A stretch of 64,000 nucleotides of DNA from an uncultured Thermoanaerobaculum sp. (GCA_937934115.1 CALHAH010000015.1:124001-188000); one strand, 5' to 3'; shown: positions 1 to 64,000, counted from the stretch's first letter. The notes: generated by a model not told the origin, from the sequence alone. Made by a program: numbers and translations.

Positions 1-122
1 AGACCGCCACCCTGGAAAACGGCATGGAGGTGCTGGTGCCTCAGTTCATTGAGACCGGTGATACGGTGCGCATCGAAACGGAAACCGGTAAGTACGTGGA
101 ACGCGTGCGCCAGAAAAAATAG
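1..122 (+). CDS. efp: Elongation factor P, C-terminal fragment (cut by window start)
   Basis: Only the last 39 residues are in the window, read from base 3 and ending in TAG. The sequence has the pattern of the EF-P C-terminal OB domain: ATLENG, then VPQFIETGDTVRIET and GKYVERV. EF-P binds the ribosome between the P and E sites and relieves stalling at polyproline stretches. The modified lysine loop lies upstream, outside the window. The match to the conserved tail is clear, but so little is present that nothing can be said about the modification type. Confidence 0.9.
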   Translation, partial: TATLENGMEVLVPQFIETGDTVRIETETGKYVERVRQKK

Positions 123-206
123 CACAACAGCGGGCAAGTCCCCCAAGTCGTTGGGGGTTAATGGCGAAAAAGCGGTATTCGGCTAGACTGGGGGCAGGAG
201 GGCAGC

Positions 207-1649
207 ATGGAAGGAATTTTCCTGGGCAAGGGTGACAGTGCGGTATTTCTTCCATTTTCCAGGGCGAACCGTCATGGCTTGATTGCTGGCGCCACTGGGA
301 CCGGAAAGACCGTTACCCTGCAGGTTTTGGCGGAAGGGTTCTCGCGGGCCGGTGTACCGGTAGTGGCCACGGATGTGAAGGGGGACTTGGCAGGCATTGC
401 TTTCCCCGGCGCTGACAAGGCCCCCTTTGTGAAGCGCGCGCAAGAGCTCGGGCTTTCCTCCTACCAAGGCCAAGCTTTTCCAGTCATCTTTTGGGATGCT
501 CTGGGCGAGCAAGGCCATCCCCTGCGCGCTACGGTTTCGGACGTGGGCCCGCTTTTGTTGTCGCGGCTGTTGCAGCTTTCCGAGGCCCAGGAAGGGGCGC
601 TCAACGTGGCGTTTCGCTGGGCGGATGAGCAGGGCCTGTTGCTGCTGGATTTTAAGGATCTGCAAGCGCTCCTCCAGCACCTCACCACGCGTAAGGACGC
701 CATTGCGGGGATGAGCGTGCCCAGCGCTAGCTTGGGCGCTATCCAACGGCGCTTGGTCGTTCTTCAACAGCAAGGCGCGGAGCGCTTTCTGGGTGAGCCC
801 ATGCTCGATATTCACGATCTCATGCTTCAAGCTCCCAACGGGCGGGGGGCGGTCCATATCTTGGCGTGCGACCGCCTTTTCCAATACCCCCGCCTTTACG
901 CTACCGTGCTTCTTTGGCTTCTTTCTGAGCTTTACGAGAATCTTCCGGAAGTGGGGGATGTACCTAAACCCAAGCTGGTGCTTTTCTTTGACGAGGCTCA
1001 CGTGATCTTCGCGGAGGCCCCAAAGGTGCTTTTGGAGAAAATTGAGCAGGTGGTGCGGTTGGTGCGCTCCAAGGGCGTTGGTGTCTTCTTTGTGACGCAA
1101 AACCCGCTGGACATCCCCGATAGCGTTAGCGCGCAACTAGGACATCGCATCCAGCACGCCCTGCGGGCGTTCACACCGCGAGAGCAGAAGGCCGTGAAAA
1201 CCGCGGCCGACACCTTCAGGCCCAACCCAAAACTGGATACGGCCGCGGTTATTACCCAGTTGGGGATAGGTGAAGCCTTGGTTTCGGTGCTACAAGAGGA
1301 CGGCACTCCCAGCCCCGTGGACCGGGTAAGCATTGCCCCACCCGTTTCTCGGGTTGGTGCGGTGACGCCGGAGGAGCGGGCCAAAGTACGGGCGGCAAGC
1401 CCTCTCGCTGGTAAATACGAGCAAAGCCTGGACCGGGAAAGCGCCTTTGAAGTGCTTTCGCGGCCCCAGGAGGCATCGGTCTGGGGTGGCTGGACGTTCG
1501 CTGGCGGCCAGCCTCGGCGGAGCCAGCCGGTTCGGCGGGGCGATTCCTTGGCGGAAGCACTGCTGAAAAGCGCCGCCCGCTCCGTGGGTTCCACCATTGG
1601 CCGGCAAATTGTGCGTGGGGTCCTCGGCTCCATCCTCCGTGGCCGCTAG
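207..1649 (+). CDS. HerA/FtsK-like P-loop ATPase of the DUF853 (YjgR) family
   Basis: 480 residues, close to the usual size for DUF853 proteins. A Walker A motif GATGTGKT lies at residues 28-35 and a Walker B-like LVLFFDEAH at about 255-263. These are followed by a conserved strand with FFVTQNPLDIP, which in HerA-type ATPases lies near the sensor region. The C-terminal 80 residues are basic and low in complexity. The family is predicted to act on nucleic acid as a ring motor, but its cellular role is not established. The ATG at 207 follows GGGGGCAGGAGGGCAGC, a strong ribosome binding site. The gene stands alone, convergent with the next gene. Confidence 0.85.
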   Translation: MEGIFLGKGDSAVFLPFSRANRHGLIAGATGTGKTVTLQVLAEGFSRAGVPVVATDVKGDLAGIAFPGADKAPFVKRAQELGLSSYQGQAFPVIFWDALGEQGHPLRATVSDVGPLLLSRLLQLSEAQEGALNVAFRWADEQGLLLLDFKDLQALLQHLTTRKDAIAGMSVPSASLGAIQRRLVVLQQQGAERFLGEPMLDIHDLMLQAPNGRGAVHILACDRLFQYPRLYATVLLWLLSELYENLPEVGDVPKPKLVLFFDEAHVIFAEAPKVLLEKIEQVVRLVRSKGVGVFFVTQNPLDIPDSVSAQLGHRIQHALRAFTPREQKAVKTAADTFRPNPKLDTAAVITQLGIGEALVSVLQEDGTPSPVDRVSIAPPVSRVGAVTPEERAKVRAASPLAGKYEQSLDRESAFEVLSRPQEASVWGGWTFAGGQPRRSQPVRRGDSLAEALLKSAARSVGSTIGRQIVRGVLGSILRGR

Positions 1650-1694
1650 GTCGGGCTTTTGCGGTGGAGCTTGTAGCTCTGCTTCCCCTGGGCC

Positions 1695-3908
1695 CTAGAG
1701 GAGCCAATTGTAAGAGAGCTTGAAAAATATCGTGCGACCCATCGTCACGTACGTTTTTTGTTCGTTGCCCCGCATGTTGGTGGAGTAACCTGCGAACACA
1801 AGGCTTTGCGGGTTGAGCTTGTAAGCGAAGAGCACCTGTGCCGTTGTGCTCGTGTTACGACGGTTGGGGGGTTGTTGGTAAAGCTCTGAGTGATGGAGCA
1901 CTTGCGTCCGTTGTACGACCAAGCGGAGGTAACTGCGAACGTTGAAGTGATAGAAGCTGCGCAGGTCAGCCACCAAAGCGCGGTAAAGCTCACCCTGCGC
2001 CACCTCTAACCGCTCACCCGAGAAGTCTCCCTGCAGGTAAAGGTGTCGCCCCAGGTTCCAGGTAAAACCTGGGCTCACGCGGGTGACTTTGGCCGCTTGC
2101 GCGTTGGCATAGTCCACGGTGTCACCGACCTCTACTCCCAGAGACGAGGTAAGGCTCCCCGAAAAGCGCACGTTGCTAAAAAGCCGGAAACGCTGACCGC
2201 TAAACTCCTGGCCATGCCAAACCTCGGTAAAGCGCGTAGCCCGCAGGAAAACCGTGGATTGTAAGGGGCCGGAGTAACGCACCATGGCGGCCACGTTGCG
2301 ATTGAGGAGCTGCCCATGCTGGTCTTCCCAAAAGTTCACTTCCGTGCCAAGGCTTAAGCGCGTGTACCAGCTTCCATCTTCTCCCCAGAGGATGCGCTGG
2401 GCCCCCACCTCACCGCCGCGGATACCCACTTGTGGCAAAAAACCCAAATCCGCGCGGAACGCCTCGGCAACGTTGCGAAGAAAAACCCAGCTTTCCCAGT
2501 TGCGGCGGGAATGGTTAGCTGCCAGCTGCCAAGCATTGCCTTGCAGTTGTTTCCCTCGCAGGGAGGGCTCCCAGCTCGCTAACGCTGGGTATCGCGTTTG
2601 CGACCGCAGGACTTGAAACTGCAGGCTATCGCCCTCGGAAAACCGCACCAGGCCGTCCACCCCCATCACCCGGTTGTGGTACCCGGAGGCTTGGCGGTGG
2701 GAAGCCATGGCTCCCAGGACCGAGGAGCGTCCAAGGTCGTAACGGTAACGGAAAACCGCCCCATCGGAGGGTTGGGGAAGGGTTGCTTGCGAAGATTTGC
2801 GCACACCGGGCAAGAGCACGTTGGTGAGCTCATCGCGCACCGCCAGGACTCCCAAGGTACTTCGCCCTTCTTTGCCTGTGAGCTTAAGCCCCCATTGCGG
2901 GTCCGCAAAGCTCCGGGAGTAAACCACCGGCATAGGGGTGGAAAAGTTTTCGGCGCCCTCCAGGAAAAAAGCACGCTTCTCCGGGTAAAAGAGGGCAAAG
3001 GTGCGGTTTACCGCCAGTTGCGCGGCGTCCGCTTCCACCTGAGAAAAGTCGGGGTTGAGCGTGGCGGTGAGGGAAAGGTTGGGTGTGAGGCCCCAAAGGA
3101 GAGAAAGACCTGAGTCTCCACGGCGGGAAGGGGAGCCCATGATGGGTCTTATTACATCCTCGCGGTTTTGCCACCAAGCTGCAGCAAAGGTGGGGTTTAC
3201 CTCCACGCTGCGCCCAGGACGCGCGGAGGCAAACCCCTCGATTTCAGGTAACTGACACAAAGTGCAGGCGTTGTTGCGGTCCACAGGGTTGGAGAAAAAC
3301 AGCCGTCGCACCAAGCGGGGATAGGACCGCAAAGCCACAAAGCCCCACCTCTTTTTTCCGTTGCCAGCGGGAAAACGCAGGGCGGAAAAAGGGATTTCTA
3401 TTTCCACCTCGTATCCGAAATCCGTGATGCGGCCGGCCGCATGCCAGGTGAAGTCGAAGCTATAGTTTTCCGGGTCGCCGCTGGTGGTCTCGCTGCGAAT
3501 CCCGTCCGCCTGCACCCCGAGAGGGTTCACGGCAAAGGTGTACGCCCGCCGCTTGTCGGCAAAGGTGTCCAGCATGAAGCCCACAAAGTCGTCCCGAAAA
3601 AGGCGATCGCGATCGGAGTAATGGGCGCGGATTTCCTTGGGGTTGGGATCGTAGGCTTTGAAGCCTACCAACAGCGCGTATGGGGTACTCACCAGGAAAC
3701 AGGTAGTGCGCACCCCTGCTGGTGTGTTGTCGCCCGGCTCTACCTCGTAGGGGAGGTCGAAAGCCAAGGCCTTTTGCCACGCAGGCTCGTCCAAGAACCC
3801 GTCAATGCGAACGTCACTGTTGACCTCAGGAACTTCGAGGGCTTGCGCATGCCCCCAGCCCCCGAAAGCCAATACCAACAAAATCGTCACCGCTCCGCGC
3901 CCTCGCAT
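1695..3908 (-). CDS. DUF5916 protein with N-terminal CBM9-like domain, probably outer membrane
   Basis: 737 residues. A signal peptide (MRGRGAVTILLVLAFGGWGHAQA) precedes a CBM9-like beta-sandwich starting at VRIDGFLDEPAW, residues about 30-210. A long region rich in alternating beta strands and aromatic residues follows. It ends in a strand finishing with LL, as expected of an outer-membrane barrel. This arrangement is typical of DUF5916 proteins, many of which sit near transport or peptidase genes; their function is unknown. ATG 3908 is preferred over GTG 3917 because GGAGG lies 8 bases before it. It has its own likely promoter and is convergent with the HerA-like gene. Confidence 0.8.
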   Translation of the reverse strand: MRGRGAVTILLVLAFGGWGHAQALEVPEVNSDVRIDGFLDEPAWQKALAFDLPYEVEPGDNTPAGVRTTCFLVSTPYALLVGFKAYDPNPKEIRAHYSDRDRLFRDDFVGFMLDTFADKRRAYTFAVNPLGVQADGIRSETTSGDPENYSFDFTWHAAGRITDFGYEVEIEIPFSALRFPAGNGKKRWGFVALRSYPRLVRRLFFSNPVDRNNACTLCQLPEIEGFASARPGRSVEVNPTFAAAWWQNREDVIRPIMGSPSRRGDSGLSLLWGLTPNLSLTATLNPDFSQVEADAAQLAVNRTFALFYPEKRAFFLEGAENFSTPMPVVYSRSFADPQWGLKLTGKEGRSTLGVLAVRDELTNVLLPGVRKSSQATLPQPSDGAVFRYRYDLGRSSVLGAMASHRQASGYHNRVMGVDGLVRFSEGDSLQFQVLRSQTRYPALASWEPSLRGKQLQGNAWQLAANHSRRNWESWVFLRNVAEAFRADLGFLPQVGIRGGEVGAQRILWGEDGSWYTRLSLGTEVNFWEDQHGQLLNRNVAAMVRYSGPLQSTVFLRATRFTEVWHGQEFSGQRFRLFSNVRFSGSLTSSLGVEVGDTVDYANAQAAKVTRVSPGFTWNLGRHLYLQGDFSGERLEVAQGELYRALVADLRSFYHFNVRSYLRLVVQRTQVLHHSELYQQPPNRRNTSTTAQVLFAYKLNPQSLVFAGYSTNMRGNEQKTYVTMGRTIFFKLSYNWLL

Positions 3909-3943
3909 CACTGCCACCTCCGGTCATGCCCGACCCGCAGGAC

Positions 3944-3973
3944 ATTTAACGTGAAACGGGGAAGGAGGTTCAA
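3944..3973 (-). promoter_or_regulatory. Predicted sigma-70 promoter for the DUF5916 gene
   Basis: On the minus strand, TTGAAC (3973-3968) is followed 18 bases later by TTAAAT (3949-3944), about 35 bases before the start codon. Prediction is by eye from consensus. Confidence 0.45.
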
Positions 3974-4011
3974 AAGCGCGATGGGCACTGACGCTTGGCG
4001 CCAGCTTCCTG

Positions 4012-5466
4012 CTAGCTGCTCACCGTGCTTTCAGAAAAGACCTGGGCGGTAAAAACCGAGAGGTCGGCGCTGCGCCAGGCGTCGGGGGGGAGCCCCGCTT
4101 TTTGCGCCAAACGGGAAAGAAACGTTTCCAAACCCCAGCCGGTTTCCGTCGCCACTTGCGGGAGAAAAACCGCACTGTGGCCAGCTTTTTTGAGGATGAC
4201 GCCGTGCTCTCCCAGGCGAATGAACTCGGCGGCGGGCACAGGTTGGGGCGGGGAAAGCACCGAAATTTCCACCTCCAGAAAGGCAAGCTCGGCAAAACGC
4301 ACAGCAGAAAAGCGCGGATCATAGAGCACCTGCACGGCAGCGTGAATCACGGTGTCTACCAAGCCACCGACGGGTTGCAAAAGGCCAATGCAACCGCGAA
4401 GGTCCTTTTTGGGGAGCGTGTGCAAGGTGACAAAGGCCCCTTGGGGCGCCAACAGGGAGGGCGTGACAGGGTGTGAGGCAAACCACAGGGCCAACTGCTC
4501 GCCACGGGTGAGGTGGGTTTCCATGGTGGCGCGGGCTAGGGCGAGAAGAGCTTTCTGTTCCTCAAGGGTAAGGGGAGCGGGCGGGGCTAACGTTTCCTCC
4601 CGCCAGGGGGTCCACTCTCCGGAATACCCTGCGGCCACGTAGGTTACCACCTGGTGCCAATCCCCGCTTACCTCGCCAGAGGTAGAAAGGTGGAGGAGCT
4701 TACCCTGGCCACTAAAAGCGTGGCGCAAGAGCTGCAACAGGACCGCAATGGGCTTGGCACCGCACACGCTGTCATCGCTCACCTCCACCTGGTGCCAAAA
4801 CCCGCGCACGTCCAAAGCCGCGGCCCGACCCGCTGTGCGTTCCGCCCGTGTCTTCAGGTGCAGGTCAAGGTCTTCGTTTTCGGGGAAAACCACGTAACCG
4901 TATGCCCGTCCATGGTGCGTGAAATCCGAGGAAACCACCACGGCGGTGTCCGGCGTAAGCAAAGGCGAAAGCCCCCGCGCCAGCTCTTCGGTTTCAGCCA
5001 AGGTGGTTTGGCTGCCAATGAGTACCGGCACAATGCGCGCGTGAGGGGCCCTTTTTTGAATGAACGGCAGCTCCACCTCCAGGCAGTGCTCGGGGTCGTG
5101 AGCTTGCGGAGGGCCAGCAAAGGTGGGGTGTTCTCTAAGTTGCGACAGGGCCTCCAAGTCCAGGGCCACCTCGCCCAAGGGCGTGGCAAAGGCGCCAAGG
5201 TGGGGGGCGGGAAGTGCGCCCCCAGAAAAGGAGCGGAAATGGGAGGGACCCAGCAGGATAACCCGCGACACCTCAGGGCTAAGGTGAGCCAAGGCGTAGC
5301 CGGCAGTGCGGCCGGAGAAGACGTATCCGGCGTGGGGGGCTATGATTGCCACGCAGGGTTTGCCGTTGCTGCCGTCAGCAAGGAAGCGTTCCACTTCGTG
5401 GCTCAGCTGCAAGGGGAAAGATGGGTAAAAGCTGCCAGCCACCGCCGGAGGCCGCACGCCCCTCAT
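4012..5466 (-). CDS. Memo-like (AmmeMemoRadiSam B) and AMMECR1 (A) fusion protein
   Basis: 484 residues. The N-terminal half (about 1-265) is Memo-like: it starts RPPAVAGSFYP and has IAPHAGYVFSGRTAGYA and LLGPSHF, the regions that supply metal-binding His residues in Memo. The C-terminal half (about 300-484) is an AMMECR1 domain with the invariant LRGCIGLL. The two proteins usually occur with a radical SAM enzyme as the uncharacterised AmmeMemoRadiSam system; here they are one chain and no radical SAM gene is in the window. ATG 5466 overlaps the stop of the symporter gene by 4 bases (ATGA), so translation is probably coupled. The reading frame stays open far upstream, but that part is antisense-like and overlaps the symporter gene. 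Confidence 0.88.
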   Translation of the reverse strand: MRGVRPPAVAGSFYPSFPLQLSHEVERFLADGSNGKPCVAIIAPHAGYVFSGRTAGYALAHLSPEVSRVILLGPSHFRSFSGGALPAPHLGAFATPLGEVALDLEALSQLREHPTFAGPPQAHDPEHCLEVELPFIQKRAPHARIVPVLIGSQTTLAETEELARGLSPLLTPDTAVVVSSDFTHHGRAYGYVVFPENEDLDLHLKTRAERTAGRAAALDVRGFWHQVEVSDDSVCGAKPIAVLLQLLRHAFSGQGKLLHLSTSGEVSGDWHQVVTYVAAGYSGEWTPWREETLAPPAPLTLEEQKALLALARATMETHLTRGEQLALWFASHPVTPSLLAPQGAFVTLHTLPKKDLRGCIGLLQPVGGLVDTVIHAAVQVLYDPRFSAVRFAELAFLEVEISVLSPPQPVPAAEFIRLGEHGVILKKAGHSAVFLPQVATETGWGLETFLSRLAQKAGLPPDAWRSADLSVFTAQVFSESTVSS

Positions 5467-6854
5467 GATTGCCTCCTCCTGCCCAAACAAATAAGCCCAA
5501 AGCCCAGCTTTGGCAACAGCCGGTCTGCGACCCAAACCGCCAGCGACCAAAGCAGTGCTGGAAAGACTGGTTCCAGTTCCAACGGGTAAACCCCACCTTC
5601 CCGCGCCCAGAGCCAGGAGGTGGCCAGAAGCGCCGAACCCAGGACGGCCACCAGGGCAGCCCGCGGAGAAAACCACAGGCGCCGGGGGGCATGGGCCAGA
5701 ACCAAGGGCAAGAGCAAGCTGGAAGTCACAATGCTGCCCACGTCGTGCCAAATGAGCACCACGCTCCCCAGGGTCAAAGCCAGCACCGCTGCGACCAAAC
5801 CTGTAAGCGCCAAGCTTGCAGCAATGAACGGACGCTCTTGGGTTTTCCATGGGGAGGGCAAAAGATCGTGACCTACGGTGGCAGCGGCCAAGAACAGGTA
5901 CGAGTGGGCGGTGGAGGAAACGGTGGCGAAAAGACCTACGGCAAACACCGCGTTGAGCCAAGGGGGAAGCAGAAGGTTGCCTAAGGCGGGGTAGGCTAGG
6001 CCAGGGTCGGTTAGGTTTGGCACCAAAACCCGCGCCGCCAAGCCGGAAAACGTGGTCAAAAAATCGAAAACCACCCAAAAGGCCACAGAAATAAGCACCC
6101 CGTTGCGGGCTACGTGCGGGGTAGCGGCGGCGTAGCAGCGCTGGTAAAAGGTGGGCTCCACCAGCGTTTGCAGGGCAATCACGTACCAAACGGCAATGGC
6201 CTGCAAAGAAAGCCCCCCGGTCCAGGTCTTGTGGGTTTCGGGAAGCAAGGCCCACAGGCTGGCGAAGCCGCCAAGCCTGAACACGGCAACCGGCAAAATG
6301 ATGAGGAACGCCAAATACATGAGCGCAAACTGGAAGAGGTTGGCACGCACCACGGTGCGGAAGCCACCCAGGACCACGGAGGCCACGGTCACGGCCGTCG
6401 TCAGCGCCACGCCCCAGGGGCGTGGTATCCCCAGGTAGACCTCCACCAGTTGCCCCAGCATCAGCACGTACGCCGCGGGGGTGGCCATGAGCAACACCAA
6501 AAACGCGCCCATCGTGGCGGTGGCGGGCCCGTAAGCCGCTCGCAACTGCTCGGGTATGGAAAGTACCGCCGCGCGCCGAGCCCGGGAGGCCAAGCCGAAG
6601 GCAAAGAGCAGTGCCGCGAGGTAGTAGGGCACCCCAAAAACCACCCAGTTGGCAAGGCCGTAACGGTACGAAAACTCCCCTACGCCCAGGACCCCGCCAT
6701 ACCATGTGGCCACCAAGGTGGCGACGAAAGGGAGCAAGGTGAGGTTCCGGCCGGCTAAAAGGTAGTCCAAAAGCTTTGTGCTTCTGGCCTTCCGGTCCAA
6801 AAGCAAAAGGATTCCCGCATAAACCGCAAGGCCGGCAAGCACCGAGACGTTCAT
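5463..6854 (-). CDS. Sodium:solute symporter family transporter
   Basis: 463 residues with about 12-13 hydrophobic helices starting at the N-terminus. The segment GGFRTVVRANLFQFALM fits the SSS-family signature in transmembrane helix 5-6, and the early GRNLTLLPFVATLVATWYGG matches the sodium-site region of helix 1. Substrate cannot be told from sequence. It starts 17 bases after the alkaline phosphatase stop and overlaps the Memo-AMMECR1 start, so the three genes form an operon. No clear Shine-Dalgarno precedes the ATG, so translation may depend on upstream reading. Confidence 0.85.
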   Translation of the reverse strand: MNVSVLAGLAVYAGILLLLDRKARSTKLLDYLLAGRNLTLLPFVATLVATWYGGVLGVGEFSYRYGLANWVVFGVPYYLAALLFAFGLASRARRAAVLSIPEQLRAAYGPATATMGAFLVLLMATPAAYVLMLGQLVEVYLGIPRPWGVALTTAVTVASVVLGGFRTVVRANLFQFALMYLAFLIILPVAVFRLGGFASLWALLPETHKTWTGGLSLQAIAVWYVIALQTLVEPTFYQRCYAAATPHVARNGVLISVAFWVVFDFLTTFSGLAARVLVPNLTDPGLAYPALGNLLLPPWLNAVFAVGLFATVSSTAHSYLFLAAATVGHDLLPSPWKTQERPFIAASLALTGLVAAVLALTLGSVVLIWHDVGSIVTSSLLLPLVLAHAPRRLWFSPRAALVAVLGSALLATSWLWAREGGVYPLELEPVFPALLWSLAVWVADRLLPKLGFGLICLGRRRQS

Positions 6855-6871
6855 GGTGCAATGGGGGGGTG

Positions 6872-8623
6872 CTACGGTTGCGGTGCCAGCGCCTGAAGGA
6901 TGGCAAAGAAGATTTCGGTGTTGTCGCGAACGCCAGAAAGACGCTCCGCTCCGGGGCCCAAGGCCATAAGCGGCACGTCTGCTCCCGTGTGCACCCCACG
7001 GTCGGGGGCGTAGCCTTTTTCCGGCACCGTAACCTCAGTTACGCCGGTGTAAAGCACCCCGGTTTGCCCGTCTTTTTCTGGGTTCGCATGCACTTTCCCG
7101 TCTTGCCCTGGCTTAGCCGGGGCCACGGGCTTGGGTTGCGCACGAAAATCGTCAAAGTGATCGGGGGCACCCCCAAAGTGCATCACCAGCTTCTTCGCTG
7201 GGTCGGGGTTGTGGGGGTAGCCGTCGCCGGTGGCATCGGCTGCGTCGGGGAAGCCCATGCGGTCGTAGGTACCCACCTGATCGCGGGTGCCGGTCTTGGT
7301 GGGGTCGGTAACCCCTGGCAGCACCAACCCACCGGTTTCGTGATCGGCGGTGAGAATAACCAAGGTATCGTTGGTGGGATCGGCATCAGAGTTGGTTTTT
7401 TGGGCAAACTCCAGCGCCACCTTGAGGGCTTGGTCCAAGTTGTAGATCTCCCAAAGCATGCGCTCGGCGTCCAGCATGTGCGCGTGCTTGTCAATGAGAG
7501 CCGCTTCCACCATGAGGAAAAAACCACCGGGGTGGTTGTGGAGCACTTCCAGGGCAGCTTTTGTCATGGCCGCCAGCGAAGGTTGATCCCCGTACTGGCC
7601 TACCACCGAGGGGTCCCCCAGCTTTTGGATATCAAAGGGGGAGTTCATGTGGCGGTCGGCAAACAACCCCAGAAGCTTTTGGGGCTTACGGGCCTGAGCT
7701 TCGGCCAGCTCAGTGGCGGAAAAAACTTGGGCGAAACCTTGCGTTGCCAAAAAGGGCAGCAGATCTGGGTTGGAAAAGGTCTTTTTTCCCCCGCCTAAAA
7801 GCACACGAACCCCGCAAGGTTCCACATTTTCCACAAGCTGCCGCGCAATGCGGCTGGCCTCGCCGCGGTCGGCCACGTGAGCTAGGAACGCCGCCGGTGT
7901 GGCATCGGTGAGGTCTGCCGTGCTCACCAGTCCGGAAACCATCCCCCGCGTGCGGTAAAGCAAGCAGGGGAGCGTCTCCACCGTGGGGTTGTCCACGTCC
8001 TCATCGGTACTGTCGGGGAAGACCCCCATCATGCCGTTGGCGGTCTTGGTGCCCGTGGCGAAAGCGTGGGCGCCCGCCGCCGAATCGGTCACGAATCCGG
8101 AAAGTGAGGACGTGATCAGTGCACCTTGCACCGGCAACCTGTCCATGGCCAAAAAACCGCGGGTCTTGCCCCCTTCAAAGCCGTAAAGGAAGGCCCGAGC
8201 GGCGGTGCGGTGAGCAAAGCCAAAACCGTCCCCTACCAGGAGGATGACATGGCGTACCTTGCCCTCAGGTCCAGGCCAGGGAATCGCCTCAAATTCATGG
8301 CGGGCGCTGGCCACCACCTGCGTTTGTCCCTTCTTGCCGAGCTTTTGTAGCAAGCGGAACTCCAAAGTGTGAACACCCGGTTGCACCACGCTCACACTTC
8401 GCGCCACAAAGCGTTTGCCTCGCACCTCCCCGCCCAGGGGTTGGCCATCCAGTGTGGCTTCCCAAAAAGCCCCGGATGGCATTTCTGCTTCTACCTGCAC
8501 GTCAAAGCGCTGACCCACCGCTACGGTGCTGCGGGGGGGTGGGCTCAAAACCGTAAGGCCAGCAGAAAAAGCGGAAAAAGGCGTGACCAACCAAACCAAA
8601 GCCCAAACCAAACGACGTCCCAT
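6872..8623 (-). CDS. Alkaline phosphatase, exported, with N-terminal Ig-like domain
   Basis: 583 residues. A signal peptide (MGRRLVWALVWLVTPFSAFSA) is followed by a beta-rich Ig-like domain at about 25-115, then the alkaline phosphatase fold. Metal and catalytic motifs are visible: LLVGDGFG near 125, the nucleophile serine in TDSAAGAHAFATG near residue 180, and ADHETGG near 427. It hydrolyses phosphomonoesters in the periplasm, yielding phosphate. ATG 8623 has GGGAGG 8 bases upstream and begins the signal peptide; the longer frame to 8719 lacks this. It lies in a likely operon with the aminotransferase upstream and the symporter downstream. Confidence 0.9.
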   Translation of the reverse strand: MGRRLVWALVWLVTPFSAFSAGLTVLSPPPRSTVAVGQRFDVQVEAEMPSGAFWEATLDGQPLGGEVRGKRFVARSVSVVQPGVHTLEFRLLQKLGKKGQTQVVASARHEFEAIPWPGPEGKVRHVILLVGDGFGFAHRTAARAFLYGFEGGKTRGFLAMDRLPVQGALITSSLSGFVTDSAAGAHAFATGTKTANGMMGVFPDSTDEDVDNPTVETLPCLLYRTRGMVSGLVSTADLTDATPAAFLAHVADRGEASRIARQLVENVEPCGVRVLLGGGKKTFSNPDLLPFLATQGFAQVFSATELAEAQARKPQKLLGLFADRHMNSPFDIQKLGDPSVVGQYGDQPSLAAMTKAALEVLHNHPGGFFLMVEAALIDKHAHMLDAERMLWEIYNLDQALKVALEFAQKTNSDADPTNDTLVILTADHETGGLVLPGVTDPTKTGTRDQVGTYDRMGFPDAADATGDGYPHNPDPAKKLVMHFGGAPDHFDDFRAQPKPVAPAKPGQDGKVHANPEKDGQTGVLYTGVTEVTVPEKGYAPDRGVHTGADVPLMALGPGAERLSGVRDNTEIFFAILQALAPQP

Positions 8624-8661
8624 AGTTGCCTCCCATGGCCATCCTAGCCGCCAGGTGCCCC

Positions 8662-11311
<2,650 letters not shown>

Positions 11312-11349
11312 AACCGGTGTAGAAGCACGTTGCGTGCGGGAGGCGGGCC

Positions 11350-12843
11350 ATGCGTCGCATCTTGGTGGTGGAAGACTCCGAAACTATGAGCCAGGCCTTG
11401 CGCCAGCTCTAAGAAGTGGGCCTTGAGGTGGCCATTGCCGCCACCGGCAACGAAGCCATAACCTTAGCGCGCACGTTCCGTCCGGACCTCGTGCTCTTGG
11501 ATTTGTACCTGCCCGATGTGAGTGGAGAAATTGTTTTCCGTGCCTTGCGTCAAGAGGAGGAAACGTCCCGCGCTCCCGTGGTGGTGTTAACGGCCTTTGA
11601 GGACAAACGCGACAGGATCAGGCTTTTGGAATTGGGTGCCGATGATTTTCTGGTAAAGCCCCCAGAAAGAGCCGAGCTCCTAGCACGAGTACGGGGTCTT
11701 TTACAAGCAAAGACGCTTTCGGATCGGTTGCTCATCTCGTTCTTGGAATTGGACCGCATCGGTCGGTTTGCCGAATCCTTTGCGGCGGAAGGCGTAGGCG
11801 ATTGGGGTGCCTTTCGCGTTGCTGATGCCATGGCTCGGGAGCTTTTAGGCGAAAGCCCAAGCTCGCCCGATCGCCCACACTTCGCCTGGGCGGCCAATCG
11901 GGTTGGTCAAAGGCTTCTGGCCACATGCTGGTACTTTCGCCAGGGCGAGTGGTATCACAAGCAGAAGGTGTACCGGGTGGTGGATGTGTTGAAGGCCTTG
12001 GCCCCCTACGCCCGGGGCGAAGGAAGGTACGCGTGCAAAGAACCCATGCCACCCAGTCTTGCCTCGTGGCTGGGATTTCCCACCGATCCACCCCCTGCCA
12101 ACTTTGTGGCGGCCTCCGCGGAATGGGGCTTCTTGCTATTGGCCGGGTACCCCTGGGAAGTGGGGGTTTGGGAGTTCCCAGTACTTCGTGCGGCCTTTCG
12201 CCTGTGGGGTGTTTTTGAACGTCTCCGGCTGGAAGCCCGTCAGCAAGAACAGGCCTTCTTTTCTACTTTAGAAGCTTTGGCTTTGGCTGCCGAGTTTTAC
12301 GACCGGGATACGGCTGCCCACGTGGAGCGGGTGGGAATTCTGTCCCGGGAAGTGGCCAGGGCACTGGACTGCGCGCCCCGGTTTGTGCGCTGGTTGGGTC
12401 CTTCGGCCCGGGTTCACGATGTGGGCAAAATGACGATCCCTATGGAACTGCTTCTGAAAACTGGCGCCTTGACGTTGCAAGAAGAAGCGCTTTTGCGTCA
12501 ACACACGGTAAACGGTGCCAAGCTCCTGGGCTTCCTGCCACAGCTGGAAATGGCCCGGAACATCGCGCTTTTCCACCACGAAAACTTCGGCGGCTCCGGC
12601 TACCCCCGTGGTCTAAAAGGGGATGCAATCCCTTTGGAAGCACGCATCGTTCGCGTGGTAGATGTTTATGATGCGCTTCGCTCTTTGCGACCCTACAAGC
12701 GAGCCTTCAGCCATGAAGAGGCGTTACGAACGCTGCACCATGGAGATGACCGGGTAGCTCCTAGCCACTTTGATCCCCAAGTGGTCCGAGCCTTTTCCCA
12801 GGTGGTGGAGCGCTTCCTTTCCCTTTACCCCCCTCTGGACTAG
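11350..12843 (+). pseudogene. Response regulator with HD-GYP phosphodiesterase domain, interrupted by an in-frame TAA
   Basis: A receiver domain starts at ATG 11350 (GGGAGG upstream) as MRRILVVEDSETMSQALRQL, then meets TAA at 11410-11412. The same frame resumes EVGLEVAIAATGNEA and keeps the phosphoacceptor aspartate in LVLLDLYLPD and the lysine in FLVKPPE. The middle (about 120-280 after the stop) is unassigned. The C-terminus is an HD-GYP domain with VHDVGK, HHENFGGSGYP and EARIVRVVDVYDAL, which hydrolyses cyclic-di-GMP. A GTG at 11416 could restart translation but has no Shine-Dalgarno and would lack the first strand and acidic pair. One substitution (GAA, CAA or AAA to TAA) explains the break. 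Either a real nonsense mutation or a sequence error. Confidence 0.85.
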
Positions 12844-12862
12844 GGGCTTGGGTCCCAGGGCC

Positions 12863-13939
12863 CTAGACCCGCACCAGCCAGCCGTGGGTGTCGGGGTGGG
12901 TGCCAAACTGGATGCCGGTAAGCACTTCCCGCAGCTTCCTTGCCACCGGCCCCTCGCTGCCATCGCCCACCTTGTAGACCCGCTCGCTGCCATCGGGGAG
13001 GATGTCCAGCAGCTCGCCCACGGGGGCCACCACCGCGGCGGTGCCGCAGCCAAAAACCTCGGTGCAGTCTCCGGACTCCAAGCCTTGGATGATTTCCTCG
13101 ATGTGAATGGCCCGCTGCACAAAGGGGATGCCAAGCTCTTTACAGAGAACCCCAAGGCTTTCCCGGGTTACTCCTTCGAGGATGGTGCCAGAGGTAGGTG
13201 GGGTGGTAACCACACCGTCCAAAACGAACATGATGTTCATGGCGCCCACTTCTTCCACGTGGCGGCGCTCCACCGCATCCAGCCACAAAGCTTCGGCGCA
13301 CCCGTGGTCGCGGGCGATCTTACGGGCCAGAAGAGAAGCCGCGTAGTTGCCTCCAGTTTTTGCGGCACCGGTGCCGCCGGGGGCGGCGCGTACCCAATCC
13401 CTGGCAATCATGATGCGCAGGGTTTTCCCCGCGGTGCGGAAGTAAGGCCCGGTGGGGCCCGTGATGATGAAGTAGAGGTATTGCGTGGAGGGGCTTACGC
13501 CCAGGCTTTCCTGGGTGGCAATCATGGTAGGGCGGATGTAGAGGGCGCCCGGAGTTGGGGGCACCCATTCCCGATCCACCGCTACCAGTGCCCGCATGGC
13601 CTCCAATTGCAAAGCTTCTGGAATTTCGGGCATGGACATACGGCGGGCCGAGCGGTTAAAGCGCGCGGCGTTGCGGTCGGGGCGAAAGATATGCACTGAA
13701 CCATCGGGGTGGCGAAAGGCCTTAAGGCCTTCGAAGATTTCTTGACCGTAGTGGAAAACCATAGTGGCAGGCGATAGGGAAAGGGGAGCGAAGGGCACGA
13801 TCCTGGGGTCATGCCAGCCTTTTTCTTCGTCGTAATTCATGAGAAACATGTTAGGAGAAAACGTGCGCCCGAACTGTAAATTGTTCGGATCAAGGGGGGT
13901 ATCTGGTGCTTTTACAACCGAGCTATCCCTGATGTCCAT
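12863..13939 (-). CDS. ilvE: Branched-chain amino acid aminotransferase
   Basis: 358 residues, fold-type IV PLP enzyme. The N-terminal FGRTFSPNMFLMNYDEEKGW and FHYGQEIFEGLKAF are typical of the long BCAT form; the PLP lysine lies in KTGGNYAASLLA at about residue 195, followed by the EVGAMNIMFVLDG and SGTILEGVTRESL segments. It interconverts leucine, isoleucine and valine with their 2-oxo acids. The gene ends 19 bases from the HD-GYP gene (convergent). About 100 bases with hairpins separate its start from the upstream Dph6-like gene. Confidence 0.95.
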   Translation of the reverse strand: MDIRDSSVVKAPDTPLDPNNLQFGRTFSPNMFLMNYDEEKGWHDPRIVPFAPLSLSPATMVFHYGQEIFEGLKAFRHPDGSVHIFRPDRNAARFNRSARRMSMPEIPEALQLEAMRALVAVDREWVPPTPGALYIRPTMIATQESLGVSPSTQYLYFIITGPTGPYFRTAGKTLRIMIARDWVRAAPGGTGAAKTGGNYAASLLARKIARDHGCAEALWLDAVERRHVEEVGAMNIMFVLDGVVTTPPTSGTILEGVTRESLGVLCKELGIPFVQRAIHIEEIIQGLESGDCTEVFGCGTAAVVAPVGELLDILPDGSERVYKVGDGSEGPVARKLREVLTGIQFGTHPDTHGWLVRV

Positions 13940-13953
13940 GGCTATCCCTTTCT

Positions 13954-13974
13954 ACCGGACGTGGCCGGTTTTTT
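13954..13974 (+). other. Small hairpin with T run in the ilvE leader region
   Basis: ACCGG and CCGGT form a 5-bp stem with a 6-base loop, followed on the plus strand by five more T. No plus-strand gene needs a terminator here, since ilvE is on the minus strand and begins just beside it. It could stop stray antisense transcription or be chance. Confidence 0.25.
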
Positions 13975-14002
13975 GCGTGATGGGGAAAACAACGAGCGGC
14001 CC

Positions 14003-14048
14003 CGCCCGGCACTCACCGGGCGAAAGAGGCTTGAGCGTAGCTCAAGCC
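14003..14048 (-). terminator. Two adjacent hairpins at the end of the Dph6-like gene
   Basis: One perfect 9-bp stem (GGCTTGAGC, 3-base loop, GCTCAAGCC; 14028-14048) overlaps the stop codon. A second 7-bp stem (CGCCCGG, 6-base loop, CCGGGCG; 14003-14022) follows. On the minus strand the first is followed by TCTTTC, so termination is plausible though the T run is weak. Confidence 0.45.
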
Positions 14049-14758
14049 AGCCGCAGGTCTTGCCATATAAAACCATCACGGGTGACGGTTTCTCCCAACG
14101 TAAAGCGTATGGGTTGTGAAAACAGCGGGTGGTCGAACACAAAGGTATGGAACTCGCCCTTTTCCCCACAGGGGTCCACCCCGGCGGGGAGCCGGGACAA
14201 AAAACCGTTATCCGTGCGTGCTCCTAAAAGCGGGGCTAGGTCCTGGTGGCAGCAGACGACCACGGCCTTGCCCCCCTCCCGGGAAAACTCCTGGAGCACG
14301 TCTTTTGGCTCCGCACCCCAGAGCGGAAAGAACCCAGCCAAGCCCACCTGCGCCAACAGGGACTCCCGGAAACGGCGCAAGTCCTGGAGGTAAATATCCC
14401 CAAACACCACCCCTTCTACGCCAGCATCGGCCAGGGGTTTGAGCGTGCCAAGCATGACCTCCTCGTAGGTGGTGTTGGGTACGAGGCCGGCTTGTGGCCT
14501 GTCCACTGGGCAAAGGGGGCAGCGGTCCTGGGGGTCCGCAGGGTCAGGAACGGGGAGGGCTGCCTCCCACAAGGGGAGCCCTAGGGCGTGGGCTTGGGCC
14601 TGTACCAGCTCCCTGCGCACGCCGTGCATGGTAACGCGACCTAGGGGCTCGGAAACCGTGGTTACAAGCCCCACCACGTGGTGACCGGCTTGGCGGGCAC
14701 GGGCCAAGGCGAGGAGGGAATCCTTGCCACCGCTCCAGGAAATTACCAGCCGGCCCAT
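14042..14758 (-). CDS. Dph6-like ATP-pyrophosphatase (adenine nucleotide alpha hydrolase family)
   Basis: 238 residues. The N-terminal PP-loop SWSGGKDSLLAL and the later VFGDIYLQDLRRFRE and DPCGEKGEFHTFVFDHPLF match the diphthine-ammonia ligase family. Bacteria have no diphthamide, so the bacterial members must adenylate another substrate, unknown here. Cysteines cluster in RCPLCPVD near residue 85, an uncommon pair. ATG 14758 begins directly before the PP-loop strand, as usual; the frame is open to 14827 but would overlap the upstream gene. It starts 16 bases after the DUF6580 stop, so the two are probably cotranscribed. Confidence 0.8.
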   Translation of the reverse strand: MGRLVISWSGGKDSLLALARARQAGHHVVGLVTTVSEPLGRVTMHGVRRELVQAQAHALGLPLWEAALPVPDPADPQDRCPLCPVDRPQAGLVPNTTYEEVMLGTLKPLADAGVEGVVFGDIYLQDLRRFRESLLAQVGLAGFFPLWGAEPKDVLQEFSREGGKAVVVCCHQDLAPLLGARTDNGFLSRLPAGVDPCGEKGEFHTFVFDHPLFSQPIRFTLGETVTRDGFIWQDLRLA

Positions 14759-14774
14759 GCCTCTTCCTTTTGCC

Positions 14775-15311
14775 TCAGGGTACCGAAACTGCGGGAAGGT
14801 GGCGAACGAGGGCGACGTAAGCCGCAAAGATTAGGGCCGTGAATGCAAGATCACCCACCAAGGAAAGACCGTAAAAAGGCAAGGCGGCAATGTAGCAGGA
14901 AAGCAACCCGGCAGCGCTGTGCGGGTACATGGTGCCGGAAGCCCAAACGGCAAAGTTCGTGGTGAGGTAAAACAAAGTGGATGCAGCCACCGAAGCTACC
15001 GCCACCCTGCCAACCCGAAGGCGGTCCTTAAGCCAGCTCCCCAAAAGCACTACTAAAGCAAAGCTACCGTACACCACGGGCATGTGCCGGTGAAACCCTT
15101 GGCCCGTGAAGACCTCCAAAAGGGTGTCGGAGAGCAGCATGGCGGCAAGGGGAACTGCAAACCCCGCCAGACGCCGTCCAAAGGTTGCCCCGGCAAAAAG
15201 CGCCAGGGCGGTTACCGGTGCTACGTTGGGAGGGTGGGGAATGAGCCGCAGCAAAGCCACCGCCAAGATCACGCCCATTGCCACGCTCGTGCGATTGCGC
15301 AAACGCCCCAT
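14775..15311 (-). CDS. DUF6580-family membrane protein (putative ECF-type substrate-binding subunit fold)
   Basis: 178 residues, mostly hydrophobic with about five or six helices. The pattern RLIPHPPNVAPVTALALFAGATFG at residues 20-43 is typical of DUF6580 proteins, which resemble the small S subunits of energy-coupling vitamin transporters. No substrate is known. ATG 15311 follows GGAGGTAACC; the longer frame to 15356 includes promoter sequence. Confidence 0.75.
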   Translation of the reverse strand: MGRLRNRTSVAMGVILAVALLRLIPHPPNVAPVTALALFAGATFGRRLAGFAVPLAAMLLSDTLLEVFTGQGFHRHMPVVYGSFALVVLLGSWLKDRLRVGRVAVASVAASTLFYLTTNFAVWASGTMYPHSAAGLLSCYIAALPFYGLSLVGDLAFTALIFAAYVALVRHLPAVSVP

Positions 15312-15328
15312 GGTTACCTCCAAGTGCA

Positions 15329-15356
15329 ATGATAGCAAGAAAACAACTAGGGCCAA
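15329..15356 (-). promoter_or_regulatory. Predicted promoter of the DUF6580 / Dph6-like pair
   Basis: On the minus strand TTGGCC (15356-15351) and TATCAT (15334-15329) are 16 bases apart, 18 bases before the start codon. Confidence 0.4.
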
Positions 15357-15397
15357 TCGCTGACACTTCCATGATGCCGATGAAGTGGGTACTGCGC

Positions 15398-16153
15398 TTA
15401 CGCCGGGTTTGGGTAATCAAAAAACTGCACGGCAAGCCCCAGCTTTTGCTCCAGGTGCAAGCCCAAGGCCTGAACCCCAAAGCGCTCGGAGGCGTAGTGG
15501 CCGCAAGCCACCACGTGGACGCCCTCTTCCTCGGCGCGGTGCATGATCCACTCCTTGGGGTCGCCAACGATGAGGGCGTCAAGGCCGGTTTCCACCGCTT
15601 CCGCAAAGGCCCCAGCCCCGCTACCGGTGACGATCCCCACCGAGCTCACCCGTTCGCCTTGCCCTGGAAAGGTGAGGGGCTCTTGCCCAGTGAGTAGCTC
15701 CAAGCGCCGGGCGAGCTCTTCCAGGCTCAGGGGACGGCTAAAAACCCCAGCCCAGCCAACGGAAAGGCCGTGGAAAAGACCAAAGGGTTCCAGCCCTTCC
15801 AGGCCCAGGTGGCGCGCCAACACCGCAGCGTTACCCACCTCGGGGTGCCTATCCAAAGGCAAGTGGTAGGCGAGGAGGTTGACCTCTTCCGTCAGGAGCA
15901 CGGCCAAGCGCTGGCGAAAGCTCCCGGCCACCCTCTCCACCTGCCCCCGCCACAGAAGCCCATGGTGGACCAGCACGGCGTCGGCTCCCCAGCGGGCTGC
16001 CTCGGTGAAAAACCGCAAGCTGCAGGAAACCGCGGTGGCGACCCGAGAAATTTTGGCCCGGCCTTCCACTTGCAAACCGTTGAGACTTTCGTCGGGGCAC
16101 TCCTCCACCGCCAAAAACTCGTCCAAGTAAGCCACCAACGCATCGCGATCCAT
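15398..16153 (-). CDS. Nif3-like dinuclear metal center protein
   Basis: 251 residues, the compact bacterial form without the inserted PII-like domain. The metal-binding HHGLLW, DAVLVHHG, YHLPLDRHPEVGN, and C-terminal ACGHYASERFGVQAL with GDPKEW are present. Family members form hexamers that bind two metal ions; some relatives act as GTP cyclohydrolase I-like enzymes, but the role is generally unknown. ATG 16153 gives the usual N-terminus MDRDALVAYLDEFL. An alternative ATG at 16219 would add 22 residues and nearly meet the divergent cinA gene. Confidence 0.87.
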   Translation of the reverse strand: MDRDALVAYLDEFLAVEECPDESLNGLQVEGRAKISRVATAVSCSLRFFTEAARWGADAVLVHHGLLWRGQVERVAGSFRQRLAVLLTEEVNLLAYHLPLDRHPEVGNAAVLARHLGLEGLEPFGLFHGLSVGWAGVFSRPLSLEELARRLELLTGQEPLTFPGQGERVSSVGIVTGSGAGAFAEAVETGLDALIVGDPKEWIMHRAEEEGVHVVACGHYASERFGVQALGLHLEQKLGLAVQFFDYPNPA

Positions 16154-16236
16154 GACCGCATTGTGCCTTTCCCAAGCTGGGCGCACAAGCCCCGCCTTGG
16201 GGAAAAACCCGCCCTCCATGCTCTAGAATCGCGCCC

Positions 16237-17457
16237 ATGGGTACCTTTTCGCGGGCGGCGTTTTTGGCGGTGGGTTCGGAACTTCTCCGCACCCCACGTT
16301 TGGACACCAACTCCTTGTTTGTGGCTTCCCAGCTGGCGGCCTGTGGGGTGGAGATGACCGAAAAACGTTGCATCGGCGACGACACACAGGCCATTGCCAA
16401 TGCGGTTTCTGAGCTTTTGAGCCGGGCGGACCTGGTGGTGGTTTCCGGGGGACTGGGTCCCACGGCCGATGATGTCACCCGGGAAGGGGTAGCGGCCGCC
16501 TTAGGGAGGAAGCTGCACCTGGATGAGGAGCTTTTGGCGCGGCTGCAGGAGCGCTACCGCCGCTTGGGCCGCAGCATGCCAAGCATTGCAGCACGTATGG
16601 CCTTCCTGGTGGAAGGGGCGGAGGTGCTTCCTAACCCCCGGGGGACCGCGCCTGGACAGTGGCTGGAGGTGGGTGCCAGAGCGGTGGTGTTGCTTCCTGG
16701 TGTACCGGAGGAACTTCAAACCATCTTTGCCCTCCACGTACTGCCCCGCATTGGCGGCAAGCCTATTTTGGTGCGCACGTTAAAGGTAGCCGGGCGCTTC
16801 GAATCGGAGGTGGAACAGCGGGTTTCCCACCTTTACCACCGTTTTGGGCGGGAAAAGGTAACGATCCTTGCCGGGCGGGGGACGGTGGAACTGGTGCTTT
16901 ATGCCGAAACTTCCTCCGAACTGGAAGCCATGGAGCACGCCTTTACCGAGGTGTTGGGGGAGGATATCTTTGGTCGGGATGACGTCACGTTGCCGCAAGT
17001 GGTGCTGGACGCCCTGAAAAGCCGGGGGTGGATGTTGGCTACCGCCGAATCCTGCACCGGGGGGATGGTGGGTTCGGCTCTCACCCAGGTTCCCGGGGCC
17101 AGCGAGGCGTACTTAGGCGGGGTGGTGGCCTACGCCAACGCTGTAAAAGTGAGGGTTCTAGGGGTTAGCGAAGAGCTTTTGGCGACCAAAGGTGCGGTGA
17201 GTCGGGAAGTGGCGGAGGCCATGGCTCTGGGAGCCTGTGCGTTGGGGGCACAGTGCGGCTTGGCCATTACCGGCATTGCGGGTCCCACCGGCGGTACTGC
17301 CGAAAAACCCGTGGGCACCGTGCACGTGGCGGTGGCAACCCCGAGCCAACTACAGCATCGCCACTTTCGCTTTGGAGGAAGCCGGCAGACGGTGCGCGAA
17401 CTGGCAGCTAACTTTGCCTTGGATTTGCTGCGGCGAGTGTTGGGGGGTAAAGCATGA
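16237..17457 (+). CDS. cinA: CinA: nicotinamide-nucleotide pyrophosphatase/deamidase
   Basis: 406 residues. The N-terminal COG1058 (MoaB-like) domain has VVSGGLGPTADDVTRE near residue 70 and PGQW-VLLPGVPEEL near 150. The C-terminal PncC domain begins at about 255 with TAESCTGGMVGSALTQVPGAS and has ITGIAGPTGGT with the PVGTVHVA segment. The protein removes and deamidates damaged or waste nicotinamide nucleotides. It opens a four-gene run in which each pair overlaps by ATGA. Confidence 0.93.
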   Translation: MGTFSRAAFLAVGSELLRTPRLDTNSLFVASQLAACGVEMTEKRCIGDDTQAIANAVSELLSRADLVVVSGGLGPTADDVTREGVAAALGRKLHLDEELLARLQERYRRLGRSMPSIAARMAFLVEGAEVLPNPRGTAPGQWLEVGARAVVLLPGVPEELQTIFALHVLPRIGGKPILVRTLKVAGRFESEVEQRVSHLYHRFGREKVTILAGRGTVELVLYAETSSELEAMEHAFTEVLGEDIFGRDDVTLPQVVLDALKSRGWMLATAESCTGGMVGSALTQVPGASEAYLGGVVAYANAVKVRVLGVSEELLATKGAVSREVAEAMALGACALGAQCGLAITGIAGPTGGTAEKPVGTVHVAVATPSQLQHRHFRFGGSRQTVRELAANFALDLLRRVLGGKA

Positions 17458-18014
17458 GGTGCTTTTTGGCGGTGGAAATTCCGCAAGCGCAGAAAGCCAC
17501 GGTGGTGGCCGGGCTTGCCAAGCTCAAGGCCAAGCTGCCAGCCGCCCGCTGGGTACGCCCCGAGGGCCTGCACATCACCTTGAAGTTTTTGGGTGAGCAG
17601 CAGGAGTCACAAGTGGCTTTGTTCCTCCAGGCTTTGGCCGAACACGTAGCTAGCGTTCCACCCGAAGTGAAGGTTAGCTTGCATGGGGGCGGTTTTTTCC
17701 CTAACGCTGCACGTGCGCGGGTGGCGTGGCTGGGGGGCGCTGCCCCGGGCCTGGAAACATGGGCGGAGGCCAGCGAAGAGGCCGCCGGTGTCATCGGTGT
17801 GGCGAGGGAGTCGCGGCCTTTTTCTCTCCACGTGACCTTGGCCCGGCTCCAGCGCCCGTGGCCGGAGGGCGCTTGCCAGCGTTTTCTGCAGGAAGTGGGG
17901 TCGTGGCAGCTGGCCCCTTTTCTAGCGAGGGAGGTGGTGCTTTTTGAAAGTACCTTGAGCCCTGGAGGGGCGGTGTACACGCAGAGGGCCAGACTCCCTG
18001 TGGGCAAGCCATGA
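17454..18014 (+). CDS. thpR: RNA 2',3'-cyclic phosphodiesterase
   Basis: 186 residues of the 2H phosphoesterase family. It opens MRCFLAVEIP and holds the two catalytic HxTx motifs, HITLKFLG near residue 42 and HVTLARL near 125. It opens 2',3'-cyclic phosphates at RNA ends; family members also join tRNA halves in vitro. It overlaps cinA and plsY by 4 bases each. Confidence 0.93.
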   Translation: MRCFLAVEIPQAQKATVVAGLAKLKAKLPAARWVRPEGLHITLKFLGEQQESQVALFLQALAEHVASVPPEVKVSLHGGGFFPNAARARVAWLGGAAPGLETWAEASEEAAGVIGVARESRPFSLHVTLARLQRPWPEGACQRFLQEVGSWQLAPFLAREVVLFESTLSPGGAVYTQRARLPVGKP

Positions 18015-18601
18015 AGCCTCTGGTCCTGGTGGCCGCGTACTTTTTGGGTTCCGTGCCGTTTGCGTACCTTTTTGTGCGAGTGCGCTTGCGTACGGACATC
18101 CGTAGGCAAGGTTCGGGTACTGTGGGCGCTACGAACGCAGGCCGCGTTTTGGGCCTGGGTTGGGGCTTGTTGGTCATGCTCCTAGACGTGGGAAAGGGGG
18201 CGCTAGCCGTGTGGCTAGCCACTGGGGTTACCGGGAACCCGGCGTGGCACGCCGCTGCTCTCTGCGCGGCGGCCGTAGGTCACTGTTTTCCCGTTTGGCT
18301 TTCTTTCCATGGAGGCAAAGGCCTAGCCACCACTGCCGGGGGGCTCTTGTTGCTCTCCCCTTTGAGCTTAGCGCTGAGTGTGGGCGTTTGGCTCTTGGGG
18401 CTGGGGGCTTTTCGCGTGGTAACTGCGGCCTCAAGCCTGGCTGCCGCACTTTTGCCGGTGGTTTTTTGGTACGTGAGGCGGCCGAGCTTGCTCGCTGAGC
18501 TACCCGTCGTGATGCTAAGTATCGTGCTGCTTTACAAGCAAGCCCCCAACCTCCGCCGCTTTGTGCGGGGTGAAGAACCGAAGGTGGGAGGGAAGGAATG
18601 A
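18011..18601 (+). CDS. plsY: Glycerol-3-phosphate acyltransferase PlsY
   Basis: 196 residues, inner-membrane protein with about five helices. The family motifs GSGTVGATNAGR near residue 37 and HCFPVWLSFHGGKGLAT near 94 are intact; the first has T in place of the usual N after GSG. It moves the acyl group from acyl phosphate to glycerol 3-phosphate, the first step of phospholipid synthesis. It overlaps gpsA, which makes its substrate, by 4 bases. Confidence 0.94.
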   Translation: MKPLVLVAAYFLGSVPFAYLFVRVRLRTDIRRQGSGTVGATNAGRVLGLGWGLLVMLLDVGKGALAVWLATGVTGNPAWHAAALCAAAVGHCFPVWLSFHGGKGLATTAGGLLLLSPLSLALSVGVWLLGLGAFRVVTAASSLAAALLPVVFWYVRRPSLLAELPVVMLSIVLLYKQAPNLRRFVRGEEPKVGGKE

Positions 18602-19593
18602 AGGTGGTAGTTTTGGGTGGCGGCTCCTGGGGTACCGCACTGGCTGTGCACTGCGCCCGCGCTGGTCATGAGGTGGTGGTGTGGGCCAGGGAACCCGAGG
18701 TGGTGGACGGGATAAACCGGGAAAGGCGCAACCCTCTTTTCCTTCCCGACGTGCTGTTGCCCGCAAAAGTAAGCGCCACAGGAGCCATTGGCGATGCCGT
18801 GCCCCAGGCCGAGGTGGTGTTTTTCGTGGTGCCGGTGCAGTTTGCCCGAGGAGTGCTGCGCGAGCTGAAATGGGCCTTGGGCTCCCACGCGGTGTTGCTT
18901 TCGGCCAGCAAAGGCATCGAGGTGGCAAGCCTCGCGCGCATGGACGAGGTGGTGGCGCAGGAGCTGAAGCTTGACCCCGAGCGGTTCGCGGTGCTTTCCG
19001 GGCCTACGTTTGCAAGGGAAGTGGCGGCGGGTTTACCGGCAGCAGCGGTGCTGGCCGGGCGTTCTCCGTCATCGCTCAAAATGCTGCAGGAGGCTTTTTC
19101 CACGCCTTCTTTCCGCTTGTACAGGTCGGCGGATGTGGTGGGGGTTGAGCTGGCCGGGGCCCTTAAAAACGTGATTGCCATTGCCGCCGGCATGGCCACC
19201 GGCTTGGGGCTTGGCCACAACGCTTTGGCAGCGTTGCTCACCCGCGGTCTCCATGAGATTGCCCGTCTAGGGGTGCGGCTGGGGGGCCAGCCGGAAACGT
19301 TTCGTGGTCTGGCGGGGATGGGGGATTTGGTATTGACCTGCACCGGCGCTTTGTCCCGCAACCGAGCGGTAGGGGAGCGCTTGGGACGTGGCGAAACTCT
19401 GGAGCAGGTACTGGCTGGGAGGGAGGTGGCGGAGGGCGTGCCTACGGCAAAAGCGGCAGCAGCCTTGGCACGAAAAAACCAAGTGGACATGCCCATTACC
19501 TTTGCGGTGGAAGCCATCCTTGACCAGCGCTTGGCGCCCAAAGAAGCGGTGACCGCCCTTATGACCCGGAGCTTGAAAGAGGAACTGGAGTAA
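18598..19593 (+). CDS. gpsA: Glycerol-3-phosphate dehydrogenase [NAD(P)+]
   Basis: 331 residues. The Rossmann motif GGGSWGTALA is at residues 6-15; LSGPTFAREVAAGLPAA and the catalytic lysine in GALKNVIAIAAGMATGLGLG follow, then RNRAVGERLG. It reduces dihydroxyacetone phosphate to glycerol 3-phosphate, the substrate of PlsY encoded just upstream. Its last 35 bases overlap the convergent pseudouridine synthase gene. Confidence 0.96.
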   Translation: MKVVVLGGGSWGTALAVHCARAGHEVVVWAREPEVVDGINRERRNPLFLPDVLLPAKVSATGAIGDAVPQAEVVFFVVPVQFARGVLRELKWALGSHAVLLSASKGIEVASLARMDEVVAQELKLDPERFAVLSGPTFAREVAAGLPAAAVLAGRSPSSLKMLQEAFSTPSFRLYRSADVVGVELAGALKNVIAIAAGMATGLGLGHNALAALLTRGLHEIARLGVRLGGQPETFRGLAGMGDLVLTCTGALSRNRAVGERLGRGETLEQVLAGREVAEGVPTAKAAAALARKNQVDMPITFAVEAILDQRLAPKEAVTALMTRSLKEELE

Positions 19594-20521
19594 CGGCGTT
19601 TTCCGTTGCCTCCACCGCCAGCCTGTGGGTGCGGCAAAAAGCCAGAAAGTCCAAGGGCAAGGGGGCCTGCAGCTGCAAACACCGGCCATCCTTGGGGTGG
19701 GGCAAGGAAAGCTGAAAAGCGTGGAGCATGGGGCGCGGGGCCTCCACCGTTGACCCGTAAAGGGTATCCCCAACGATTGGGCAGCCAATGGCCTGCAGGT
19801 GCACCCGCAGCTGGTGGGTGCGACCGGAGAGGGGCCGCACCTCTACCAAAGCCAGGGGGCCAGCGCTGGCCAAAAGCCGAAGCTTGGTTACGGCTTTTTT
19901 GCCTTCGGCACCGACCCGAAAACGACCGGGTAGCAAAGGGTCGGGAGCCAATGGGGCGTTGATGGTGGTTTCCGCTGGTGGATGGCCACCCACCACCGCC
20001 AGGTAAACCTTGTCCACTGACCGCCCGGCAAAAAGTTGGGACAAAGCGGCAGCGGCATCGTGATGTTTGGCAAAAAGCAAAAGACCGCTGGCCATGCGGT
20101 CCAAGCGGTGCACCACCTTAAGCTCTACCCGGTGGCCCTCGCGGTAGGACAGCTGCAAACACAGGTGTTCTACCGCCGAAAGCTCCCCAGCAAGCCGCAT
20201 TGGGGACGGTTGCGTGAGCATTCCTGGTGGTTTGTCCACGGCAACGAACCAACCGTCCTCGTAAAGCAACGGCAGGGGCGCGGGCAGAGGTGAGGGGGAG
20301 CGCAATGGGTGTGGCATTGGCAAAACGTCCACCACGTCTCCCAGCTGCAGGGCCTTGGACTCCATGCGACACGCCCGACCGTTGATCCAAACCCATCCTT
20401 CGGCGATGAGCGCTTTTGCCCGTCTCCGGGAAATGCCGGCCAGCTGCGCAAGACCTTGGTCGAGCCTTACACCTGCCAGTTCGGGACCCACCAAGTAGCG
20501 AGTGACACCCGCTTCAGGCAA
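19559..20521 (-). CDS. RluA-family pseudouridine synthase
   Basis: 320 residues. An N-terminal S4 RNA-binding domain (about 14-65, RLDQGLAQLAGISRRRAKAL) precedes the RluA catalytic domain, with the catalytic aspartate in VHRLDRMASGLL near residue 142 and the RLL-type GRTHQLRVHLQAIG motif near 240. It isomerises uridine in rRNA or tRNA; the target site cannot be told between RluC and RluD types. The start overlaps the upstream histidine kinase stop by 8 bases, so the two are cotranscribed. Confidence 0.9.
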   Translation of the reverse strand: MPEAGVTRYLVGPELAGVRLDQGLAQLAGISRRRAKALIAEGWVWINGRACRMESKALQLGDVVDVLPMPHPLRSPSPLPAPLPLLYEDGWFVAVDKPPGMLTQPSPMRLAGELSAVEHLCLQLSYREGHRVELKVVHRLDRMASGLLLFAKHHDAAAALSQLFAGRSVDKVYLAVVGGHPPAETTINAPLAPDPLLPGRFRVGAEGKKAVTKLRLLASAGPLALVEVRPLSGRTHQLRVHLQAIGCPIVGDTLYGSTVEAPRPMLHAFQLSLPHPKDGRCLQLQAPLPLDFLAFCRTHRLAVEATENAVTPVPLSSSGS

Positions 20522-21428
20522 GGCGTACCTCTCGCGGCAGCACCAAGCGCACGGTGGTGCCTTCGGGGGAAGAGAAAAGCTCTAACGTTCCCCCATGGGC
20601 TTCCACGAGCTTTTTGGCTGTGGCCAGACCCAAACCCATGCCTTGCGAGCGGCGACTAACCACGGGGAAGAACACCTTAGACAAAACCTCAGGCGGGATA
20701 CCTGGACCGTGGTCGCGAACTTCCAGCGTCACCTCCTCGGGTGTCCCCGCAAGCACCACCTCTACCTCTGAGCCCTGGGGGCTGGCCTGGGCTGCGTTTT
20801 CCAAAACGGCGTCCAAAGCAACGCCTATGAGCTGGGGATCCCAGCGGGCTATTCCAGCTTCCTCCGGAATTCGAAGGCGGAAACTGAGGGGTCCTTGGCT
20901 CCCTGGCCACCGCTGTCTCAAGTTTCGCAGTTTCTCCTGCAGGAATACTTCCAGGTTCAGGTTGGCGATGGAGAGACGCGGCGTGCGCCCATAAATAAGC
21001 AAGCGCTCCAGGTACTGCTGTACCCTTCCCAGCTGGGCAAGGATGGGGTCGAGGTGGGGTTTGGCTTCCTGGGCTTGGCGTTGGGCGATTTCTGCCTGCA
21101 GGGAGGCGGTGAAGATTAGGTTGCGGAGATCGTGGGCGATGTGGTTGACCAGTTCCTCCATCCAGCTGCTGCACATGGTAATCGCCCACGATGGGGTAAC
21201 CCCCAAGACGAGTTCTTGGCTTTGCGGTACGGGGTAAAGGACCACGGGATACGCGGTGCTGCCATAAATCAAGTTCACGGCGAAACCCGGCGGGAGGGGA
21301 GAGGGCAGAGGGGGCTCACAGGAAAGCTCCAGCCTTTCCCCTTCTTTGCCGAGGAGGACAAGCGAAGCGGAGCTTCGCTTCGTTAACCAAAACGGACCGG
21401 AGGTGGAAAGCAAAGGTTCGCTAGCCAC
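20514..21428 (-). CDS. Orphan sensor histidine kinase
   Basis: 304 residues with a GTG start. An N-terminal sensor region of about 95 residues has no clear domain and no membrane helix, so it may be cytoplasmic. The H box is NHIAHDLRN at about residue 97; the ATPase shows an N box (LENAAQASP), the G1 box RDHGPGIP, and the G2 box QGMGLGLATAKKL. No response regulator gene adjoins it; the nearest receiver domain is the broken HD-GYP gene about 8 kb away. Cotranscription with a pseudouridine synthase is unusual. Confidence 0.88.
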   Translation of the reverse strand: MASEPLLSTSGPFWLTKRSSASLVLLGKEGERLELSCEPPLPSPLPPGFAVNLIYGSTAYPVVLYPVPQSQELVLGVTPSWAITMCSSWMEELVNHIAHDLRNLIFTASLQAEIAQRQAQEAKPHLDPILAQLGRVQQYLERLLIYGRTPRLSIANLNLEVFLQEKLRNLRQRWPGSQGPLSFRLRIPEEAGIARWDPQLIGVALDAVLENAAQASPQGSEVEVVLAGTPEEVTLEVRDHGPGIPPEVLSKVFFPVVSRRSQGMGLGLATAKKLVEAHGGTLELFSSPEGTTVRLVLPREVRLA

Positions 21429-21492
21429 GCTCTAAGTGTAAACCCAAAATGCTGGCGAGGTGTTTTGCTAAACTGTGTACGGGAGTGGCTTT

Positions 21493-22815
21493 GTGCTGGA
21501 AGCAGTTTCCGATCGCCTACAAAACGTCCTGAAGAAGCTGCGAGGTGAGGGACACATCACCGAGCGTCACTTGGATGAGGCCCTGGGGGAAATCCGACGG
21601 GCGCTTTTGGCTGCGGATGTGGCCTTGCCGGTGGTCAAGGACTTCGTGAGCAAGGTGCGAGAAAAGGCTTTGGGGCAGGAGGTGCTCGCCTCCCTCAGCC
21701 CTGGCCAGCAGATCACCAAGATCGTGCACGAAGAGCTGGCCCGCTTGTTGGGAGGGGAGGCGAAGCCGCTGCGCCTCAAGGCGTTTCCCGCCCCGATCAT
21801 GCTGGTGGGCCTGCAGGGGACAGGAAAAACCACCTCGGCGGCAAAGCTCGCGTTTTTCATCCGGCAAAAGCTGGGCAAGCACGTGCTGTTAGTGCCGGCA
21901 GATACGCAAAGGCCAGCTGCCCGCGAGCAACTGGAGCAGTTGGGCCGCCAGATAGGCTTGCCTGTGCTTTCCACGTACGGTGCATCTTCCCCTGAGGCTA
22001 TTGCCCGCAGCGCCCTTATGGAAGCGAGGCGCAAGGGGTTCGAGGTGGTGGTGGTGGACACCGCTGGCCGCCTCCACGTGGATGAGGCGCTCATGGCCGA
22101 GCTGGAGAAAGTGGCGGAAATTCTCCAACCTAACGAGGTTTTCTTGGTAGCCGACGCCATGACGGGCCAAGATGCGGTGCGGCAAGCCCAGGCATTTAGC
22201 TCGCGCCTCAAGCTTTCGGGTGTCATCCTCACCAAGCTGGATGGCGATGCGCGAGGTGGCGCGGCGCTTTCGGTGGCAAGCGTAGCCGGCGTACCCGTTC
22301 GCTTTGCGGGAACTGGGGAAAAACCCTCCGACTTTGAGCTCTTTCATCCTGACCGCATGGCGTCCCGCATCCTTGGCATGGGGGATGTGCTCACCTTGGT
22401 GGAAAAGGCCCAGGAGGCCTTCGATGCCAGGAAGGCGGCAGAACTTGAGCGTAAGCTGGCCAAGGAAGGCTTTGACCTGGAGGATTTCCTCGAACAGCTC
22501 CGTGAATTGCGAAAAGGGGGGCTTTTTGCAGCCATGATGGACTTGCTCCCTGGGGTGAAAAAACTTAAGGCCGCCGCTACCCCTGATGAGCGGCAGCTCA
22601 AGCGCATGGAAGCCATCATTTGCTCCATGACCAGGGAGGAGCGCCGGCGGCCGGAAATCATCAACGGTTCTCGTCGCCGGCGGATTGCCCGGGGGGCTGG
22701 TACCAGCGTCGAAGAAGTCAACCGCCTTTTGCGCCAGTGGGCGCAAACTAAAAAGCTCATGCGCAGCATGCAGGGTAAGGACCCCAGGCGGGTGTTGCGC
22801 GGTTTGGGGCTGTGA
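21493..22815 (+). CDS. ffh: Signal recognition particle protein Ffh
   Basis: 440 residues: N domain, G domain with GLQGTGKTTSAAKLA, DTAGRL and TKLDGDARGG, and the M domain with GSRRRRIARGAGTSVEEVNRLL that binds 4.5S RNA and signal peptides. It brings ribosome-nascent chains to the membrane with FtsY. The GTG at 21493 gives the canonical start LEAVSDRLQNVLKKL and has GGGAG 7 bases upstream; an earlier GTG at 21475 would add six odd residues. The gene heads the rpsP-rimM-trmD-rplS block. The 4.5S RNA gene is not in the window. Confidence 0.95.
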   Translation: MLEAVSDRLQNVLKKLRGEGHITERHLDEALGEIRRALLAADVALPVVKDFVSKVREKALGQEVLASLSPGQQITKIVHEELARLLGGEAKPLRLKAFPAPIMLVGLQGTGKTTSAAKLAFFIRQKLGKHVLLVPADTQRPAAREQLEQLGRQIGLPVLSTYGASSPEAIARSALMEARRKGFEVVVVDTAGRLHVDEALMAELEKVAEILQPNEVFLVADAMTGQDAVRQAQAFSSRLKLSGVILTKLDGDARGGAALSVASVAGVPVRFAGTGEKPSDFELFHPDRMASRILGMGDVLTLVEKAQEAFDARKAAELERKLAKEGFDLEDFLEQLRELRKGGLFAAMMDLLPGVKKLKAAATPDERQLKRMEAIICSMTREERRRPEIINGSRRRRIARGAGTSVEEVNRLLRQWAQTKKLMRSMQGKDPRRVLRGLGL

Positions 22816-22881
22816 GGTTTTTTGCTACAATGCCGTGGCGCTGGAAGCGCGTATGCGGCTGAGGTTCGGAGGAAGGACTCG

Positions 22882-23118
22882 ATGATTAAGATTCGATTGC
22901 GGCGCATGGGTTCCAACAGGAGACCGACGTTTCGGATCGTGGTTTCCGACGATCGACGGACACCGCAGGCGGCTTTTTTGGAAGAGGTGGGCTTTTACAA
23001 CCCGCGGGTGGAGCCGCCGGAGATCCGTATGGACAAGGAAAGAGTCGAATACTGGCTGGCGCGGGGGGCGCAGATGTCCGAAACCGTGGCTAGCCTGTAC
23101 AAGCGGGCTCGTTCGTGA
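22882..23118 (+). CDS. rpsP: 30S ribosomal protein S16
   Basis: 78 residues, normal S16 length, starting MIKIRLRRMGSNRRPTFRIV and containing the conserved EEVGFYNP and YWLARGAQ. It is a 16S rRNA assembly protein. ATG 22882 follows GGAGGAAGGACTCG. A possible -10 box (TACAAT, 22826-22831) after the ffh stop suggests an extra promoter. Confidence 0.97.
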   Translation: MIKIRLRRMGSNRRPTFRIVVSDDRRTPQAAFLEEVGFYNPRVEPPEIRMDKERVEYWLARGAQMSETVASLYKRARS

Positions 23119-23149
23119 GTAACCAATTCCTCATCACACGGGAGGTCGT

Positions 23150-23380
23150 ATGAAGCAGCTTGTGGAGCAGATCGCCAAGTCGTTAGTTGATCATCCGGAC
23201 AAGGTGCAGGTGCGCGAGGTTACTGGTGAGCAAACCACCGTCCTTGAACTGCGCGTGGCCCCAGAGGACTTGGGCAAGGTCATTGGCAAGCAGGGCAAGA
23301 CGGCCCGCGCCATCCGCACGATTTTGGCTGCTGCCGGCATGAAGATGCGCAAGCGCTACATGCTGGAAATCCTCGAGTAA
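23150..23380 (+). CDS. khpA: KH-domain RNA-binding protein KhpA
   Basis: 76 residues, the whole of which is a small KH domain with the GxxG loop [15 protein letters not shown] near residue 48. It binds RNA and, with KhpB in some bacteria, affects cell division and shape. Its place between rpsP and rimM is conserved in many phyla. The start has GGGAGGTCGT upstream. Confidence 0.93.
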
Positions 23381-23383
23381 GCG

Positions 23384-23911
23384 GTGTCCCGCCCCACTTC
23401 CTTCCTGGCCGTGGGGCGGGTACGGAAACCCCACGGGGTGCACGGCGAGTTGCTGGTGGAAATCCTCACGGATTTCCCCCAGCGGCTGGCGGTGGGGGTT
23501 TCTGTGGGCGTGGGGCAAGCGGAACCCCAGCAGTTTTTTACCGTAAAATCGGTGCGGCTGCACAAAGGGGCTTGGCTGGTGAAGCTGGCGGAATGCACCC
23601 GCCGGGAGCAAGCTGAGGCTTTCCGCGAGCATTACTTCTTTCTCCCTGAGCAGGAGCGCGAGACCCTGCCGGCCAATTACTACTACGAGCACGAGCTTGC
23701 CGGTTTGCGCTGTGTTTTGGTGGACGGCCGTGAAGCCGGGACCGTGCAACGCTTGGAGGTGGGGCCGGCGGGGGCGTGGTTGGTGGTGCTGCAGGGAGAG
23801 CAGGAGGTACTCGTGCCTTTTGTTTCGCCCATCGTGGTGCGGGTGGATGTGGAGGGGGGTGTTGTGGTCCTGGATCCCCCGGAGGGCCTCCTCTTCGGCC
23901 ATGCGTTGTGA
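23384..23911 (+). CDS. rimM: Ribosome maturation factor RimM
   Basis: 175 residues from a GTG three bases after the khpA stop. The N-terminal RimM domain starts FLAVGRVRKPHGVHGELLVE; the PRC-barrel half has the YYYEHELAGL and VPFVSPIVVRVD segments. It helps assemble the 30S head together with S19. Its end overlaps trmD by 11 bases. Confidence 0.94.
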   Translation: MSRPTSFLAVGRVRKPHGVHGELLVEILTDFPQRLAVGVSVGVGQAEPQQFFTVKSVRLHKGAWLVKLAECTRREQAEAFREHYFFLPEQERETLPANYYYEHELAGLRCVLVDGREAGTVQRLEVGPAGAWLVVLQGEQEVLVPFVSPIVVRVDVEGGVVVLDPPEGLLFGHAL

Positions 23912-24665
23912 CATTCTCACGCTTTTTCCGGCGCCAGTGGAAGCGTACCTGGCGGTGGGGGTTTTGGGTAAGGCCATTGCCGCCGGTGTCCTTGACGTGC
24001 GGGTGCACGACCTGCGGCGCTGGGCGATGAACCGCTACGGTCAGGTGGACGATGAGGTTTACGGTGGCGGCCCCGGTATGGCCATCATGGCGCCGGTAGC
24101 GGTGCGGGCGGTGGAGGAAGTCCTGGCCGGCGAACCCGCGCGGGTTATCCTTCCCGATCCTCGCGGCCGGGTCTTTACCCAGGAGCTGGCTCGGGAATTG
24201 GCCGGTGAGCAGCGTTTGGTTTTCCTCTGCGGGCGGTACGAGGGGTTCGATGCGCGGGTGGGTGAAATCCTCAAAGCCGACGAAATCTCCATTGGTGACT
24301 ACGTGGTATCCGGGGGCGAGCTGCCGGCATTGGTGATCCTGGATGCCGTGGCCCGACAGGTGCGCGGGGTGGTGGGGGATCCCGATTCGGTGGTTCAGGA
24401 TTCTTTTACCCAGGGTCTGTTGGACTTCCCGGTGTACACGCGCCCTCGGGAGTTCCGCGGTCTTGCCGTACCCGAGGTTTTGCTTTCAGGGGACCACCAA
24501 AAAGTGGCGGAGCACCGAAGGGACGCGTCCCTGCGTTTGACGCTTGCGCGCCGCCCGGATCTTTTGCTGCGCCACTTTTTTCAGTTGCCATCGGAGGTTC
24601 GAAAAAAGGTCCGCGAGTTAGCCCGCGAGCTCGGCATTTCTGGATTGCCCGAGGAGCGTTCTTAG
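23901..24665 (+). CDS. trmD: tRNA (guanine-37-N1)-methyltransferase
   Basis: 254 residues, SPOUT-class enzyme. It starts [17 protein letters not shown] and shows the conserved [23 protein letters not shown], and knot region [17 protein letters not shown], with DSF and YTRP near 175-185. It methylates G37 of tRNAs reading CNN codons and prevents frameshifts. The real start is ATG 23901 inside the end of rimM; a longer open frame upstream is the rimM shadow. Confidence 0.96.
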
Positions 24666-24702
24666 GCTCGCCGAACGCCCACCCCAGGGCCAGGAACGGT
24701 CC

Positions 24703-24731
24703 TTGGCAAGGGACAAGCCCTGGTGTACAAT
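24703..24731 (+). promoter_or_regulatory. Promoter for rplS
   Basis: TTGGCA (24703-24708), 17 bases, TACAAT (24726-24731). This is close to sigma-70 consensus and gives L19 its own start inside the trmD operon. Confidence 0.65.
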
Positions 24732-24736
24732 TCGTT

Positions 24737-24755
24737 TTCGCCCCGCAAGGGCGAA
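24737..24755 (+). promoter_or_regulatory. Hairpin in the rplS leader
   Basis: A perfect 7-bp stem (TTCGCCC, loop CGCAA, GGGCGAA) sits just after the promoter and 19 bases before the L19 start codon. L19 leaders that act in autoregulation are known in other phyla; whether this is one is inference. Confidence 0.35.
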
Positions 24756-24774
24756 CGTACTTTTGGAGGCGGTC

Positions 24775-25122
24775 ATGGATATCCGCAAGCTTGAGGAGAG
24801 TTGGCTGCGCACTGACCTTCCTGAGTTTGGACCAGGAGATACGGTTCGTGTGCACGTCAAGGTGCGCGAGGGGGAAAAGGAGAGGATTCAAGTTTTCGAA
24901 GGCGTGGTTTTGGGCCGGCGGGGCGGGGGCATCCGTGAAACCTTTACAGTGCGCAAGGTTTCTTATGGCGTGGGAGTGGAACGGGTTTTCCCAGTGCACT
25001 CCCCCCACATTGACAAGATCGAGGTGGTACGACACGCCAAAGTTCGCCGCGCGAAGCTCTACTATTTGCGCAACCTCAAGGGGAAGGCGGCACGCCTCAC
25101 CGAGGACTTGAACCGGAGGTAA
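24775..25122 (+). CDS. rplS: 50S ribosomal protein L19
   Basis: 115 residues with the family core [25 protein letters not shown], then [21 protein letters not shown] and [10 protein letters not shown]. It lies at the 30S-50S interface. ATG 24775 follows TTTTGGAGGCGGTC. Confidence 0.97.
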
Positions 25123-25177
25123 GGGGAAAACGCCACCGGATGGAAGGAGCGACGGGGCTCTAGCCCACCGTTTTGGT

Positions 25178-25744
25178 TTGGTGGCAGGGGTAGATGAGGC
25201 GGGGCGTGGTGCCTTGGCGGGGCCTCTGTTGGTCGCGGCCGTCATTTTGCCTTTTCCCTGCGCAGTTTCCGGCATTGACGATAGCAAAAAGCTTTCGCCT
25301 TCTCGACGCCGGAGGCTGGCGGCAGAAATCAAAAACCACGCACGGGCATTTGCGGTGGTGCGACGGGAGGCATTGGAGGTGGACCGCCTCAACGTTTTGG
25401 AGGCTACCCGCCAAGCTATGGAGGAAGCGGTTTTGGCCCTCAAGCCCGCGCCGGACTGCGTGGTTTCCGACGCGGTGCAACTTTCGCTGTCAGTACCCGT
25501 GGTGGTGGAGGTTAAGGCCGATGCCCGTTACGTGTGCGTGGCCGCAGCTTCCATCCTTGCAAAGGTGGCAAGGGACGAGGTCATGGAAGAGCTGCATCGC
25601 CGGTTTCCCATGTACGGGTGGGCGGAAAACAAAGGCTACCCCACCCGGCAGCACCTGGAAGCGCTGCGCCACTACGGCGCGAGTCCTTGGCACCGGAGAA
25701 GCTATGCGCCGGTGCGCGTGGTAGTATCAGATAAGGAGCGGTAA
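25178..25744 (+). CDS. rnhB: Ribonuclease HII
   Basis: 188 residues as read from TTG 25178. Catalytic acids are present: the DE of VAGVDEAGRGALAG, the D of DDSKKLS, and the D of KADARYVCVAAASILAKV. It cleaves RNA in RNA-DNA hybrids and at single ribonucleotides. The start is uncertain: no ATG/GTG with a Shine-Dalgarno stands in frame, while an ATG at 25140 lies one frame off and ends at a TAG. The frame upstream of the TTG still reads plausibly (ALAHRFGLVAGVDE), hinting at a lost or misread base. The TPR gene starts 3 bases after its stop. Confidence 0.9.
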   Translation: MVAGVDEAGRGALAGPLLVAAVILPFPCAVSGIDDSKKLSPSRRRRLAAEIKNHARAFAVVRREALEVDRLNVLEATRQAMEEAVLALKPAPDCVVSDAVQLSLSVPVVVEVKADARYVCVAAASILAKVARDEVMEELHRRFPMYGWAENKGYPTRQHLEALRHYGASPWHRRSYAPVRVVVSDKER

Positions 25745-25747
25745 CGG

Positions 25748-28438
25748 ATGGCCACAGCGAAGCGCGATCAGCTCATCCAGGAAGCGGAAAAGTTGGCCGC
25801 TAAAGGTCGGCTTGATGCTGCCATCGAGCAGTTCCAAAAGGCTCTCAAACAGGGCGCTCCCGACGGTGCGCTTCTAAACCGTCTTGGGGATCTGCTGCTT
25901 AAAGCCAACAGGGTGGCGGAAGCGGTGGTGGCGTATCAACAGGCTGCGGACGTGTACGCGCAAATGGGGTTCACGCTGAAGGCGGTGGCCGCGGAAAAGA
26001 AGGCTAACCGTGCCGATCCCCAACGCACCGATACTTACGAACGCTTGGCTGAGTTTTACTACAAGCTGGGCATGCCGGTGGAGGGGCGCCAGCAGCTGTT
26101 CACCCTTGCCGATTGGTACCTGCGGAACCGCAAAGTGGAAGATGCTATCAAGGTCTACCGTAAGTTGGCAGAGTTAGAACCCAGCAACTTCCAAGCTCGT
26201 GCCAAGCTGGTGGACCTTTTAGCCAGCAGCGGTGATATCGAAGCCGCCAGCGCCGAGCTGGACCAACTGGGTCAGCTGCTGTTGAACCGCGGCCACGTGG
26301 ATGAATCGGTAAAGCTGGTGGAGAGGGCTTTGGAAATGCAGCTCTCCCTGGGAAGTTTTGGGCCAGCGCTCCTCAACGCCCTGCTCACTACGGGACGGCT
26401 TCCCACGGCCTTGGACTTGGCGCGCAAGCTGGAAACTTCTGCCGTTGCGCCGGACTTGGCGGTGGCCATGGGCCGGGTTTTGTTGGAGGCTGGAGACATT
26501 GGTGAAGCTCGGAATTTGGTGGAGCGGGTTCTTCCGGCGGTGGGGGAACGCACCGAGGTGGTGCAGCTTTACGGCGACATCCTGCTGCGCGTCGGGGAAA
26601 CCGAGGCGGCCAAGGAAAAGCTTTTGCCCATTGTGGATCGGCTTATCGCTGCCAAGGACCTGGAGCGCGCTGGTCAGCTCCTCAAGCGCCTTTTGAAGGC
26701 CAACCCCAAGGACATTGACGTGCTGGAGCGGGGTCTCAAGGTTTTTGATCGCCGCCAGGACGGCGAGTTTTTCTCGGTACTGGAAGGGGCTTTGGCCGAC
26801 GCCTATTACCGCGCGGGCCGCCGACAAGAAGCTGCGGACCTTTACATGGAGCTGGCCCAACGGGACCCAGGTAACAGCCTATTCAAACAGCGTCTGCAAG
26901 AATTAGGGGTAGGCCCCGGGGGTGTGGAAATCGTCCACGCCAAGCCAGCTACCGCAGTACCCCCGGCCGAAGTCGAGGAGCTGGAAGTGGAAATTCCCTT
27001 GGAGGAAGCAGAGCTGCCGGGGGAGGATGTTGGGGCAGTGGGCTTGCAGTGGGGGTCTGGCCCTGAAGCCCAGCCAATGGTAGGGTCAGCTTCCGCACCA
27101 GCTACGGGCCCCCAAGCCAACGTGGAAGAGCTTTACACCGAGGCCTCGGTCCTGGCCAAGTACGGGTTGGTGGACAAGGCCTTGGCTCATTTGCAGCAGC
27201 TTTTGGCGTTAGACCCCCACCATGCGAAGGGGAGGGAGCTTTTGGCCTCCTTGGGCGGACGGCTCGAGGAGGTGGCGGAGCTCCCGTCGCAGCCTAGCTC
27301 CGCACCAGCACCTGCTCCCAAACCGGAGCCTGCAGCGCCTTTGCCCATCAACCCACCAGCACAGCCGGCGGCGCCCTCAGCTGTTTCCCGTTCCGTGTCC
27401 CCTTTGGATGAGCTGGAATCGCTGTTAGGACTTACCCCCAAAAAGCCTTTGGCTCCTGCGCACGATTTCGGCTCGCCAGCGCAACCTCCCTCGCCGCCCT
27501 TAGCCGAGGAAACAGTCATAGAAAAGGCCACTCCCGAGCCTGCGGTTCCCGCCTTTTCCATCCCGCAGTTTGAGCTGCCGGAACTGGGTCTGCCGCCGGC
27601 TCCGCAGGAGGTTTCCCCGTCGCCCCCGGTGGAGGAACTGAGGGCAGTGGAGGTGCTGCCGGAAGCCGTGGAGTTGGTGGAGCTGGCGGAGGAACTCCGG
27701 GAACCCACGCCTGAGCAGCTCTCGGAGCTGGATTTGCTCTTGGAGCAAGGGCTTTTGGAGCAAGCGCGGGAAACCTATCAGCAGCTGGCTGCCAGCTTCC
27801 CCCAAAGCACTGAGCTTAGCCGAAGGGCCCACCGTTTGGCCGAGCTCTCGGCCGCCCCCTCGCCGGTGGCAGAGGTGTCAGCCACCGAGTTGTTTGCCGA
27901 GGAGGAAGGGTTTTTCAACTTGGCAGCAGAAATTGAAAAGGAACTCGCGGAAGAGGAAGAAAAGCACCTGGTGGCTGAGGCTCGCGGCCAGGAAGGGGCC
28001 CAGGAAGAGTCCATTGAGGAGCTTTTCAAGCAGTTTCAGCGGGGGGTGGCGGAACAACTGGGTGAGGAAGACCACGCGACCCACTTCGATTTAGGGTTAG
28101 CATATCGGGAGATGGGCCTTTTGGACGAAGCCATTGGCGAGTTCCAGCTGGTCTTGAAATCGCCTGAGCTGGCCTTGGATGCCATGACCTTGATTGCCAA
28201 CTGTTACATGGACAAGGGGCTTGCCGAGGAGGCCGCGTCTTGGTTCGAGAAAGCCCTCAAAACCCCAAATCTGCCGGCGGAAACGGAGTTGGGGCTGCGT
28301 TACGAGCTAGCTCGCGCCTGTGAGGCTGCCGGCAATGTGGCGGCTGCCCTCGGCCATTACGCCGAGGTGCTGGCGGTGAACCCTGCCTACCGCGACGTGG
28401 TGGAACGTATCACCCGCCTTCGCACCGCCACCAACTGA
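25748..28438 (+). CDS. Large cytoplasmic TPR protein with acidic Pro/Ala-rich linker
   Basis: 896 residues, no signal peptide. Residues about 1-390 hold many TPR-like helical pairs (for example GRLDAAIEQFQKAL). A Pro/Ala/Glu-rich linker at about 395-620 contains one more TPR (YGLVDKALAHLQQLLALDP). A very acidic, coiled-coil-like stretch at about 700-770 follows, then a final TPR block (HFDLGLAYREMGLLDEAIGEF). Similar long TPR proteins occur near motility and polarity genes in myxobacteria and acidobacteria; a scaffold role is a guess. It is the last gene of the ffh block. Confidence 0.8.
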   Translation: MATAKRDQLIQEAEKLAAKGRLDAAIEQFQKALKQGAPDGALLNRLGDLLLKANRVAEAVVAYQQAADVYAQMGFTLKAVAAEKKANRADPQRTDTYERLAEFYYKLGMPVEGRQQLFTLADWYLRNRKVEDAIKVYRKLAELEPSNFQARAKLVDLLASSGDIEAASAELDQLGQLLLNRGHVDESVKLVERALEMQLSLGSFGPALLNALLTTGRLPTALDLARKLETSAVAPDLAVAMGRVLLEAGDIGEARNLVERVLPAVGERTEVVQLYGDILLRVGETEAAKEKLLPIVDRLIAAKDLERAGQLLKRLLKANPKDIDVLERGLKVFDRRQDGEFFSVLEGALADAYYRAGRRQEAADLYMELAQRDPGNSLFKQRLQELGVGPGGVEIVHAKPATAVPPAEVEELEVEIPLEEAELPGEDVGAVGLQWGSGPEAQPMVGSASAPATGPQANVEELYTEASVLAKYGLVDKALAHLQQLLALDPHHAKGRELLASLGGRLEEVAELPSQPSSAPAPAPKPEPAAPLPINPPAQPAAPSAVSRSVSPLDELESLLGLTPKKPLAPAHDFGSPAQPPSPPLAEETVIEKATPEPAVPAFSIPQFELPELGLPPAPQEVSPSPPVEELRAVEVLPEAVELVELAEELREPTPEQLSELDLLLEQGLLEQARETYQQLAASFPQSTELSRRAHRLAELSAAPSPVAEVSATELFAEEEGFFNLAAEIEKELAEEEEKHLVAEARGQEGAQEESIEELFKQFQRGVAEQLGEEDHATHFDLGLAYREMGLLDEAIGEFQLVLKSPELALDAMTLIANCYMDKGLAEEAASWFEKALKTPNLPAETELGLRYELARACEAAGNVAAALGHYAEVLAVNPAYRDVVERITRLRTATN

Positions 28439-28869
28439 AGCAAGCCCTCTGCCGAGGCAACGGCTTTCGTGGCGAGAAGGGTACGCTCCCAACCCGTAAC
28501 CTCATAGGAAACTGGCCTGAAGCCGCCTTTGGGCATGGGCCTTTGGGTACAAAAGTCTACTAAACCCGCGCAGAGCGTAAGTCCGACATTTGTAAGTCTT
28601 TGCCCTGTGGGGCCGCCGTTTATCTGGCGCGGGGGGCACCCGCCACCTCGTTTGCAATGAGCCGACCCTCCTTCTTGGTGGCCTTCTTCCTACCGCTGCG
28701 CCAGCGCCGTGACGTACACTGTCCTTTCAGCCATGGAAAGCTTCATTTCTTTTTTGCCCCTCGCGAAGCAGCCTCGTCCTTTTCCCCCTTTCGGGCAGAT
28801 TCGCAAGTAAGGCAACCACCCCTTTTCGGGCAGATTCTTGCTGAGGCTAAGCGACCTGTGAGTTTTGTT
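28439..28869. other. 431-bp gap between convergent genes; near-identical 19-base direct repeats
   Basis: No convincing gene, tRNA or known RNA is seen between the TPR gene and elbB. The pattern CCCCNTTTCGGGCAGATTC occurs at 28784-28802 and again at 28819-28837, 35 bases apart. An open frame at 28600-28947 runs across it into the end of elbB but has no ribosome binding site and no family resemblance. Confidence 0.5.
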
Positions 28870-29538
28870 TTAAGCGCCACAAAGGCGCAGAACCTCGTGC
28901 ACGAGCTTCTCAATGCCGGTGGCGGCCTCAGCAATGGAGCGCGCTAACATGTACGCTGGGGTGGTGACGAGCTTGGCTTTTTCGTCTACCACCACCCCCT
29001 CCACACCGCAAGCTTCGTGGCACGCACCCATCTTTTCCAAAGCAGCGGCGGTGTCCTTGTCGGTTCCAATGGTGAGCTTGGGGTGCTCGTGGCCTAACAG
29101 CTTGGCGATGAGGGCAGGGGCAATGCAAATGGCTCCAATTGGTTTGCCCTGCTGGTGTATACCTTGCACGACCCTCGCCACTTCCGGGTGAACCTGGCAA
29201 TCGGCACCTTTGAGGGCGAAATCGCAGAGATTTTTGGCAGCGCCAAAGCCTCCGGGCAGGATCAGCGCGTCCAGCTCGGCGGGGTCCACGGTGGCTAGAT
29301 CGCGGATGTTGCCGCGGGCAATGCGGGCGGCTTCCACCAGCACGTTGCGTTTTTCCCCGGGGACCACGTCGCCGGTGAGGTGGTTGATGACGTGCAGTTG
29401 CTCGAAATTAGGGGCCATGGCTACGATTTCTGCCCCCGCTCGGTCCAAGGCCAAAAGCGTGATGACCGCCTCGTGGATTTCGGCCCCATCGTAAACACCG
29501 CAGCCGGAAAGCAACACACCGACTTTTACCTTGCCCAT
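28870..29538 (-). CDS. elbB: ElbB-type DJ-1/PfpI-family glyoxalase
   Basis: 222 residues, matching E. coli ElbB throughout: VGVLLSGCGVYDGAEIHEAV at the N-terminus, VINHLTGDV, LILPGGFGAAKNLCDFA, the nucleophile-elbow cysteine in GAICIAPAL, and TTPAYMLARSIAEAATGI near the end. ElbB has weak glyoxalase activity and was tied to isoprenoid synthesis in E. coli by genetics. It is transcribed alone or as the end of the envelope operon upstream, 52 bases away. Confidence 0.93.
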   Translation of the reverse strand: MGKVKVGVLLSGCGVYDGAEIHEAVITLLALDRAGAEIVAMAPNFEQLHVINHLTGDVVPGEKRNVLVEAARIARGNIRDLATVDPAELDALILPGGFGAAKNLCDFALKGADCQVHPEVARVVQGIHQQGKPIGAICIAPALIAKLLGHEHPKLTIGTDKDTAAALEKMGACHEACGVEGVVVDEKAKLVTTPAYMLARSIAEAATGIEKLVHEVLRLCGA

Positions 29539-29590
29539 AGCGCACCTCCCGACAGCATTTTACGAAAGAGCAGGTCGCCGGGTGCTAGGT

Positions 29591-30331
29591 TTAAGGAGCA
29601 GCGGTAACCAAGAGGGCCATGCCCTGGCGGAAAAGGTGGTGCACGCGGCGGGCATCCTCCGCGTCCAGCACTAGCACGATGCCTGGTGGTTCTTGAGGAA
29701 CCTCCTCGTGCCGCACCACAAAACCCCAGCCCTCCTTCACCGCTTGCCGAAAGCGCTGCCACAAACTTCGAGCAGGAAGGTCATTGGTAACCCAAAGTAG
29801 CAAGGGGCAATCTGCAGCCGCCTTGCTCGGCGTCAGCTCCACCCGGTAGCGGCTGGGGGTTTCTGGACGAGGCGTGGGGGTGGGGGTTGGTCCTTGGGGC
29901 ACCGGGGACGGTGTGGGCTCTTCCTCATCACGGCGTTTGGCGGGCCGCAAGCTGGGAGGGGCAATAACCTCGCGATCGGTGTCGCCTGGACCTTGGAGGA
30001 CCTCCAAGATCACAGGTACCTGTAGGGCAAAAGGTTCGGTGGGTTGGTAGAAAGGTTTTCTGGTGGCCGCTTCCACGGCTTTGACCACCACCTGATCCAG
30101 GACTACTCCCCGCGCCTTAATTTGCAACAGCCTCTCACTTAAATCCAGCTTGAGGTAAATGTTGGGCTTGCGGGCGAGGGAAGATTCCAGCTCCAAAGCC
30201 GCAACGGCAGCGGGGGAGAGGGAAACCTCGCCAGCCCAAGTCAAGAGGCTAGTAAAGGTACACGCGAGTGCCAATCGGTACGTTGTGGTAAAGGTACTCA
30301 AGGTCCTCGTCTCCCAACCGAATACAGCCAT
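29591..30331 (-). CDS. Exported Pro/Thr-rich protein of unknown function, in L,D-transpeptidase operon
   Basis: 246 residues from ATG 30331, but this start overlaps the upstream gene by 83 bases. A TTG at 30301 with GGGAGACGAGG before it would give a cleaner signal peptide (LSTFTTTYRLALACTFTSLL). Residues about 55-75 (KPNIYLKLDLSERLLQIKARG) resemble a short strand unit that accompanies YkuD-type proteins. A Pro/Thr linker at about 140-160 leads to a C-terminal alpha/beta domain ending ALLVTAAP. No catalytic motif is visible. Position suggests a partner of the two L,D-transpeptidases. Confidence 0.65.
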   Translation of the reverse strand: MAVFGWETRTLSTFTTTYRLALACTFTSLLTWAGEVSLSPAAVAALELESSLARKPNIYLKLDLSERLLQIKARGVVLDQVVVKAVEAATRKPFYQPTEPFALQVPVILEVLQGPGDTDREVIAPPSLRPAKRRDEEEPTPSPVPQGPTPTPTPRPETPSRYRVELTPSKAAADCPLLLWVTNDLPARSLWQRFRQAVKEGWGFVVRHEEVPQEPPGIVLVLDAEDARRVHHLFRQGMALLVTAAP

Positions 30332-30944
30332 GAGTTACCCGCCGGCCCAGAAGCGACTTGAAGAGCGTGCCGTGAATGATGTACCCGTCTCCCATATACA
30401 GGCCGTAATCTCCCAAAGAGTAAGGATCCACGCGGTCAGGCGAACCTGGCGGAGGCGGCTCTTCCCCTTCTTCTATGAAAGCCCAGTCGGGCTTCATCCA
30501 CACCGGGTTTTTTTGCTTGCGCTCGATGATGCGTTCACCCAAGGGCGTGTCAAACACCCACTTTTTCTTGTTGCGGGGATCAATAAGCACGATGCCGGTG
30601 CCGGTGGAGCACAGAGCCTCCCGTACCACCTTGCCGTTTTCCACCAAACGCAGTCGGTTCCTGTAGGTGTCCACTACGATGTACATCCCCTGGGGACGTA
30701 CTCGCTCCAACATACCGTGGGCCTTGGTGGCCCGGGACTTCAAGGCGTTTGTGGGGATTTGGGAAAGTTGAGGGTCAACTACGGTTACCAAGGGCATCAG
30801 CGTTAAGGGATTCCCAAAGCGGGCCAGGACCATGGCGCTCCCCACGCCGAGCACCACGAGGCCCGCCGGAAACAGCAGCCATAGGAGCCGAAGGGGCTTG
30901 CGCGGCTTGACTTCGGCAGTCCGGAGGTTGGTTTCAAGGCTCAT
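30249..30944 (-). CDS. L,D-transpeptidase (YkuD), membrane-anchored
   Basis: 231 residues. One membrane helix at about 20-42 (LLWLLFPAGLVVLGVGSAMVL) anchors it facing the periplasm. The C-terminal YkuD domain has IIHGTLF, then the catalytic THGCIRL at about residue 206. Such enzymes make 3-3 peptidoglycan cross-links or attach lipoproteins to meso-diaminopimelate. It overlaps the lipoprotein L,D-transpeptidase upstream by 11 bases and the Pro/Thr-rich gene downstream. Confidence 0.88.
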   Translation of the reverse strand: MSLETNLRTAEVKPRKPLRLLWLLFPAGLVVLGVGSAMVLARFGNPLTLMPLVTVVDPQLSQIPTNALKSRATKAHGMLERVRPQGMYIVVDTYRNRLRLVENGKVVREALCSTGTGIVLIDPRNKKKWVFDTPLGERIIERKQKNPVWMKPDWAFIEEGEEPPPPGSPDRVDPYSLGDYGLYMGDGYIIHGTLFKSLLGRRVTHGCIRLGDEDLEYLYHNVPIGTRVYLY

Positions 30945-32040
30945 AGGTGCCCACGATCGTCACTGGTGTTCCTACCTCTGCCCAGGCAAACACCTTATCC
31001 ATATCGGCGTTGCGCAAGGCGACGCAGCCGTCGGTCCAATCCCGACCTTCGCCGCCGTCACCGTGGATTTCGATGAGGCTGCCAATGCCGGCGCGCCACG
31101 GTATCCTACCCTGTCTTTTAGCTTGCAGGTAGCGCATACGGTCCTGCTCGTTAGGGTAGTTTATGAGCAACGCCTTGTAGTACTTTGTGGCGGCTCCCTG
31201 TTTTTTCTGCACCACCTGGTAGCGCCCCTCGGGCGTTGCGCGATCGCCGGCGTGCTGCTTGGGGCGGAGGCCGTTGGCGCCCAGTTCAGCGGGAAAGCTG
31301 GAGAGAAGCCTACCGCTTTCGTACACGGAAAGCCTCCGACGCAGTTTGTCCACGATGATCACCACGATACCTTCGTTCCTCGACTGGGCAAGCGTTTGCT
31401 CCACCCATTCCCGCCACTGGCGCCGCAAGTTGGGGTCCGAAAACCGGGCGTGAAGGTTGCCAAACTCCCGGTGCACGATGGCTAAATCGTTCAAAGCGGC
31501 GCGTGCCAAGTCAGTGGCTTGCCCCCACTGGCCCAGTTGGGCCAAGGCTTGTGCTCGCGCTAAGGCGCCTTGAGCGCGCTGAAAAGCAGCAGCCTCTCGC
31601 CGGCCCATTCCGGTTTCCGCCATTTCCTGTTGCGCGCGCGAGAGGTCGTTGACAGCTTTACTATGGATTTGCTGAAACTGCTGGCGAGCGGTGAGCTCCC
31701 TTTCTCGCTTTTGCCGCAACGCCTGCGAGGCCAACGTGGTAAGCCGTAGCCACGCCGCTTCCGTGCGGCCAGGGCTGTGATCCCAAAACAGGGCCGCCCG
31801 TTCAAAAGCAGTAATGGCCTCGGCATCTGCCCACAGACGCTCCAGCATCCTGGAAGTTTGCGGCTCCGTGCTCCTGAGCTCGGCAATAGCCTTCCTCACC
31901 GCGGTTCTGGCAGGCTCCACCGCCGGTGGCGCAGGGCGAGGACCGCAGCCAGTGGCCAATACCACGAACAGCAAAAAGAAGGGCCGGCGACAGAGGCCTG
32001 CCGCCGGCCCGGAAAAAAGCCTTACAACCTCAGTTAGCAC
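30934..32040 (-). CDS. L,D-transpeptidase (YkuD) lipoprotein with N-terminal helical domain
   Basis: 368 residues. A lipobox (FVVLATGCGP, Cys near 32) marks it as a lipoprotein. Residues about 40-200 are helical and charged, rich in Gln and Ala. The YkuD domain is C-terminal with IEIHGDGGEGRDWTDGCVAL near 330, where the cysteine is the nucleophile. The pattern (H...DGCVAL) is that of ErfK/YafK-type enzymes. It starts 7 bases inside the end of the upstream lipoprotein gene, so the two are translationally linked. Confidence 0.88.
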   Translation of the reverse strand: MLTEVVRLFSGPAAGLCRRPFFLLFVVLATGCGPRPAPPAVEPARTAVRKAIAELRSTEPQTSRMLERLWADAEAITAFERAALFWDHSPGRTEAAWLRLTTLASQALRQKRERELTARQQFQQIHSKAVNDLSRAQQEMAETGMGRREAAAFQRAQGALARAQALAQLGQWGQATDLARAALNDLAIVHREFGNLHARFSDPNLRRQWREWVEQTLAQSRNEGIVVIIVDKLRRRLSVYESGRLLSSFPAELGANGLRPKQHAGDRATPEGRYQVVQKKQGAATKYYKALLINYPNEQDRMRYLQAKRQGRIPWRAGIGSLIEIHGDGGEGRDWTDGCVALRNADMDKVFAWAEVGTPVTIVGTYEP

Positions 32041-32642
32041 TTGATCTTGGTCTTGGCGTTGGCAAGCTCGGTGGCCAAGTTGTCCAGCTGACCCTTGAGG
32101 CTCTCAGCTTGAGCCTTGGCGCCAAAGAAGTCCTCACGGTTGAAGGCGTCCTCAAGCTGGTTCACCTGGTTGGCCAAACCGTCCAGGTTGCCCTTTTGCA
32201 GCTCCAAGTCCTTCTTGAGGTCCTTGGGCTTCCGCTTGCACTTTTCCAAAGCGGCTAGAGCTTCCTGAGCAGCGGTCAAAGAAGCCTGGGCGGCGTCAAT
32301 GGCAGCGCGAGCCTCATTCTTAGCCTTTTCCTTGCCTGCAATGCCGGCTTCCTTGGCAGCGTTGGCCGCTGCGGTGGCATCAGCAATCAGCTGCTTGGCC
32401 TTGGTGTACGAACGGAACAGGGCGAACTTGGCGTTCTGCGCTTCCACCTCAGCGTTGGCAGCGTTCACCGCCTGCTGTGCCTTGTCCCAGTCGGCAGCGG
32501 CGTACTTGGGAGCCTCAGCCTGCTCGGCAGCAGCCAGGGCAGCCTTCATGGCGTCCAGCTCCTGCTGCGGCGGCTTGGCGCAACCCACGGCCAAAATTGC
32601 CACGACCAACACCAACAACCCAACCACAACGTTCTTACGCAT
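32034..32642 (-). CDS. Alpha-helical DUF4398-like lipoprotein
   Basis: 202 residues. Lipobox AILAVGCAK gives a Cys at about 21. The rest is almost all helix, rich in Ala, Lys, Glu and Gln, with DUF4398-like features (AEAPKYAAADWDKAQQAVNAA). The last residues are KTKIKC, placing lysines at the very C-terminus, as in Braun lipoprotein, whose terminal lysine is tied to peptidoglycan by L,D-transpeptidases. Two such enzymes are encoded directly downstream. ATG 32642 follows GGAGGAAAGGAGAGGAG. It heads the operon from the promoter at 32702-32730. Confidence 0.85.
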   Translation of the reverse strand: MRKNVVVGLLVLVVAILAVGCAKPPQQELDAMKAALAAAEQAEAPKYAAADWDKAQQAVNAANAEVEAQNAKFALFRSYTKAKQLIADATAAANAAKEAGIAGKEKAKNEARAAIDAAQASLTAAQEALAALEKCKRKPKDLKKDLELQKGNLDGLANQVNQLEDAFNREDFFGAKAQAESLKGQLDNLATELANAKTKIKC

Positions 32643-32701
32643 CGTCTCCTCTCCTTTCCTCCTCCTATGGAGGTATGCACCGTTTGCGGTGCTAGCTTGC
32701 A

Positions 32702-32730
32702 ATTCTATTCTCCCACGGCAGACTTTTCAA
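32702..32730 (-). promoter_or_regulatory. Promoter of the lipoprotein / L,D-transpeptidase operon
   Basis: On the minus strand TTGAAA (32730-32725), 17 bases, TAGAAT (32707-32702). The 5' leader of about 55 bases holds a small hairpin (GCACCG / CGGTGC) and a very purine-rich ribosome binding region. Confidence 0.65.
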
Positions 32731-32794
32731 GGGTCCACGCTCCTCAAACTGGAGTGGCATCACCTCCCCGGGGTTTCCCCCAGGGACCTTGGTT

Positions 32795-33742
32795 TTACTC
32801 CTGTCCTCGTGGCCTGTCAAGGGCCCGAAGGTTGCGGCGCAAGCGCTGGAAGGTCAGACGGCGTAAGGGTGTTCCTTGCCCCAACGCTTCCCAACCTTGA
32901 GCATCCAGCGAGGTCAGTACCTTAAGGGACAGATCCCCCAAGTGGGGACGGGTGGCGAGGTGGGGGTTAACCGTAGGTGTGGCGTGGCGGTTCCAGGGGC
33001 AGCAGGTTTGGCAAAGGTCGCAGCCGAAAATGTAGCCAGCAAGCTGGAGAGGGTGCTGCGAATCAAAGGCGGACTTGTGCTCGATGGTGAGGTACGAAAT
33101 ACACCTACGGGCATCCAACTGGTAAGGCTTGCGCAGCGCTTGCGTGGGGCAGGCAGCCAGGCAGGCGGTACACGAGCCGCAATGGTCCGTTTCCGGTGGG
33201 TCGGAGGGCAAAGGCACCGTGGTGATAAGCTCGCCCAAGAGTAGCTCGGAGCCGCAGTGCCGGTTGATGAGGCAGGTGTTCTTGCCAATCCATCCCAGCC
33301 CAGCCCTTTGTGCCAGCTCTTTTTCCAGGAGTGGACCCGAATCCACCACCACTTTGAAATGGGCTTCGGGGAGGATTTCCCGCAAGTAGCGGCCAAGCTG
33401 GAGGAGCTTTTTGCGCATGACCTTGTGGTAGTCCCGCCGACGGGCGTAGCGGGCCACGCGGGCGTAACCCGGTCGTAACGGAGGATCTGGTGGGTCGTGG
33501 TAGGCGCAAGCCACGCAAACCACGGATTGGGCGCCGGGCAAGAGGGCGCGCGGGTCTCCGCGAAGGGCTGCGGTACGGGCCATGTAAGCCATCTCGCCGT
33601 GAAACCCCAGGGCCAACCAGCGAGCCAAGTGGCGCACGCCTGTTAGCGGCTCGGCGGGAGCTACCCCGAAAAGATCGAAGCCCAGCGTTTCTAAGGCGTA
33701 CGCGCGCAGGAGCTGTTTTTCCTGGTGCAGTGTGTGCGCCAC
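32795..33742 (-). CDS. queG: Epoxyqueuosine reductase
   Basis: 315 residues from GTG 33742. The N-terminal cobalamin-binding part has LGFDLFGVAPAEPL and RYARRRDYHKVMRKKL; the two [4Fe-4S] clusters are in CGSCTACLAACPTQAL near residue 188 and CDLCQTCCPWN near 240. It makes queuosine from epoxyqueuosine in tRNA. A GTG at 33772 would add ten residues but overlap the divergent gene; neither start has a clear Shine-Dalgarno. The C-terminal HEAT-like repeats of the longest forms are missing. Confidence 0.93.
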   Translation of the reverse strand: MAHTLHQEKQLLRAYALETLGFDLFGVAPAEPLTGVRHLARWLALGFHGEMAYMARTAALRGDPRALLPGAQSVVCVACAYHDPPDPPLRPGYARVARYARRRDYHKVMRKKLLQLGRYLREILPEAHFKVVVDSGPLLEKELAQRAGLGWIGKNTCLINRHCGSELLLGELITTVPLPSDPPETDHCGSCTACLAACPTQALRKPYQLDARRCISYLTIEHKSAFDSQHPLQLAGYIFGCDLCQTCCPWNRHATPTVNPHLATRPHLGDLSLKVLTSLDAQGWEALGQGTPLRRLTFQRLRRNLRALDRPRGQE

Positions 33743-33759
33743 AAGGCTAGAATAAACCC

Positions 33760-34668
33760 ATGTTGCCCGCACTGCTTCTCACCGTAGCCGTAGTGCAATC
33801 CGGCGGGTTGGTGACTTTGGAGCTTCCCGAGGGGCGAGAGCTGGCCCGCGTCCCCATGGCCGGCGGCAGCCTCGGCGTGTTTGTGGCTCCGGATGGAAGT
33901 TTGTGGCTGCCCTCGGCGGAACGTGACGAAACCGTGGTGGTCCGCCCCGGTGTGCCAGTGGAAACCCTTGCCGGGCGGCTGGTGCCGCTTTTCTTTCGTG
34001 AACCCGATCGCCTGTATGCAGTTTTTCCCGGAGAGCTGGTGGCGCTTGCGTATCCTGAGCGCGTGCGCATCGCCTCATGGCCATTGCCGCGCCAGCTTTC
34101 CCCGAGCTTTGCTACGTGCTCCCACGACGGCCGGGTGGTGGCGGTGTTGGCCGTTGCACCGGAGCCACAGGTTGTTCTGGTTTTTCCCTTCGATCAAGGG
34201 CAAACGGTGACGGTCCCCCTTTCCGGTTTCCCCGACCCCCAGCGGTTGGCTTTGGGTGATGGGTTTTTGGCGGTGGTTGGTGGCAGCCGGGTGGGGGTTT
34301 GGCCCGTGGGGGCGACGGGGGGTGTGTGGACCGATGTGCCTGGTAAGGTGGTGGACGTGGCTTGGGCACCAGATGGCCGACAGCTTTTCCTGCTTTTGGC
34401 TGCCCCGAAAAGCCAGCTTTGGCGGTTGTCGTTACCGAAGAAGGCCTTTCTTGCTCTCAAGCCAAAGCTTTTATGGCAGGGGCGTGGTACACCGAAAGCC
34501 TTGGGGGTGAGCGAAGCGGGTTTGGTGGTTTTGCAGGAGGAATCGGTTCGTCTCGTAAGCTTTCGGGGGCGGGAGCTGGCACAGGCGGCCGTAGGGGGGG
34601 TGGCTCTGGGAATCCTCCCGTCGCGCCCGGTTTCGGGGCTCGTGCCCTGGAGTGACTCAAAGCCTTAA
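33760..34668 (+). CDS. Exported protein of unknown function, predicted beta-propeller-like
   Basis: 302 residues. A short signal peptide (MLPALLLTVAVVQSGG) precedes a protein made of repeated beta blades with SPSFATCSHDGR, VAWAPDGRQLFLL and similar segments. No catalytic motif or known family is recognised. It starts close to the divergent queG and is followed 68 bases later by the TPR lipoprotein, so it may be the first gene of that operon. Confidence 0.65.
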   Translation: MLPALLLTVAVVQSGGLVTLELPEGRELARVPMAGGSLGVFVAPDGSLWLPSAERDETVVVRPGVPVETLAGRLVPLFFREPDRLYAVFPGELVALAYPERVRIASWPLPRQLSPSFATCSHDGRVVAVLAVAPEPQVVLVFPFDQGQTVTVPLSGFPDPQRLALGDGFLAVVGGSRVGVWPVGATGGVWTDVPGKVVDVAWAPDGRQLFLLLAAPKSQLWRLSLPKKAFLALKPKLLWQGRGTPKALGVSEAGLVVLQEESVRLVSFRGRELAQAAVGGVALGILPSRPVSGLVPWSDSKP

Positions 34669-34736
34669 GTGCCGTTTTCCCTTCGCCCTGCCCAAAGGCA
34701 AGGGGGGTGGCGGGTAGAATGACGGCGGAGGTGTTT

Positions 34737-36650
34737 GTGGGAAGAGCGTGGGTAACATTTGGGCTCAGTCTCCTGCTTTTGGCGTGCCAAAGCGTAGCGC
34801 CACCGTTGGGGAACCGCGGCCAAAAGGCCCTGGGGTTGGTGGCCCAGGCGCAGTTTGAGTTGGCTGAGGGGCGGGTGGAAAGGGGTCTTTCGCTGTTTGC
34901 TGAGGCCCTGCGGCTGGATCCCACCTCGGCAGAGCTGCGAGAAGAGTACGGCTTGGCTTTGGCCAACCTGGGCATGCGCGAGCACGCCTTGGCGGAGCTT
35001 CGACGTGCGGCCACGCTTTCCCCCGAGGGGGAGGCGGTGCTGGGGCTTTTGGCGGCCCAGGGCGCGGCTTCCAGGGAGGAGCTGGAACAAGCGGTAGTGC
35101 ACCTGGAGAAGGGGGTGGCGTTCGCGCCTTACGCCGACAAGGTGCGGCAAGGCCTCATCGAGGCTTACCTCAGATTGGGGCAGGGTGGCAAGGCGTGGGC
35201 TTTGCTGGAACCCCTCCTGGTGGAGCACCCGCAAAGCCCTTGGCTGCAATTGATGGCTGGGCAAGCTCTGCGGCAACTGGGGCGGCTTGCCGAGGCGGAG
35301 GCGCACCTGCAACAAGCCCGGCAGGTTCCTGAATTTGCAGCGCAAGCCACGGGTGAGTTGGTGGAGGTTTTAGCCCAACAAGGAAAATTCAAAGAGGCCT
35401 CATCGCTTTTGGGAGAGGCCATCCGCCGGGGCGGGGAACCAACCCTTCCCGGCTTGGTGCGGTGGGCGACGCTTCTTCTGCGGGCCAAGGATGAGGCAAA
35501 GGCGGTGGAGGTTTTGGATGAGGCCCTTTTGCGCGATCCCGATTTCACCGATGCTTTGATTCTGCGGGCAGCAGTTGCTTTCCGCCAAGGAAAGGCTGAT
35601 GAAGCGGAGCACTTTTACCGCCGGGCGTTACTTTCCGCCCCCGAGGACCCGGATGCCCTCTTGGGTTTGGCGCGCCTTTATTTGGAGCTGCGCCGGTTTC
35701 GAGAAGCTAGGCCGCTTCTGGCCAAGACACGGGAGGTGGTGGCAAAGCACGAGGACGCCCTGCCGGGTGCAGGGTTGGAAGTGGTGGAGGAGCAAGCGGC
35801 TTTAGAGCTTTTAGCGCGGTCTTACGAGCAGGCACTGCCGTTTCTTCAGGAACTGGCGAAGAAGCCGCTGGGACGTCGGGGCTTGGCGTTGTGGGCTGAG
35901 TACTTCCGAGCTCAAGGGCAGTGGGTGCAAGGTTTGGCTTTTCTTGAGAGCGCACGAGTGACGCAAGAACCTCAGGTGGGGCGTCTCTTGCGGTCGCTTA
36001 AGGCTGAGTTCTTGCTGTTTGCGGGAAATCGCCAGCAAGCCTTGGCCGAGCTTTCAGCCATGTCTGAAAGTGAGCTGGAGGAGGCCCGGTTGGCGGTGGG
36101 TACCGCCATGCGCGGCAAGCTCTACCAGGACGCCGTGGCGTGGGCGCGAAAGGCGTTAGCGCGCTTTCCTGGGGATGGCGAGCTCACCTTTTCGCTGGCT
36201 GCTGCCCTCGAGCGCGCGGGCCAGTTTGCGGAAGCTGAGAAGGTTTTTCGCCAGTTGTTGGCCGCCGAACCGGAAAACGCAGCGGCGCTCAATTACCTGG
36301 GCTACATGTTTGCAGACCGCGGGGAAAACCTCGCGGAGGCCAAGGAGCTCATTGAAAAAGCGGTGGCTCTCGATCCGCTGTCCGGTGCGTACTTAGACTC
36401 TTTGGGGTGGGTCTACTTCCGGTTGGGGGACTGGGATCGGGCCGAAAAATACCTGACGCAAGCCGCGAGTCTCGAGCCTTTCGACGCTACCGTGCATGAA
36501 CATTTGGGCGACCTCTTCCAAGCTCGCGGCCAGGTGGAGAAGGCCAGGGCTTCTTGGCAGCGGGCTTTGGAGCTGAAGCCCGACGAAGAAGGCCAGGAGG
36601 AGCGCCTTAAGGCCAAGCTGGCGGGGCTTGCCCATGCGCCATCTCCTTAA
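34737..36650 (+). CDS. TPR-repeat lipoprotein
   Basis: 637 residues from GTG 34737, chosen because GGAGG lies 5 bases before it and the product begins GRAWVTFGLSLLLLACQS, a lipoprotein signal peptide. A longer start at 34707 is less likely. Many TPRs fill the chain (for example GRVERGLSLFAEALRLDP and GRLAEAEAHLQQA); the last ones (NYLGYMFADRGENLAEAKELI) match those of outer-membrane TPR proteins. It probably works in the periplasm as a protein-interaction scaffold. The LolB-like gene starts within its last 17 bases. Confidence 0.82.
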   Translation: MGRAWVTFGLSLLLLACQSVAPPLGNRGQKALGLVAQAQFELAEGRVERGLSLFAEALRLDPTSAELREEYGLALANLGMREHALAELRRAATLSPEGEAVLGLLAAQGAASREELEQAVVHLEKGVAFAPYADKVRQGLIEAYLRLGQGGKAWALLEPLLVEHPQSPWLQLMAGQALRQLGRLAEAEAHLQQARQVPEFAAQATGELVEVLAQQGKFKEASSLLGEAIRRGGEPTLPGLVRWATLLLRAKDEAKAVEVLDEALLRDPDFTDALILRAAVAFRQGKADEAEHFYRRALLSAPEDPDALLGLARLYLELRRFREARPLLAKTREVVAKHEDALPGAGLEVVEEQAALELLARSYEQALPFLQELAKKPLGRRGLALWAEYFRAQGQWVQGLAFLESARVTQEPQVGRLLRSLKAEFLLFAGNRQQALAELSAMSESELEEARLAVGTAMRGKLYQDAVAWARKALARFPGDGELTFSLAAALERAGQFAEAEKVFRQLLAAEPENAAALNYLGYMFADRGENLAEAKELIEKAVALDPLSGAYLDSLGWVYFRLGDWDRAEKYLTQAASLEPFDATVHEHLGDLFQARGQVEKARASWQRALELKPDEEGQEERLKAKLAGLAHAPSP

Positions 36651-37293
36651 ATTGGTTCTGATCCTTTCCGTGGGGTGCACCGCGGCGCCAATAGGGTTGC
36701 CGGATTTCTCGCAGTTGCAGGGGAAAGCGCCGTCCTTTCGCGCCTTGTACCGCGTGCAGTGCTGTCAAATGCGGGGACTTAACTTGGTGGTGGCCCACGG
36801 GGAAGGGGGAACCCTAGTGGAATTGGCGGGGGGGCCCTCGGGGGTGGGTTTTGCCGCCTGGGTCACGGGCCAGGAGGTGCTCCAGCGCACGGAGCAGGGG
36901 TGCTTGCGGCCTATGGGATGGGGGGGCCTACCGCTTCCTGATGGGTGGGTTCTTCCGGTTTCCCAGGAGGTTTTCTCCAGCCTGCTGGCGGGGCGCTTAC
37001 CAGTTGGGGGCCAACAGGTGGCCGTGGATCGGTGGTCGGTTAGTGTGGCAGGCGGTCGCCTCGAGCTGGAGGTGGCTGGGGAACCTACGCGTTGGGTGCG
37101 AGGTTGGCTTTGGGCTGAGGGGAACTCCCACCCGGTGCGCTTCATCGCCCAAGGGCACCACGGTAGGGTTCCTGGTAGACTGCACGTGCTCGCGCCCAAT
37201 GGCCAGCTGACACTTGTGCTTTTGGAATTCCAGCCGGTAAAAAGCGTGCCGGCGCCCCCTTGGCTGGGGCTTCCTCGCTGCCAGGTGCCATGA
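36634..37293 (+). CDS. Predicted LolB-like/DUF4292-type lipoprotein
   Basis: 219 residues. A signal peptide ends in LSVGCTA (lipobox weak at the -3 position). The mature protein is nearly all beta strand with a pattern (FRALYRVQCCQ, LVVAHGEGGTLVELAGGPSG, VRFIAQGHHGRVPGRLHVLAPNG) like the half-barrel of LolA/LolB. In gammaproteobacteria lolB also stands next to ispE, as here. LolB receives lipoproteins from LolA and inserts them in the outer membrane. The call rests on pattern and context, not on a clear motif. Confidence 0.55.
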   Translation: MRHLLKLVLILSVGCTAAPIGLPDFSQLQGKAPSFRALYRVQCCQMRGLNLVVAHGEGGTLVELAGGPSGVGFAAWVTGQEVLQRTEQGCLRPMGWGGLPLPDGWVLPVSQEVFSSLLAGRLPVGGQQVAVDRWSVSVAGGRLELEVAGEPTRWVRGWLWAEGNSHPVRFIAQGHHGRVPGRLHVLAPNGQLTLVLLEFQPVKSVPAPPWLGLPRCQVP

Positions 37294-38231
37294 AGCGAAT
37301 CGTGGTGCGATGCCCTGCCAAGGTAAACCTCCATCTAGAGGTTTTGCGCCGACGCCCGGACGGCTATCACGAGGTGCGAACGCTTTTAGCAGCAGTGGGG
37401 CTTTGGGACGAGCTGGAGGTGGTAGCAGCGCCGTCAGGGGTGTGGGAGATGCAGGTGGAAGGTGGTGTAGTTCTTCCCCGCGAAAACACGGTTTGGCGTG
37501 CGGCCCAGCTCCTTGCCCGCGCTTTTCCGGAAGTAGGTGGAGCGAGGGTGGTATTGCGTAAGAGCATCCCGGTGGCGGCGGGCTTGGGGGGTGGATCGGC
37601 GGATGGGGCGGCCGCTTTGGTGGCTTTGGCGAATCTTTGGGGTTTGGCGACAGATCCCGCCCAGCTTGTAACTTTGGCTGCGCAGTTGGGTTCCGATGTC
37701 CCGTTTTTCCTTCTCGGAGGGGCTTGCTGGGCCACGGGCAGAGGGGAACAGGTTGTGCCCCTACCCGACCTTCCAAGTTATGGAGTGGTGTTGATCCCAG
37801 GGCACGAGCCGGTGTCCACGCCGGTGGTGTACAACGCTTGGGACAAGAGCCAATCCCCGCCCAGGGTAACGGAGACGTCAGGGGCCGAAGTTTCTTCCTG
37901 TGGGCCCGGTCCTGGTGGTGGGACCGAGGGAGCCGGGGGTTTTTCCCTCTATGATTGGCTGGTAAGGCGAGGCGAGCTGCCGTTTGCCAAGCTGCGCAAC
38001 GACTTGCAGGGTGCGGCGGTAGAACTTTTTCCGTGGATTGCTGAGAACTTGGCTGTGCTTACGCGCTTGGCACCGCTTGTAGCCATGGTTTCCGGTAGCG
38101 GAGGGACAGTTTTTGGGGTTTTTGGGGACGAAGAGGAAGCGAGGCGGGTAGCCGCCGCCCTTGCGGATAGGCGTGCGGTAGCGGTCCCGCTCCTCCCCCG
38201 GCGGGAGTCCCAGCTTTTACCTATGGGCTGA
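37290..38231 (+). CDS. ispE: 4-diphosphocytidyl-2-C-methyl-D-erythritol kinase
   Basis: 313 residues, GHMP kinase. CPAKVNLHLEVLRRRPDGYHEV near the N-terminus and the ATP loop PVAAGLGGGSADGAAAL near residue 95 are intact, with the late MVSGSGGTVFGVF loop. It phosphorylates the MEP-pathway intermediate on the way to isoprenoids. ATG 37290 overlaps the upstream stop (ATGA). A Gly/Ser-rich insert sits at about residues 185-225, where the family is usually shorter. Confidence 0.95.
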   Translation: MKRIVVRCPAKVNLHLEVLRRRPDGYHEVRTLLAAVGLWDELEVVAAPSGVWEMQVEGGVVLPRENTVWRAAQLLARAFPEVGGARVVLRKSIPVAAGLGGGSADGAAALVALANLWGLATDPAQLVTLAAQLGSDVPFFLLGGACWATGRGEQVVPLPDLPSYGVVLIPGHEPVSTPVVYNAWDKSQSPPRVTETSGAEVSSCGPGPGGGTEGAGGFSLYDWLVRRGELPFAKLRNDLQGAAVELFPWIAENLAVLTRLAPLVAMVSGSGGTVFGVFGDEEEARRVAAALADRRAVAVPLLPRRESQLLPMG

Positions 38232-38245
38232 AGAGGAGGCTTACG

Positions 38246-38599
38246 ATGGAAATCACCGAAGTTCGGGTTAACCTCAACCGCCAAGGGCGGGTGAAGGCTT
38301 TTGTCCAGGTGGTTATTGACAACGCTTTGCTGATTGGCGATATCCGCGTCATGGAAGGCAAGGAGGGAACGCTGTACGTGGCCATGCCTTCCCGAAGGCT
38401 TCGCAACGGTGCCTTTAAGGACGTGGTCCACTTTCTCTCCCCCGAGGCCCGCCGTCAGCTGGAGGAGGCTGTGCTTGCCGAGTACCAGCGCTTGGCTCAG
38501 GAACTGGGGGATCCTGCCGTGCACCCACGGTTGCGGCAGGCTCTCCAGAAACTCTTGGGCGAGCAGTACTGGAGCGGGGAGAGTTTTGAAGACGAGTAA
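38246..38599 (+). CDS. spoVG: SpoVG family protein
   Basis: 117 residues. The conserved EITEVRVNLN, LLIGDIRVMEG, YVAMPSRRL and PEARRQLEEAVLAEY are present. SpoVG binds nucleic acids and affects division and gene expression in Firmicutes and spirochetes; here it follows ispE by 14 bases, an order also seen in Bacillus (ispE-purR-yabJ-spoVG region). The stop is followed at once by the palindrome that controls the next operon. Confidence 0.95.
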   Translation: MEITEVRVNLNRQGRVKAFVQVVIDNALLIGDIRVMEGKEGTLYVAMPSRRLRNGAFKDVVHFLSPEARRQLEEAVLAEYQRLAQELGDPAVHPRLRQALQKLLGEQYWSGESFEDE

Positions 38600-38601
38600 C
38601 A

Positions 38602-38624
38602 AACTTGTCATGAGTTGACAAGTT
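38602..38624. promoter_or_regulatory. 23-bp perfect palindrome, predicted operator of the cytochrome operon
   Basis: AACTTGTCA, 5-base spacer, TGACAAGTT. The right arm contains the TTGACA -35 box, so a dimeric regulator bound here would block or help polymerase. It does not match the consensus of FNR or CRP. No regulator gene is adjacent. An intrinsic terminator is unlikely, as no T run follows. Confidence 0.6.
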
Positions 38625-38643
38625 GTGATGTTGTTCTTAAATT
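38615..38643 (+). promoter_or_regulatory. Near-consensus promoter of the cytochrome operon
   Basis: TTGACA (38615-38620), 17 bases, TAAATT (38638-38643), 21 bases before the ATG of the 11-heme cytochrome gene. Confidence 0.7.
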
Positions 38644-38664
38644 CACGGCGGAGGGGAGGGCCGG

Positions 38665-39885
38665 ATGAACCCCAGTAGGTACCGCCTGTGGGTGATACTT
38701 GTTATTTTTTTAGCAACCACCGCCACGACCCCTGCTGGCGGCGAGGAGTGTCTCGCCTGTCACGGTAGCGGGGAGGATTTGCAGATGGCGGCTCAAAGTT
38801 TGGGGCTAGAGTTGTCCGCTCGTCGGGTTTCGGCGTTGGTGGTCACGCTGGGTACGGAATCGGTGCACGCTAGCTTGGCGTGTACAGATTGCCATCCTCA
38901 GGCTACCGAGGTGCCCCATCCCCAGGGCATGTCCCGTACAAACCCTTGTGTTGCCTGCCACCAGGACGCGGGGGATGCTGTGAGTCGGTCGGCACACAAA
39001 GACCCCTTGGGGCGTGGGAGCTTCCGTGCGCAGTGCTGGCATTGTCACGGTGCGCATGACGTGCGACCGAGTAAAGACCCCGAATCCACTTTGGCACCGG
39101 CTAACGTTGCTGGCACCTGTCTTCGTTGCCACAACAAGCAGGAGTATCTTCAAGGCGTCCACGGCCACGGTGTGCAGCTTGCTGGCCTCGACCTCGCTGC
39201 CACTTGTATTTCCTGCCACGGCGGACACGACGTTTTGCCGGCCAGTGACCCCGCTTCTCATGTTCACCGTCTTAACGTGCCCAAAACTTGCGGGAAGTGC
39301 CATAGGCGAGTTACGGAGGTGTACGTCACGTCGGTGCACGGGCGAAATTTAAGTGCGGAAAACGCAGACGTCCCCAGCTGCATTGACTGTCATGAGGCCC
39401 ACGGCATATTAGACCCGCGGTTGCCACGCTTTCGCAATGTTTCACCGAAAATGTGTGCCCGTTGCCATGCCGACCCGAAAATTGTCGCAAAGTACGGATT
39501 GCGAGCTGAGGTTTTTGATACGTACGTCGCAGATTTTCATGGCACCACCGCTGAGCTTTTTGTGGCCACAAGCCCTGACCAACCTTTAAATAAAGCTGTG
39601 TGCTACGACTGCCACGGCTATCACGATGTGGAATCGGTTCGGCAATTGGGCACCGAAAGAGTGCAGGAGCGCCTCTTGCAGCGCTGCCAAACCTGTCACC
39701 CCCGGGCCAGCAAAACGTTTTTGTCAGCTTGGACGGCCCATTACACACCGGACCGGGAACGTTATCCCTGGATTTACTACGTTCGCCTCTTTTACCAAGT
39801 GGTTATTCCCTCCACCATTGGGTTTTTCCTGGCTTACATTGCCCTGGATATTTGGGGCCGACGCCGACGTGGGAGGCATCAATGA
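38665..39885 (+). CDS. Undecaheme c-type cytochrome with C-terminal membrane anchor
   Basis: 406 residues. A signal peptide (LWVILVIFLATTATTPAGG) is followed by eleven CXXCH heme sites: CLACH, CTDCH, CVACH, CWHCH, CLRCH, CISCH, CGKCH, CIDCH, CARCH, CYDCH and CQTCH. A single helix at about 378-397 (VVIPSTIGFFLAYIALDIWG) ends in a positive tail RRRRGRHQ, giving a periplasmic head tied to the inner membrane. Its stop overlaps the start of the b-type cytochrome gene by 4 bases (ATGA), so the two likely form one complex taking electrons from or to quinone. Confidence 0.88.
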   Translation: MNPSRYRLWVILVIFLATTATTPAGGEECLACHGSGEDLQMAAQSLGLELSARRVSALVVTLGTESVHASLACTDCHPQATEVPHPQGMSRTNPCVACHQDAGDAVSRSAHKDPLGRGSFRAQCWHCHGAHDVRPSKDPESTLAPANVAGTCLRCHNKQEYLQGVHGHGVQLAGLDLAATCISCHGGHDVLPASDPASHVHRLNVPKTCGKCHRRVTEVYVTSVHGRNLSAENADVPSCIDCHEAHGILDPRLPRFRNVSPKMCARCHADPKIVAKYGLRAEVFDTYVADFHGTTAELFVATSPDQPLNKAVCYDCHGYHDVESVRQLGTERVQERLLQRCQTCHPRASKTFLSAWTAHYTPDRERYPWIYYVRLFYQVVIPSTIGFFLAYIALDIWGRRRRGRHQ

Positions 39886-40664
39886 AGGCGGGACAGATCC
39901 GAAGGTTTTCCACCTGGCAGGTGGCAAGTCACGGGGTGATGGTTTTTTGCTTTACGATTCTGGCTTTGACGGGGCTCCCCCAAAAGTACCCCGAGCACAC
40001 ATGGGCTCGCGGCCTAATTTTAGTCTTTGGGGGCGTGGAGCGAGCCCGCTGGCTTCACCATGTATGCGGCACCATTATGGCGGTGCAGCTCGTGATTCAC
40101 GCCGTGGAGCTGCTGTGGCTGCATCTAGTGCGCCGGTACCCGGCCACCATGCTGCCCCGGCTTAAGGACATCCAAGACTTTTTCCAGCAGGTACGGTACA
40201 ACTTAGGCCTAGCTGCTGAACCTCCCAGGATGGACCGCTACACGTTCGCAGAAAAAATTGAATACTTGGCTTTGGTTTGGGGAACCGTATTGATGGTGGT
40301 AACCGGCCTAGTGCTCCTCTATCCCATCCGTTGGGCGGAGCTCCTCACCGGCCAAGGGATCATTGCCGCCAAAACTGCCCACGGCGGCGAGGCCTTACTG
40401 GCGGTACTTTCCATTGTAACGTGGCACAGTTACTTTGTGCACCTGCGGCATTTCAACAAATCCATGTTTAACGGTTACCTAGAGGAGGAGGTTTACGCTG
40501 AAGAACATCCCTTGGAGCTGGAAAAAATCCGCCAAGGTCTTCAGCCCAAACCACAGCCGGCAAGCGTGGGTCGTGTGCTTGTCTTCCTTGCCTTGGTGGC
40601 TTTCGTGGTGTTAGGGAGCCTTTGGCTTTTGTGGTGGATGCGTTGGTCCCCAGGGTTGATGTGA
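39882..40664 (+). CDS. Diheme b-type cytochrome, membrane subunit (FdnI/HydC-like)
   Basis: 260 residues with four core helices and one at the C-terminus. Histidines at about 17, 59/60, 73 and in AAKTAHGG and TWHSYFVHLRHF are placed as heme b ligands of the formate dehydrogenase gamma / Ni-Fe hydrogenase cytochrome b family. It should exchange electrons with the menaquinone pool and pass them to the 11-heme subunit encoded upstream. ATG 39882 overlaps the upstream stop; a longer frame back to 39600 is a shadow of the cytochrome gene. Confidence 0.87.
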   Translation: MKAGQIRRFSTWQVASHGVMVFCFTILALTGLPQKYPEHTWARGLILVFGGVERARWLHHVCGTIMAVQLVIHAVELLWLHLVRRYPATMLPRLKDIQDFFQQVRYNLGLAAEPPRMDRYTFAEKIEYLALVWGTVLMVVTGLVLLYPIRWAELLTGQGIIAAKTAHGGEALLAVLSIVTWHSYFVHLRHFNKSMFNGYLEEEVYAEEHPLELEKIRQGLQPKPQPASVGRVLVFLALVAFVVLGSLWLLWWMRWSPGLM

Positions 40665-41137
40665 CCCACCGCAGCGCCTTGAGGTTGCGGGTTTGGCGTT
40701 GGTTGCGGAAGGGTTAGCCGCGTTGCCCGGCGGGTTGCCCTTGGCACTGAAGGTATTTGTTTGCAGCATCTGCCATGGGAAGCGGGAGTTTAAAAACGTG
40801 GCTTTGGTCGGCGCGATACGGGGACTTCTGCAGCTCGGAATACGCAAGGTCAGTAATCCGCAGTATGGATTGTTCTTTCATGCACCGGTTGTCACGGGGG
40901 CAGGAAATCTTCCCAAAAAAAGACGGCGCGGGTTTCGCCCAGTCATGGGCCACAAGCTTCGGGGGGGTGTCGTGGGTTTTTTCCGTGCACAAGAGAAAAG
41001 CTTGCCCGGCGCCAACGTCTCCTACGGGCGGAAACGTTCTCCCGTGGGATCCAAGCCACCAAAGCCGCGGCTAGGCTGTGCTGGCTTTTGAGGCAAATGG
41101 AGACGCCCCGTTGGTTTGTAAAGCCACACGCAGTAGC
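40665..41137. other. Gene-poor stretch inside the cytochrome cluster
   Basis: Three weak open frames overlap here (40693-41091 plus, 40757-41074 plus, 40714-40992 minus). The first contains one CXXCH (VCSICHG) but ends in a very basic tail unlike a cytochrome. None has a ribosome binding site or a recognisable family. It may be remnant sequence or a long leader of the next gene. Confidence 0.5.
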
Positions 41138-41166
41138 TTGCAAACTCATTCACAAGAGCCTACCAT
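41138..41166 (+). promoter_or_regulatory. Predicted promoter of the tetraheme cytochrome gene
   Basis: TTGCAA (41138-41143), 17 bases, TACCAT (41161-41166), 36 bases before the start codon. Confidence 0.5.
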
Positions 41167-41202
41167 AGATGCGGGGCAGGGGCCCCGGGGGAGGAGCCAG
41201 AA

Positions 41203-41637
41203 ATGAGAACAGGCTACGAATTGCTCGTGGGCGCTCTTTTGTTCGCACTTGCGTCCTCCGCATACGCGCAGCACAGCTACATAGGCGCAGAAAAGTGCAA
41301 GATGTGCCACAAGGTGCAGTACGACTCATGGCTGGCCACGAAACACGCCAAGGCCACCGAAACAGCCAAAGCGAGTACGCGATGGAAGTTCGATGCTTCG
41401 TGCCTTTCGTGCCATGCCACGAACAAAGATGAGGCCTTGGCTGGTGTCCAGTGCGAAGCGTGTCACGGCCCGGGCTCGGACTACAGAGCCATGTCCATCA
41501 TGAAAGACCGAGAAAAGGCCATTGCCAATGGCCTTATCGTTCCCACCCAAGAAACCTGCAACGGCTGCCATGACGGGAAGGACCACCACAAACCGGTGAC
41601 GTTTGATCGGGACCTGGTGCACGCACGCAAGAAGTAA
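41203..41637 (+). CDS. Tetraheme cytochrome c554-like protein
   Basis: 144 residues. Signal peptide MRTGYELLVGALLFALASSAYA, then YIGAEKCKMCHKVQYDSW, the common opening of cytochrome c554-type proteins. Four CXXCH sites: CKMCH, CLSCH, CEACH with the HGPG signature, and CNGCH. It is a small soluble periplasmic electron carrier. It has its own promoter and lies 78 bases before the 21-heme gene, so it may serve as the shuttle between the membrane proteins. Confidence 0.88.
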   Translation: MRTGYELLVGALLFALASSAYAQHSYIGAEKCKMCHKVQYDSWLATKHAKATETAKASTRWKFDASCLSCHATNKDEALAGVQCEACHGPGSDYRAMSIMKDREKAIANGLIVPTQETCNGCHDGKDHHKPVTFDRDLVHARKK

Positions 41638-41715
41638 AACGCGAGAACCTCAGTTGCGGACGCTCTTTCTTTTGCGCGTAGGACCATAGAACAAAAGATT
41701 GTCGGCGGGGGGAGT

Positions 41716-43668
41716 ATGGCTGGAGAAGCGTTGCAAAAAATGAGCTGGGCTAAGCGCATACAAGTCGCTGCCGTGGTGATTGCGGTAATAGCGGCAGTGT
41801 TCTTTGGGTTTCTGGAGTATACCCAGCGGCCGCAGTTTTGTGTCACATGCCACTACATGGAGCCTTATTACCAGTCTTGGCAAGAGTCCTCCCATAACCA
41901 GGTCAACTGCATTAAATGTCATTACCCCCCCGGTTTGAAGTCAGTCATTCGAGCCAAGGTTGTGGCTCTTTCCCAAGTGGTGCAATACGTAACCAAAACC
42001 TACGGCACCAAACCCTGGGCGGAGGTAGAGGACGCCGCCTGCTTGCGCTCGGGCTGCCACGAAACCCGGTTGCTTACCGGCCCTGTGCCGTTCGGGCCTG
42101 ATGGCACCATCCGTTTCGACCACTCCCACCACCTCAAGGACCTCAAGCGCGGCAAGCAGCTGCGCTGCACCTCCTGCCACGCCCAAATCGTTCAGGGGCA
42201 ACACCTTACTGTGACGCCGTCGACGTGTTTCCTTTGCCACTTTAAAAACGTTTCTTGGCAACAGGACCTTTCCCGCTGCCAAACCTGCCACGATGTCAGC
42301 AAAATCCCCGCAAGCCGCTTCGATCACCGTCATATTTTGGCTAACCAAGTGGATTGCAAACGGTGTCACGGTGACATCACCCGGGGTACGGGAGAGGTCC
42401 CCCGGCAACACTGCCTTTCTTGCCACAACGAAGCGGACCGCTTGGCGAAGTACGAGGACGTAGACCTTTTGCATTCCACGCACGTGACCAAGCACAAGGT
42501 GGAGTGCTCCGAATGCCATATTGAAATTACCCATTCCATTCGCAAGATAAGCCTTCATGAAGGTTTAAACTGTCGGGACTGTCACTCCGGGGCCCATGAA
42601 AACCAGTTGCGGTTGTACGTGGGGGTGTCGGTGGCGGAACCTCATCGAAAGGCCGAACCAAGCCCCATGCATCAGGTGAACGTGCACTGTGTGGGTTGCC
42701 ACACCAGCGAAAAAAAGCTCGCGGATGGTGGCAAGGTGCTGGCTACCACGTCAGAGTCTTGTGATACGTGTCACAGCCCGGGGTATGGGAAGATCCTTGA
42801 GGATTGGCGAGCTCTCATTGCCCGGCGCTTACCGGAGACGGAAAAAGCCATTGCTACCGTGGCTGGTGCCCTCAAGGGCCGCCCTGAAGCGCAGGCGGGC
42901 CTTAAATCCGCTCGTGCCAAGGTGGAAGAGGTGAAAGCCGGCCACGGGGTCCACAACATCGCTTTTGCCATGGCGCTTTTGGCCGAGGCCCAAAGCGAGG
43001 CTACGAGGCTGGCGCAAAAGTTCGGGCTAACGCTGGAGGTTTCCGGGGTGCCGGAGGCCAAGCTCATGAGGGACAACGAGTGCCGGCTTTGCCACTTGGA
43101 GGTTTCTTCGGCCACTTTGACCTTTGCTGGCAAGCCTTTCCCCCACGGTTCCCACGCCCGCGCCGTGGACCAGTGCACCACCTGTCATACACCTCGCTCG
43201 AACCACGGGAAAACCACCATCAAGCCCGAAGACTGCGCGCGCTGTCATGGCGGGTTAGAGATGCCGCACCCAGCCGGTTTCCGCCAGCAGGCCAAGGATG
43301 TTTTGGCTCGCGTCGGAGCTTCCGCCTGTGCCGCCTGCCACAAGGGTGAGCAAGCAAAAGCTTGCCAACCTTGTCACACCACAAACCCGGCGGATCGGGA
43401 AGTGGAGGGTGTGCGGTTTTCCCATAGCAAACACTTGGCCCATCCCGAGGTGCGCTGTGTGACGTGCCACAGCCCGTGGCCGGATCACGGGCGGGTAACA
43501 GTGACCAAGGAGGGGTGCACCCTGTGTCACGGTGGCGTCGCCATGCCTCACCCCAGGGATTGGGCGGAGACTCACCCCGCATTTTCCCGGGAAAACGGTG
43601 TGGATGCTTGCGCAAAGTGCCACACGGGGGGGATGAGCGGGGACTTTTGCGGAAATTGCCACGGGTGA
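41716..43668 (+). CDS. NapC/NirT-like membrane-anchored multiheme cytochrome with about 21 heme sites
   Basis: 650 residues. One N-terminal helix (about 16-34) and FCVTCHYMEPYYQSW give a NapC/NirT-type quinol-facing start. There are 20 CXXCH sites and one CX4CH (CLRSGCH, near residue 110). Twelve of the 21 lie before residue about 355, then a heme-free helical segment of about 90 residues containing GHGVHNIAFAMALLAEA, then nine more. Repeated units (ending CHGGxxMPHP) mark duplication in the last third. It could draw electrons from quinol and carry them across the periplasm. The stop is followed by a strong hairpin. Confidence 0.88.
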   Translation: MAGEALQKMSWAKRIQVAAVVIAVIAAVFFGFLEYTQRPQFCVTCHYMEPYYQSWQESSHNQVNCIKCHYPPGLKSVIRAKVVALSQVVQYVTKTYGTKPWAEVEDAACLRSGCHETRLLTGPVPFGPDGTIRFDHSHHLKDLKRGKQLRCTSCHAQIVQGQHLTVTPSTCFLCHFKNVSWQQDLSRCQTCHDVSKIPASRFDHRHILANQVDCKRCHGDITRGTGEVPRQHCLSCHNEADRLAKYEDVDLLHSTHVTKHKVECSECHIEITHSIRKISLHEGLNCRDCHSGAHENQLRLYVGVSVAEPHRKAEPSPMHQVNVHCVGCHTSEKKLADGGKVLATTSESCDTCHSPGYGKILEDWRALIARRLPETEKAIATVAGALKGRPEAQAGLKSARAKVEEVKAGHGVHNIAFAMALLAEAQSEATRLAQKFGLTLEVSGVPEAKLMRDNECRLCHLEVSSATLTFAGKPFPHGSHARAVDQCTTCHTPRSNHGKTTIKPEDCARCHGGLEMPHPAGFRQQAKDVLARVGASACAACHKGEQAKACQPCHTTNPADREVEGVRFSHSKHLAHPEVRCVTCHSPWPDHGRVTVTKEGCTLCHGGVAMPHPRDWAETHPAFSRENGVDACAKCHTGGMSGDFCGNCHG

Positions 43669-43710
43669 GCCGGCGGCCGCGTTTTGTCTCGGAGTTTGCC
43701 AACAAACTTC

Positions 43711-43732
43711 AAGGGCGAGCCGCCGCTCGCCC

Positions 43733-43734
<2 letters not shown>
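43711..43734. terminator. Hairpin between the 21-heme gene and guaB
   Basis: A perfect 10-bp stem (AAGGGCGAGC, loop CGCC, GCTCGCCCTT) overlaps the guaB stop codon by two bases. It can serve both convergent genes, although T runs are weak on each strand. Confidence 0.55.
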
Positions 43735-45268
<1,534 letters not shown>

Positions 45269-45281
45269 TCAAAATACCGCT

Positions 45282-45935
45282 GTGGGCGAGCGTGGGGCGT
45301 ACCGAGCGGGTTGGGTACTGGGCGCGGGATTGAGGGTTTATCGGCGTTTTCTGCGGTGGCAGGTTGTTGCCCAGGGACCCCTGCCACGACCCTGCATCTT
45401 AGCAGTTTGGCATGGAAGGCTTTTGGGGGTGCTTCTTCATCAAGCGGGTACCGGCATGGTAACCATGGCCTCGCTTTCCGCCGATGGGGCCCTGGCCGCT
45501 GGCGCGGTGGCGGCCTTGGGATGCCGGGCCGTGCGAGGCTCGGCCAGCCGTGGCGGCTCGCAAGCCCTCCGTGCTCTTAAGCGTGCTTTGGAGGCGGGCG
45601 CCCCTTTGGCTGGGCTGACCGTGGATGGACCTAAGGGACCGTGGCGGCAGGTGAAACCTGGGGTGGTGGCGGCTGCCCGGTGGTTAGGGATTCCCATTGT
45701 GCCGGCAAGCTTTTCCGGCAGCCGCGTGCAAGTTTTAGGCAGCTGGGACCGGATGGTGGTGCCGAAGCTGGCCTCGCGGGTGCTGGTTGGGTACGGGAAG
45801 CCGTTGTACCCCAATGAGTTGCCGCAAGATCTCCAGGCCGCGTGCCATCACGTAGGGCAAAGGGTTGATACCCTCACCGCAGAGTTGGACCGAAAGCTTT
45901 TGGGCTTTCCCCTTTGGCCTGAGGTGGCGGCGTGA
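45282..45935 (+). CDS. DUF374-family lysophospholipid acyltransferase
   Basis: 217 residues from GTG 45282; the start is uncertain, as the open frame extends far upstream antisense to guaB. The DUF374 landmarks ILAVWHGRLLGVLL, SLSADGALAA, RGSASRGGSQALRAL and TVDGPKGPWRQVKPGVV are present; relatives transfer acyl chains to lipid A precursors or act on lipids at the inner membrane. The exact substrate is not known. It overlaps the next gene by 4 bases (GTGA). Confidence 0.82.
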   Translation: MGERGAYRAGWVLGAGLRVYRRFLRWQVVAQGPLPRPCILAVWHGRLLGVLLHQAGTGMVTMASLSADGALAAGAVAALGCRAVRGSASRGGSQALRALKRALEAGAPLAGLTVDGPKGPWRQVKPGVVAAARWLGIPIVPASFSGSRVQVLGSWDRMVVPKLASRVLVGYGKPLYPNELPQDLQAACHHVGQRVDTLTAELDRKLLGFPLWPEVAA

Positions 45936-46489
45936 GTCCCCCGTGGCCTTTTCGGAAGCAAGCCCTGAAGGGCAGGGTCTCAGCCCACGGGGTTTCGGGA
46001 GCTTTGTGTTGGTTTGGTTTCGAGCTACAGGTGCCGTATGCGGAGTTGGCGGCCGTTGCCCGCAAGCTGGCGGGGTTTTTGGGGCTTTTTTGGCAGGGTG
46101 GGGGAGGTGCGGTGGGATTGGTGGGGCTTTTGCCGGAAGAGGAGCCGGTGCTCACAAGCTACGCCCCGCGACAGGACCTCATTGCCCATCGTTTTTTGAG
46201 CAGTACCGTGGAAAACCCCACGCACACCTTTCCCCAGTTGTGGTTGCTCCTGTCTCCAGGGGTGTTCCTGGCGCAAGCGGTGGACCCCCACCGCAAACCC
46301 GAGGTGTCTGTGGAAGCGTTGCTGTCGTTGGTAGCCTCGGGCTTGGCGGGGCAAGCCCTTTACCTGTGCCCGCAATTCGCACGGAAAACTTATAGCTTCG
46401 CAGGTCTTTGGGTTTTGCCACGGGGCCAGCGACGCCTGCTGCTTTTGGACTTGCGGAAGGCTTTGAGGGAGCTTAAAAGCGTGCCGTAG
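45932..46489 (+). CDS. Protein of unknown function, downstream of the acyltransferase
   Basis: 185 residues from a GTG that overlaps the acyltransferase stop. No known family or catalytic motif is recognised. The chain is soluble, with alternating hydrophobic strands and two conserved-looking segments ([20 protein letters not shown] and [20 protein letters not shown]). Its last 17 bases overlap the convergent DUF255 gene. Translational coupling suggests a helper role for the acyltransferase. Confidence 0.6.
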
Positions 46490-48671
46490 TGGCGAGGAGG
46501 CGGCGAAGTTGCCCAGCGTCAGCCACGGGAGGCCAGCATTGGCTCCCGCGGCACAAATAGGCGAGGGCGTCGCCGTCGCCAGAAGCGGGGCGATCTTTGA
46601 AAATGGGAAGCAAAGTAAGCTCCTCTTCGCTGGGCGGCCAGTGATCCAAGAAAACCACCAGCTCAGGCGCGTGGAGGTGGCGATGGGCGGTGCGCAGCAA
46701 GGATTGGGTGCTGGCCCGCTGGGGGGAGCCCGCGATCACCAGCACGGAAGCCTTTTCCCCTTCCTCTGCCGCCAAAAGCCAACTGGTGGTGTTATGGGGG
46801 CTTTCGCTTAGGAATTTGGCCTCAGCAGCAATGGCTTCATCGGCCCAAAGGCGGAGAACGTCGTCCCCAGTGAGCCACCACAACCGGTAGAGCGTGCGAC
46901 AAAGCACCGCCCCCGGAGTGGGGTGGGCCCCATCAAAAGGGTTTCGCTGGCGGATGGGGAACACCGACTGGTCCTCTGGCGTGGTTACGAGCTCTCCATT
47001 CTCTCCCCGGTAACGGGGTACCCGGCTTTTCACCAGCGCTAACGTACGGCGAAGCCAGAAACTGGCGCCGGTGGTGAGGAAGATCTCCAAAAAACTCGAC
47101 GCCGCCCACGCCAGGTCCTCCAGGGTTTCGGGGGCAGCGGGGAGGCCCTTGTTTATAACCCTTGGGATACTCTGGGCTTGATGCCACCCCAGCTGCCAAA
47201 GGGCTTCGGCCGCCGCCAGGGGCAAAAGCTCCTTTTTCGCGTACCGGAAAAGGGCCGAGTTCACGGACATCGCCCATTCTGGGGCGAAGGAGTGGGGTGG
47301 ACCTTCATCGCTTTTACGTCCTGGCACGGAGGGCAAAAGCACCCCACCCGCCCTTTGCTGCTGTAGCCAGTGGCAAAAGGCCCAAACCGCCATGGCGTTC
47401 CAAGCGCTCACCGCTTGCAGATCAACCGCTGGCAACCCCTTGCTTTGGGCCAGGCGCTTCACCAGGTCCAAGGCGCGTGCCAAGTTTTTCCTGACGTTGG
47501 GCCAGGGTAACTTCAGCTCTTTGGCAACGGAGCCATCCACAGGGCGCAGGGCTAACGGCCGCCGTTGGTGGGTCCAGGGGAAAGGGCTGAGATCCCGCAC
47601 AAGCTTCAGCTCTTCGGCGGAAAGCACCTGGGTGAGCTCGTGGAGGGTGAACGTGAAGGTGAGCCCCTCCACGCCGTGGGTTTCGGCGTCCCAGCCGACA
47701 GCAAAAAACGGGTGAGGAACAACTGCCCCGTGCAGCACGCTTTCCTCAACGCAGTAGAGGGAGTCCAAGAAAGCCAAGGCTTGCTTTCCTACCTCCCACC
47801 AGCGCGCCACGCGAAAGAAACGGCCCGCCTCCAGGTAGAGCTGAGCAAGCAAGGCGTTGTCCGGGAGCATCTTTTCATAATGGGGGAGGAACCAACTTTG
47901 ATCTGTGGCGTAGCGGTGAAAACCGCCAAACAGCGCATCGCGGATGCCACCCTGGGCCATGCCGTCCAAACTCTTCGCGAGCATGCGCTGGGCCTTGGCG
48001 TTGCCTTGGCGGGCCAGGTGCAATAAAAACGCCAGTTGCGCCGGCAAAGGGAACTTGGGGGCGGTGCCGAAGCCCCCGTAGAGCTCATCAAATTCCGCTT
48101 CCAAGCGTGACAGCGCTTTTTCTTTTAAAGCCTTTAAATCCAGCGCTGCGGGCGCAGATACCGGCGGGACAAGCAGGGCGAGCAACACCTCCTTCTTCGC
48201 AACCAGCTCTTGGCCCTTGTCTTGCCAAAAGGCCAAGACCTTGGCAAGGACTTGCTTAAAGGACGGCAATCCACCCCGGGGTTCGGGGGGAAAGTACGTG
48301 CCTGCGTAAAACGGTAGGCCCTCGGGGGTGCAAAACACCGACAGGGGCCAGCCTCCTTGCCCGCCTAAGGCGATGGCTGCCCGCATGTAAACCTCATCCA
48401 CCTGGGGCAGCTCCTGGCGATCCACCTTGATGGCCACGAAGTGCTGGTTTAATACGCGTGCCACCTCAGGGTCGGAAAAGCTCTCGCGGGCCATGACGTG
48501 GCACCAATGACAGGTGGCGTAGCCAATGGAAAGAAAAACGGGTTTGCCCTCAGCTTGGGCTTTGGTGAAAGCTTCTTCGCCCCAAGGGTACCAGTCCACG
48601 GGGTTATCGCTGTGCTGCCGCAGGTAGGGGCTGGCGGCAGCCGCGAGTCGGTTTTTCTGCCCGGAGGCCAT
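46473..48671 (-). CDS. DUF255 thioredoxin-domain protein (YyaL / SPATA20-like)
   Basis: 732 residues. The N-terminal thioredoxin-like domain has [21 protein letters not shown] and the redox motif CHWCHVM near residue 55, then [24 protein letters not shown]. The remaining 500 residues form an alpha/alpha-barrel like that of N-acylglucosamine 2-epimerases ([22 protein letters not shown]). The family is widespread and its function is unknown. It starts 8 bases after the TolB-like gene's stop on the same strand. Confidence 0.9.
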
Positions 48672-48678
48672 TCGTCCC

Positions 48679-49737
48679 TCAGTCTACCCAATCTGCCAAA
48701 AACACGTTGGTTTCTCTGGGCTTGGCGTTGAAGCGATTGGAGCAAAACACCAGCGTTTTCCCGTCGGGGGAAAAAAGCGGAAAACCATCAAAATCTTCAA
48801 AGTAGGTGACCCTTTCGAGGCCCGTACCGTCGAGGTTGATGAGGTAAAGGTCAAAGTTGCGGCCTTTTGGGTCGTGAAGGTTGGAAACGAAGATGATCTT
48901 GGTTCCGGAGGGGTGCCACGCCGGGGCAAAGTTGGCAGCACCGTTGTTTGTGAGGCGCCGTACGTTGGTACCGTCAGCGTTGGCCACGTAAATGTCCAGC
49001 TTGCTGGGGCGCACCAAACCCTGAGCCAAAAGCTTTTGGTACTCTTCGGTTTCCTGGCCGGGAACCGGTCGCGAAGCGCGCCAAACCAGCATGGAGCCGT
49101 CCGGCGAAAAGAAAGCGCCGCCGTCGTAGCCCAGCTCGTAGGTTACGCGGCGAACGTCAGAACCGTCGAGGTTCATGGTGTAAAGCTCCAAATCGCCATC
49201 CCGCACGGAGGTGAACACGATCCTGTCTCCCTTGGGAGAAACCGTGGCCTCTGCGTCATATCCTGGGGTGCGGGTAAGGGGCCGGGGGGTAAGGTCATCA
49301 AGAGAAGCCAAATAAATGTCGTAATTGGGGTCCAAGGACCACACGTAACCTTGCGCCATGGACGGGGGTGGTGGGCATTCTGGGTTTTTTTCGTGAGTGG
49401 ATGAGTAAATGAAGTGGCGATTGTCGGGGTAAAAGTACGAGCAGGTGGTCCGCCCCTTACCGGTGGACAGGAGGCGAAGGTTTTTGCCCTTCAAATCCAT
49501 GGTGAAAATCTGGTCGCAGGCAAAGGGATGGCGGGTGGACTGAAAAATTAACCGGCGGCCGTCAAAGGAAAAGTACGCCTCCGCGTTTTCCCCGCCATTG
49601 GTTAGCTGGCGAAGGTTGGCAAGGTGGCGTTCTCGTGGATCCGCAGGGCGCCTGGCGAAGAACTCCCCGTGGCGGAACTCGCTTTTGGGTGCGAGACATC
49701 CTAAGTGCAAGAGGCAAACCACTACCAACGGCCACAT
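48679..49737 (-). CDS. TolB-like PD40 beta-propeller lipoprotein
   Basis: 352 residues. ATG 49737 with GGGGAGG upstream begins a lipoprotein signal ([17 protein letters not shown]). The body holds about six blades with the PD40/WD40-like pattern ([53 protein letters not shown]) linked by [16 protein letters not shown]-type units. It resembles TolB but lacks the N-terminal TolB domain, so it need not be part of Tol-Pal. It is probably anchored in the outer membrane facing the periplasm. Confidence 0.83.
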
Positions 49738-49787
49738 ACGTCCTCCCCTGCTGGTTTTGCCCAGCCCAGCAAAGGTAACATGGAGGC

Positions 49788-51287
49788 ATGGGCGAACAAT
49801 CCCTGGTGGTGCAGTTGCTGGAGGTGGCAGCAAGCAAGGGGGAGAGACTGGAGCTTGTGGCAGGAAACCCCCCGGTGCTTTGGTCAGGTAGCCAACAAAG
49901 TCGCGGCCAAAGGCCGTTCACGAACGAAGAGCTGGAGGCGTTTTTGGATGCGGTGGTGCCGCCCCACAAGCTCATTACCTTTGAGCTAGGAGAAGAGGTG
50001 TCCTTTTTGCTGGAGGTTGGTGGCAAACCGCGAAAAGCGTTCGCCCAGAGGGTGGCCGGTGCCGTAAAGGTGGTGGTGGATTTTTTGGCTTCTCACGAGC
50101 AAGAGCAGGTAAGCCGCAAACAGCCGGCCACCGTTGCCCCACCGTTGCCTTCCGTGCAGCCCCCTGTACGTTCTGTGGGGAAAAGGGCTGAGGAGCTGCA
50201 ACGCCCCTTGGACAAGCTCTTGACCACGCTGGTGGAGCTGGGGGGAAGCGATCTCCACCTCTCGGCCGGGGTCGTACCGATGATGCGCCTCCACGGCGAC
50301 ATGCTTCCCTTGCCAGGGGTGCATTTGGTGCTGACCTCCGAGCACATCCTCCTGATGTGCGATGAAATTGCTCCCGCCAAGAACCGCCAGGAGTTTCGGG
50401 AAACCAACGACACGGACTTTGCTTACGAAATCCCGGGGCTTGCCCGCTTTCGCGTTAACGTGTTCCGGGATCGCCGCGGGGTGGGGGCGGTGTTCCGGCA
50501 AATCCCACATCGCATCATGACCATGGAAGAGCTGGGGCTTCCCGACTGCGTGAAGAACCTGTGCATGCTCTCCAAGGGCCTGGTGCTGGTCACCGGTCCC
50601 ACCGGCTCGGGGAAATCCACCACCCTGGCGGCCATGGTGGACTACATCAACGAAAACCGCCAGGACCACATCATCACCATTGAGGATCCCATCGAGTTCG
50701 TGCACGAAAACAAGAGGTGCTTGGTCAACCAGCGAGAGGTCTTCTCCCACACCGAGTCTTTTAAAAAGGCCTTGAGGGCTGCTTTGCGGGAAGATCCAGA
50801 TATCGTTTTGGTGGGTGAACTTCGCGATTTAGAAACCATAGCCATTGCCATTGAAACTGCAGAAACCGGGCATTTGGTTTTTGGCACCTTACACACCACC
50901 ACGGCGGTTTCCACCGTGGACCGCATCATTGACCAGTTTCCGGCGGATCGCCAGGAGCAAATCCGCATGATGCTGGCCGACTCTTTAAAAGGCGTTATCG
51001 CGCAGATCCTCCTGAAACGCAAAAGTGGTGGCCGCGTGGCAGCGTACGAGATCCTGCTGGGTACGCCGGCGGTGTCGAACCTCATCCGCGAAGGAAAAAC
51101 CTTCCAAATTCCCTCCATCATGCAAACCCACAAGCGCTTGGGCATGAGGCTTTTAAATGACCATTTGGCGGAGCTGGTAAAGACTGGGGTAGTGGAGCTG
51201 GAAGAAGCCTTAGCCAAAAGCCAGGACAAGGAGGGCCTCCGTAGCTTGCTTAAGAGCTCTGCCGCGGAAAGAAACCCCTCGGCGTGA
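49788..51287 (+). CDS. PilT-like twitching ATPase with N-terminal extension
   Basis: 499 residues, about 145 longer than PilT. The unassigned N-terminus (1-145) is partly Pro/Gln-rich. The PilT core follows: SDLHLSAGVVPMMRLHG, Walker A GPTGSGKSTT near residue 270, the Asp box ITIEDPIEFVHENK, Walker B DPDIVLVGELRD near 340, and the His box GHLVFGTLHTTTA. It is a hexameric ATPase that powers pilus retraction or acts as a PilU-like helper. A second PilT-type gene follows by 84 bases. Confidence 0.9.
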   Translation: MGEQSLVVQLLEVAASKGERLELVAGNPPVLWSGSQQSRGQRPFTNEELEAFLDAVVPPHKLITFELGEEVSFLLEVGGKPRKAFAQRVAGAVKVVVDFLASHEQEQVSRKQPATVAPPLPSVQPPVRSVGKRAEELQRPLDKLLTTLVELGGSDLHLSAGVVPMMRLHGDMLPLPGVHLVLTSEHILLMCDEIAPAKNRQEFRETNDTDFAYEIPGLARFRVNVFRDRRGVGAVFRQIPHRIMTMEELGLPDCVKNLCMLSKGLVLVTGPTGSGKSTTLAAMVDYINENRQDHIITIEDPIEFVHENKRCLVNQREVFSHTESFKKALRAALREDPDIVLVGELRDLETIAIAIETAETGHLVFGTLHTTTAVSTVDRIIDQFPADRQEQIRMMLADSLKGVIAQILLKRKSGGRVAAYEILLGTPAVSNLIREGKTFQIPSIMQTHKRLGMRLLNDHLAELVKTGVVELEEALAKSQDKEGLRSLLKSSAAERNPSA

Positions 51288-51313
51288 AGCGGCAGACCTA
51301 TCGCCCTTCATCT

Positions 51314-51342
51314 TTGACGCACTGGCGGCGAGGGTTTACCCT
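51314..51342 (+). promoter_or_regulatory. Predicted promoter of the second pilT-type gene
   Basis: TTGACG (51314-51319), 17 bases, TACCCT (51337-51342), 30 bases before the start codon. Confidence 0.4.
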
Positions 51343-51371
51343 ATGATGGAGAGCCGGCACGGGAGGGAGCG

Positions 51372-52553
51372 ATGCACATCAACGATATTCTGAAGGTTGC
51401 CACGGAACGCAAAGCTTCGGACGTGCACCTGAAGGTGGGCTCACACCCCATCATCCGGGTGGACGGGCAACTGGTGCCCTTGGTGGAGTTCAAGCGGCTG
51501 ATGCAGGAGGACACCATTGCCATGGCCTTTTCCATGATGTCCTCCCAGCAAAAGGAGAAGTTCAAGCAGTTTCTAGAAATTGACATTGCCTATTCTGTGC
51601 CGGGCCTTGGCCGGTTTCGCTGCAACATCTTCCAACAGCGAGGCTCCGTAGGCTTGGTGTTACGTCTGATTCCGGCCCGCATCCTCACCATCCGCGAGCT
51701 TTTGCTGCCCCCGGTTTTGGAGCGCATCGCGTCGGAAGAACGGGGGTTGGTGCTGGTCACGGGAACCACCGGTTCCGGTAAATCCACCACGTTGGCGGCC
51801 ATGATTGACTACATTAACTCCACTCGCAACGTGCACATCGTGACCATCGAAGACCCCATTGAGTTCCTCCACCGGGATAAGAAATCCATTGTCAACCAGC
51901 GAGAAGTGGACGTGGATACCAGGAGCTTTGCGGTGGCCCTGCGCTCGGCCTTGCGCCAGGACCCGGACGTTATCCTGGTGGGGGAAATGCGTGACTTTGA
52001 AACCATCGAAACTGCGCTTTTGGCAGCGGAAACGGGGCATTTGGTGTTTTCCACCTTGCACACCTTGGACGCCACTGAAACCATCAACCGCATCATTGCC
52101 GTTTTTCCACCGCACCAGCAAAAGCAAATCCGCATCCAGTTGGCGGCGGTGCTTAAAGCCATCATTTCCATGCGTTTGCTGCCGCGAGCCGACGGGCTGG
52201 GGCGGGTACCGGCGGTGGAGGTGCTCATTTCCACCGCTTACATCCGCGACTGCATTGAGCAAAAGGAGAAAACCAAACTCATCCGTGATGCCATTGCGGC
52301 GGGAACCTCACAGTACGGCATGCAAACCTTCGACCAATCGCTGTACGCCCTTTACAAGCAGGGCCTCATCACTCTAGAAGAGGCCTTGCGCCGGGCCAGC
52401 AACCCCGACGAGCTGCGTTTGCGCATCCAGGGTATCCAGTCCACTGCCGATATGTCCCGGGAGGAAATGGAGTCCACGCTGGAGACGGGAGTAGTGGAAG
52501 ATCCATTTTCCATGGGGAGTCCCTTCGAGTTCGGTGGGACCAAAGAAAGGTAA
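51372..52553 (+). CDS. PilT/PilU-type twitching ATPase
   Basis: 393 residues. The core is like the gene upstream: SDVHLKVGSHPIIRVDG, Walker A GTTGSGKSTT near 135, IEDPIEFLHRDKKS, Walker B DPDVILVGEMRDFET near 205, and HLVFSTLHTLDATETINRII. The acidic C-terminal tail (about 30 residues, ending PFEFGGTKER) is absent from the first protein. The pair most likely divides retraction functions as PilT and PilU do. No pilB, pilC or pilin gene is in the window. It overlaps recX by 20 bases. Confidence 0.92.
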   Translation: MHINDILKVATERKASDVHLKVGSHPIIRVDGQLVPLVEFKRLMQEDTIAMAFSMMSSQQKEKFKQFLEIDIAYSVPGLGRFRCNIFQQRGSVGLVLRLIPARILTIRELLLPPVLERIASEERGLVLVTGTTGSGKSTTLAAMIDYINSTRNVHIVTIEDPIEFLHRDKKSIVNQREVDVDTRSFAVALRSALRQDPDVILVGEMRDFETIETALLAAETGHLVFSTLHTLDATETINRIIAVFPPHQQKQIRIQLAAVLKAIISMRLLPRADGLGRVPAVEVLISTAYIRDCIEQKEKTKLIRDAIAAGTSQYGMQTFDQSLYALYKQGLITLEEALRRASNPDELRLRIQGIQSTADMSREEMESTLETGVVEDPFSMGSPFEFGGTKER

Positions 52554-53046
52554 GACCGCGCACGCCGTAGCTTTGCAGCTGCTCAGCCGGCGGGCGTTGA
52601 GCGAAGAGGAACTCCGTTGCAAGCTCCGCAAACGCGGCTTTGCAAGCGAAGAGGTGGAGCAGGAGGTGGCCCGTCTTTTGCGGGCGGGGCTCCTTTCCGA
52701 TTTAGAGCTCGCGCGCATGGTGATGCGGGCAAAGCTCGCCAGCGGCCACGGCCGCAGGGCTATTTACGCCGCCCTGCGGCAACGGGGGGTAGAGGGCGAG
52801 GTAGGGGAGCGGGCGCTTGCCGAGCTTTCCCCTGAGGATGAAGAGCAGGCCCTGTCCCGGGCCGTGGAGAAAGCTCTCAGCCGCTTCGAAAAGGGAAAAG
52901 CTTCCCACCGCCGACAGAAGGTGGTACGGTATTTGCTGAGCCGGGGGTTTGGGCTTTCTGCTGCCCTGCGGGCCACTGAATTCCTGGGAGGAGAGCTGGA
53001 TGAAGAAGCTTTGGACGAGCCGGGAAATCCGGAAGACTTTTCTTGA
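52534..53046 (+). CDS. recX: Regulatory protein RecX
   Basis: 170 residues from a GTG inside the end of the upstream pilT-type gene. The three-helix repeats of RecX are visible (ALQLLSRRALSEEELRCKL, GLLSDLELARMVMRAKL, AIYAALRQRGVEGE). RecX curbs RecA filament growth. It overlaps alaS by 47 bases, the usual neighbour of recX in several phyla; recA itself is not here. Confidence 0.88.
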   Translation: MGPKKGKTAHAVALQLLSRRALSEEELRCKLRKRGFASEEVEQEVARLLRAGLLSDLELARMVMRAKLASGHGRRAIYAALRQRGVEGEVGERALAELSPEDEEQALSRAVEKALSRFEKGKASHRRQKVVRYLLSRGFGLSAALRATEFLGGELDEEALDEPGNPEDFS

Positions 53047-55648
53047 TTTTTTTGCCACAAAAGGACATCAGGTGGTGCCGTCGTCGTCGCTGATCCCTGC
53101 CGGTGATACCACGCTGTTGTTTACCAACGCCGGCATGAACCAGTTCAAAGACGTGTTTCTAGGCAGGGAAGTAAGGCCATATAAGCGTGCTACTTCTTGC
53201 CAAAAGTGCGTGCGCGCCGGCGGCAAGCACAACGATCTGGATAACGTGGGCTACACCGGCCGCCACCACACGTTTTTTGAAATGCTGGGCAACTTTTCCT
53301 TTGGCGATTACTTCAAAGAAGAAGCCATTGCTTTTGCTTGGGAGCTTTTGACGGAAGTGTACGGTTTGCCCGTGGAACGCTTGTGGTTCACCGTTTACAC
53401 CGAAGACGACGAGTCCGCCATGCTGTGGGAAAAAGTGGGAGCCCCGCGCGAACGCATCTTGCGTTTTGGGGAGAAGGATAACTTTTGGGCCATGGGGGAA
53501 ACCGGCCCTTGCGGCCCGTGTACGGAAATTCACTACTATCAGGGCGAAGATTTGAGCAAAAACACCGCGGATCTGGTTAACGGCCCCGGGGACGTGACCT
53601 TGGAAATTTGGAATTTAGTGTTCATGCAGTACGAGAAAGATGCCCAAGGTCACCTCCACCCGCTCCCCAAACCTTGCGTAGATACCGGAGCGGGGCTGGA
53701 GCGTCTTTCGGCAGTGCTGCAAGGTGTGGGCAGCAATTACGACACCGACCTTTTTACGCCCATTTTGGCGAGGGTGGAGGCCGTGGCCCAGCGCCGGTAC
53801 GAAAAGGACTCTGAGCTTGGCCCTGCTTTTCGCGTAATTGCCGACCATGCCCGGGCCGTGACCATGCTTTTGGCGGACGGTGTGGTGCCTTCCAACGAGG
53901 GGCGGGGCTACGTGCTGCGCCGCATCATCCGCCGGGCCTTGCGCTACGGCCGACGCCTGGGCTTTGACGGGGTTTTCCTGGTGGATGTGGTGCCGGCGGT
54001 AGTGGAAAGCCTCGGCGACGTGTATCCCGAAGTGCAGGAGCGCCTGCCGGTTATCACCGAGCTTTTGCGCACTGAAGAGGAGAAATTTGCCCGCACCCTT
54101 AACGTGGGCACCGACGTGGTGGGTCGGGAGTTGGAACGATGCAAGCGTGCCGGTGTCGCCGTGTTGCCCGGAGATGTGGCCTTTCGTTTTTACGAAACCT
54201 ACGGGCTACCGCTGGAAGTTTTGGAGGAGTTTGCCCAGGAAGAGGGGCTCCAGCTGGACCGTGAGGGGTTTGAAGCTCGCTTGGAGGCAGTGCGACGGGC
54301 GGGGCAGGAAAGCTGGAAAGGCGAGCTTTTGGCCCGTACCCGTGAGGAGTATGAGCTTTTGGTGGCGCGGGGCGTACGCTCCGAGTTTGTGGGTTACGAG
54401 CAGTTGGAGGTAGAAGGGGCGACGGTGGTGGCGCTTTTGGCCCCCTCCGGCGAGGTGGATGTCCTCACCGGCGGTGGTGAGGTGGTTTTGGACCGCACGC
54501 CCTTTTACGCGGAATCCGGCGGGCAGGTGGGAGACCAAGGCGTGTTCCTGTGGAAGGGCGGTCGCGCCCGCGTGGAAGACACGCAAAGGCCGGCAGCTGG
54601 GCTTACGGTGCACCGGGTGGTGGTGGAAGAGGGAAGCCTGCGCCGGGGACAAAAGGTGCGGGCGGAGGTGCACCGGGGCAAGCGTCTGGACACCCAAGCC
54701 AACCACACGGCCACCCACCTTTTGCACGCGGCCCTGCAGCGAATTCTAGGTCCCGCGGCGCAACAGGCCGGCTCCTTGGTGGCTCCCGATCGCTTGCGCT
54801 TCGATTTCTCCTGGCGTGAACCGCTTACGCTTGAGCAAATCGAGGCCATTGAAACGTTGGTAAACGCCAACATCCGCGCCAACGTTCCGGTGGAGTGGGC
54901 GTACATGAGCCTAGAGGAAGCAAAAGCCGCTGGCGCCATGGCCCTTTTTGGTGAAAAGTACGGCGAGGTGGTGCGGGTGGTTTCGGTGGGTGGCGGCACA
55001 GTTTCCCGCGAGCTTTGCGGTGGCTGCCACGTGCGGCGCACCGGCGACATCGGGGTTTTCAAGATCGTCAGCGAGCGGGGGATTGCTGCAGGAGTTCGCC
55101 GCATTGAGGCCCTCACCGGCAGAGGCGCGGTGGAGTTGTTCCAGCAGCAGTTCCGTTTGCTGCGTGAGCTTTCGGCAAGGGCCAACGTGCCGGCGGAAAA
55201 ACTCCCGGAAGCGTGGGGAAACCAGGAACGCAAGCTTTTGGAACTGGCAAACCAAGTCAAAGACCTCAAGCTGCGTTTGGCCACCGGTGGAGGGGGGGAG
55301 GAAGACCACGTTCACGAAGTTTCCGGGGTCAAGCTGGTGGTGCGGGAAGCTCCGCCCATGGATGCCAAAGCCTTGCGGGAGCTGGCCGACCGCTTGCGTG
55401 ATAGGATCTTAAGCGGCATCGTGGTGGTGGGTATGGCAGAAGAGCAGGCCGCTACGCTTTTGGTTTCCGTAACCCAGGACTTGGCCCATCGTATCAGCGC
55501 CGCGGACGTGGCCAAACGCTTGGCGGCAGTCATGGACGCGCGAGGGGGCGGGAAGCCCACCATGGCGCAAGCAGGGGGTAAGCACCCAGAGAAGCTGCCC
55601 CAAGCTTTGGAGGCAGCGCCGCGGGTGGTGCAGGAGCTCCTAAAGTGA
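53000..55648 (+). CDS. alaS: Alanine--tRNA ligase
   Basis: 882 residues, full length. The class II core starts TSREIRKTFLDFFATKGH and has NAGMNQFKDVFLG and RKHNDLDNVG-type motif 2; the editing site has HTATHLLHAAL near 565 and CGGCHVRRTGD near 670; the C-terminal DHHA1/C-Ala part follows. It charges tRNA-Ala and clears Ser or Gly mischarging. ATG 53000 follows GGGAGGAGAGCTGG. The longer frame to 52949 is a recX overlap. Confidence 0.96.
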   Translation: MKKLWTSREIRKTFLDFFATKGHQVVPSSSLIPAGDTTLLFTNAGMNQFKDVFLGREVRPYKRATSCQKCVRAGGKHNDLDNVGYTGRHHTFFEMLGNFSFGDYFKEEAIAFAWELLTEVYGLPVERLWFTVYTEDDESAMLWEKVGAPRERILRFGEKDNFWAMGETGPCGPCTEIHYYQGEDLSKNTADLVNGPGDVTLEIWNLVFMQYEKDAQGHLHPLPKPCVDTGAGLERLSAVLQGVGSNYDTDLFTPILARVEAVAQRRYEKDSELGPAFRVIADHARAVTMLLADGVVPSNEGRGYVLRRIIRRALRYGRRLGFDGVFLVDVVPAVVESLGDVYPEVQERLPVITELLRTEEEKFARTLNVGTDVVGRELERCKRAGVAVLPGDVAFRFYETYGLPLEVLEEFAQEEGLQLDREGFEARLEAVRRAGQESWKGELLARTREEYELLVARGVRSEFVGYEQLEVEGATVVALLAPSGEVDVLTGGGEVVLDRTPFYAESGGQVGDQGVFLWKGGRARVEDTQRPAAGLTVHRVVVEEGSLRRGQKVRAEVHRGKRLDTQANHTATHLLHAALQRILGPAAQQAGSLVAPDRLRFDFSWREPLTLEQIEAIETLVNANIRANVPVEWAYMSLEEAKAAGAMALFGEKYGEVVRVVSVGGGTVSRELCGGCHVRRTGDIGVFKIVSERGIAAGVRRIEALTGRGAVELFQQQFRLLRELSARANVPAEKLPEAWGNQERKLLELANQVKDLKLRLATGGGGEEDHVHEVSGVKLVVREAPPMDAKALRELADRLRDRILSGIVVVGMAEEQAATLLVSVTQDLAHRISAADVAKRLAAVMDARGGGKPTMAQAGGKHPEKLPQALEAAPRVVQELLK

Positions 55649-56331
55649 AGGAATGGCTTTGCACCGTGCTCTTTTCTCCGCTTTTGGCGTTGCCAGTGCA
55701 GGCGGGGAACGTGTTTTTGGTGCAAAAGCCAGATGGCGGCGTCAAGATCGTGAATATTCCCGGACCCAGTGTGGCTTTTCGCTTGCCCGATGGCGGGTCC
55801 CGCCGGCAAGCGCTTTGGCCTTTAGTGGAGGAGGTGGCCAAGGCTCACGGGTTGGATCCCCATCTTGTAGACCTGGTGATCCGCTTGGAATCCGGGTATA
55901 ACCCGATGGCGGTGAGCCCCAAAGGGGCCAAGGGTGTCATGCAGCTCATGCCGCAAACGGCTGCACGTTACGGGGTGGAAAACCTCTTTGATGTGGAAGA
56001 GAACCTGCGCGGCGGGGTTCGCTACCTGCGCGACCTTTTGGAGCGCTTTGGCTTTGACTTGGCCAAAGCACTGGCGGCGTACAACGCCGGGCCAAACGCC
56101 GTGGAAAAACACGGGGGCGTGCCGCCTTACGCCGAAACCCAGCAGTACGTGAGCTCCATTCTTTCGGCGTACCGCGGCGGCAGTGGCAGCCCCACCCTGT
56201 CGGGGGGCTTTGGCCGCCCCACCAAGAACTCGCGGCCGGTGACCCTTCTCCAAAACGGTGATCGCCCGCTCTTCACCAACTCCCAACGCCACGGTGAGGC
56301 CCAGCTTAATCGCCGGCTTTCCCTGCGCTGA
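55645..56331 (+). CDS. Lytic transglycosylase (SLT domain)
   Basis: 228 residues, GTG start overlapping the alaS stop (GTGA). A signal peptide (LCTVLFSPLLALPVQA) precedes a short lead and the SLT domain at about 65-180, with the catalytic glutamate in IRLESGYNPMAVSPKGAKGVMQLMPQTA and AYNAGPNAVEKHGG. It cleaves peptidoglycan glycan strands with formation of 1,6-anhydro ends. No LysM or other anchoring domain is present. Confidence 0.9.
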   Translation: MKEWLCTVLFSPLLALPVQAGNVFLVQKPDGGVKIVNIPGPSVAFRLPDGGSRRQALWPLVEEVAKAHGLDPHLVDLVIRLESGYNPMAVSPKGAKGVMQLMPQTAARYGVENLFDVEENLRGGVRYLRDLLERFGFDLAKALAAYNAGPNAVEKHGGVPPYAETQQYVSSILSAYRGGSGSPTLSGGFGRPTKNSRPVTLLQNGDRPLFTNSQRHGEAQLNRRLSLR

Positions 56332-56432
56332 CGGGGGGAAATCACCTCGGGTACGAGGGTGGTGGGTGGTGACCCTGAGTGCCCGCCCAGCGCGGGTAGC
56401 CCGGGGGTTGAAAAAAACGTTACATTACGTGG

Positions 56433-56699
56433 ATGAGGCCCGGGCTGAATCTTAAACAAAGGGTGGAATGTACCGTGGTTAACGTAAAGGGTCGGTGGCA
56501 CCGGTGGCGTAAAAAGAACTTCTTTCCGGCGCTTGCGGTTTTGGCGGCGGTGCTCACGGCCGCTTTGCCGCTACCAGCCTACGTGGGCTGCGTGGCCAGT
56601 CACACGGAGTGCTCCTTTGCGATCACGTGTTACCTATACGACGATAACAACCACGAGAACTTGGGGGAGATATTTCACATTGAGTTTTACAGCTGTTAG
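56433..56699 (+). CDS. Small exported protein with four cysteines, no known family
   Basis: 88 residues from ATG 56433; a GTG at 56475 would give a shorter, cleaner signal peptide. A positive region RWRKK is followed by a hydrophobic stretch (FFPALAVLAAVLTAALPLPA). The mature part is only about 38 residues and carries four Cys (GCVAS, TECS, TCYL, YSC), enough for two disulfides, with an acidic centre (DDNNHE). It may be a disulfide-bonded peptide. A terminator-like hairpin follows. I do not recognise it. Confidence 0.5.
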   Translation: MRPGLNLKQRVECTVVNVKGRWHRWRKKNFFPALAVLAAVLTAALPLPAYVGCVASHTECSFAITCYLYDDNNHENLGEIFHIEFYSC

Positions 56700-56711
56700 T
56701 GCTGGCAGGTA

Positions 56712-56744
56712 CCCCGGGGACCGCGGCCCCGGGGAACTCTTTTG
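56712..56744 (+). terminator. GC-rich hairpin with T run after the small Cys-rich gene
   Basis: CCCCGGGG (56712-56719), 7-base loop, CCCCGGGG (56727-56734), then AACTCTTTT. The same bases lie just before the ribosome binding site of the next gene, so it may also serve as a leader structure. Confidence 0.5.
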
Positions 56745-56756
56745 GGGGGAGGATTC

Positions 56757-57992
56757 ATGAACCGAGTTTTGGCTTTGGTGCTGGTAGCTTCAGTACAAGC
56801 GCTGGAAAAGCCTACCCCGCCAGGACCAACGGCGCAGCTTCAGGTGGAGGTTCGCCCCTCCAAAGCTTGGGAACTGCGACAGAACCTTTCGCGGCATCCG
56901 CGCTGCATCCCCGTACCTCGCCACTTGCTGCGGAGTGGCGTGGAGTTTTTAGGCGAAAAGCTGCCCGCTCACGCAAAGCTCGCCGGCGCCGGTGATACCT
57001 TAGGTGTGTTGTACCCACTGGAGGCGGGGCGCTTCCGCTTGCGCCTTTTTCGGCGGGGCAGGATGGTGGATGAGCGTTTCCTTTCGGTCCCCAACGAGCT
57101 CACCCTTACAACGCCGCGACCGGTTTTGGGGGAACGGGGAAACCTGGTGGCTCTCGTGCAAAAAGAAGGTTTTGCCGTGTACGTCAGTGCAAGCCTCGTG
57201 GGTGTTTTTCAGGACCATGAGACCCACGCACCCGATGTGGCGTTCGTTCGCGGGGAGGTCCACTGGTGCCCAAGCCCCCTTACCATGCCGCAAGGGAAGG
57301 TGGGCGCGCTCCAGGAGGAGGCCATGCCTGCCCTTTGGGTAAAGGCGGAAGTGGACGGCGGCGGGCGAGAAGTTTTGCTGCGGGTTGATCCGCGCCGGCT
57401 GGACCCGCAGGATCCCAAGCCCAACGAGTGGTCTTTGGAGGTGGCCCCGCGGCGGGATAAGAAGCTCTGGTTGGTGGGTGCCATGAGCGCCGAGGTTTTG
57501 GAGGCCACAGCCACCGGCGCCGTGGTTCGCCGCTTCCAATTGCCCTATCGTTTTCCTGTTCCTGGGGATGACCCGAAACAGCTGGAGTCCCTGCGGGAGG
57601 AGGCAGTAAAGAAAGCTGAGGAAGTTATGTCGCAGCACCCCTTTTTCACGGACGCAACGCGGAGGAAAGCGGGCAGTGGCCGCATACGCATTTACCCTTG
57701 GCAGAGGAGGATCTTTGCCAGGGCGCTGGCGTACGAGCAGGATCTGCTTTTGCTTACCTATTCAGATACGAAACCAGCCAATGCCCTCCTGTGGTTCCCT
57801 TACGGGCAGGAGGAGGAAGCTCGCTGCTTCCTACTAGGGGAGTTGGTGGATAAAGGTTTAGGGCTTACCACGCTGGTGGAAGACCAGCTGTGGTTTTCGG
57901 ACCCTTTTGCCTTTGTGTTGCTGGAAGATCTGCGCCAGCTTTGGCAAGCAGAAGAAGCCAAGAAAAACCCTTCCGGCTCTGCCCCGCAGTGA
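56757..57992 (+). CDS. Exported protein of unknown function
   Basis: 411 residues. ATG 56757 follows GGGGGGAGG and starts the signal peptide MNRVLALVLVASVQA. The mature part is largely beta strand with many Val, Leu and Arg residues; no catalytic motif or family is recognised. Segments such as VPGDDPKQLESLREEAVKKAEEV near residue 270 break the strands with a helix. It has a good terminator of its own, so it forms a short transcription unit with the small Cys-rich gene. Confidence 0.6.
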   Translation: MNRVLALVLVASVQALEKPTPPGPTAQLQVEVRPSKAWELRQNLSRHPRCIPVPRHLLRSGVEFLGEKLPAHAKLAGAGDTLGVLYPLEAGRFRLRLFRRGRMVDERFLSVPNELTLTTPRPVLGERGNLVALVQKEGFAVYVSASLVGVFQDHETHAPDVAFVRGEVHWCPSPLTMPQGKVGALQEEAMPALWVKAEVDGGGREVLLRVDPRRLDPQDPKPNEWSLEVAPRRDKKLWLVGAMSAEVLEATATGAVVRRFQLPYRFPVPGDDPKQLESLREEAVKKAEEVMSQHPFFTDATRRKAGSGRIRIYPWQRRIFARALAYEQDLLLLTYSDTKPANALLWFPYGQEEEARCFLLGELVDKGLGLTTLVEDQLWFSDPFAFVLLEDLRQLWQAEEAKKNPSGSAPQ

Positions 57993-57995
57993 AGC

Positions 57996-58032
57996 CCGTT
58001 TGCTTGTGATCACAACGCAAACGGCATTTTTA
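57996..58032 (+). terminator. Strong intrinsic terminator before trpS
   Basis: CCGTTTGC and GCAAACGG enclose the self-palindrome TTGTGATCACAA with one bulged C, followed by CATTTTT. It ends the exported-protein gene. The inner TGTGATCACA resembles a CRP half-site pair, but the T run makes a terminator the better reading. Confidence 0.75.
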
Positions 58033-58063
58033 GGATCCGCTACACTTTTCGCTGGGAGGTGCT

Positions 58064-59035
58064 ATGCGGGTCCTTTCTGGGGTACAGCCGTCGGGGCGTT
58101 TGCACATTGGCAACTACTTTGGAGCCATTCGGCAGTTTGTGGAGCTGCAACGCGACCCCAGCAACGAGTGCTTTTATTTCATTGCCAATTTGCACGCCAT
58201 GACCACCGTCCACGATGGCAGCACCCTTAAAGAAAACACGCAAATGTTGGCGGTGGATTTTCTCGCCTTAGGCTTGGATCCCAAGCGTTCGGTGCTGTAC
58301 CGGCAATCGGACATCCCCGAAGTCACGGAGCTTTCCTGGCTATTGTCCACGGTGACGCCCATGGGGCTTTTGCAACGTTGCCATTCCTACAAGGACAAGG
58401 TAGCAAAGGGCCTATCGCCCAATCACGGTTTGTTTGCCTACCCCGTGCTTATGGCCGCCGATATTCTCATCGTCCGCGCCGACAAGGTGCCGGTGGGTAA
58501 AGACCAAAAGCAGCACCTGGAAGTAACCCGCGATGTGGCTGCGGCCTTCAACCACGAGTACGGCGAGGAAGTGCTGAAGCTGCCGGAGGAAATGATCCTG
58601 CCGGAGGTAGCAGTGGTTCCCGGCATTGACGGGCGCAAGATGTCCAAGTCCTACGGCAACACCTTGGATATCTTTGCACCGGAAGCGGAGCTTAAAAAAC
58701 GGGTCATGTCCATCGTCACGGATTCTACGCCGGTGGAAGAACCCAAGCCCATTCGTGGCAACACCCTTTACCAGCTCCTCAAGCTTTTTACCCCCAAAGA
58801 GGAGTGGCGCGAGGTGCGCACGTGGTTTACGCAAGGGGGAACCGGGTACGGCAAGATGAAGCAGCACCTTTTGGGTTTAATCCTGGAGTACTTTAAGGAG
58901 GCCCGTGCGAAAAGGGAAGAGCTGATGGGGGATTTGGGCTACGTGGAGCGCGTTTTGCAGGAGGGCGCGGCAAGGGCCCGGGCGGTGGTGGCTGAGGTGA
59001 TGGCCGATTGCCGGCGCGTTTGTGGGTTGCGGTGA
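58064..59035 (+). CDS. trpS: Tryptophan--tRNA ligase
   Basis: 323 residues, the usual bacterial length. The HIGH-type motif is SGRLHIGNYFG near residue 12 and the KMSKS loop is GRKMSKSYGN near 192; the central PVLMAADILIVRADKVPVGKDQ is conserved. It charges tRNA-Trp. GGGAGGTGCT precedes the ATG. Confidence 0.96.
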   Translation: MRVLSGVQPSGRLHIGNYFGAIRQFVELQRDPSNECFYFIANLHAMTTVHDGSTLKENTQMLAVDFLALGLDPKRSVLYRQSDIPEVTELSWLLSTVTPMGLLQRCHSYKDKVAKGLSPNHGLFAYPVLMAADILIVRADKVPVGKDQKQHLEVTRDVAAAFNHEYGEEVLKLPEEMILPEVAVVPGIDGRKMSKSYGNTLDIFAPEAELKKRVMSIVTDSTPVEEPKPIRGNTLYQLLKLFTPKEEWREVRTWFTQGGTGYGKMKQHLLGLILEYFKEARAKREELMGDLGYVERVLQEGAARARAVVAEVMADCRRVCGLR

Positions 59036-59124
59036 GGGCGTTGGCACCTAGCGGGTTTATGGGCGTTGGTAGTGGATTTTTTTAAAAGCCGAGGGGCGCC
59101 CTACGCTTTGTGCGGCGGGGGGCC

Positions 59125-59571
59125 ATGGCCTCCTACGGCTTCCCGTTACCCCCTTTGGATTTGGACGTTGTCACCCGCGCGGAGGTGCAACTTGGCTTGG
59201 TGGCGTTCTTCGCGCAACGAGGCTTCCGCACCTTGCACTGCTTCCCAGGGTTTTCCAACCACACGCACGAACGTTTGGGCCGGGTGGACTTCGTGCAGTT
59301 TGCGGCCAGACGGCGGAAAGGGTGTTTGCTCGCGTTTCTCCGCAGCTACAGCAAGGGAGGTGAACATACAAGCGCGGGCTTTCAAGGTCCTGAGGATTTG
59401 CCGGTCAGCGAGGAGGACATTCGGCGTTGGCGCGAGCTTCGCTGCGTTTCGCCAACGGAGCTCTGGGCCTTGTGTTGGGCCTTTGCCGACACGCATCCAC
59501 AACTAGTACAGAAAGCTTTGGCTCGTCCCACGCACGCTGGTTGCCAACCCTTTGCCCTGCCCAAGGATTAA
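59125..59571 (+). CDS. Small protein of unknown function
   Basis: 148 residues from ATG 59125. No known family is recognised. It is soluble, with VTRAEVQLGLVAFFAQRGFRTL and a helical segment PTELWALCWAFADTHPQLVQKAL near the C-terminus. Other frames in this stretch are open too, so coding is judged only from its compact, non-repetitive composition. After the stop a further 170 bases read without stop in a different frame up to 59746. Confidence 0.5.
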   Translation: MASYGFPLPPLDLDVVTRAEVQLGLVAFFAQRGFRTLHCFPGFSNHTHERLGRVDFVQFAARRRKGCLLAFLRSYSKGGEHTSAGFQGPEDLPVSEEDIRRWRELRCVSPTELWALCWAFADTHPQLVQKALARPTHAGCQPFALPKD

Positions 59572-59742
59572 GAACGCACCCGGCGCGGGTGCGGTGGCAG
59601 TTGGCCTCCAGGGCTGTGTCACCTTTCGCAACGGGGCGCTGGACCCCGTGCGCGCGGCGCAGCTCGCCAGCACTGGGCTTTCCTTGGGAGTGCGCGCGGG
59701 GGTGCAGGAAATCTCGCAGGAAAAGCTTACTCCAGGTGCTTT

Positions 59743-60936
59743 TTAGCTTTTCTTTTCCTCCCGCGGCGGCATGAACGCTGGAATGCCCGTAAGAAACTCG
59801 CCCAGGATCAGCGTGTGCATGTCGTGGGTGCCCTCGTAGGTGTAGACCGATTCGATGTTCATGAGGTGACGCATCACGGGATATTCGTTCACCACACCGT
59901 TGGCGCCGTGAATTTCTCGGGCCAGCTTGGCGCACTCCCGGGCAACCCAGCAGGAGTTGCGCTTGGCTTGGGAAACCTGCACGAAGCTTGCCCGCCCCTC
60001 GTCCTTGAGACGCCCCAAGCGCCACACCATGAGTTGTCCTTTAGTGATTTCGTTGGCCATCCACACCAAGCGTTCTTGAATGATTTGGTGGCTGGCGATG
60101 GGGGCGTCCCCGAACTGCTTGCGGGTTTTGGCGTAGTCCAAAGCGGCGTGGAACGTGGCAAGAGCGGAACCAAGCGCTCCCCAAGCAATCCCGTAGCGGG
60201 CTTGGGTAAGGCAGGAGAGGGGGCACTTAAGGCCGGCGGCTCCAGGCAGGCGGTTGGTTTCGGGCACCTGGCAGTCGGTGAAGGCCAACTGGGAGGTAAC
60301 GGAAGCGCGCAACGAGTACTTGCCCTTGTGCTCAAAAGTTTCAAAGCCGGGAGTGCCTTTTTCCACCAAAAAACCGCGAATGATGCCCTCGTCGTCCTTG
60401 GCCCAAACCACCGCTACGTCGGCAATGGAACCGTTGGTAATCCAAGCTTTTTCGCCGTTGAGAACCCAGTGGTTGCCCACCCGCCGGGCGCGGGTGCGCA
60501 TGGCGCCCGGGTTGGAACCGAAGTCGGGCTCGGTAAGTCCAAAGCAACCTATGGCTTCGCCTTTGGCAAGACGCGGGATCCAACGGTCTTTTTGCTCCTG
60601 GGAGCCCCAGGTCATGATGGGGTACATGACGAGGGCGGATTGCACCGAAACAAAGGAGCGCAAACCCGAGTCACCCCGCTCCAGTTCTTGCATCACAAGG
60701 CCGTAAGCCACGTTGGAAAGCCCAGGAAGCCCATACTCCGAAAAGGTGGCGCCAAAAAGGTTAAGGCTTGCCATTTCCGGAATGAGCTCGCGGGGGAAAC
60801 GGCCTTCCCAGGCCCATTGTTCAATGTGGGGAAGGATGCGCTCATCCACCCATTCACGCACCGCATCCCGCACCATGCGCTCTTCCTCGGTGTACAGTTC
60901 CTCCACCAGGTAAAGGTCCAAGGTTTGTGCGGCCAT
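59743..60936 (-). CDS. gcdH: Glutaryl-CoA dehydrogenase (acyl-CoA dehydrogenase family)
   Basis: 397 residues. Flavin and substrate segments GCFGLTEPDFGSNPGAM and WITNGSIADVAVVWAK fit the family; the specific GCDH pattern is TQARYGIAWGALGSALATF and TYEGTHDMHTLILG, where the glutamate is the catalytic base. It oxidises and decarboxylates glutaryl-CoA to crotonyl-CoA in lysine or tryptophan or aromatic breakdown. ATG 60936 follows GGAGGACAC. No pathway partner such as a CoA ligase adjoins. Confidence 0.92.
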   Translation of the reverse strand: MAAQTLDLYLVEELYTEEERMVRDAVREWVDERILPHIEQWAWEGRFPRELIPEMASLNLFGATFSEYGLPGLSNVAYGLVMQELERGDSGLRSFVSVQSALVMYPIMTWGSQEQKDRWIPRLAKGEAIGCFGLTEPDFGSNPGAMRTRARRVGNHWVLNGEKAWITNGSIADVAVVWAKDDEGIIRGFLVEKGTPGFETFEHKGKYSLRASVTSQLAFTDCQVPETNRLPGAAGLKCPLSCLTQARYGIAWGALGSALATFHAALDYAKTRKQFGDAPIASHQIIQERLVWMANEITKGQLMVWRLGRLKDEGRASFVQVSQAKRNSCWVARECAKLAREIHGANGVVNEYPVMRHLMNIESVYTYEGTHDMHTLILGEFLTGIPAFMPPREEKKS

Positions 60937-61002
60937 GTGTCCTCCGTGGCCCACCTTCGCGGGCACGTGAAGTATGGCACAATGTCCCAGGAGGGCAAAG
61001 CC

Positions 61003-61281
61003 ATGTGCCCGTTTTTAGGGGGGTCGGCAGCCGCCATGGCCAGCCAGATTTGCGAGGGCTACACGCTGCTTTCGGCGGTGCAACTCAAGCGCCTTTCTGA
61101 TAGCGAGATGGACCAGCTGCAGTTTGAGCTGGAAAAGCTTTTGCGGGATTTGCGGGGACAGGTTCTTCCCGCGGACGACGTGGCTGGGAACCAGCTGAAA
61201 AACCGAAAGATTTCGCGTGTGACCAACGCTCTGCAACAACTGCAGGTGGCCCGCCAGCAGCGAGCGCGGGGGCGGTTGTGA
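61003..61281 (+). CDS. Small helical protein of unknown function
   Basis: 92 residues from ATG 61003, chosen because GGAGGG stands 7-8 bases before it; an ATG at 60982 would add seven residues. After a short lead with two Cys (MCPF, QICEG) it forms charged helices (DQLQFELEKLLRDLRG, NALQQLQVARQQRARG). It does not match a family I know. The frame is open far upstream only because it lies antisense to gcdH. It overlaps the SDR gene by 4 bases (GTGA). Confidence 0.6.
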   Translation: MCPFLGGSAAAMASQICEGYTLLSAVQLKRLSDSEMDQLQFELEKLLRDLRGQVLPADDVAGNQLKNRKISRVTNALQQLQVARQQRARGRL

Positions 61282-62003
61282 AGCCAAGGACGGTTTTGAT
61301 CACCGGCGCCGCTTCCGGCATCGGTTTGGCCTGCGCGCGGGCTTTTTTGCAACAAGGGGATGAGGTGGTGGCGCACTTTCGCTGGGACCCCAAGGGTCTT
61401 GCGGAGCTGGTTCGCGAAGACCCGGAGCACGTGCGCTTGGTGCAAGCGGACCTTGCCACGGAGGCGGGTTGCGTCGCGGTCTTTAAAAACCTTGAGAAGC
61501 TTCACGTGCTCGTGCACAGCGCCGGAATTTGGAACGCGGCGCCCATCCGTGAGCTTACGGCCCAGAAACTGGAGGAAATGTTCCGCGTTAACACGTTTTC
61601 CGCATACTTCCTGGCGCGCGAGGCAGCTGGCCGCATGGCGCGGGGGAGCATGGTTTTTATCGGCTCTACCGCTGGCCAACGGGGGGAACCGGGGCACAGC
61701 CACTACGCTGGTTCCAAGGCGGCGCTGTGGGGGTTGGTGCAATCTTTGGCCCAGGAACTGGCCCCGTCCATTCGGGTGAACTTGGTCTCACCAGGTTGGG
61801 TGCGGACCCCTATGGCGCAACCGGCGCTTTCGCAACCGGGGCGGGAAGCGCGTATTGTGCACAGCATTCCCTTGCGGCGGATTGCCGAGCCGGAAGACGT
61901 GGCCTCAGCGGTGGTGTTTTTGGCCGATGACAGGCAAAGACACATCACCGGCGTAGATTTGCCGGTTTCCGGCGGGGCGCTGTTGCCCTTGCCGCGGGGC
62001 TAA
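61278..62003 (+). CDS. Short-chain dehydrogenase/reductase
   Basis: 241 residues. The NAD(P) motif TGAASGIG at 9-16, the catalytic serine in FIGSTAGQ and the YxxxK motif HYAGSKAAL are present, and the C-terminus VSGGALLPLPRG is typical of FabG-like SDRs. It oxidises or reduces a carbonyl or hydroxyl group, substrate unknown. It is translationally coupled to the 92-residue gene upstream and followed by ald 28 bases later. Confidence 0.88.
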   Translation: MKPRTVLITGAASGIGLACARAFLQQGDEVVAHFRWDPKGLAELVREDPEHVRLVQADLATEAGCVAVFKNLEKLHVLVHSAGIWNAAPIRELTAQKLEEMFRVNTFSAYFLAREAAGRMARGSMVFIGSTAGQRGEPGHSHYAGSKAALWGLVQSLAQELAPSIRVNLVSPGWVRTPMAQPALSQPGREARIVHSIPLRRIAEPEDVASAVVFLADDRQRHITGVDLPVSGGALLPLPRG

Positions 62004-62031
62004 ACCGCAAGGGTTTGGCGGGGAGGTGCGC

Positions 62032-63150
62032 ATGGAGTTTGGGATTCCCAGGGAAACAAAACCCCACGAGCACCGGGTAGCTCTCACCCCTTCGGGGGTT
62101 GAAGCGCTCGTCCGGGTGGGTGCCAAGGTTTGGGTGGAACGAGGCGCTGGTGCCGGTGCGGGTTTCGAGGACGAGGATTACGAAAAGGCCGGTGCCCGCC
62201 TTGCCTACAGCCGGCAGGAAGTTTTTTCTCGAGCCCAAGCGGTGGTTTGTGTCCATGGCCCAAGCCCCCAGGAGTACCACCTCCTGCGCTCGGGTCTGGT
62301 GGTCATGGGTTTTTGGGCGCTGCCCGCAGCCCGCCCGGAGGATGTGGAGGCCCTTCTTACCACGGGAGCTTCGGTGTTGGGGTACGAAATTATCGAAGAT
62401 GCCCATGGCCATGCTCCGGTGCTCACGTCCATGTCGGAGATTGCCGGCAGGCTGGCCGTCACCATTGGCTCGGGCTTGCTGCTCAACGAGTTTGGGGGCA
62501 AGGGGATTTTGTTTTCCGGTGTGCCGGGAGTACCACCTGCCAACTTTGTGGTCATAGGAGCTGGTGCCCTGGGGCGGGCAGCGGCGCAAGCAGCGCTGGG
62601 GATGGGGGCTTCGGTGGTGCTTTTGGACCGTTCGGTGGCCCATTTGCGGGCGGCAGCGCAAGCCGTTGGTCACGCCGTGCCCAGCATGCTGGCCACCCCC
62701 GCCAATATTGAAAAGGCCATTGCCTTTGCCGACTTGGTCCTGCTCTCGGCGGCGGTCCGGGGCGAGCGAGCACCCCTGCTTATTACCCGCGAAATGCTAA
62801 AGAAAATGAAACCCAGGGCGGTGCTCATGGATCTCTCCATTGACATGGGTGGGTGCGCCGCGACTTCTCACCCCACCTACTTTCCCGACCCTGTGTACAC
62901 AGTGGACGGTATTCGCCACTTTTGCGTGCCCAACTTGCCGTCAGTCGCTGCTCGCTCCGCCACCCTTGCCCTCACCAACACGCTTTTGCCTTACCTTTTG
63001 GTGGTTGCGGAAAAAGGCTTTCTTGAAGCTTTGCGCCTCGCCCCAGAAATGGCGGCGGGTACGTACATTTACCAAGGCACGCTCGTGCATGGGGGGTTGG
63101 CTCGTATTTTTGGAAAACCGGCAATGGATCTCGCCAAGATTTTGGGATAG
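62032..63150 (+). CDS. ald: Alanine dehydrogenase
   Basis: 372 residues. It opens FGIPRETKPHEHRVALTPSGVEAL and has the NAD-binding VIGAGALGRAAAQAALGMGA at about 172, then VDGIRHFCVPNLPSVAARSA, all typical of Ald. It interconverts alanine with pyruvate and ammonia. ATG 62032 follows GGGGAGGTGCGC. The run SDR-ald-CoA transferase suggests an amino-acid or short-acid fermentation module. Confidence 0.93.
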   Translation: MEFGIPRETKPHEHRVALTPSGVEALVRVGAKVWVERGAGAGAGFEDEDYEKAGARLAYSRQEVFSRAQAVVCVHGPSPQEYHLLRSGLVVMGFWALPAARPEDVEALLTTGASVLGYEIIEDAHGHAPVLTSMSEIAGRLAVTIGSGLLLNEFGGKGILFSGVPGVPPANFVVIGAGALGRAAAQAALGMGASVVLLDRSVAHLRAAAQAVGHAVPSMLATPANIEKAIAFADLVLLSAAVRGERAPLLITREMLKKMKPRAVLMDLSIDMGGCAATSHPTYFPDPVYTVDGIRHFCVPNLPSVAARSATLALTNTLLPYLLVVAEKGFLEALRLAPEMAAGTYIYQGTLVHGGLARIFGKPAMDLAKILG

Positions 63151-63159
63151 GGAGGTCTT

Positions 63160-64000
63160 GTGCAGTGGAACGAAATTTACCGCCGGCGGGTAACCACCGC
63201 TGAGGAAGCTGTAAAAGCCATCAAATCCGGGGATCACGTGTGGATTCATGGCGGGTGCAATAACCCCGAAGAGCTCATTCATGCGATGGTGGCGCGGGCG
63301 GCGGAGCTCGCCAACGTCACCGTTATCCACATCTTAACCTTTGGCCGTGCGGATTACGCCGACCCCAAATTCGAAGGGGTTTTCCGCCATCGCGCTTTGT
63401 TCACCGGACCCAATGTTCGCCAGGCGGTGAATGAGGGGCGGGCCGATTTTGTGCCGGTGCACCTGTCGCAAATCCCGCGATTGATTACCTCTGGCCTTTT
63501 GCCAATAGACGTTGCCATGATTCACATCTCGCCCCCTGATGAACATGGGTTTTGTTCGTTTGGCGTGGGGGTTGAGTGCACGAAGGCAGCGGCAGAAGCG
63601 GCGCGCACGGTCATCGCCCTCGTTAACCGCCAAATGCCGCGGGCCTTGGGTGATGCGTTCATCCACGTTTCCCGTCTTACCCATGTGGTGGAAATTGATC
63701 GGCCGGTGCTGGAGTTGCCCCAGGCCCAGGAAATTGGGCCAGTGGCCAAGGCCATTGGCAGTCACATTGCCGAGCTCATTGCGGATGGCTCCACGTTGCA
63801 AATGGGTATAGGCGAAATTCCTGATGCGGTTTTGCTTTTCTTGAAGGATAAAAAACACCTGGGCATTCATACGGAAATGTTCTCGGATGGGCTTGTGGAG
63901 CTTGTGGAGTCTGGCGTCGTCACCAACGAAAAAAAGACGTTGCACCGGGGCAAAACCATTGCGTCGTTTGTCTTGGGCTCCAAACGTACCTTTGATTTTT
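63160..64000 (+). CDS. Acetyl-CoA hydrolase/transferase family protein, C-terminus cut by window end
   Basis: 280 residues are inside the window, from GTG 63160 with GGAGGTCTT before it. The sequence has IKSGDHVWIHGG, then HISPPDEHGFCSFGVGVECTKAA, and LQMGIGEIPDAVL followed by LGIHTEMFSDGLVEL. These match the Cat1/4-hydroxybutyrate CoA-transferase family; the glutamate of HTEM is the likely CoA-thioester site. It moves CoA between acetate or similar acids. The rest lies beyond the window. Confidence 0.9.
   Translation, partial: MQWNEIYRRRVTTAEEAVKAIKSGDHVWIHGGCNNPEELIHAMVARAAELANVTVIHILTFGRADYADPKFEGVFRHRALFTGPNVRQAVNEGRADFVPVHLSQIPRLITSGLLPIDVAMIHISPPDEHGFCSFGVGVECTKAAAEAARTVIALVNRQMPRALGDAFIHVSRLTHVVEIDRPVLELPQAQEIGPVAKAIGSHIAELIADGSTLQMGIGEIPDAVLLFLKDKKHLGIHTEMFSDGLVELVESGVVTNEKKTLHRGKTIASFVLGSKRTFDF

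Follow-up and report, generated by a model that had tools for sequence, protein, structure and literature searches.

A four-gene multiheme cytochrome cluster in an uncultured Thermoanaerobaculum: the remainder of a larger cluster and a likely inner-membrane quinol module

Introduction

In Geobacter, CbcL and CbcBA form the inner-membrane entry point of extracellular electron transfer, and CbcBA is a two-subunit complex. An earlier note on the locus described here compared its paired b- and c-type cytochromes with the CbcL type and its NapC-like cytochrome with the ImcH type. The described member of the genus, Thermoanaerobaculum aquaticum, is a chemoorganotroph reported to reduce Fe(III) or Mn(IV); autotrophic growth was not seen, nor was there evidence that it reduces nitrate or sulfate (PMC4056298). 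One study proposes that clusters of barrel and multiheme proteins serve metal-oxide reduction in T. aquaticum (PMC8528874), and another counts eight cytochromes with at least 10 hemes in a T. aquaticum MAG (PMC9671151). Metal reduction in the genus is thus proposed to rely on published outer-membrane conduits (PMC8528874). An account of how its electrons leave the inner membrane was not found, and the present cluster is a concrete candidate. Since the genus has an isolate, the candidate is testable.

The cytochrome cluster and its control region

The window, meaning the whole 64-kb stretch of DNA that was analysed, belongs to the 2.42-Mb genome, 96.7% complete, of a heat-loving acidobacterium. 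Four cytochrome-type genes, A to D, are neighbours within it, all on the + strand, with spoVG on the A side and guaB on the D side. The features of the region, in window coordinates, are as follows.

38605-38643, + strand: inverted repeat TTGTCA-N5-TGACAA over the -35 box of a sigma-70-like promoter, in the spoVG-A gap
38665-39885, + strand: gene A, 406 aa, 11 CXXCH, export signal, one C-terminal membrane helix
39882-40664, + strand: gene B, 260 aa, FdnI-type diheme b membrane subunit (PF01292) with an extra C-terminal helix
40665-41107, + strand: scar of a deleted B3-A2-B2-D2 module, with degraded, frameshifted A2 pieces
41203-41637, + strand: gene C, 144 aa, exported tetraheme cytochrome of the Cytochrome_C554 type
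41716-43668, + strand: gene D, 650 aa, NapC/NirT head, single transmembrane helix (TM), 20 CXXCH and one CX4CH
42040-42060, + strand: the CX4CH of gene D, CLRSGCH at residue 109
43710-43735, - strand: terminator-like hairpin where D and guaB converge, in a region whose terminator count is not above that of shuffles

The cluster holds 35 CXXCH and one CX4CH, giving the 36 heme-binding sites counted in the earlier note, and among window ORFs of at least 80 aa only A, C and D possess two or more CXXCH. The note's description of the four genes also agrees with family profiles. The 11-heme anchored c gene is coupled to the diheme b gene by an ATGA overlap in which the start codon of B lies inside the stop of A, and B exceeds the Pfam cut-off for PF01292 (37.1 bits, cut-off 30.1). 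The 4-heme soluble protein is C, with 4 CXXCH and a match to Cytochrome_C554 PF13435 (39.1 bits, cut-off 20.8), and the NapC-like protein of about 21 sites is D, the head of which matches NapC/NirT PF03264 at residues 8-101 (50.0 bits, cut-off 24.1). In agreement with the note, inspection of the window ORFs, part of whose proteins were family-searched, revealed no terminal reductase. Rfam gave no match at 36000-45500.

The four proteins share 79-84% identity with their counterparts in another genome of the same genus (G302), with a rough dN/dS of 0.07-0.09 that is approximate, dS being >1. Both values indicate that the reading frames of A to D are not due to chance. The cluster is a real, conserved and intact inner-membrane electron module composed of a b/c pair and a NapC-headed protein, and the two types side by side likely constitute an inner-membrane quinol module.

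Upstream of A, the 65-bp spoVG-A gap holds TTGACA-17-TAAATT, a 10/12 match to a sigma-70-like promoter, and the palindrome TTGTCA-N5-TGACAA at 38605-38621. The promoter hexamers and their spacing are identical in G302, where the palindrome is also kept, its outer pair changing from C-G in the window to T-A. The window holds a single copy of the palindrome (0.14 expected with one mismatch), and no fetched locus has it outside this site. A regulator likely acts here.

The b/c pair and the direction of electron flow

Gene B encodes the membrane subunit through which quinol electrons would enter. Its candidate heme ligands His17, His59, His167 and His182 are invariant in 77/77 homologues, and His73 is kept in 76/77. 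When the B family profile was compared with PDB sequences, the sole match was FdnI (1kqf_C, E 6.7e-12). Three of the candidate ligands align with the FdnI heme ligands His18, His57 and His155, while the fourth lies one residue away from His169. The predicted structure of B is of moderate quality (pLDDT 66), and Foldseek with this model returned 1kqf_C at 8.6e-6 as the sole match below 0.001; the runner-up, a hydrogenase-1 cytochrome b entry, was not below 0.001. Identification of B as a formate dehydrogenase gamma equivalog was rejected (TIGR01583, 54.3 bits versus a cut-off of 115.85), and no FdnG or FdnH neighbours were seen among the window ORFs. Gene A is 79% identical to its G302 counterpart and about 58% identical to that of an Acidobacteria MAG (L002); an AlphaFold model of A was discarded as too poor for use (pLDDT 45).

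The coupling of A and B is kept across Acidobacteriota and also appears in MAGs that bear the titles Thermoflexales and Acidimicrobiia. Among named relatives of A-B-C, the best is an Acidobacteria MAG. A search with B yielded four relatives in the genome contigs collection and no match among plasmids. In a tree of B the sequences form three supported groups: the window type, the D2-adjacent B2 and B3 (support 1.0, 0.95 and 0.93).

The reading favoured here, with moderate confidence, is that the cluster would act as a hub carrying electrons outward from menaquinol to the periplasm, in the service of extracellular or periplasmic respiration. In the proposed mechanism B would oxidize menaquinol through its two b hemes and pass the electrons to the membrane-tethered 11-heme A. 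Gene C would encode a small carrier, likely periplasmic, and D, with its NapC-type head as an anchor, would provide a wire of about 21 hemes, in principle long enough to bridge much of the periplasm. Electrons would then exit to whichever outer-membrane conduit the species has, the candidates in this genome being two clusters on other contigs that combine a decaheme protein, a putative barrel and a molybdoenzyme.

The same fold can run in the other direction, as FdnI is a quinone reductase in E. coli. It is thus conceivable that oxidations outside the cell or in the periplasm, for instance of Fe(II), sulfur compounds or by a syntrophic partner, reduce menaquinone via A-B. CbcL/MtoC homologues are found in Fe(II) oxidizers as well as in Fe(III) reducers (PMC6295460), and a reverse-running CbcBA has been proposed in Seep-SRB2 (PMC10553843). 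However, the chemoorganotrophic, metal-reducing habit of the described member of the genus and its lack of observed autotrophic growth (PMC4056298) oppose such an inward flow, and no oxidation enzyme was noticed nearby among the window ORFs, making this direction decidedly unlikely.

The remainder of a larger cluster

The B-C gap of 540 bp preserves a trace of additional genes. In G302 the order between spoVG and guaB is A, B, B3, A2, B2, D2, C, D, eight genes with 61 CXXCH, of which A2 encodes an 8-heme protein and D2 an 18-heme, NapC-headed protein. A second genome of the same genus (G422) has the order B-B3-A2-B2-D2-C-D, in which B and D are cut. In the window, pieces of A2 lie in the gap at 40674-40820, 40877-40923 and 41005-41058, in the correct order and strand and in changing frames, followed by sequence resembling the end of D2 and the region preceding C. 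The gap matches A2 of G302 in blastn at 4e-6, 8e-5 and 8e-5, and G422 at 3.6e-9. The best single gap match scores 27, compared with a maximum of 19 in 200 dinucleotide shuffles. Collinear chaining of all small gap matches gives 163 versus a shuffle maximum of 191, with 20/200 shuffles reaching 163; the evidence for the scar is that of single-match scores, match order and translated matches. Searches of the window genome with B and with D2 returned no second copy of either.

L002 and outgroups within the order carry A-B-C and no insert. On this comparison of gene orders, the B3-A2-B2-D2 module was probably gained in an ancestor and later deleted from the window genome. The four-gene set is the remainder of an eight-gene cluster and not an ancestral unit.

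With half of the ancestral cluster gone and a degraded scar left in its place, the remaining genes could themselves be a decaying remnant, already non-functional like the lost middle module. This is highly improbable, since A to D are intact with a rough dN/dS of 0.07-0.09 and the promoter and palindrome are conserved.

Gene D, its NapC head and recurrence across Acidobacteriota

Parts of the cluster are widespread. Relatives of B (E <= 1e-10) were found in 192/396 of the Acidobacteriota genomes sampled and relatives of D (E <= 1e-30) in 39 of them. For 14/15 D2-type proteins, a B-family gene lies within 3.5 kb; the 15th is encoded at a contig edge and likewise has a B-family gene. Such a gene is present in 11/19 fetched D-type loci (L124-L142), which often also hold C-like, more A-like, Rieske-like, cytochrome b-like and putative cytochrome c maturation genes, the last three names being assigned by reading sequences. 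The parts thus recur together across Acidobacteriota.

Alignment of D with NrfH (2j7a) places Met48 of D at the heme-1 ligand Met49 and Lys81 at Lys82, while the quinol-site Asp89 of NrfH is Val88 in D. D falls short of the NrfH equivalog model (TIGR03153, 52.9 bits versus a cut-off of 134.2) and was rejected as such, and no NrfA partner was seen in the window. Across 36 aligned D and D2 proteins, the CX4CH and most of the CXXCH sites are nearly universal. The cysteines and histidine of the CX4CH are kept in all aligned homologues, with different spacing in some, and the extra CXXCH at D residues 538, 632 and 645 occur mainly in relatives of the window D. The first NapC heme site, that of the quinol-adjacent heme in NrfH, is absent in four D homologues of one family (f2; L124-L127), and intact in the window D. 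That such proteins can be retained without NapC heme 1 favours a wire role for the NapC-headed giants, and the intact site leaves room for direct quinol oxidation by the window D. Through its loss of this heme, the f2 family would uncouple wiring from quinol oxidation in these giants.

These observations bear on whether A-B and D are two parallel quinol oxidases, A-B serving low-potential and D higher-potential acceptors, as proposed for CbcL/CbcBA and ImcH in Geobacter (PMC12307469). The NapC head of D, with CXXCHxM and Lys81, is intact, and proteins of the NapC family are quinol dehydrogenases. Against this, the f2-family homologues dispense with heme 1, D2-type proteins almost always adjoin a b subunit, and the equivalent of NrfH Asp89 is absent in D. 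Parallel oxidases are thus a tenable but doubtful alternative, and the earlier note's picture of separate quinol pathways is weakened by the co-occurrence of b subunits with NapC-headed giants and by the D homologues that have no heme 1. On these grounds D probably serves more as a wire tethered to the membrane than as a quinol oxidase in its own right.

A stronger form of the hub reading may be put forward tentatively, as a possibility that falls short of probable. A-B and D would form one membrane-bound quinol-to-wire complex that is common in Acidobacteriota; D would not be a quinol oxidase in it and would bridge the periplasm directly as a tethered wire of about 21 hemes. Species would keep this hub and swap the outlets and the second module copy.

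Candidate outlets elsewhere in the genome

The earlier note had suggested that the output could be extracellular or an enzyme elsewhere, and candidates of both kinds occur on other contigs. The survey of other redox genes in the window genome used family searches and fetched stretches, and its list may be incomplete. Two contigs, C9 and C52, each encode a decaheme protein, a 3-heme protein and a molybdoenzyme. On C9 these accompany a 629-aa barrel-length protein, and the molybdoenzyme is closest to TtrA; on C52 they accompany a 658-aa protein, and the molybdoenzyme is closest to PhsA. The two decaheme proteins score 177 and 169 bits, respectively, against TIGR03508, for which the cut-off is 192.2, and no Pfam model exceeded its cut-off with the two barrel candidates. 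Octaheme proteins are encoded on C11 and C22, and C22 also carries a NapA-like enzyme whose cluster adjoins Rieske/cytochrome b genes of its own. The A-B-C-D cluster has no conduit gene linked to it.

The conduit of G302 differs, consisting of a 621-aa barrel-length protein, a decaheme protein and a 609-aa 7-heme protein. This metal-type conduit is absent from the window genome at an intact syntenic site, where the outer flanks are 78-84% identical and the interval is 7.7 kb in G302 versus 0.3 kb in the window genome. Conversely, the C9 molybdoenzyme is absent from G302. A tie between loss of the second module and loss of the metal conduit was considered and found no support, as G422 keeps the module without a conduit match in its assembly, and those f2-family genomes that have the conduit lack D2. 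Retention of the hub while outlets change suggests that it is general in role. The three Thermoanaerobaculum genomes represent a natural experiment, with the same hub, different outlets and the module present or deleted.

It might be argued that the hub feeds soluble periplasmic reductases, namely the octaheme proteins and the NapA-like enzyme, and nothing extracellular, especially as the metal-type conduit with its 7-heme cytochrome is absent in the window species. Nevertheless, the genome still has two decaheme/putative-barrel clusters, a short periplasmic hop would call for less than a wire of about 21 hemes, and the NapA-like enzyme has Rieske/cytochrome b genes of its own beside it. A purely periplasmic output is on balance unlikely.

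Comparison with known systems

In line with the earlier note, the four-gene combination was not found described as a known system. No description of a cluster of the A-B-C-D type at the inner membrane was found in two studies of related organisms (PMC8528874, PMC9671151). The multiheme/beta-barrel clusters of T. aquaticum and Ca. Sulfomarinibacter (PMC8528874) come from the same bacterial class and are the probable type of downstream partner, but they are outer-membrane conduits, whereas A-B-C-D is an inner-membrane cluster.

The similarity of A-B to CbcBA and CbcL lies in the combination of a diheme b membrane part with a periplasmic multiheme c part, a likeness of architecture. The arrangement is closer to that of CbcBA, with separate c and b subunits encoded together and, in this case, overlapping by ATGA. 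In contrast, proteins of the CbcL/MtrH/MtoC type carry the multiheme c and membrane b domains in one chain, which mostly has six TM (PMC6295460), while A and B are separate chains with the c gene before the b gene, and A has 11 c hemes versus 9 in CbcL (PMC9129911). B resembles FdnI in fold and candidate heme ligands but has a multiheme c partner, no formate dehydrogenase catalytic or iron-sulfur partner, and an extra C-terminal helix. D shares an N-terminal membrane helix, NapC-type heme sites and CXXCHxM with ImcH, NapC/NirT and NrfH. It differs from ImcH in possessing one TM instead of three, CX4CH instead of CX3CH (PMC6295460), and about 21 hemes instead of 7. CbcL and ImcH are therefore rejected as family names on architecture, and the reading of the locus in their terms is right in kind and not in family. 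Overall, the cluster is a reduced variant of a larger one, recognizable in kind and new to the descriptions found in its combination of a b/c pair, a tetraheme protein and a NapC-headed giant.

The cytochrome cluster and gene D homologues

Upstream of gene A, which encodes the 11-heme c-type cytochrome, a palindrome overlaps the promoter (window 38605-38643). Both promoter and palindrome are conserved in two species, with a compensatory change between them. Among the homologues of gene D, four NapC-headed multiheme proteins of one family (L124-L127) no longer carry the first of the NapC CXXCH sites, while retaining nearly all of their other hemes.

Candidate outer-membrane systems and other redox genes

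The same-genus relative G302 possesses a putative metal-type conduit consisting of a putative barrel, a decaheme and a 7-heme cytochrome (L182, G302:C7), but this conduit is missing from the contiguous syntenic site in the genome containing the window (L185, G000:C35).

At locus L077:10448-17652, Rieske and cytochrome b genes lie beside genes for one octaheme and one tetraheme protein, along with a gene for a NapA-like enzyme. Putative alternative complex III-like and cytochrome oxidase-like genes, named by sequence reading alone, are found at L078:1-9982, despite the description of the genus as strictly anaerobic.

Two clusters on other contigs of the window's genome each combine decaheme, barrel-length, 3-heme and molybdoenzyme genes:
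L075:3736-9897, molybdoenzyme TtrA-like
L080:2717-8757, molybdoenzyme PhsA-like
It is possible that these are outer-membrane respiratory systems, and the decahemes of both are of the DmsE type.
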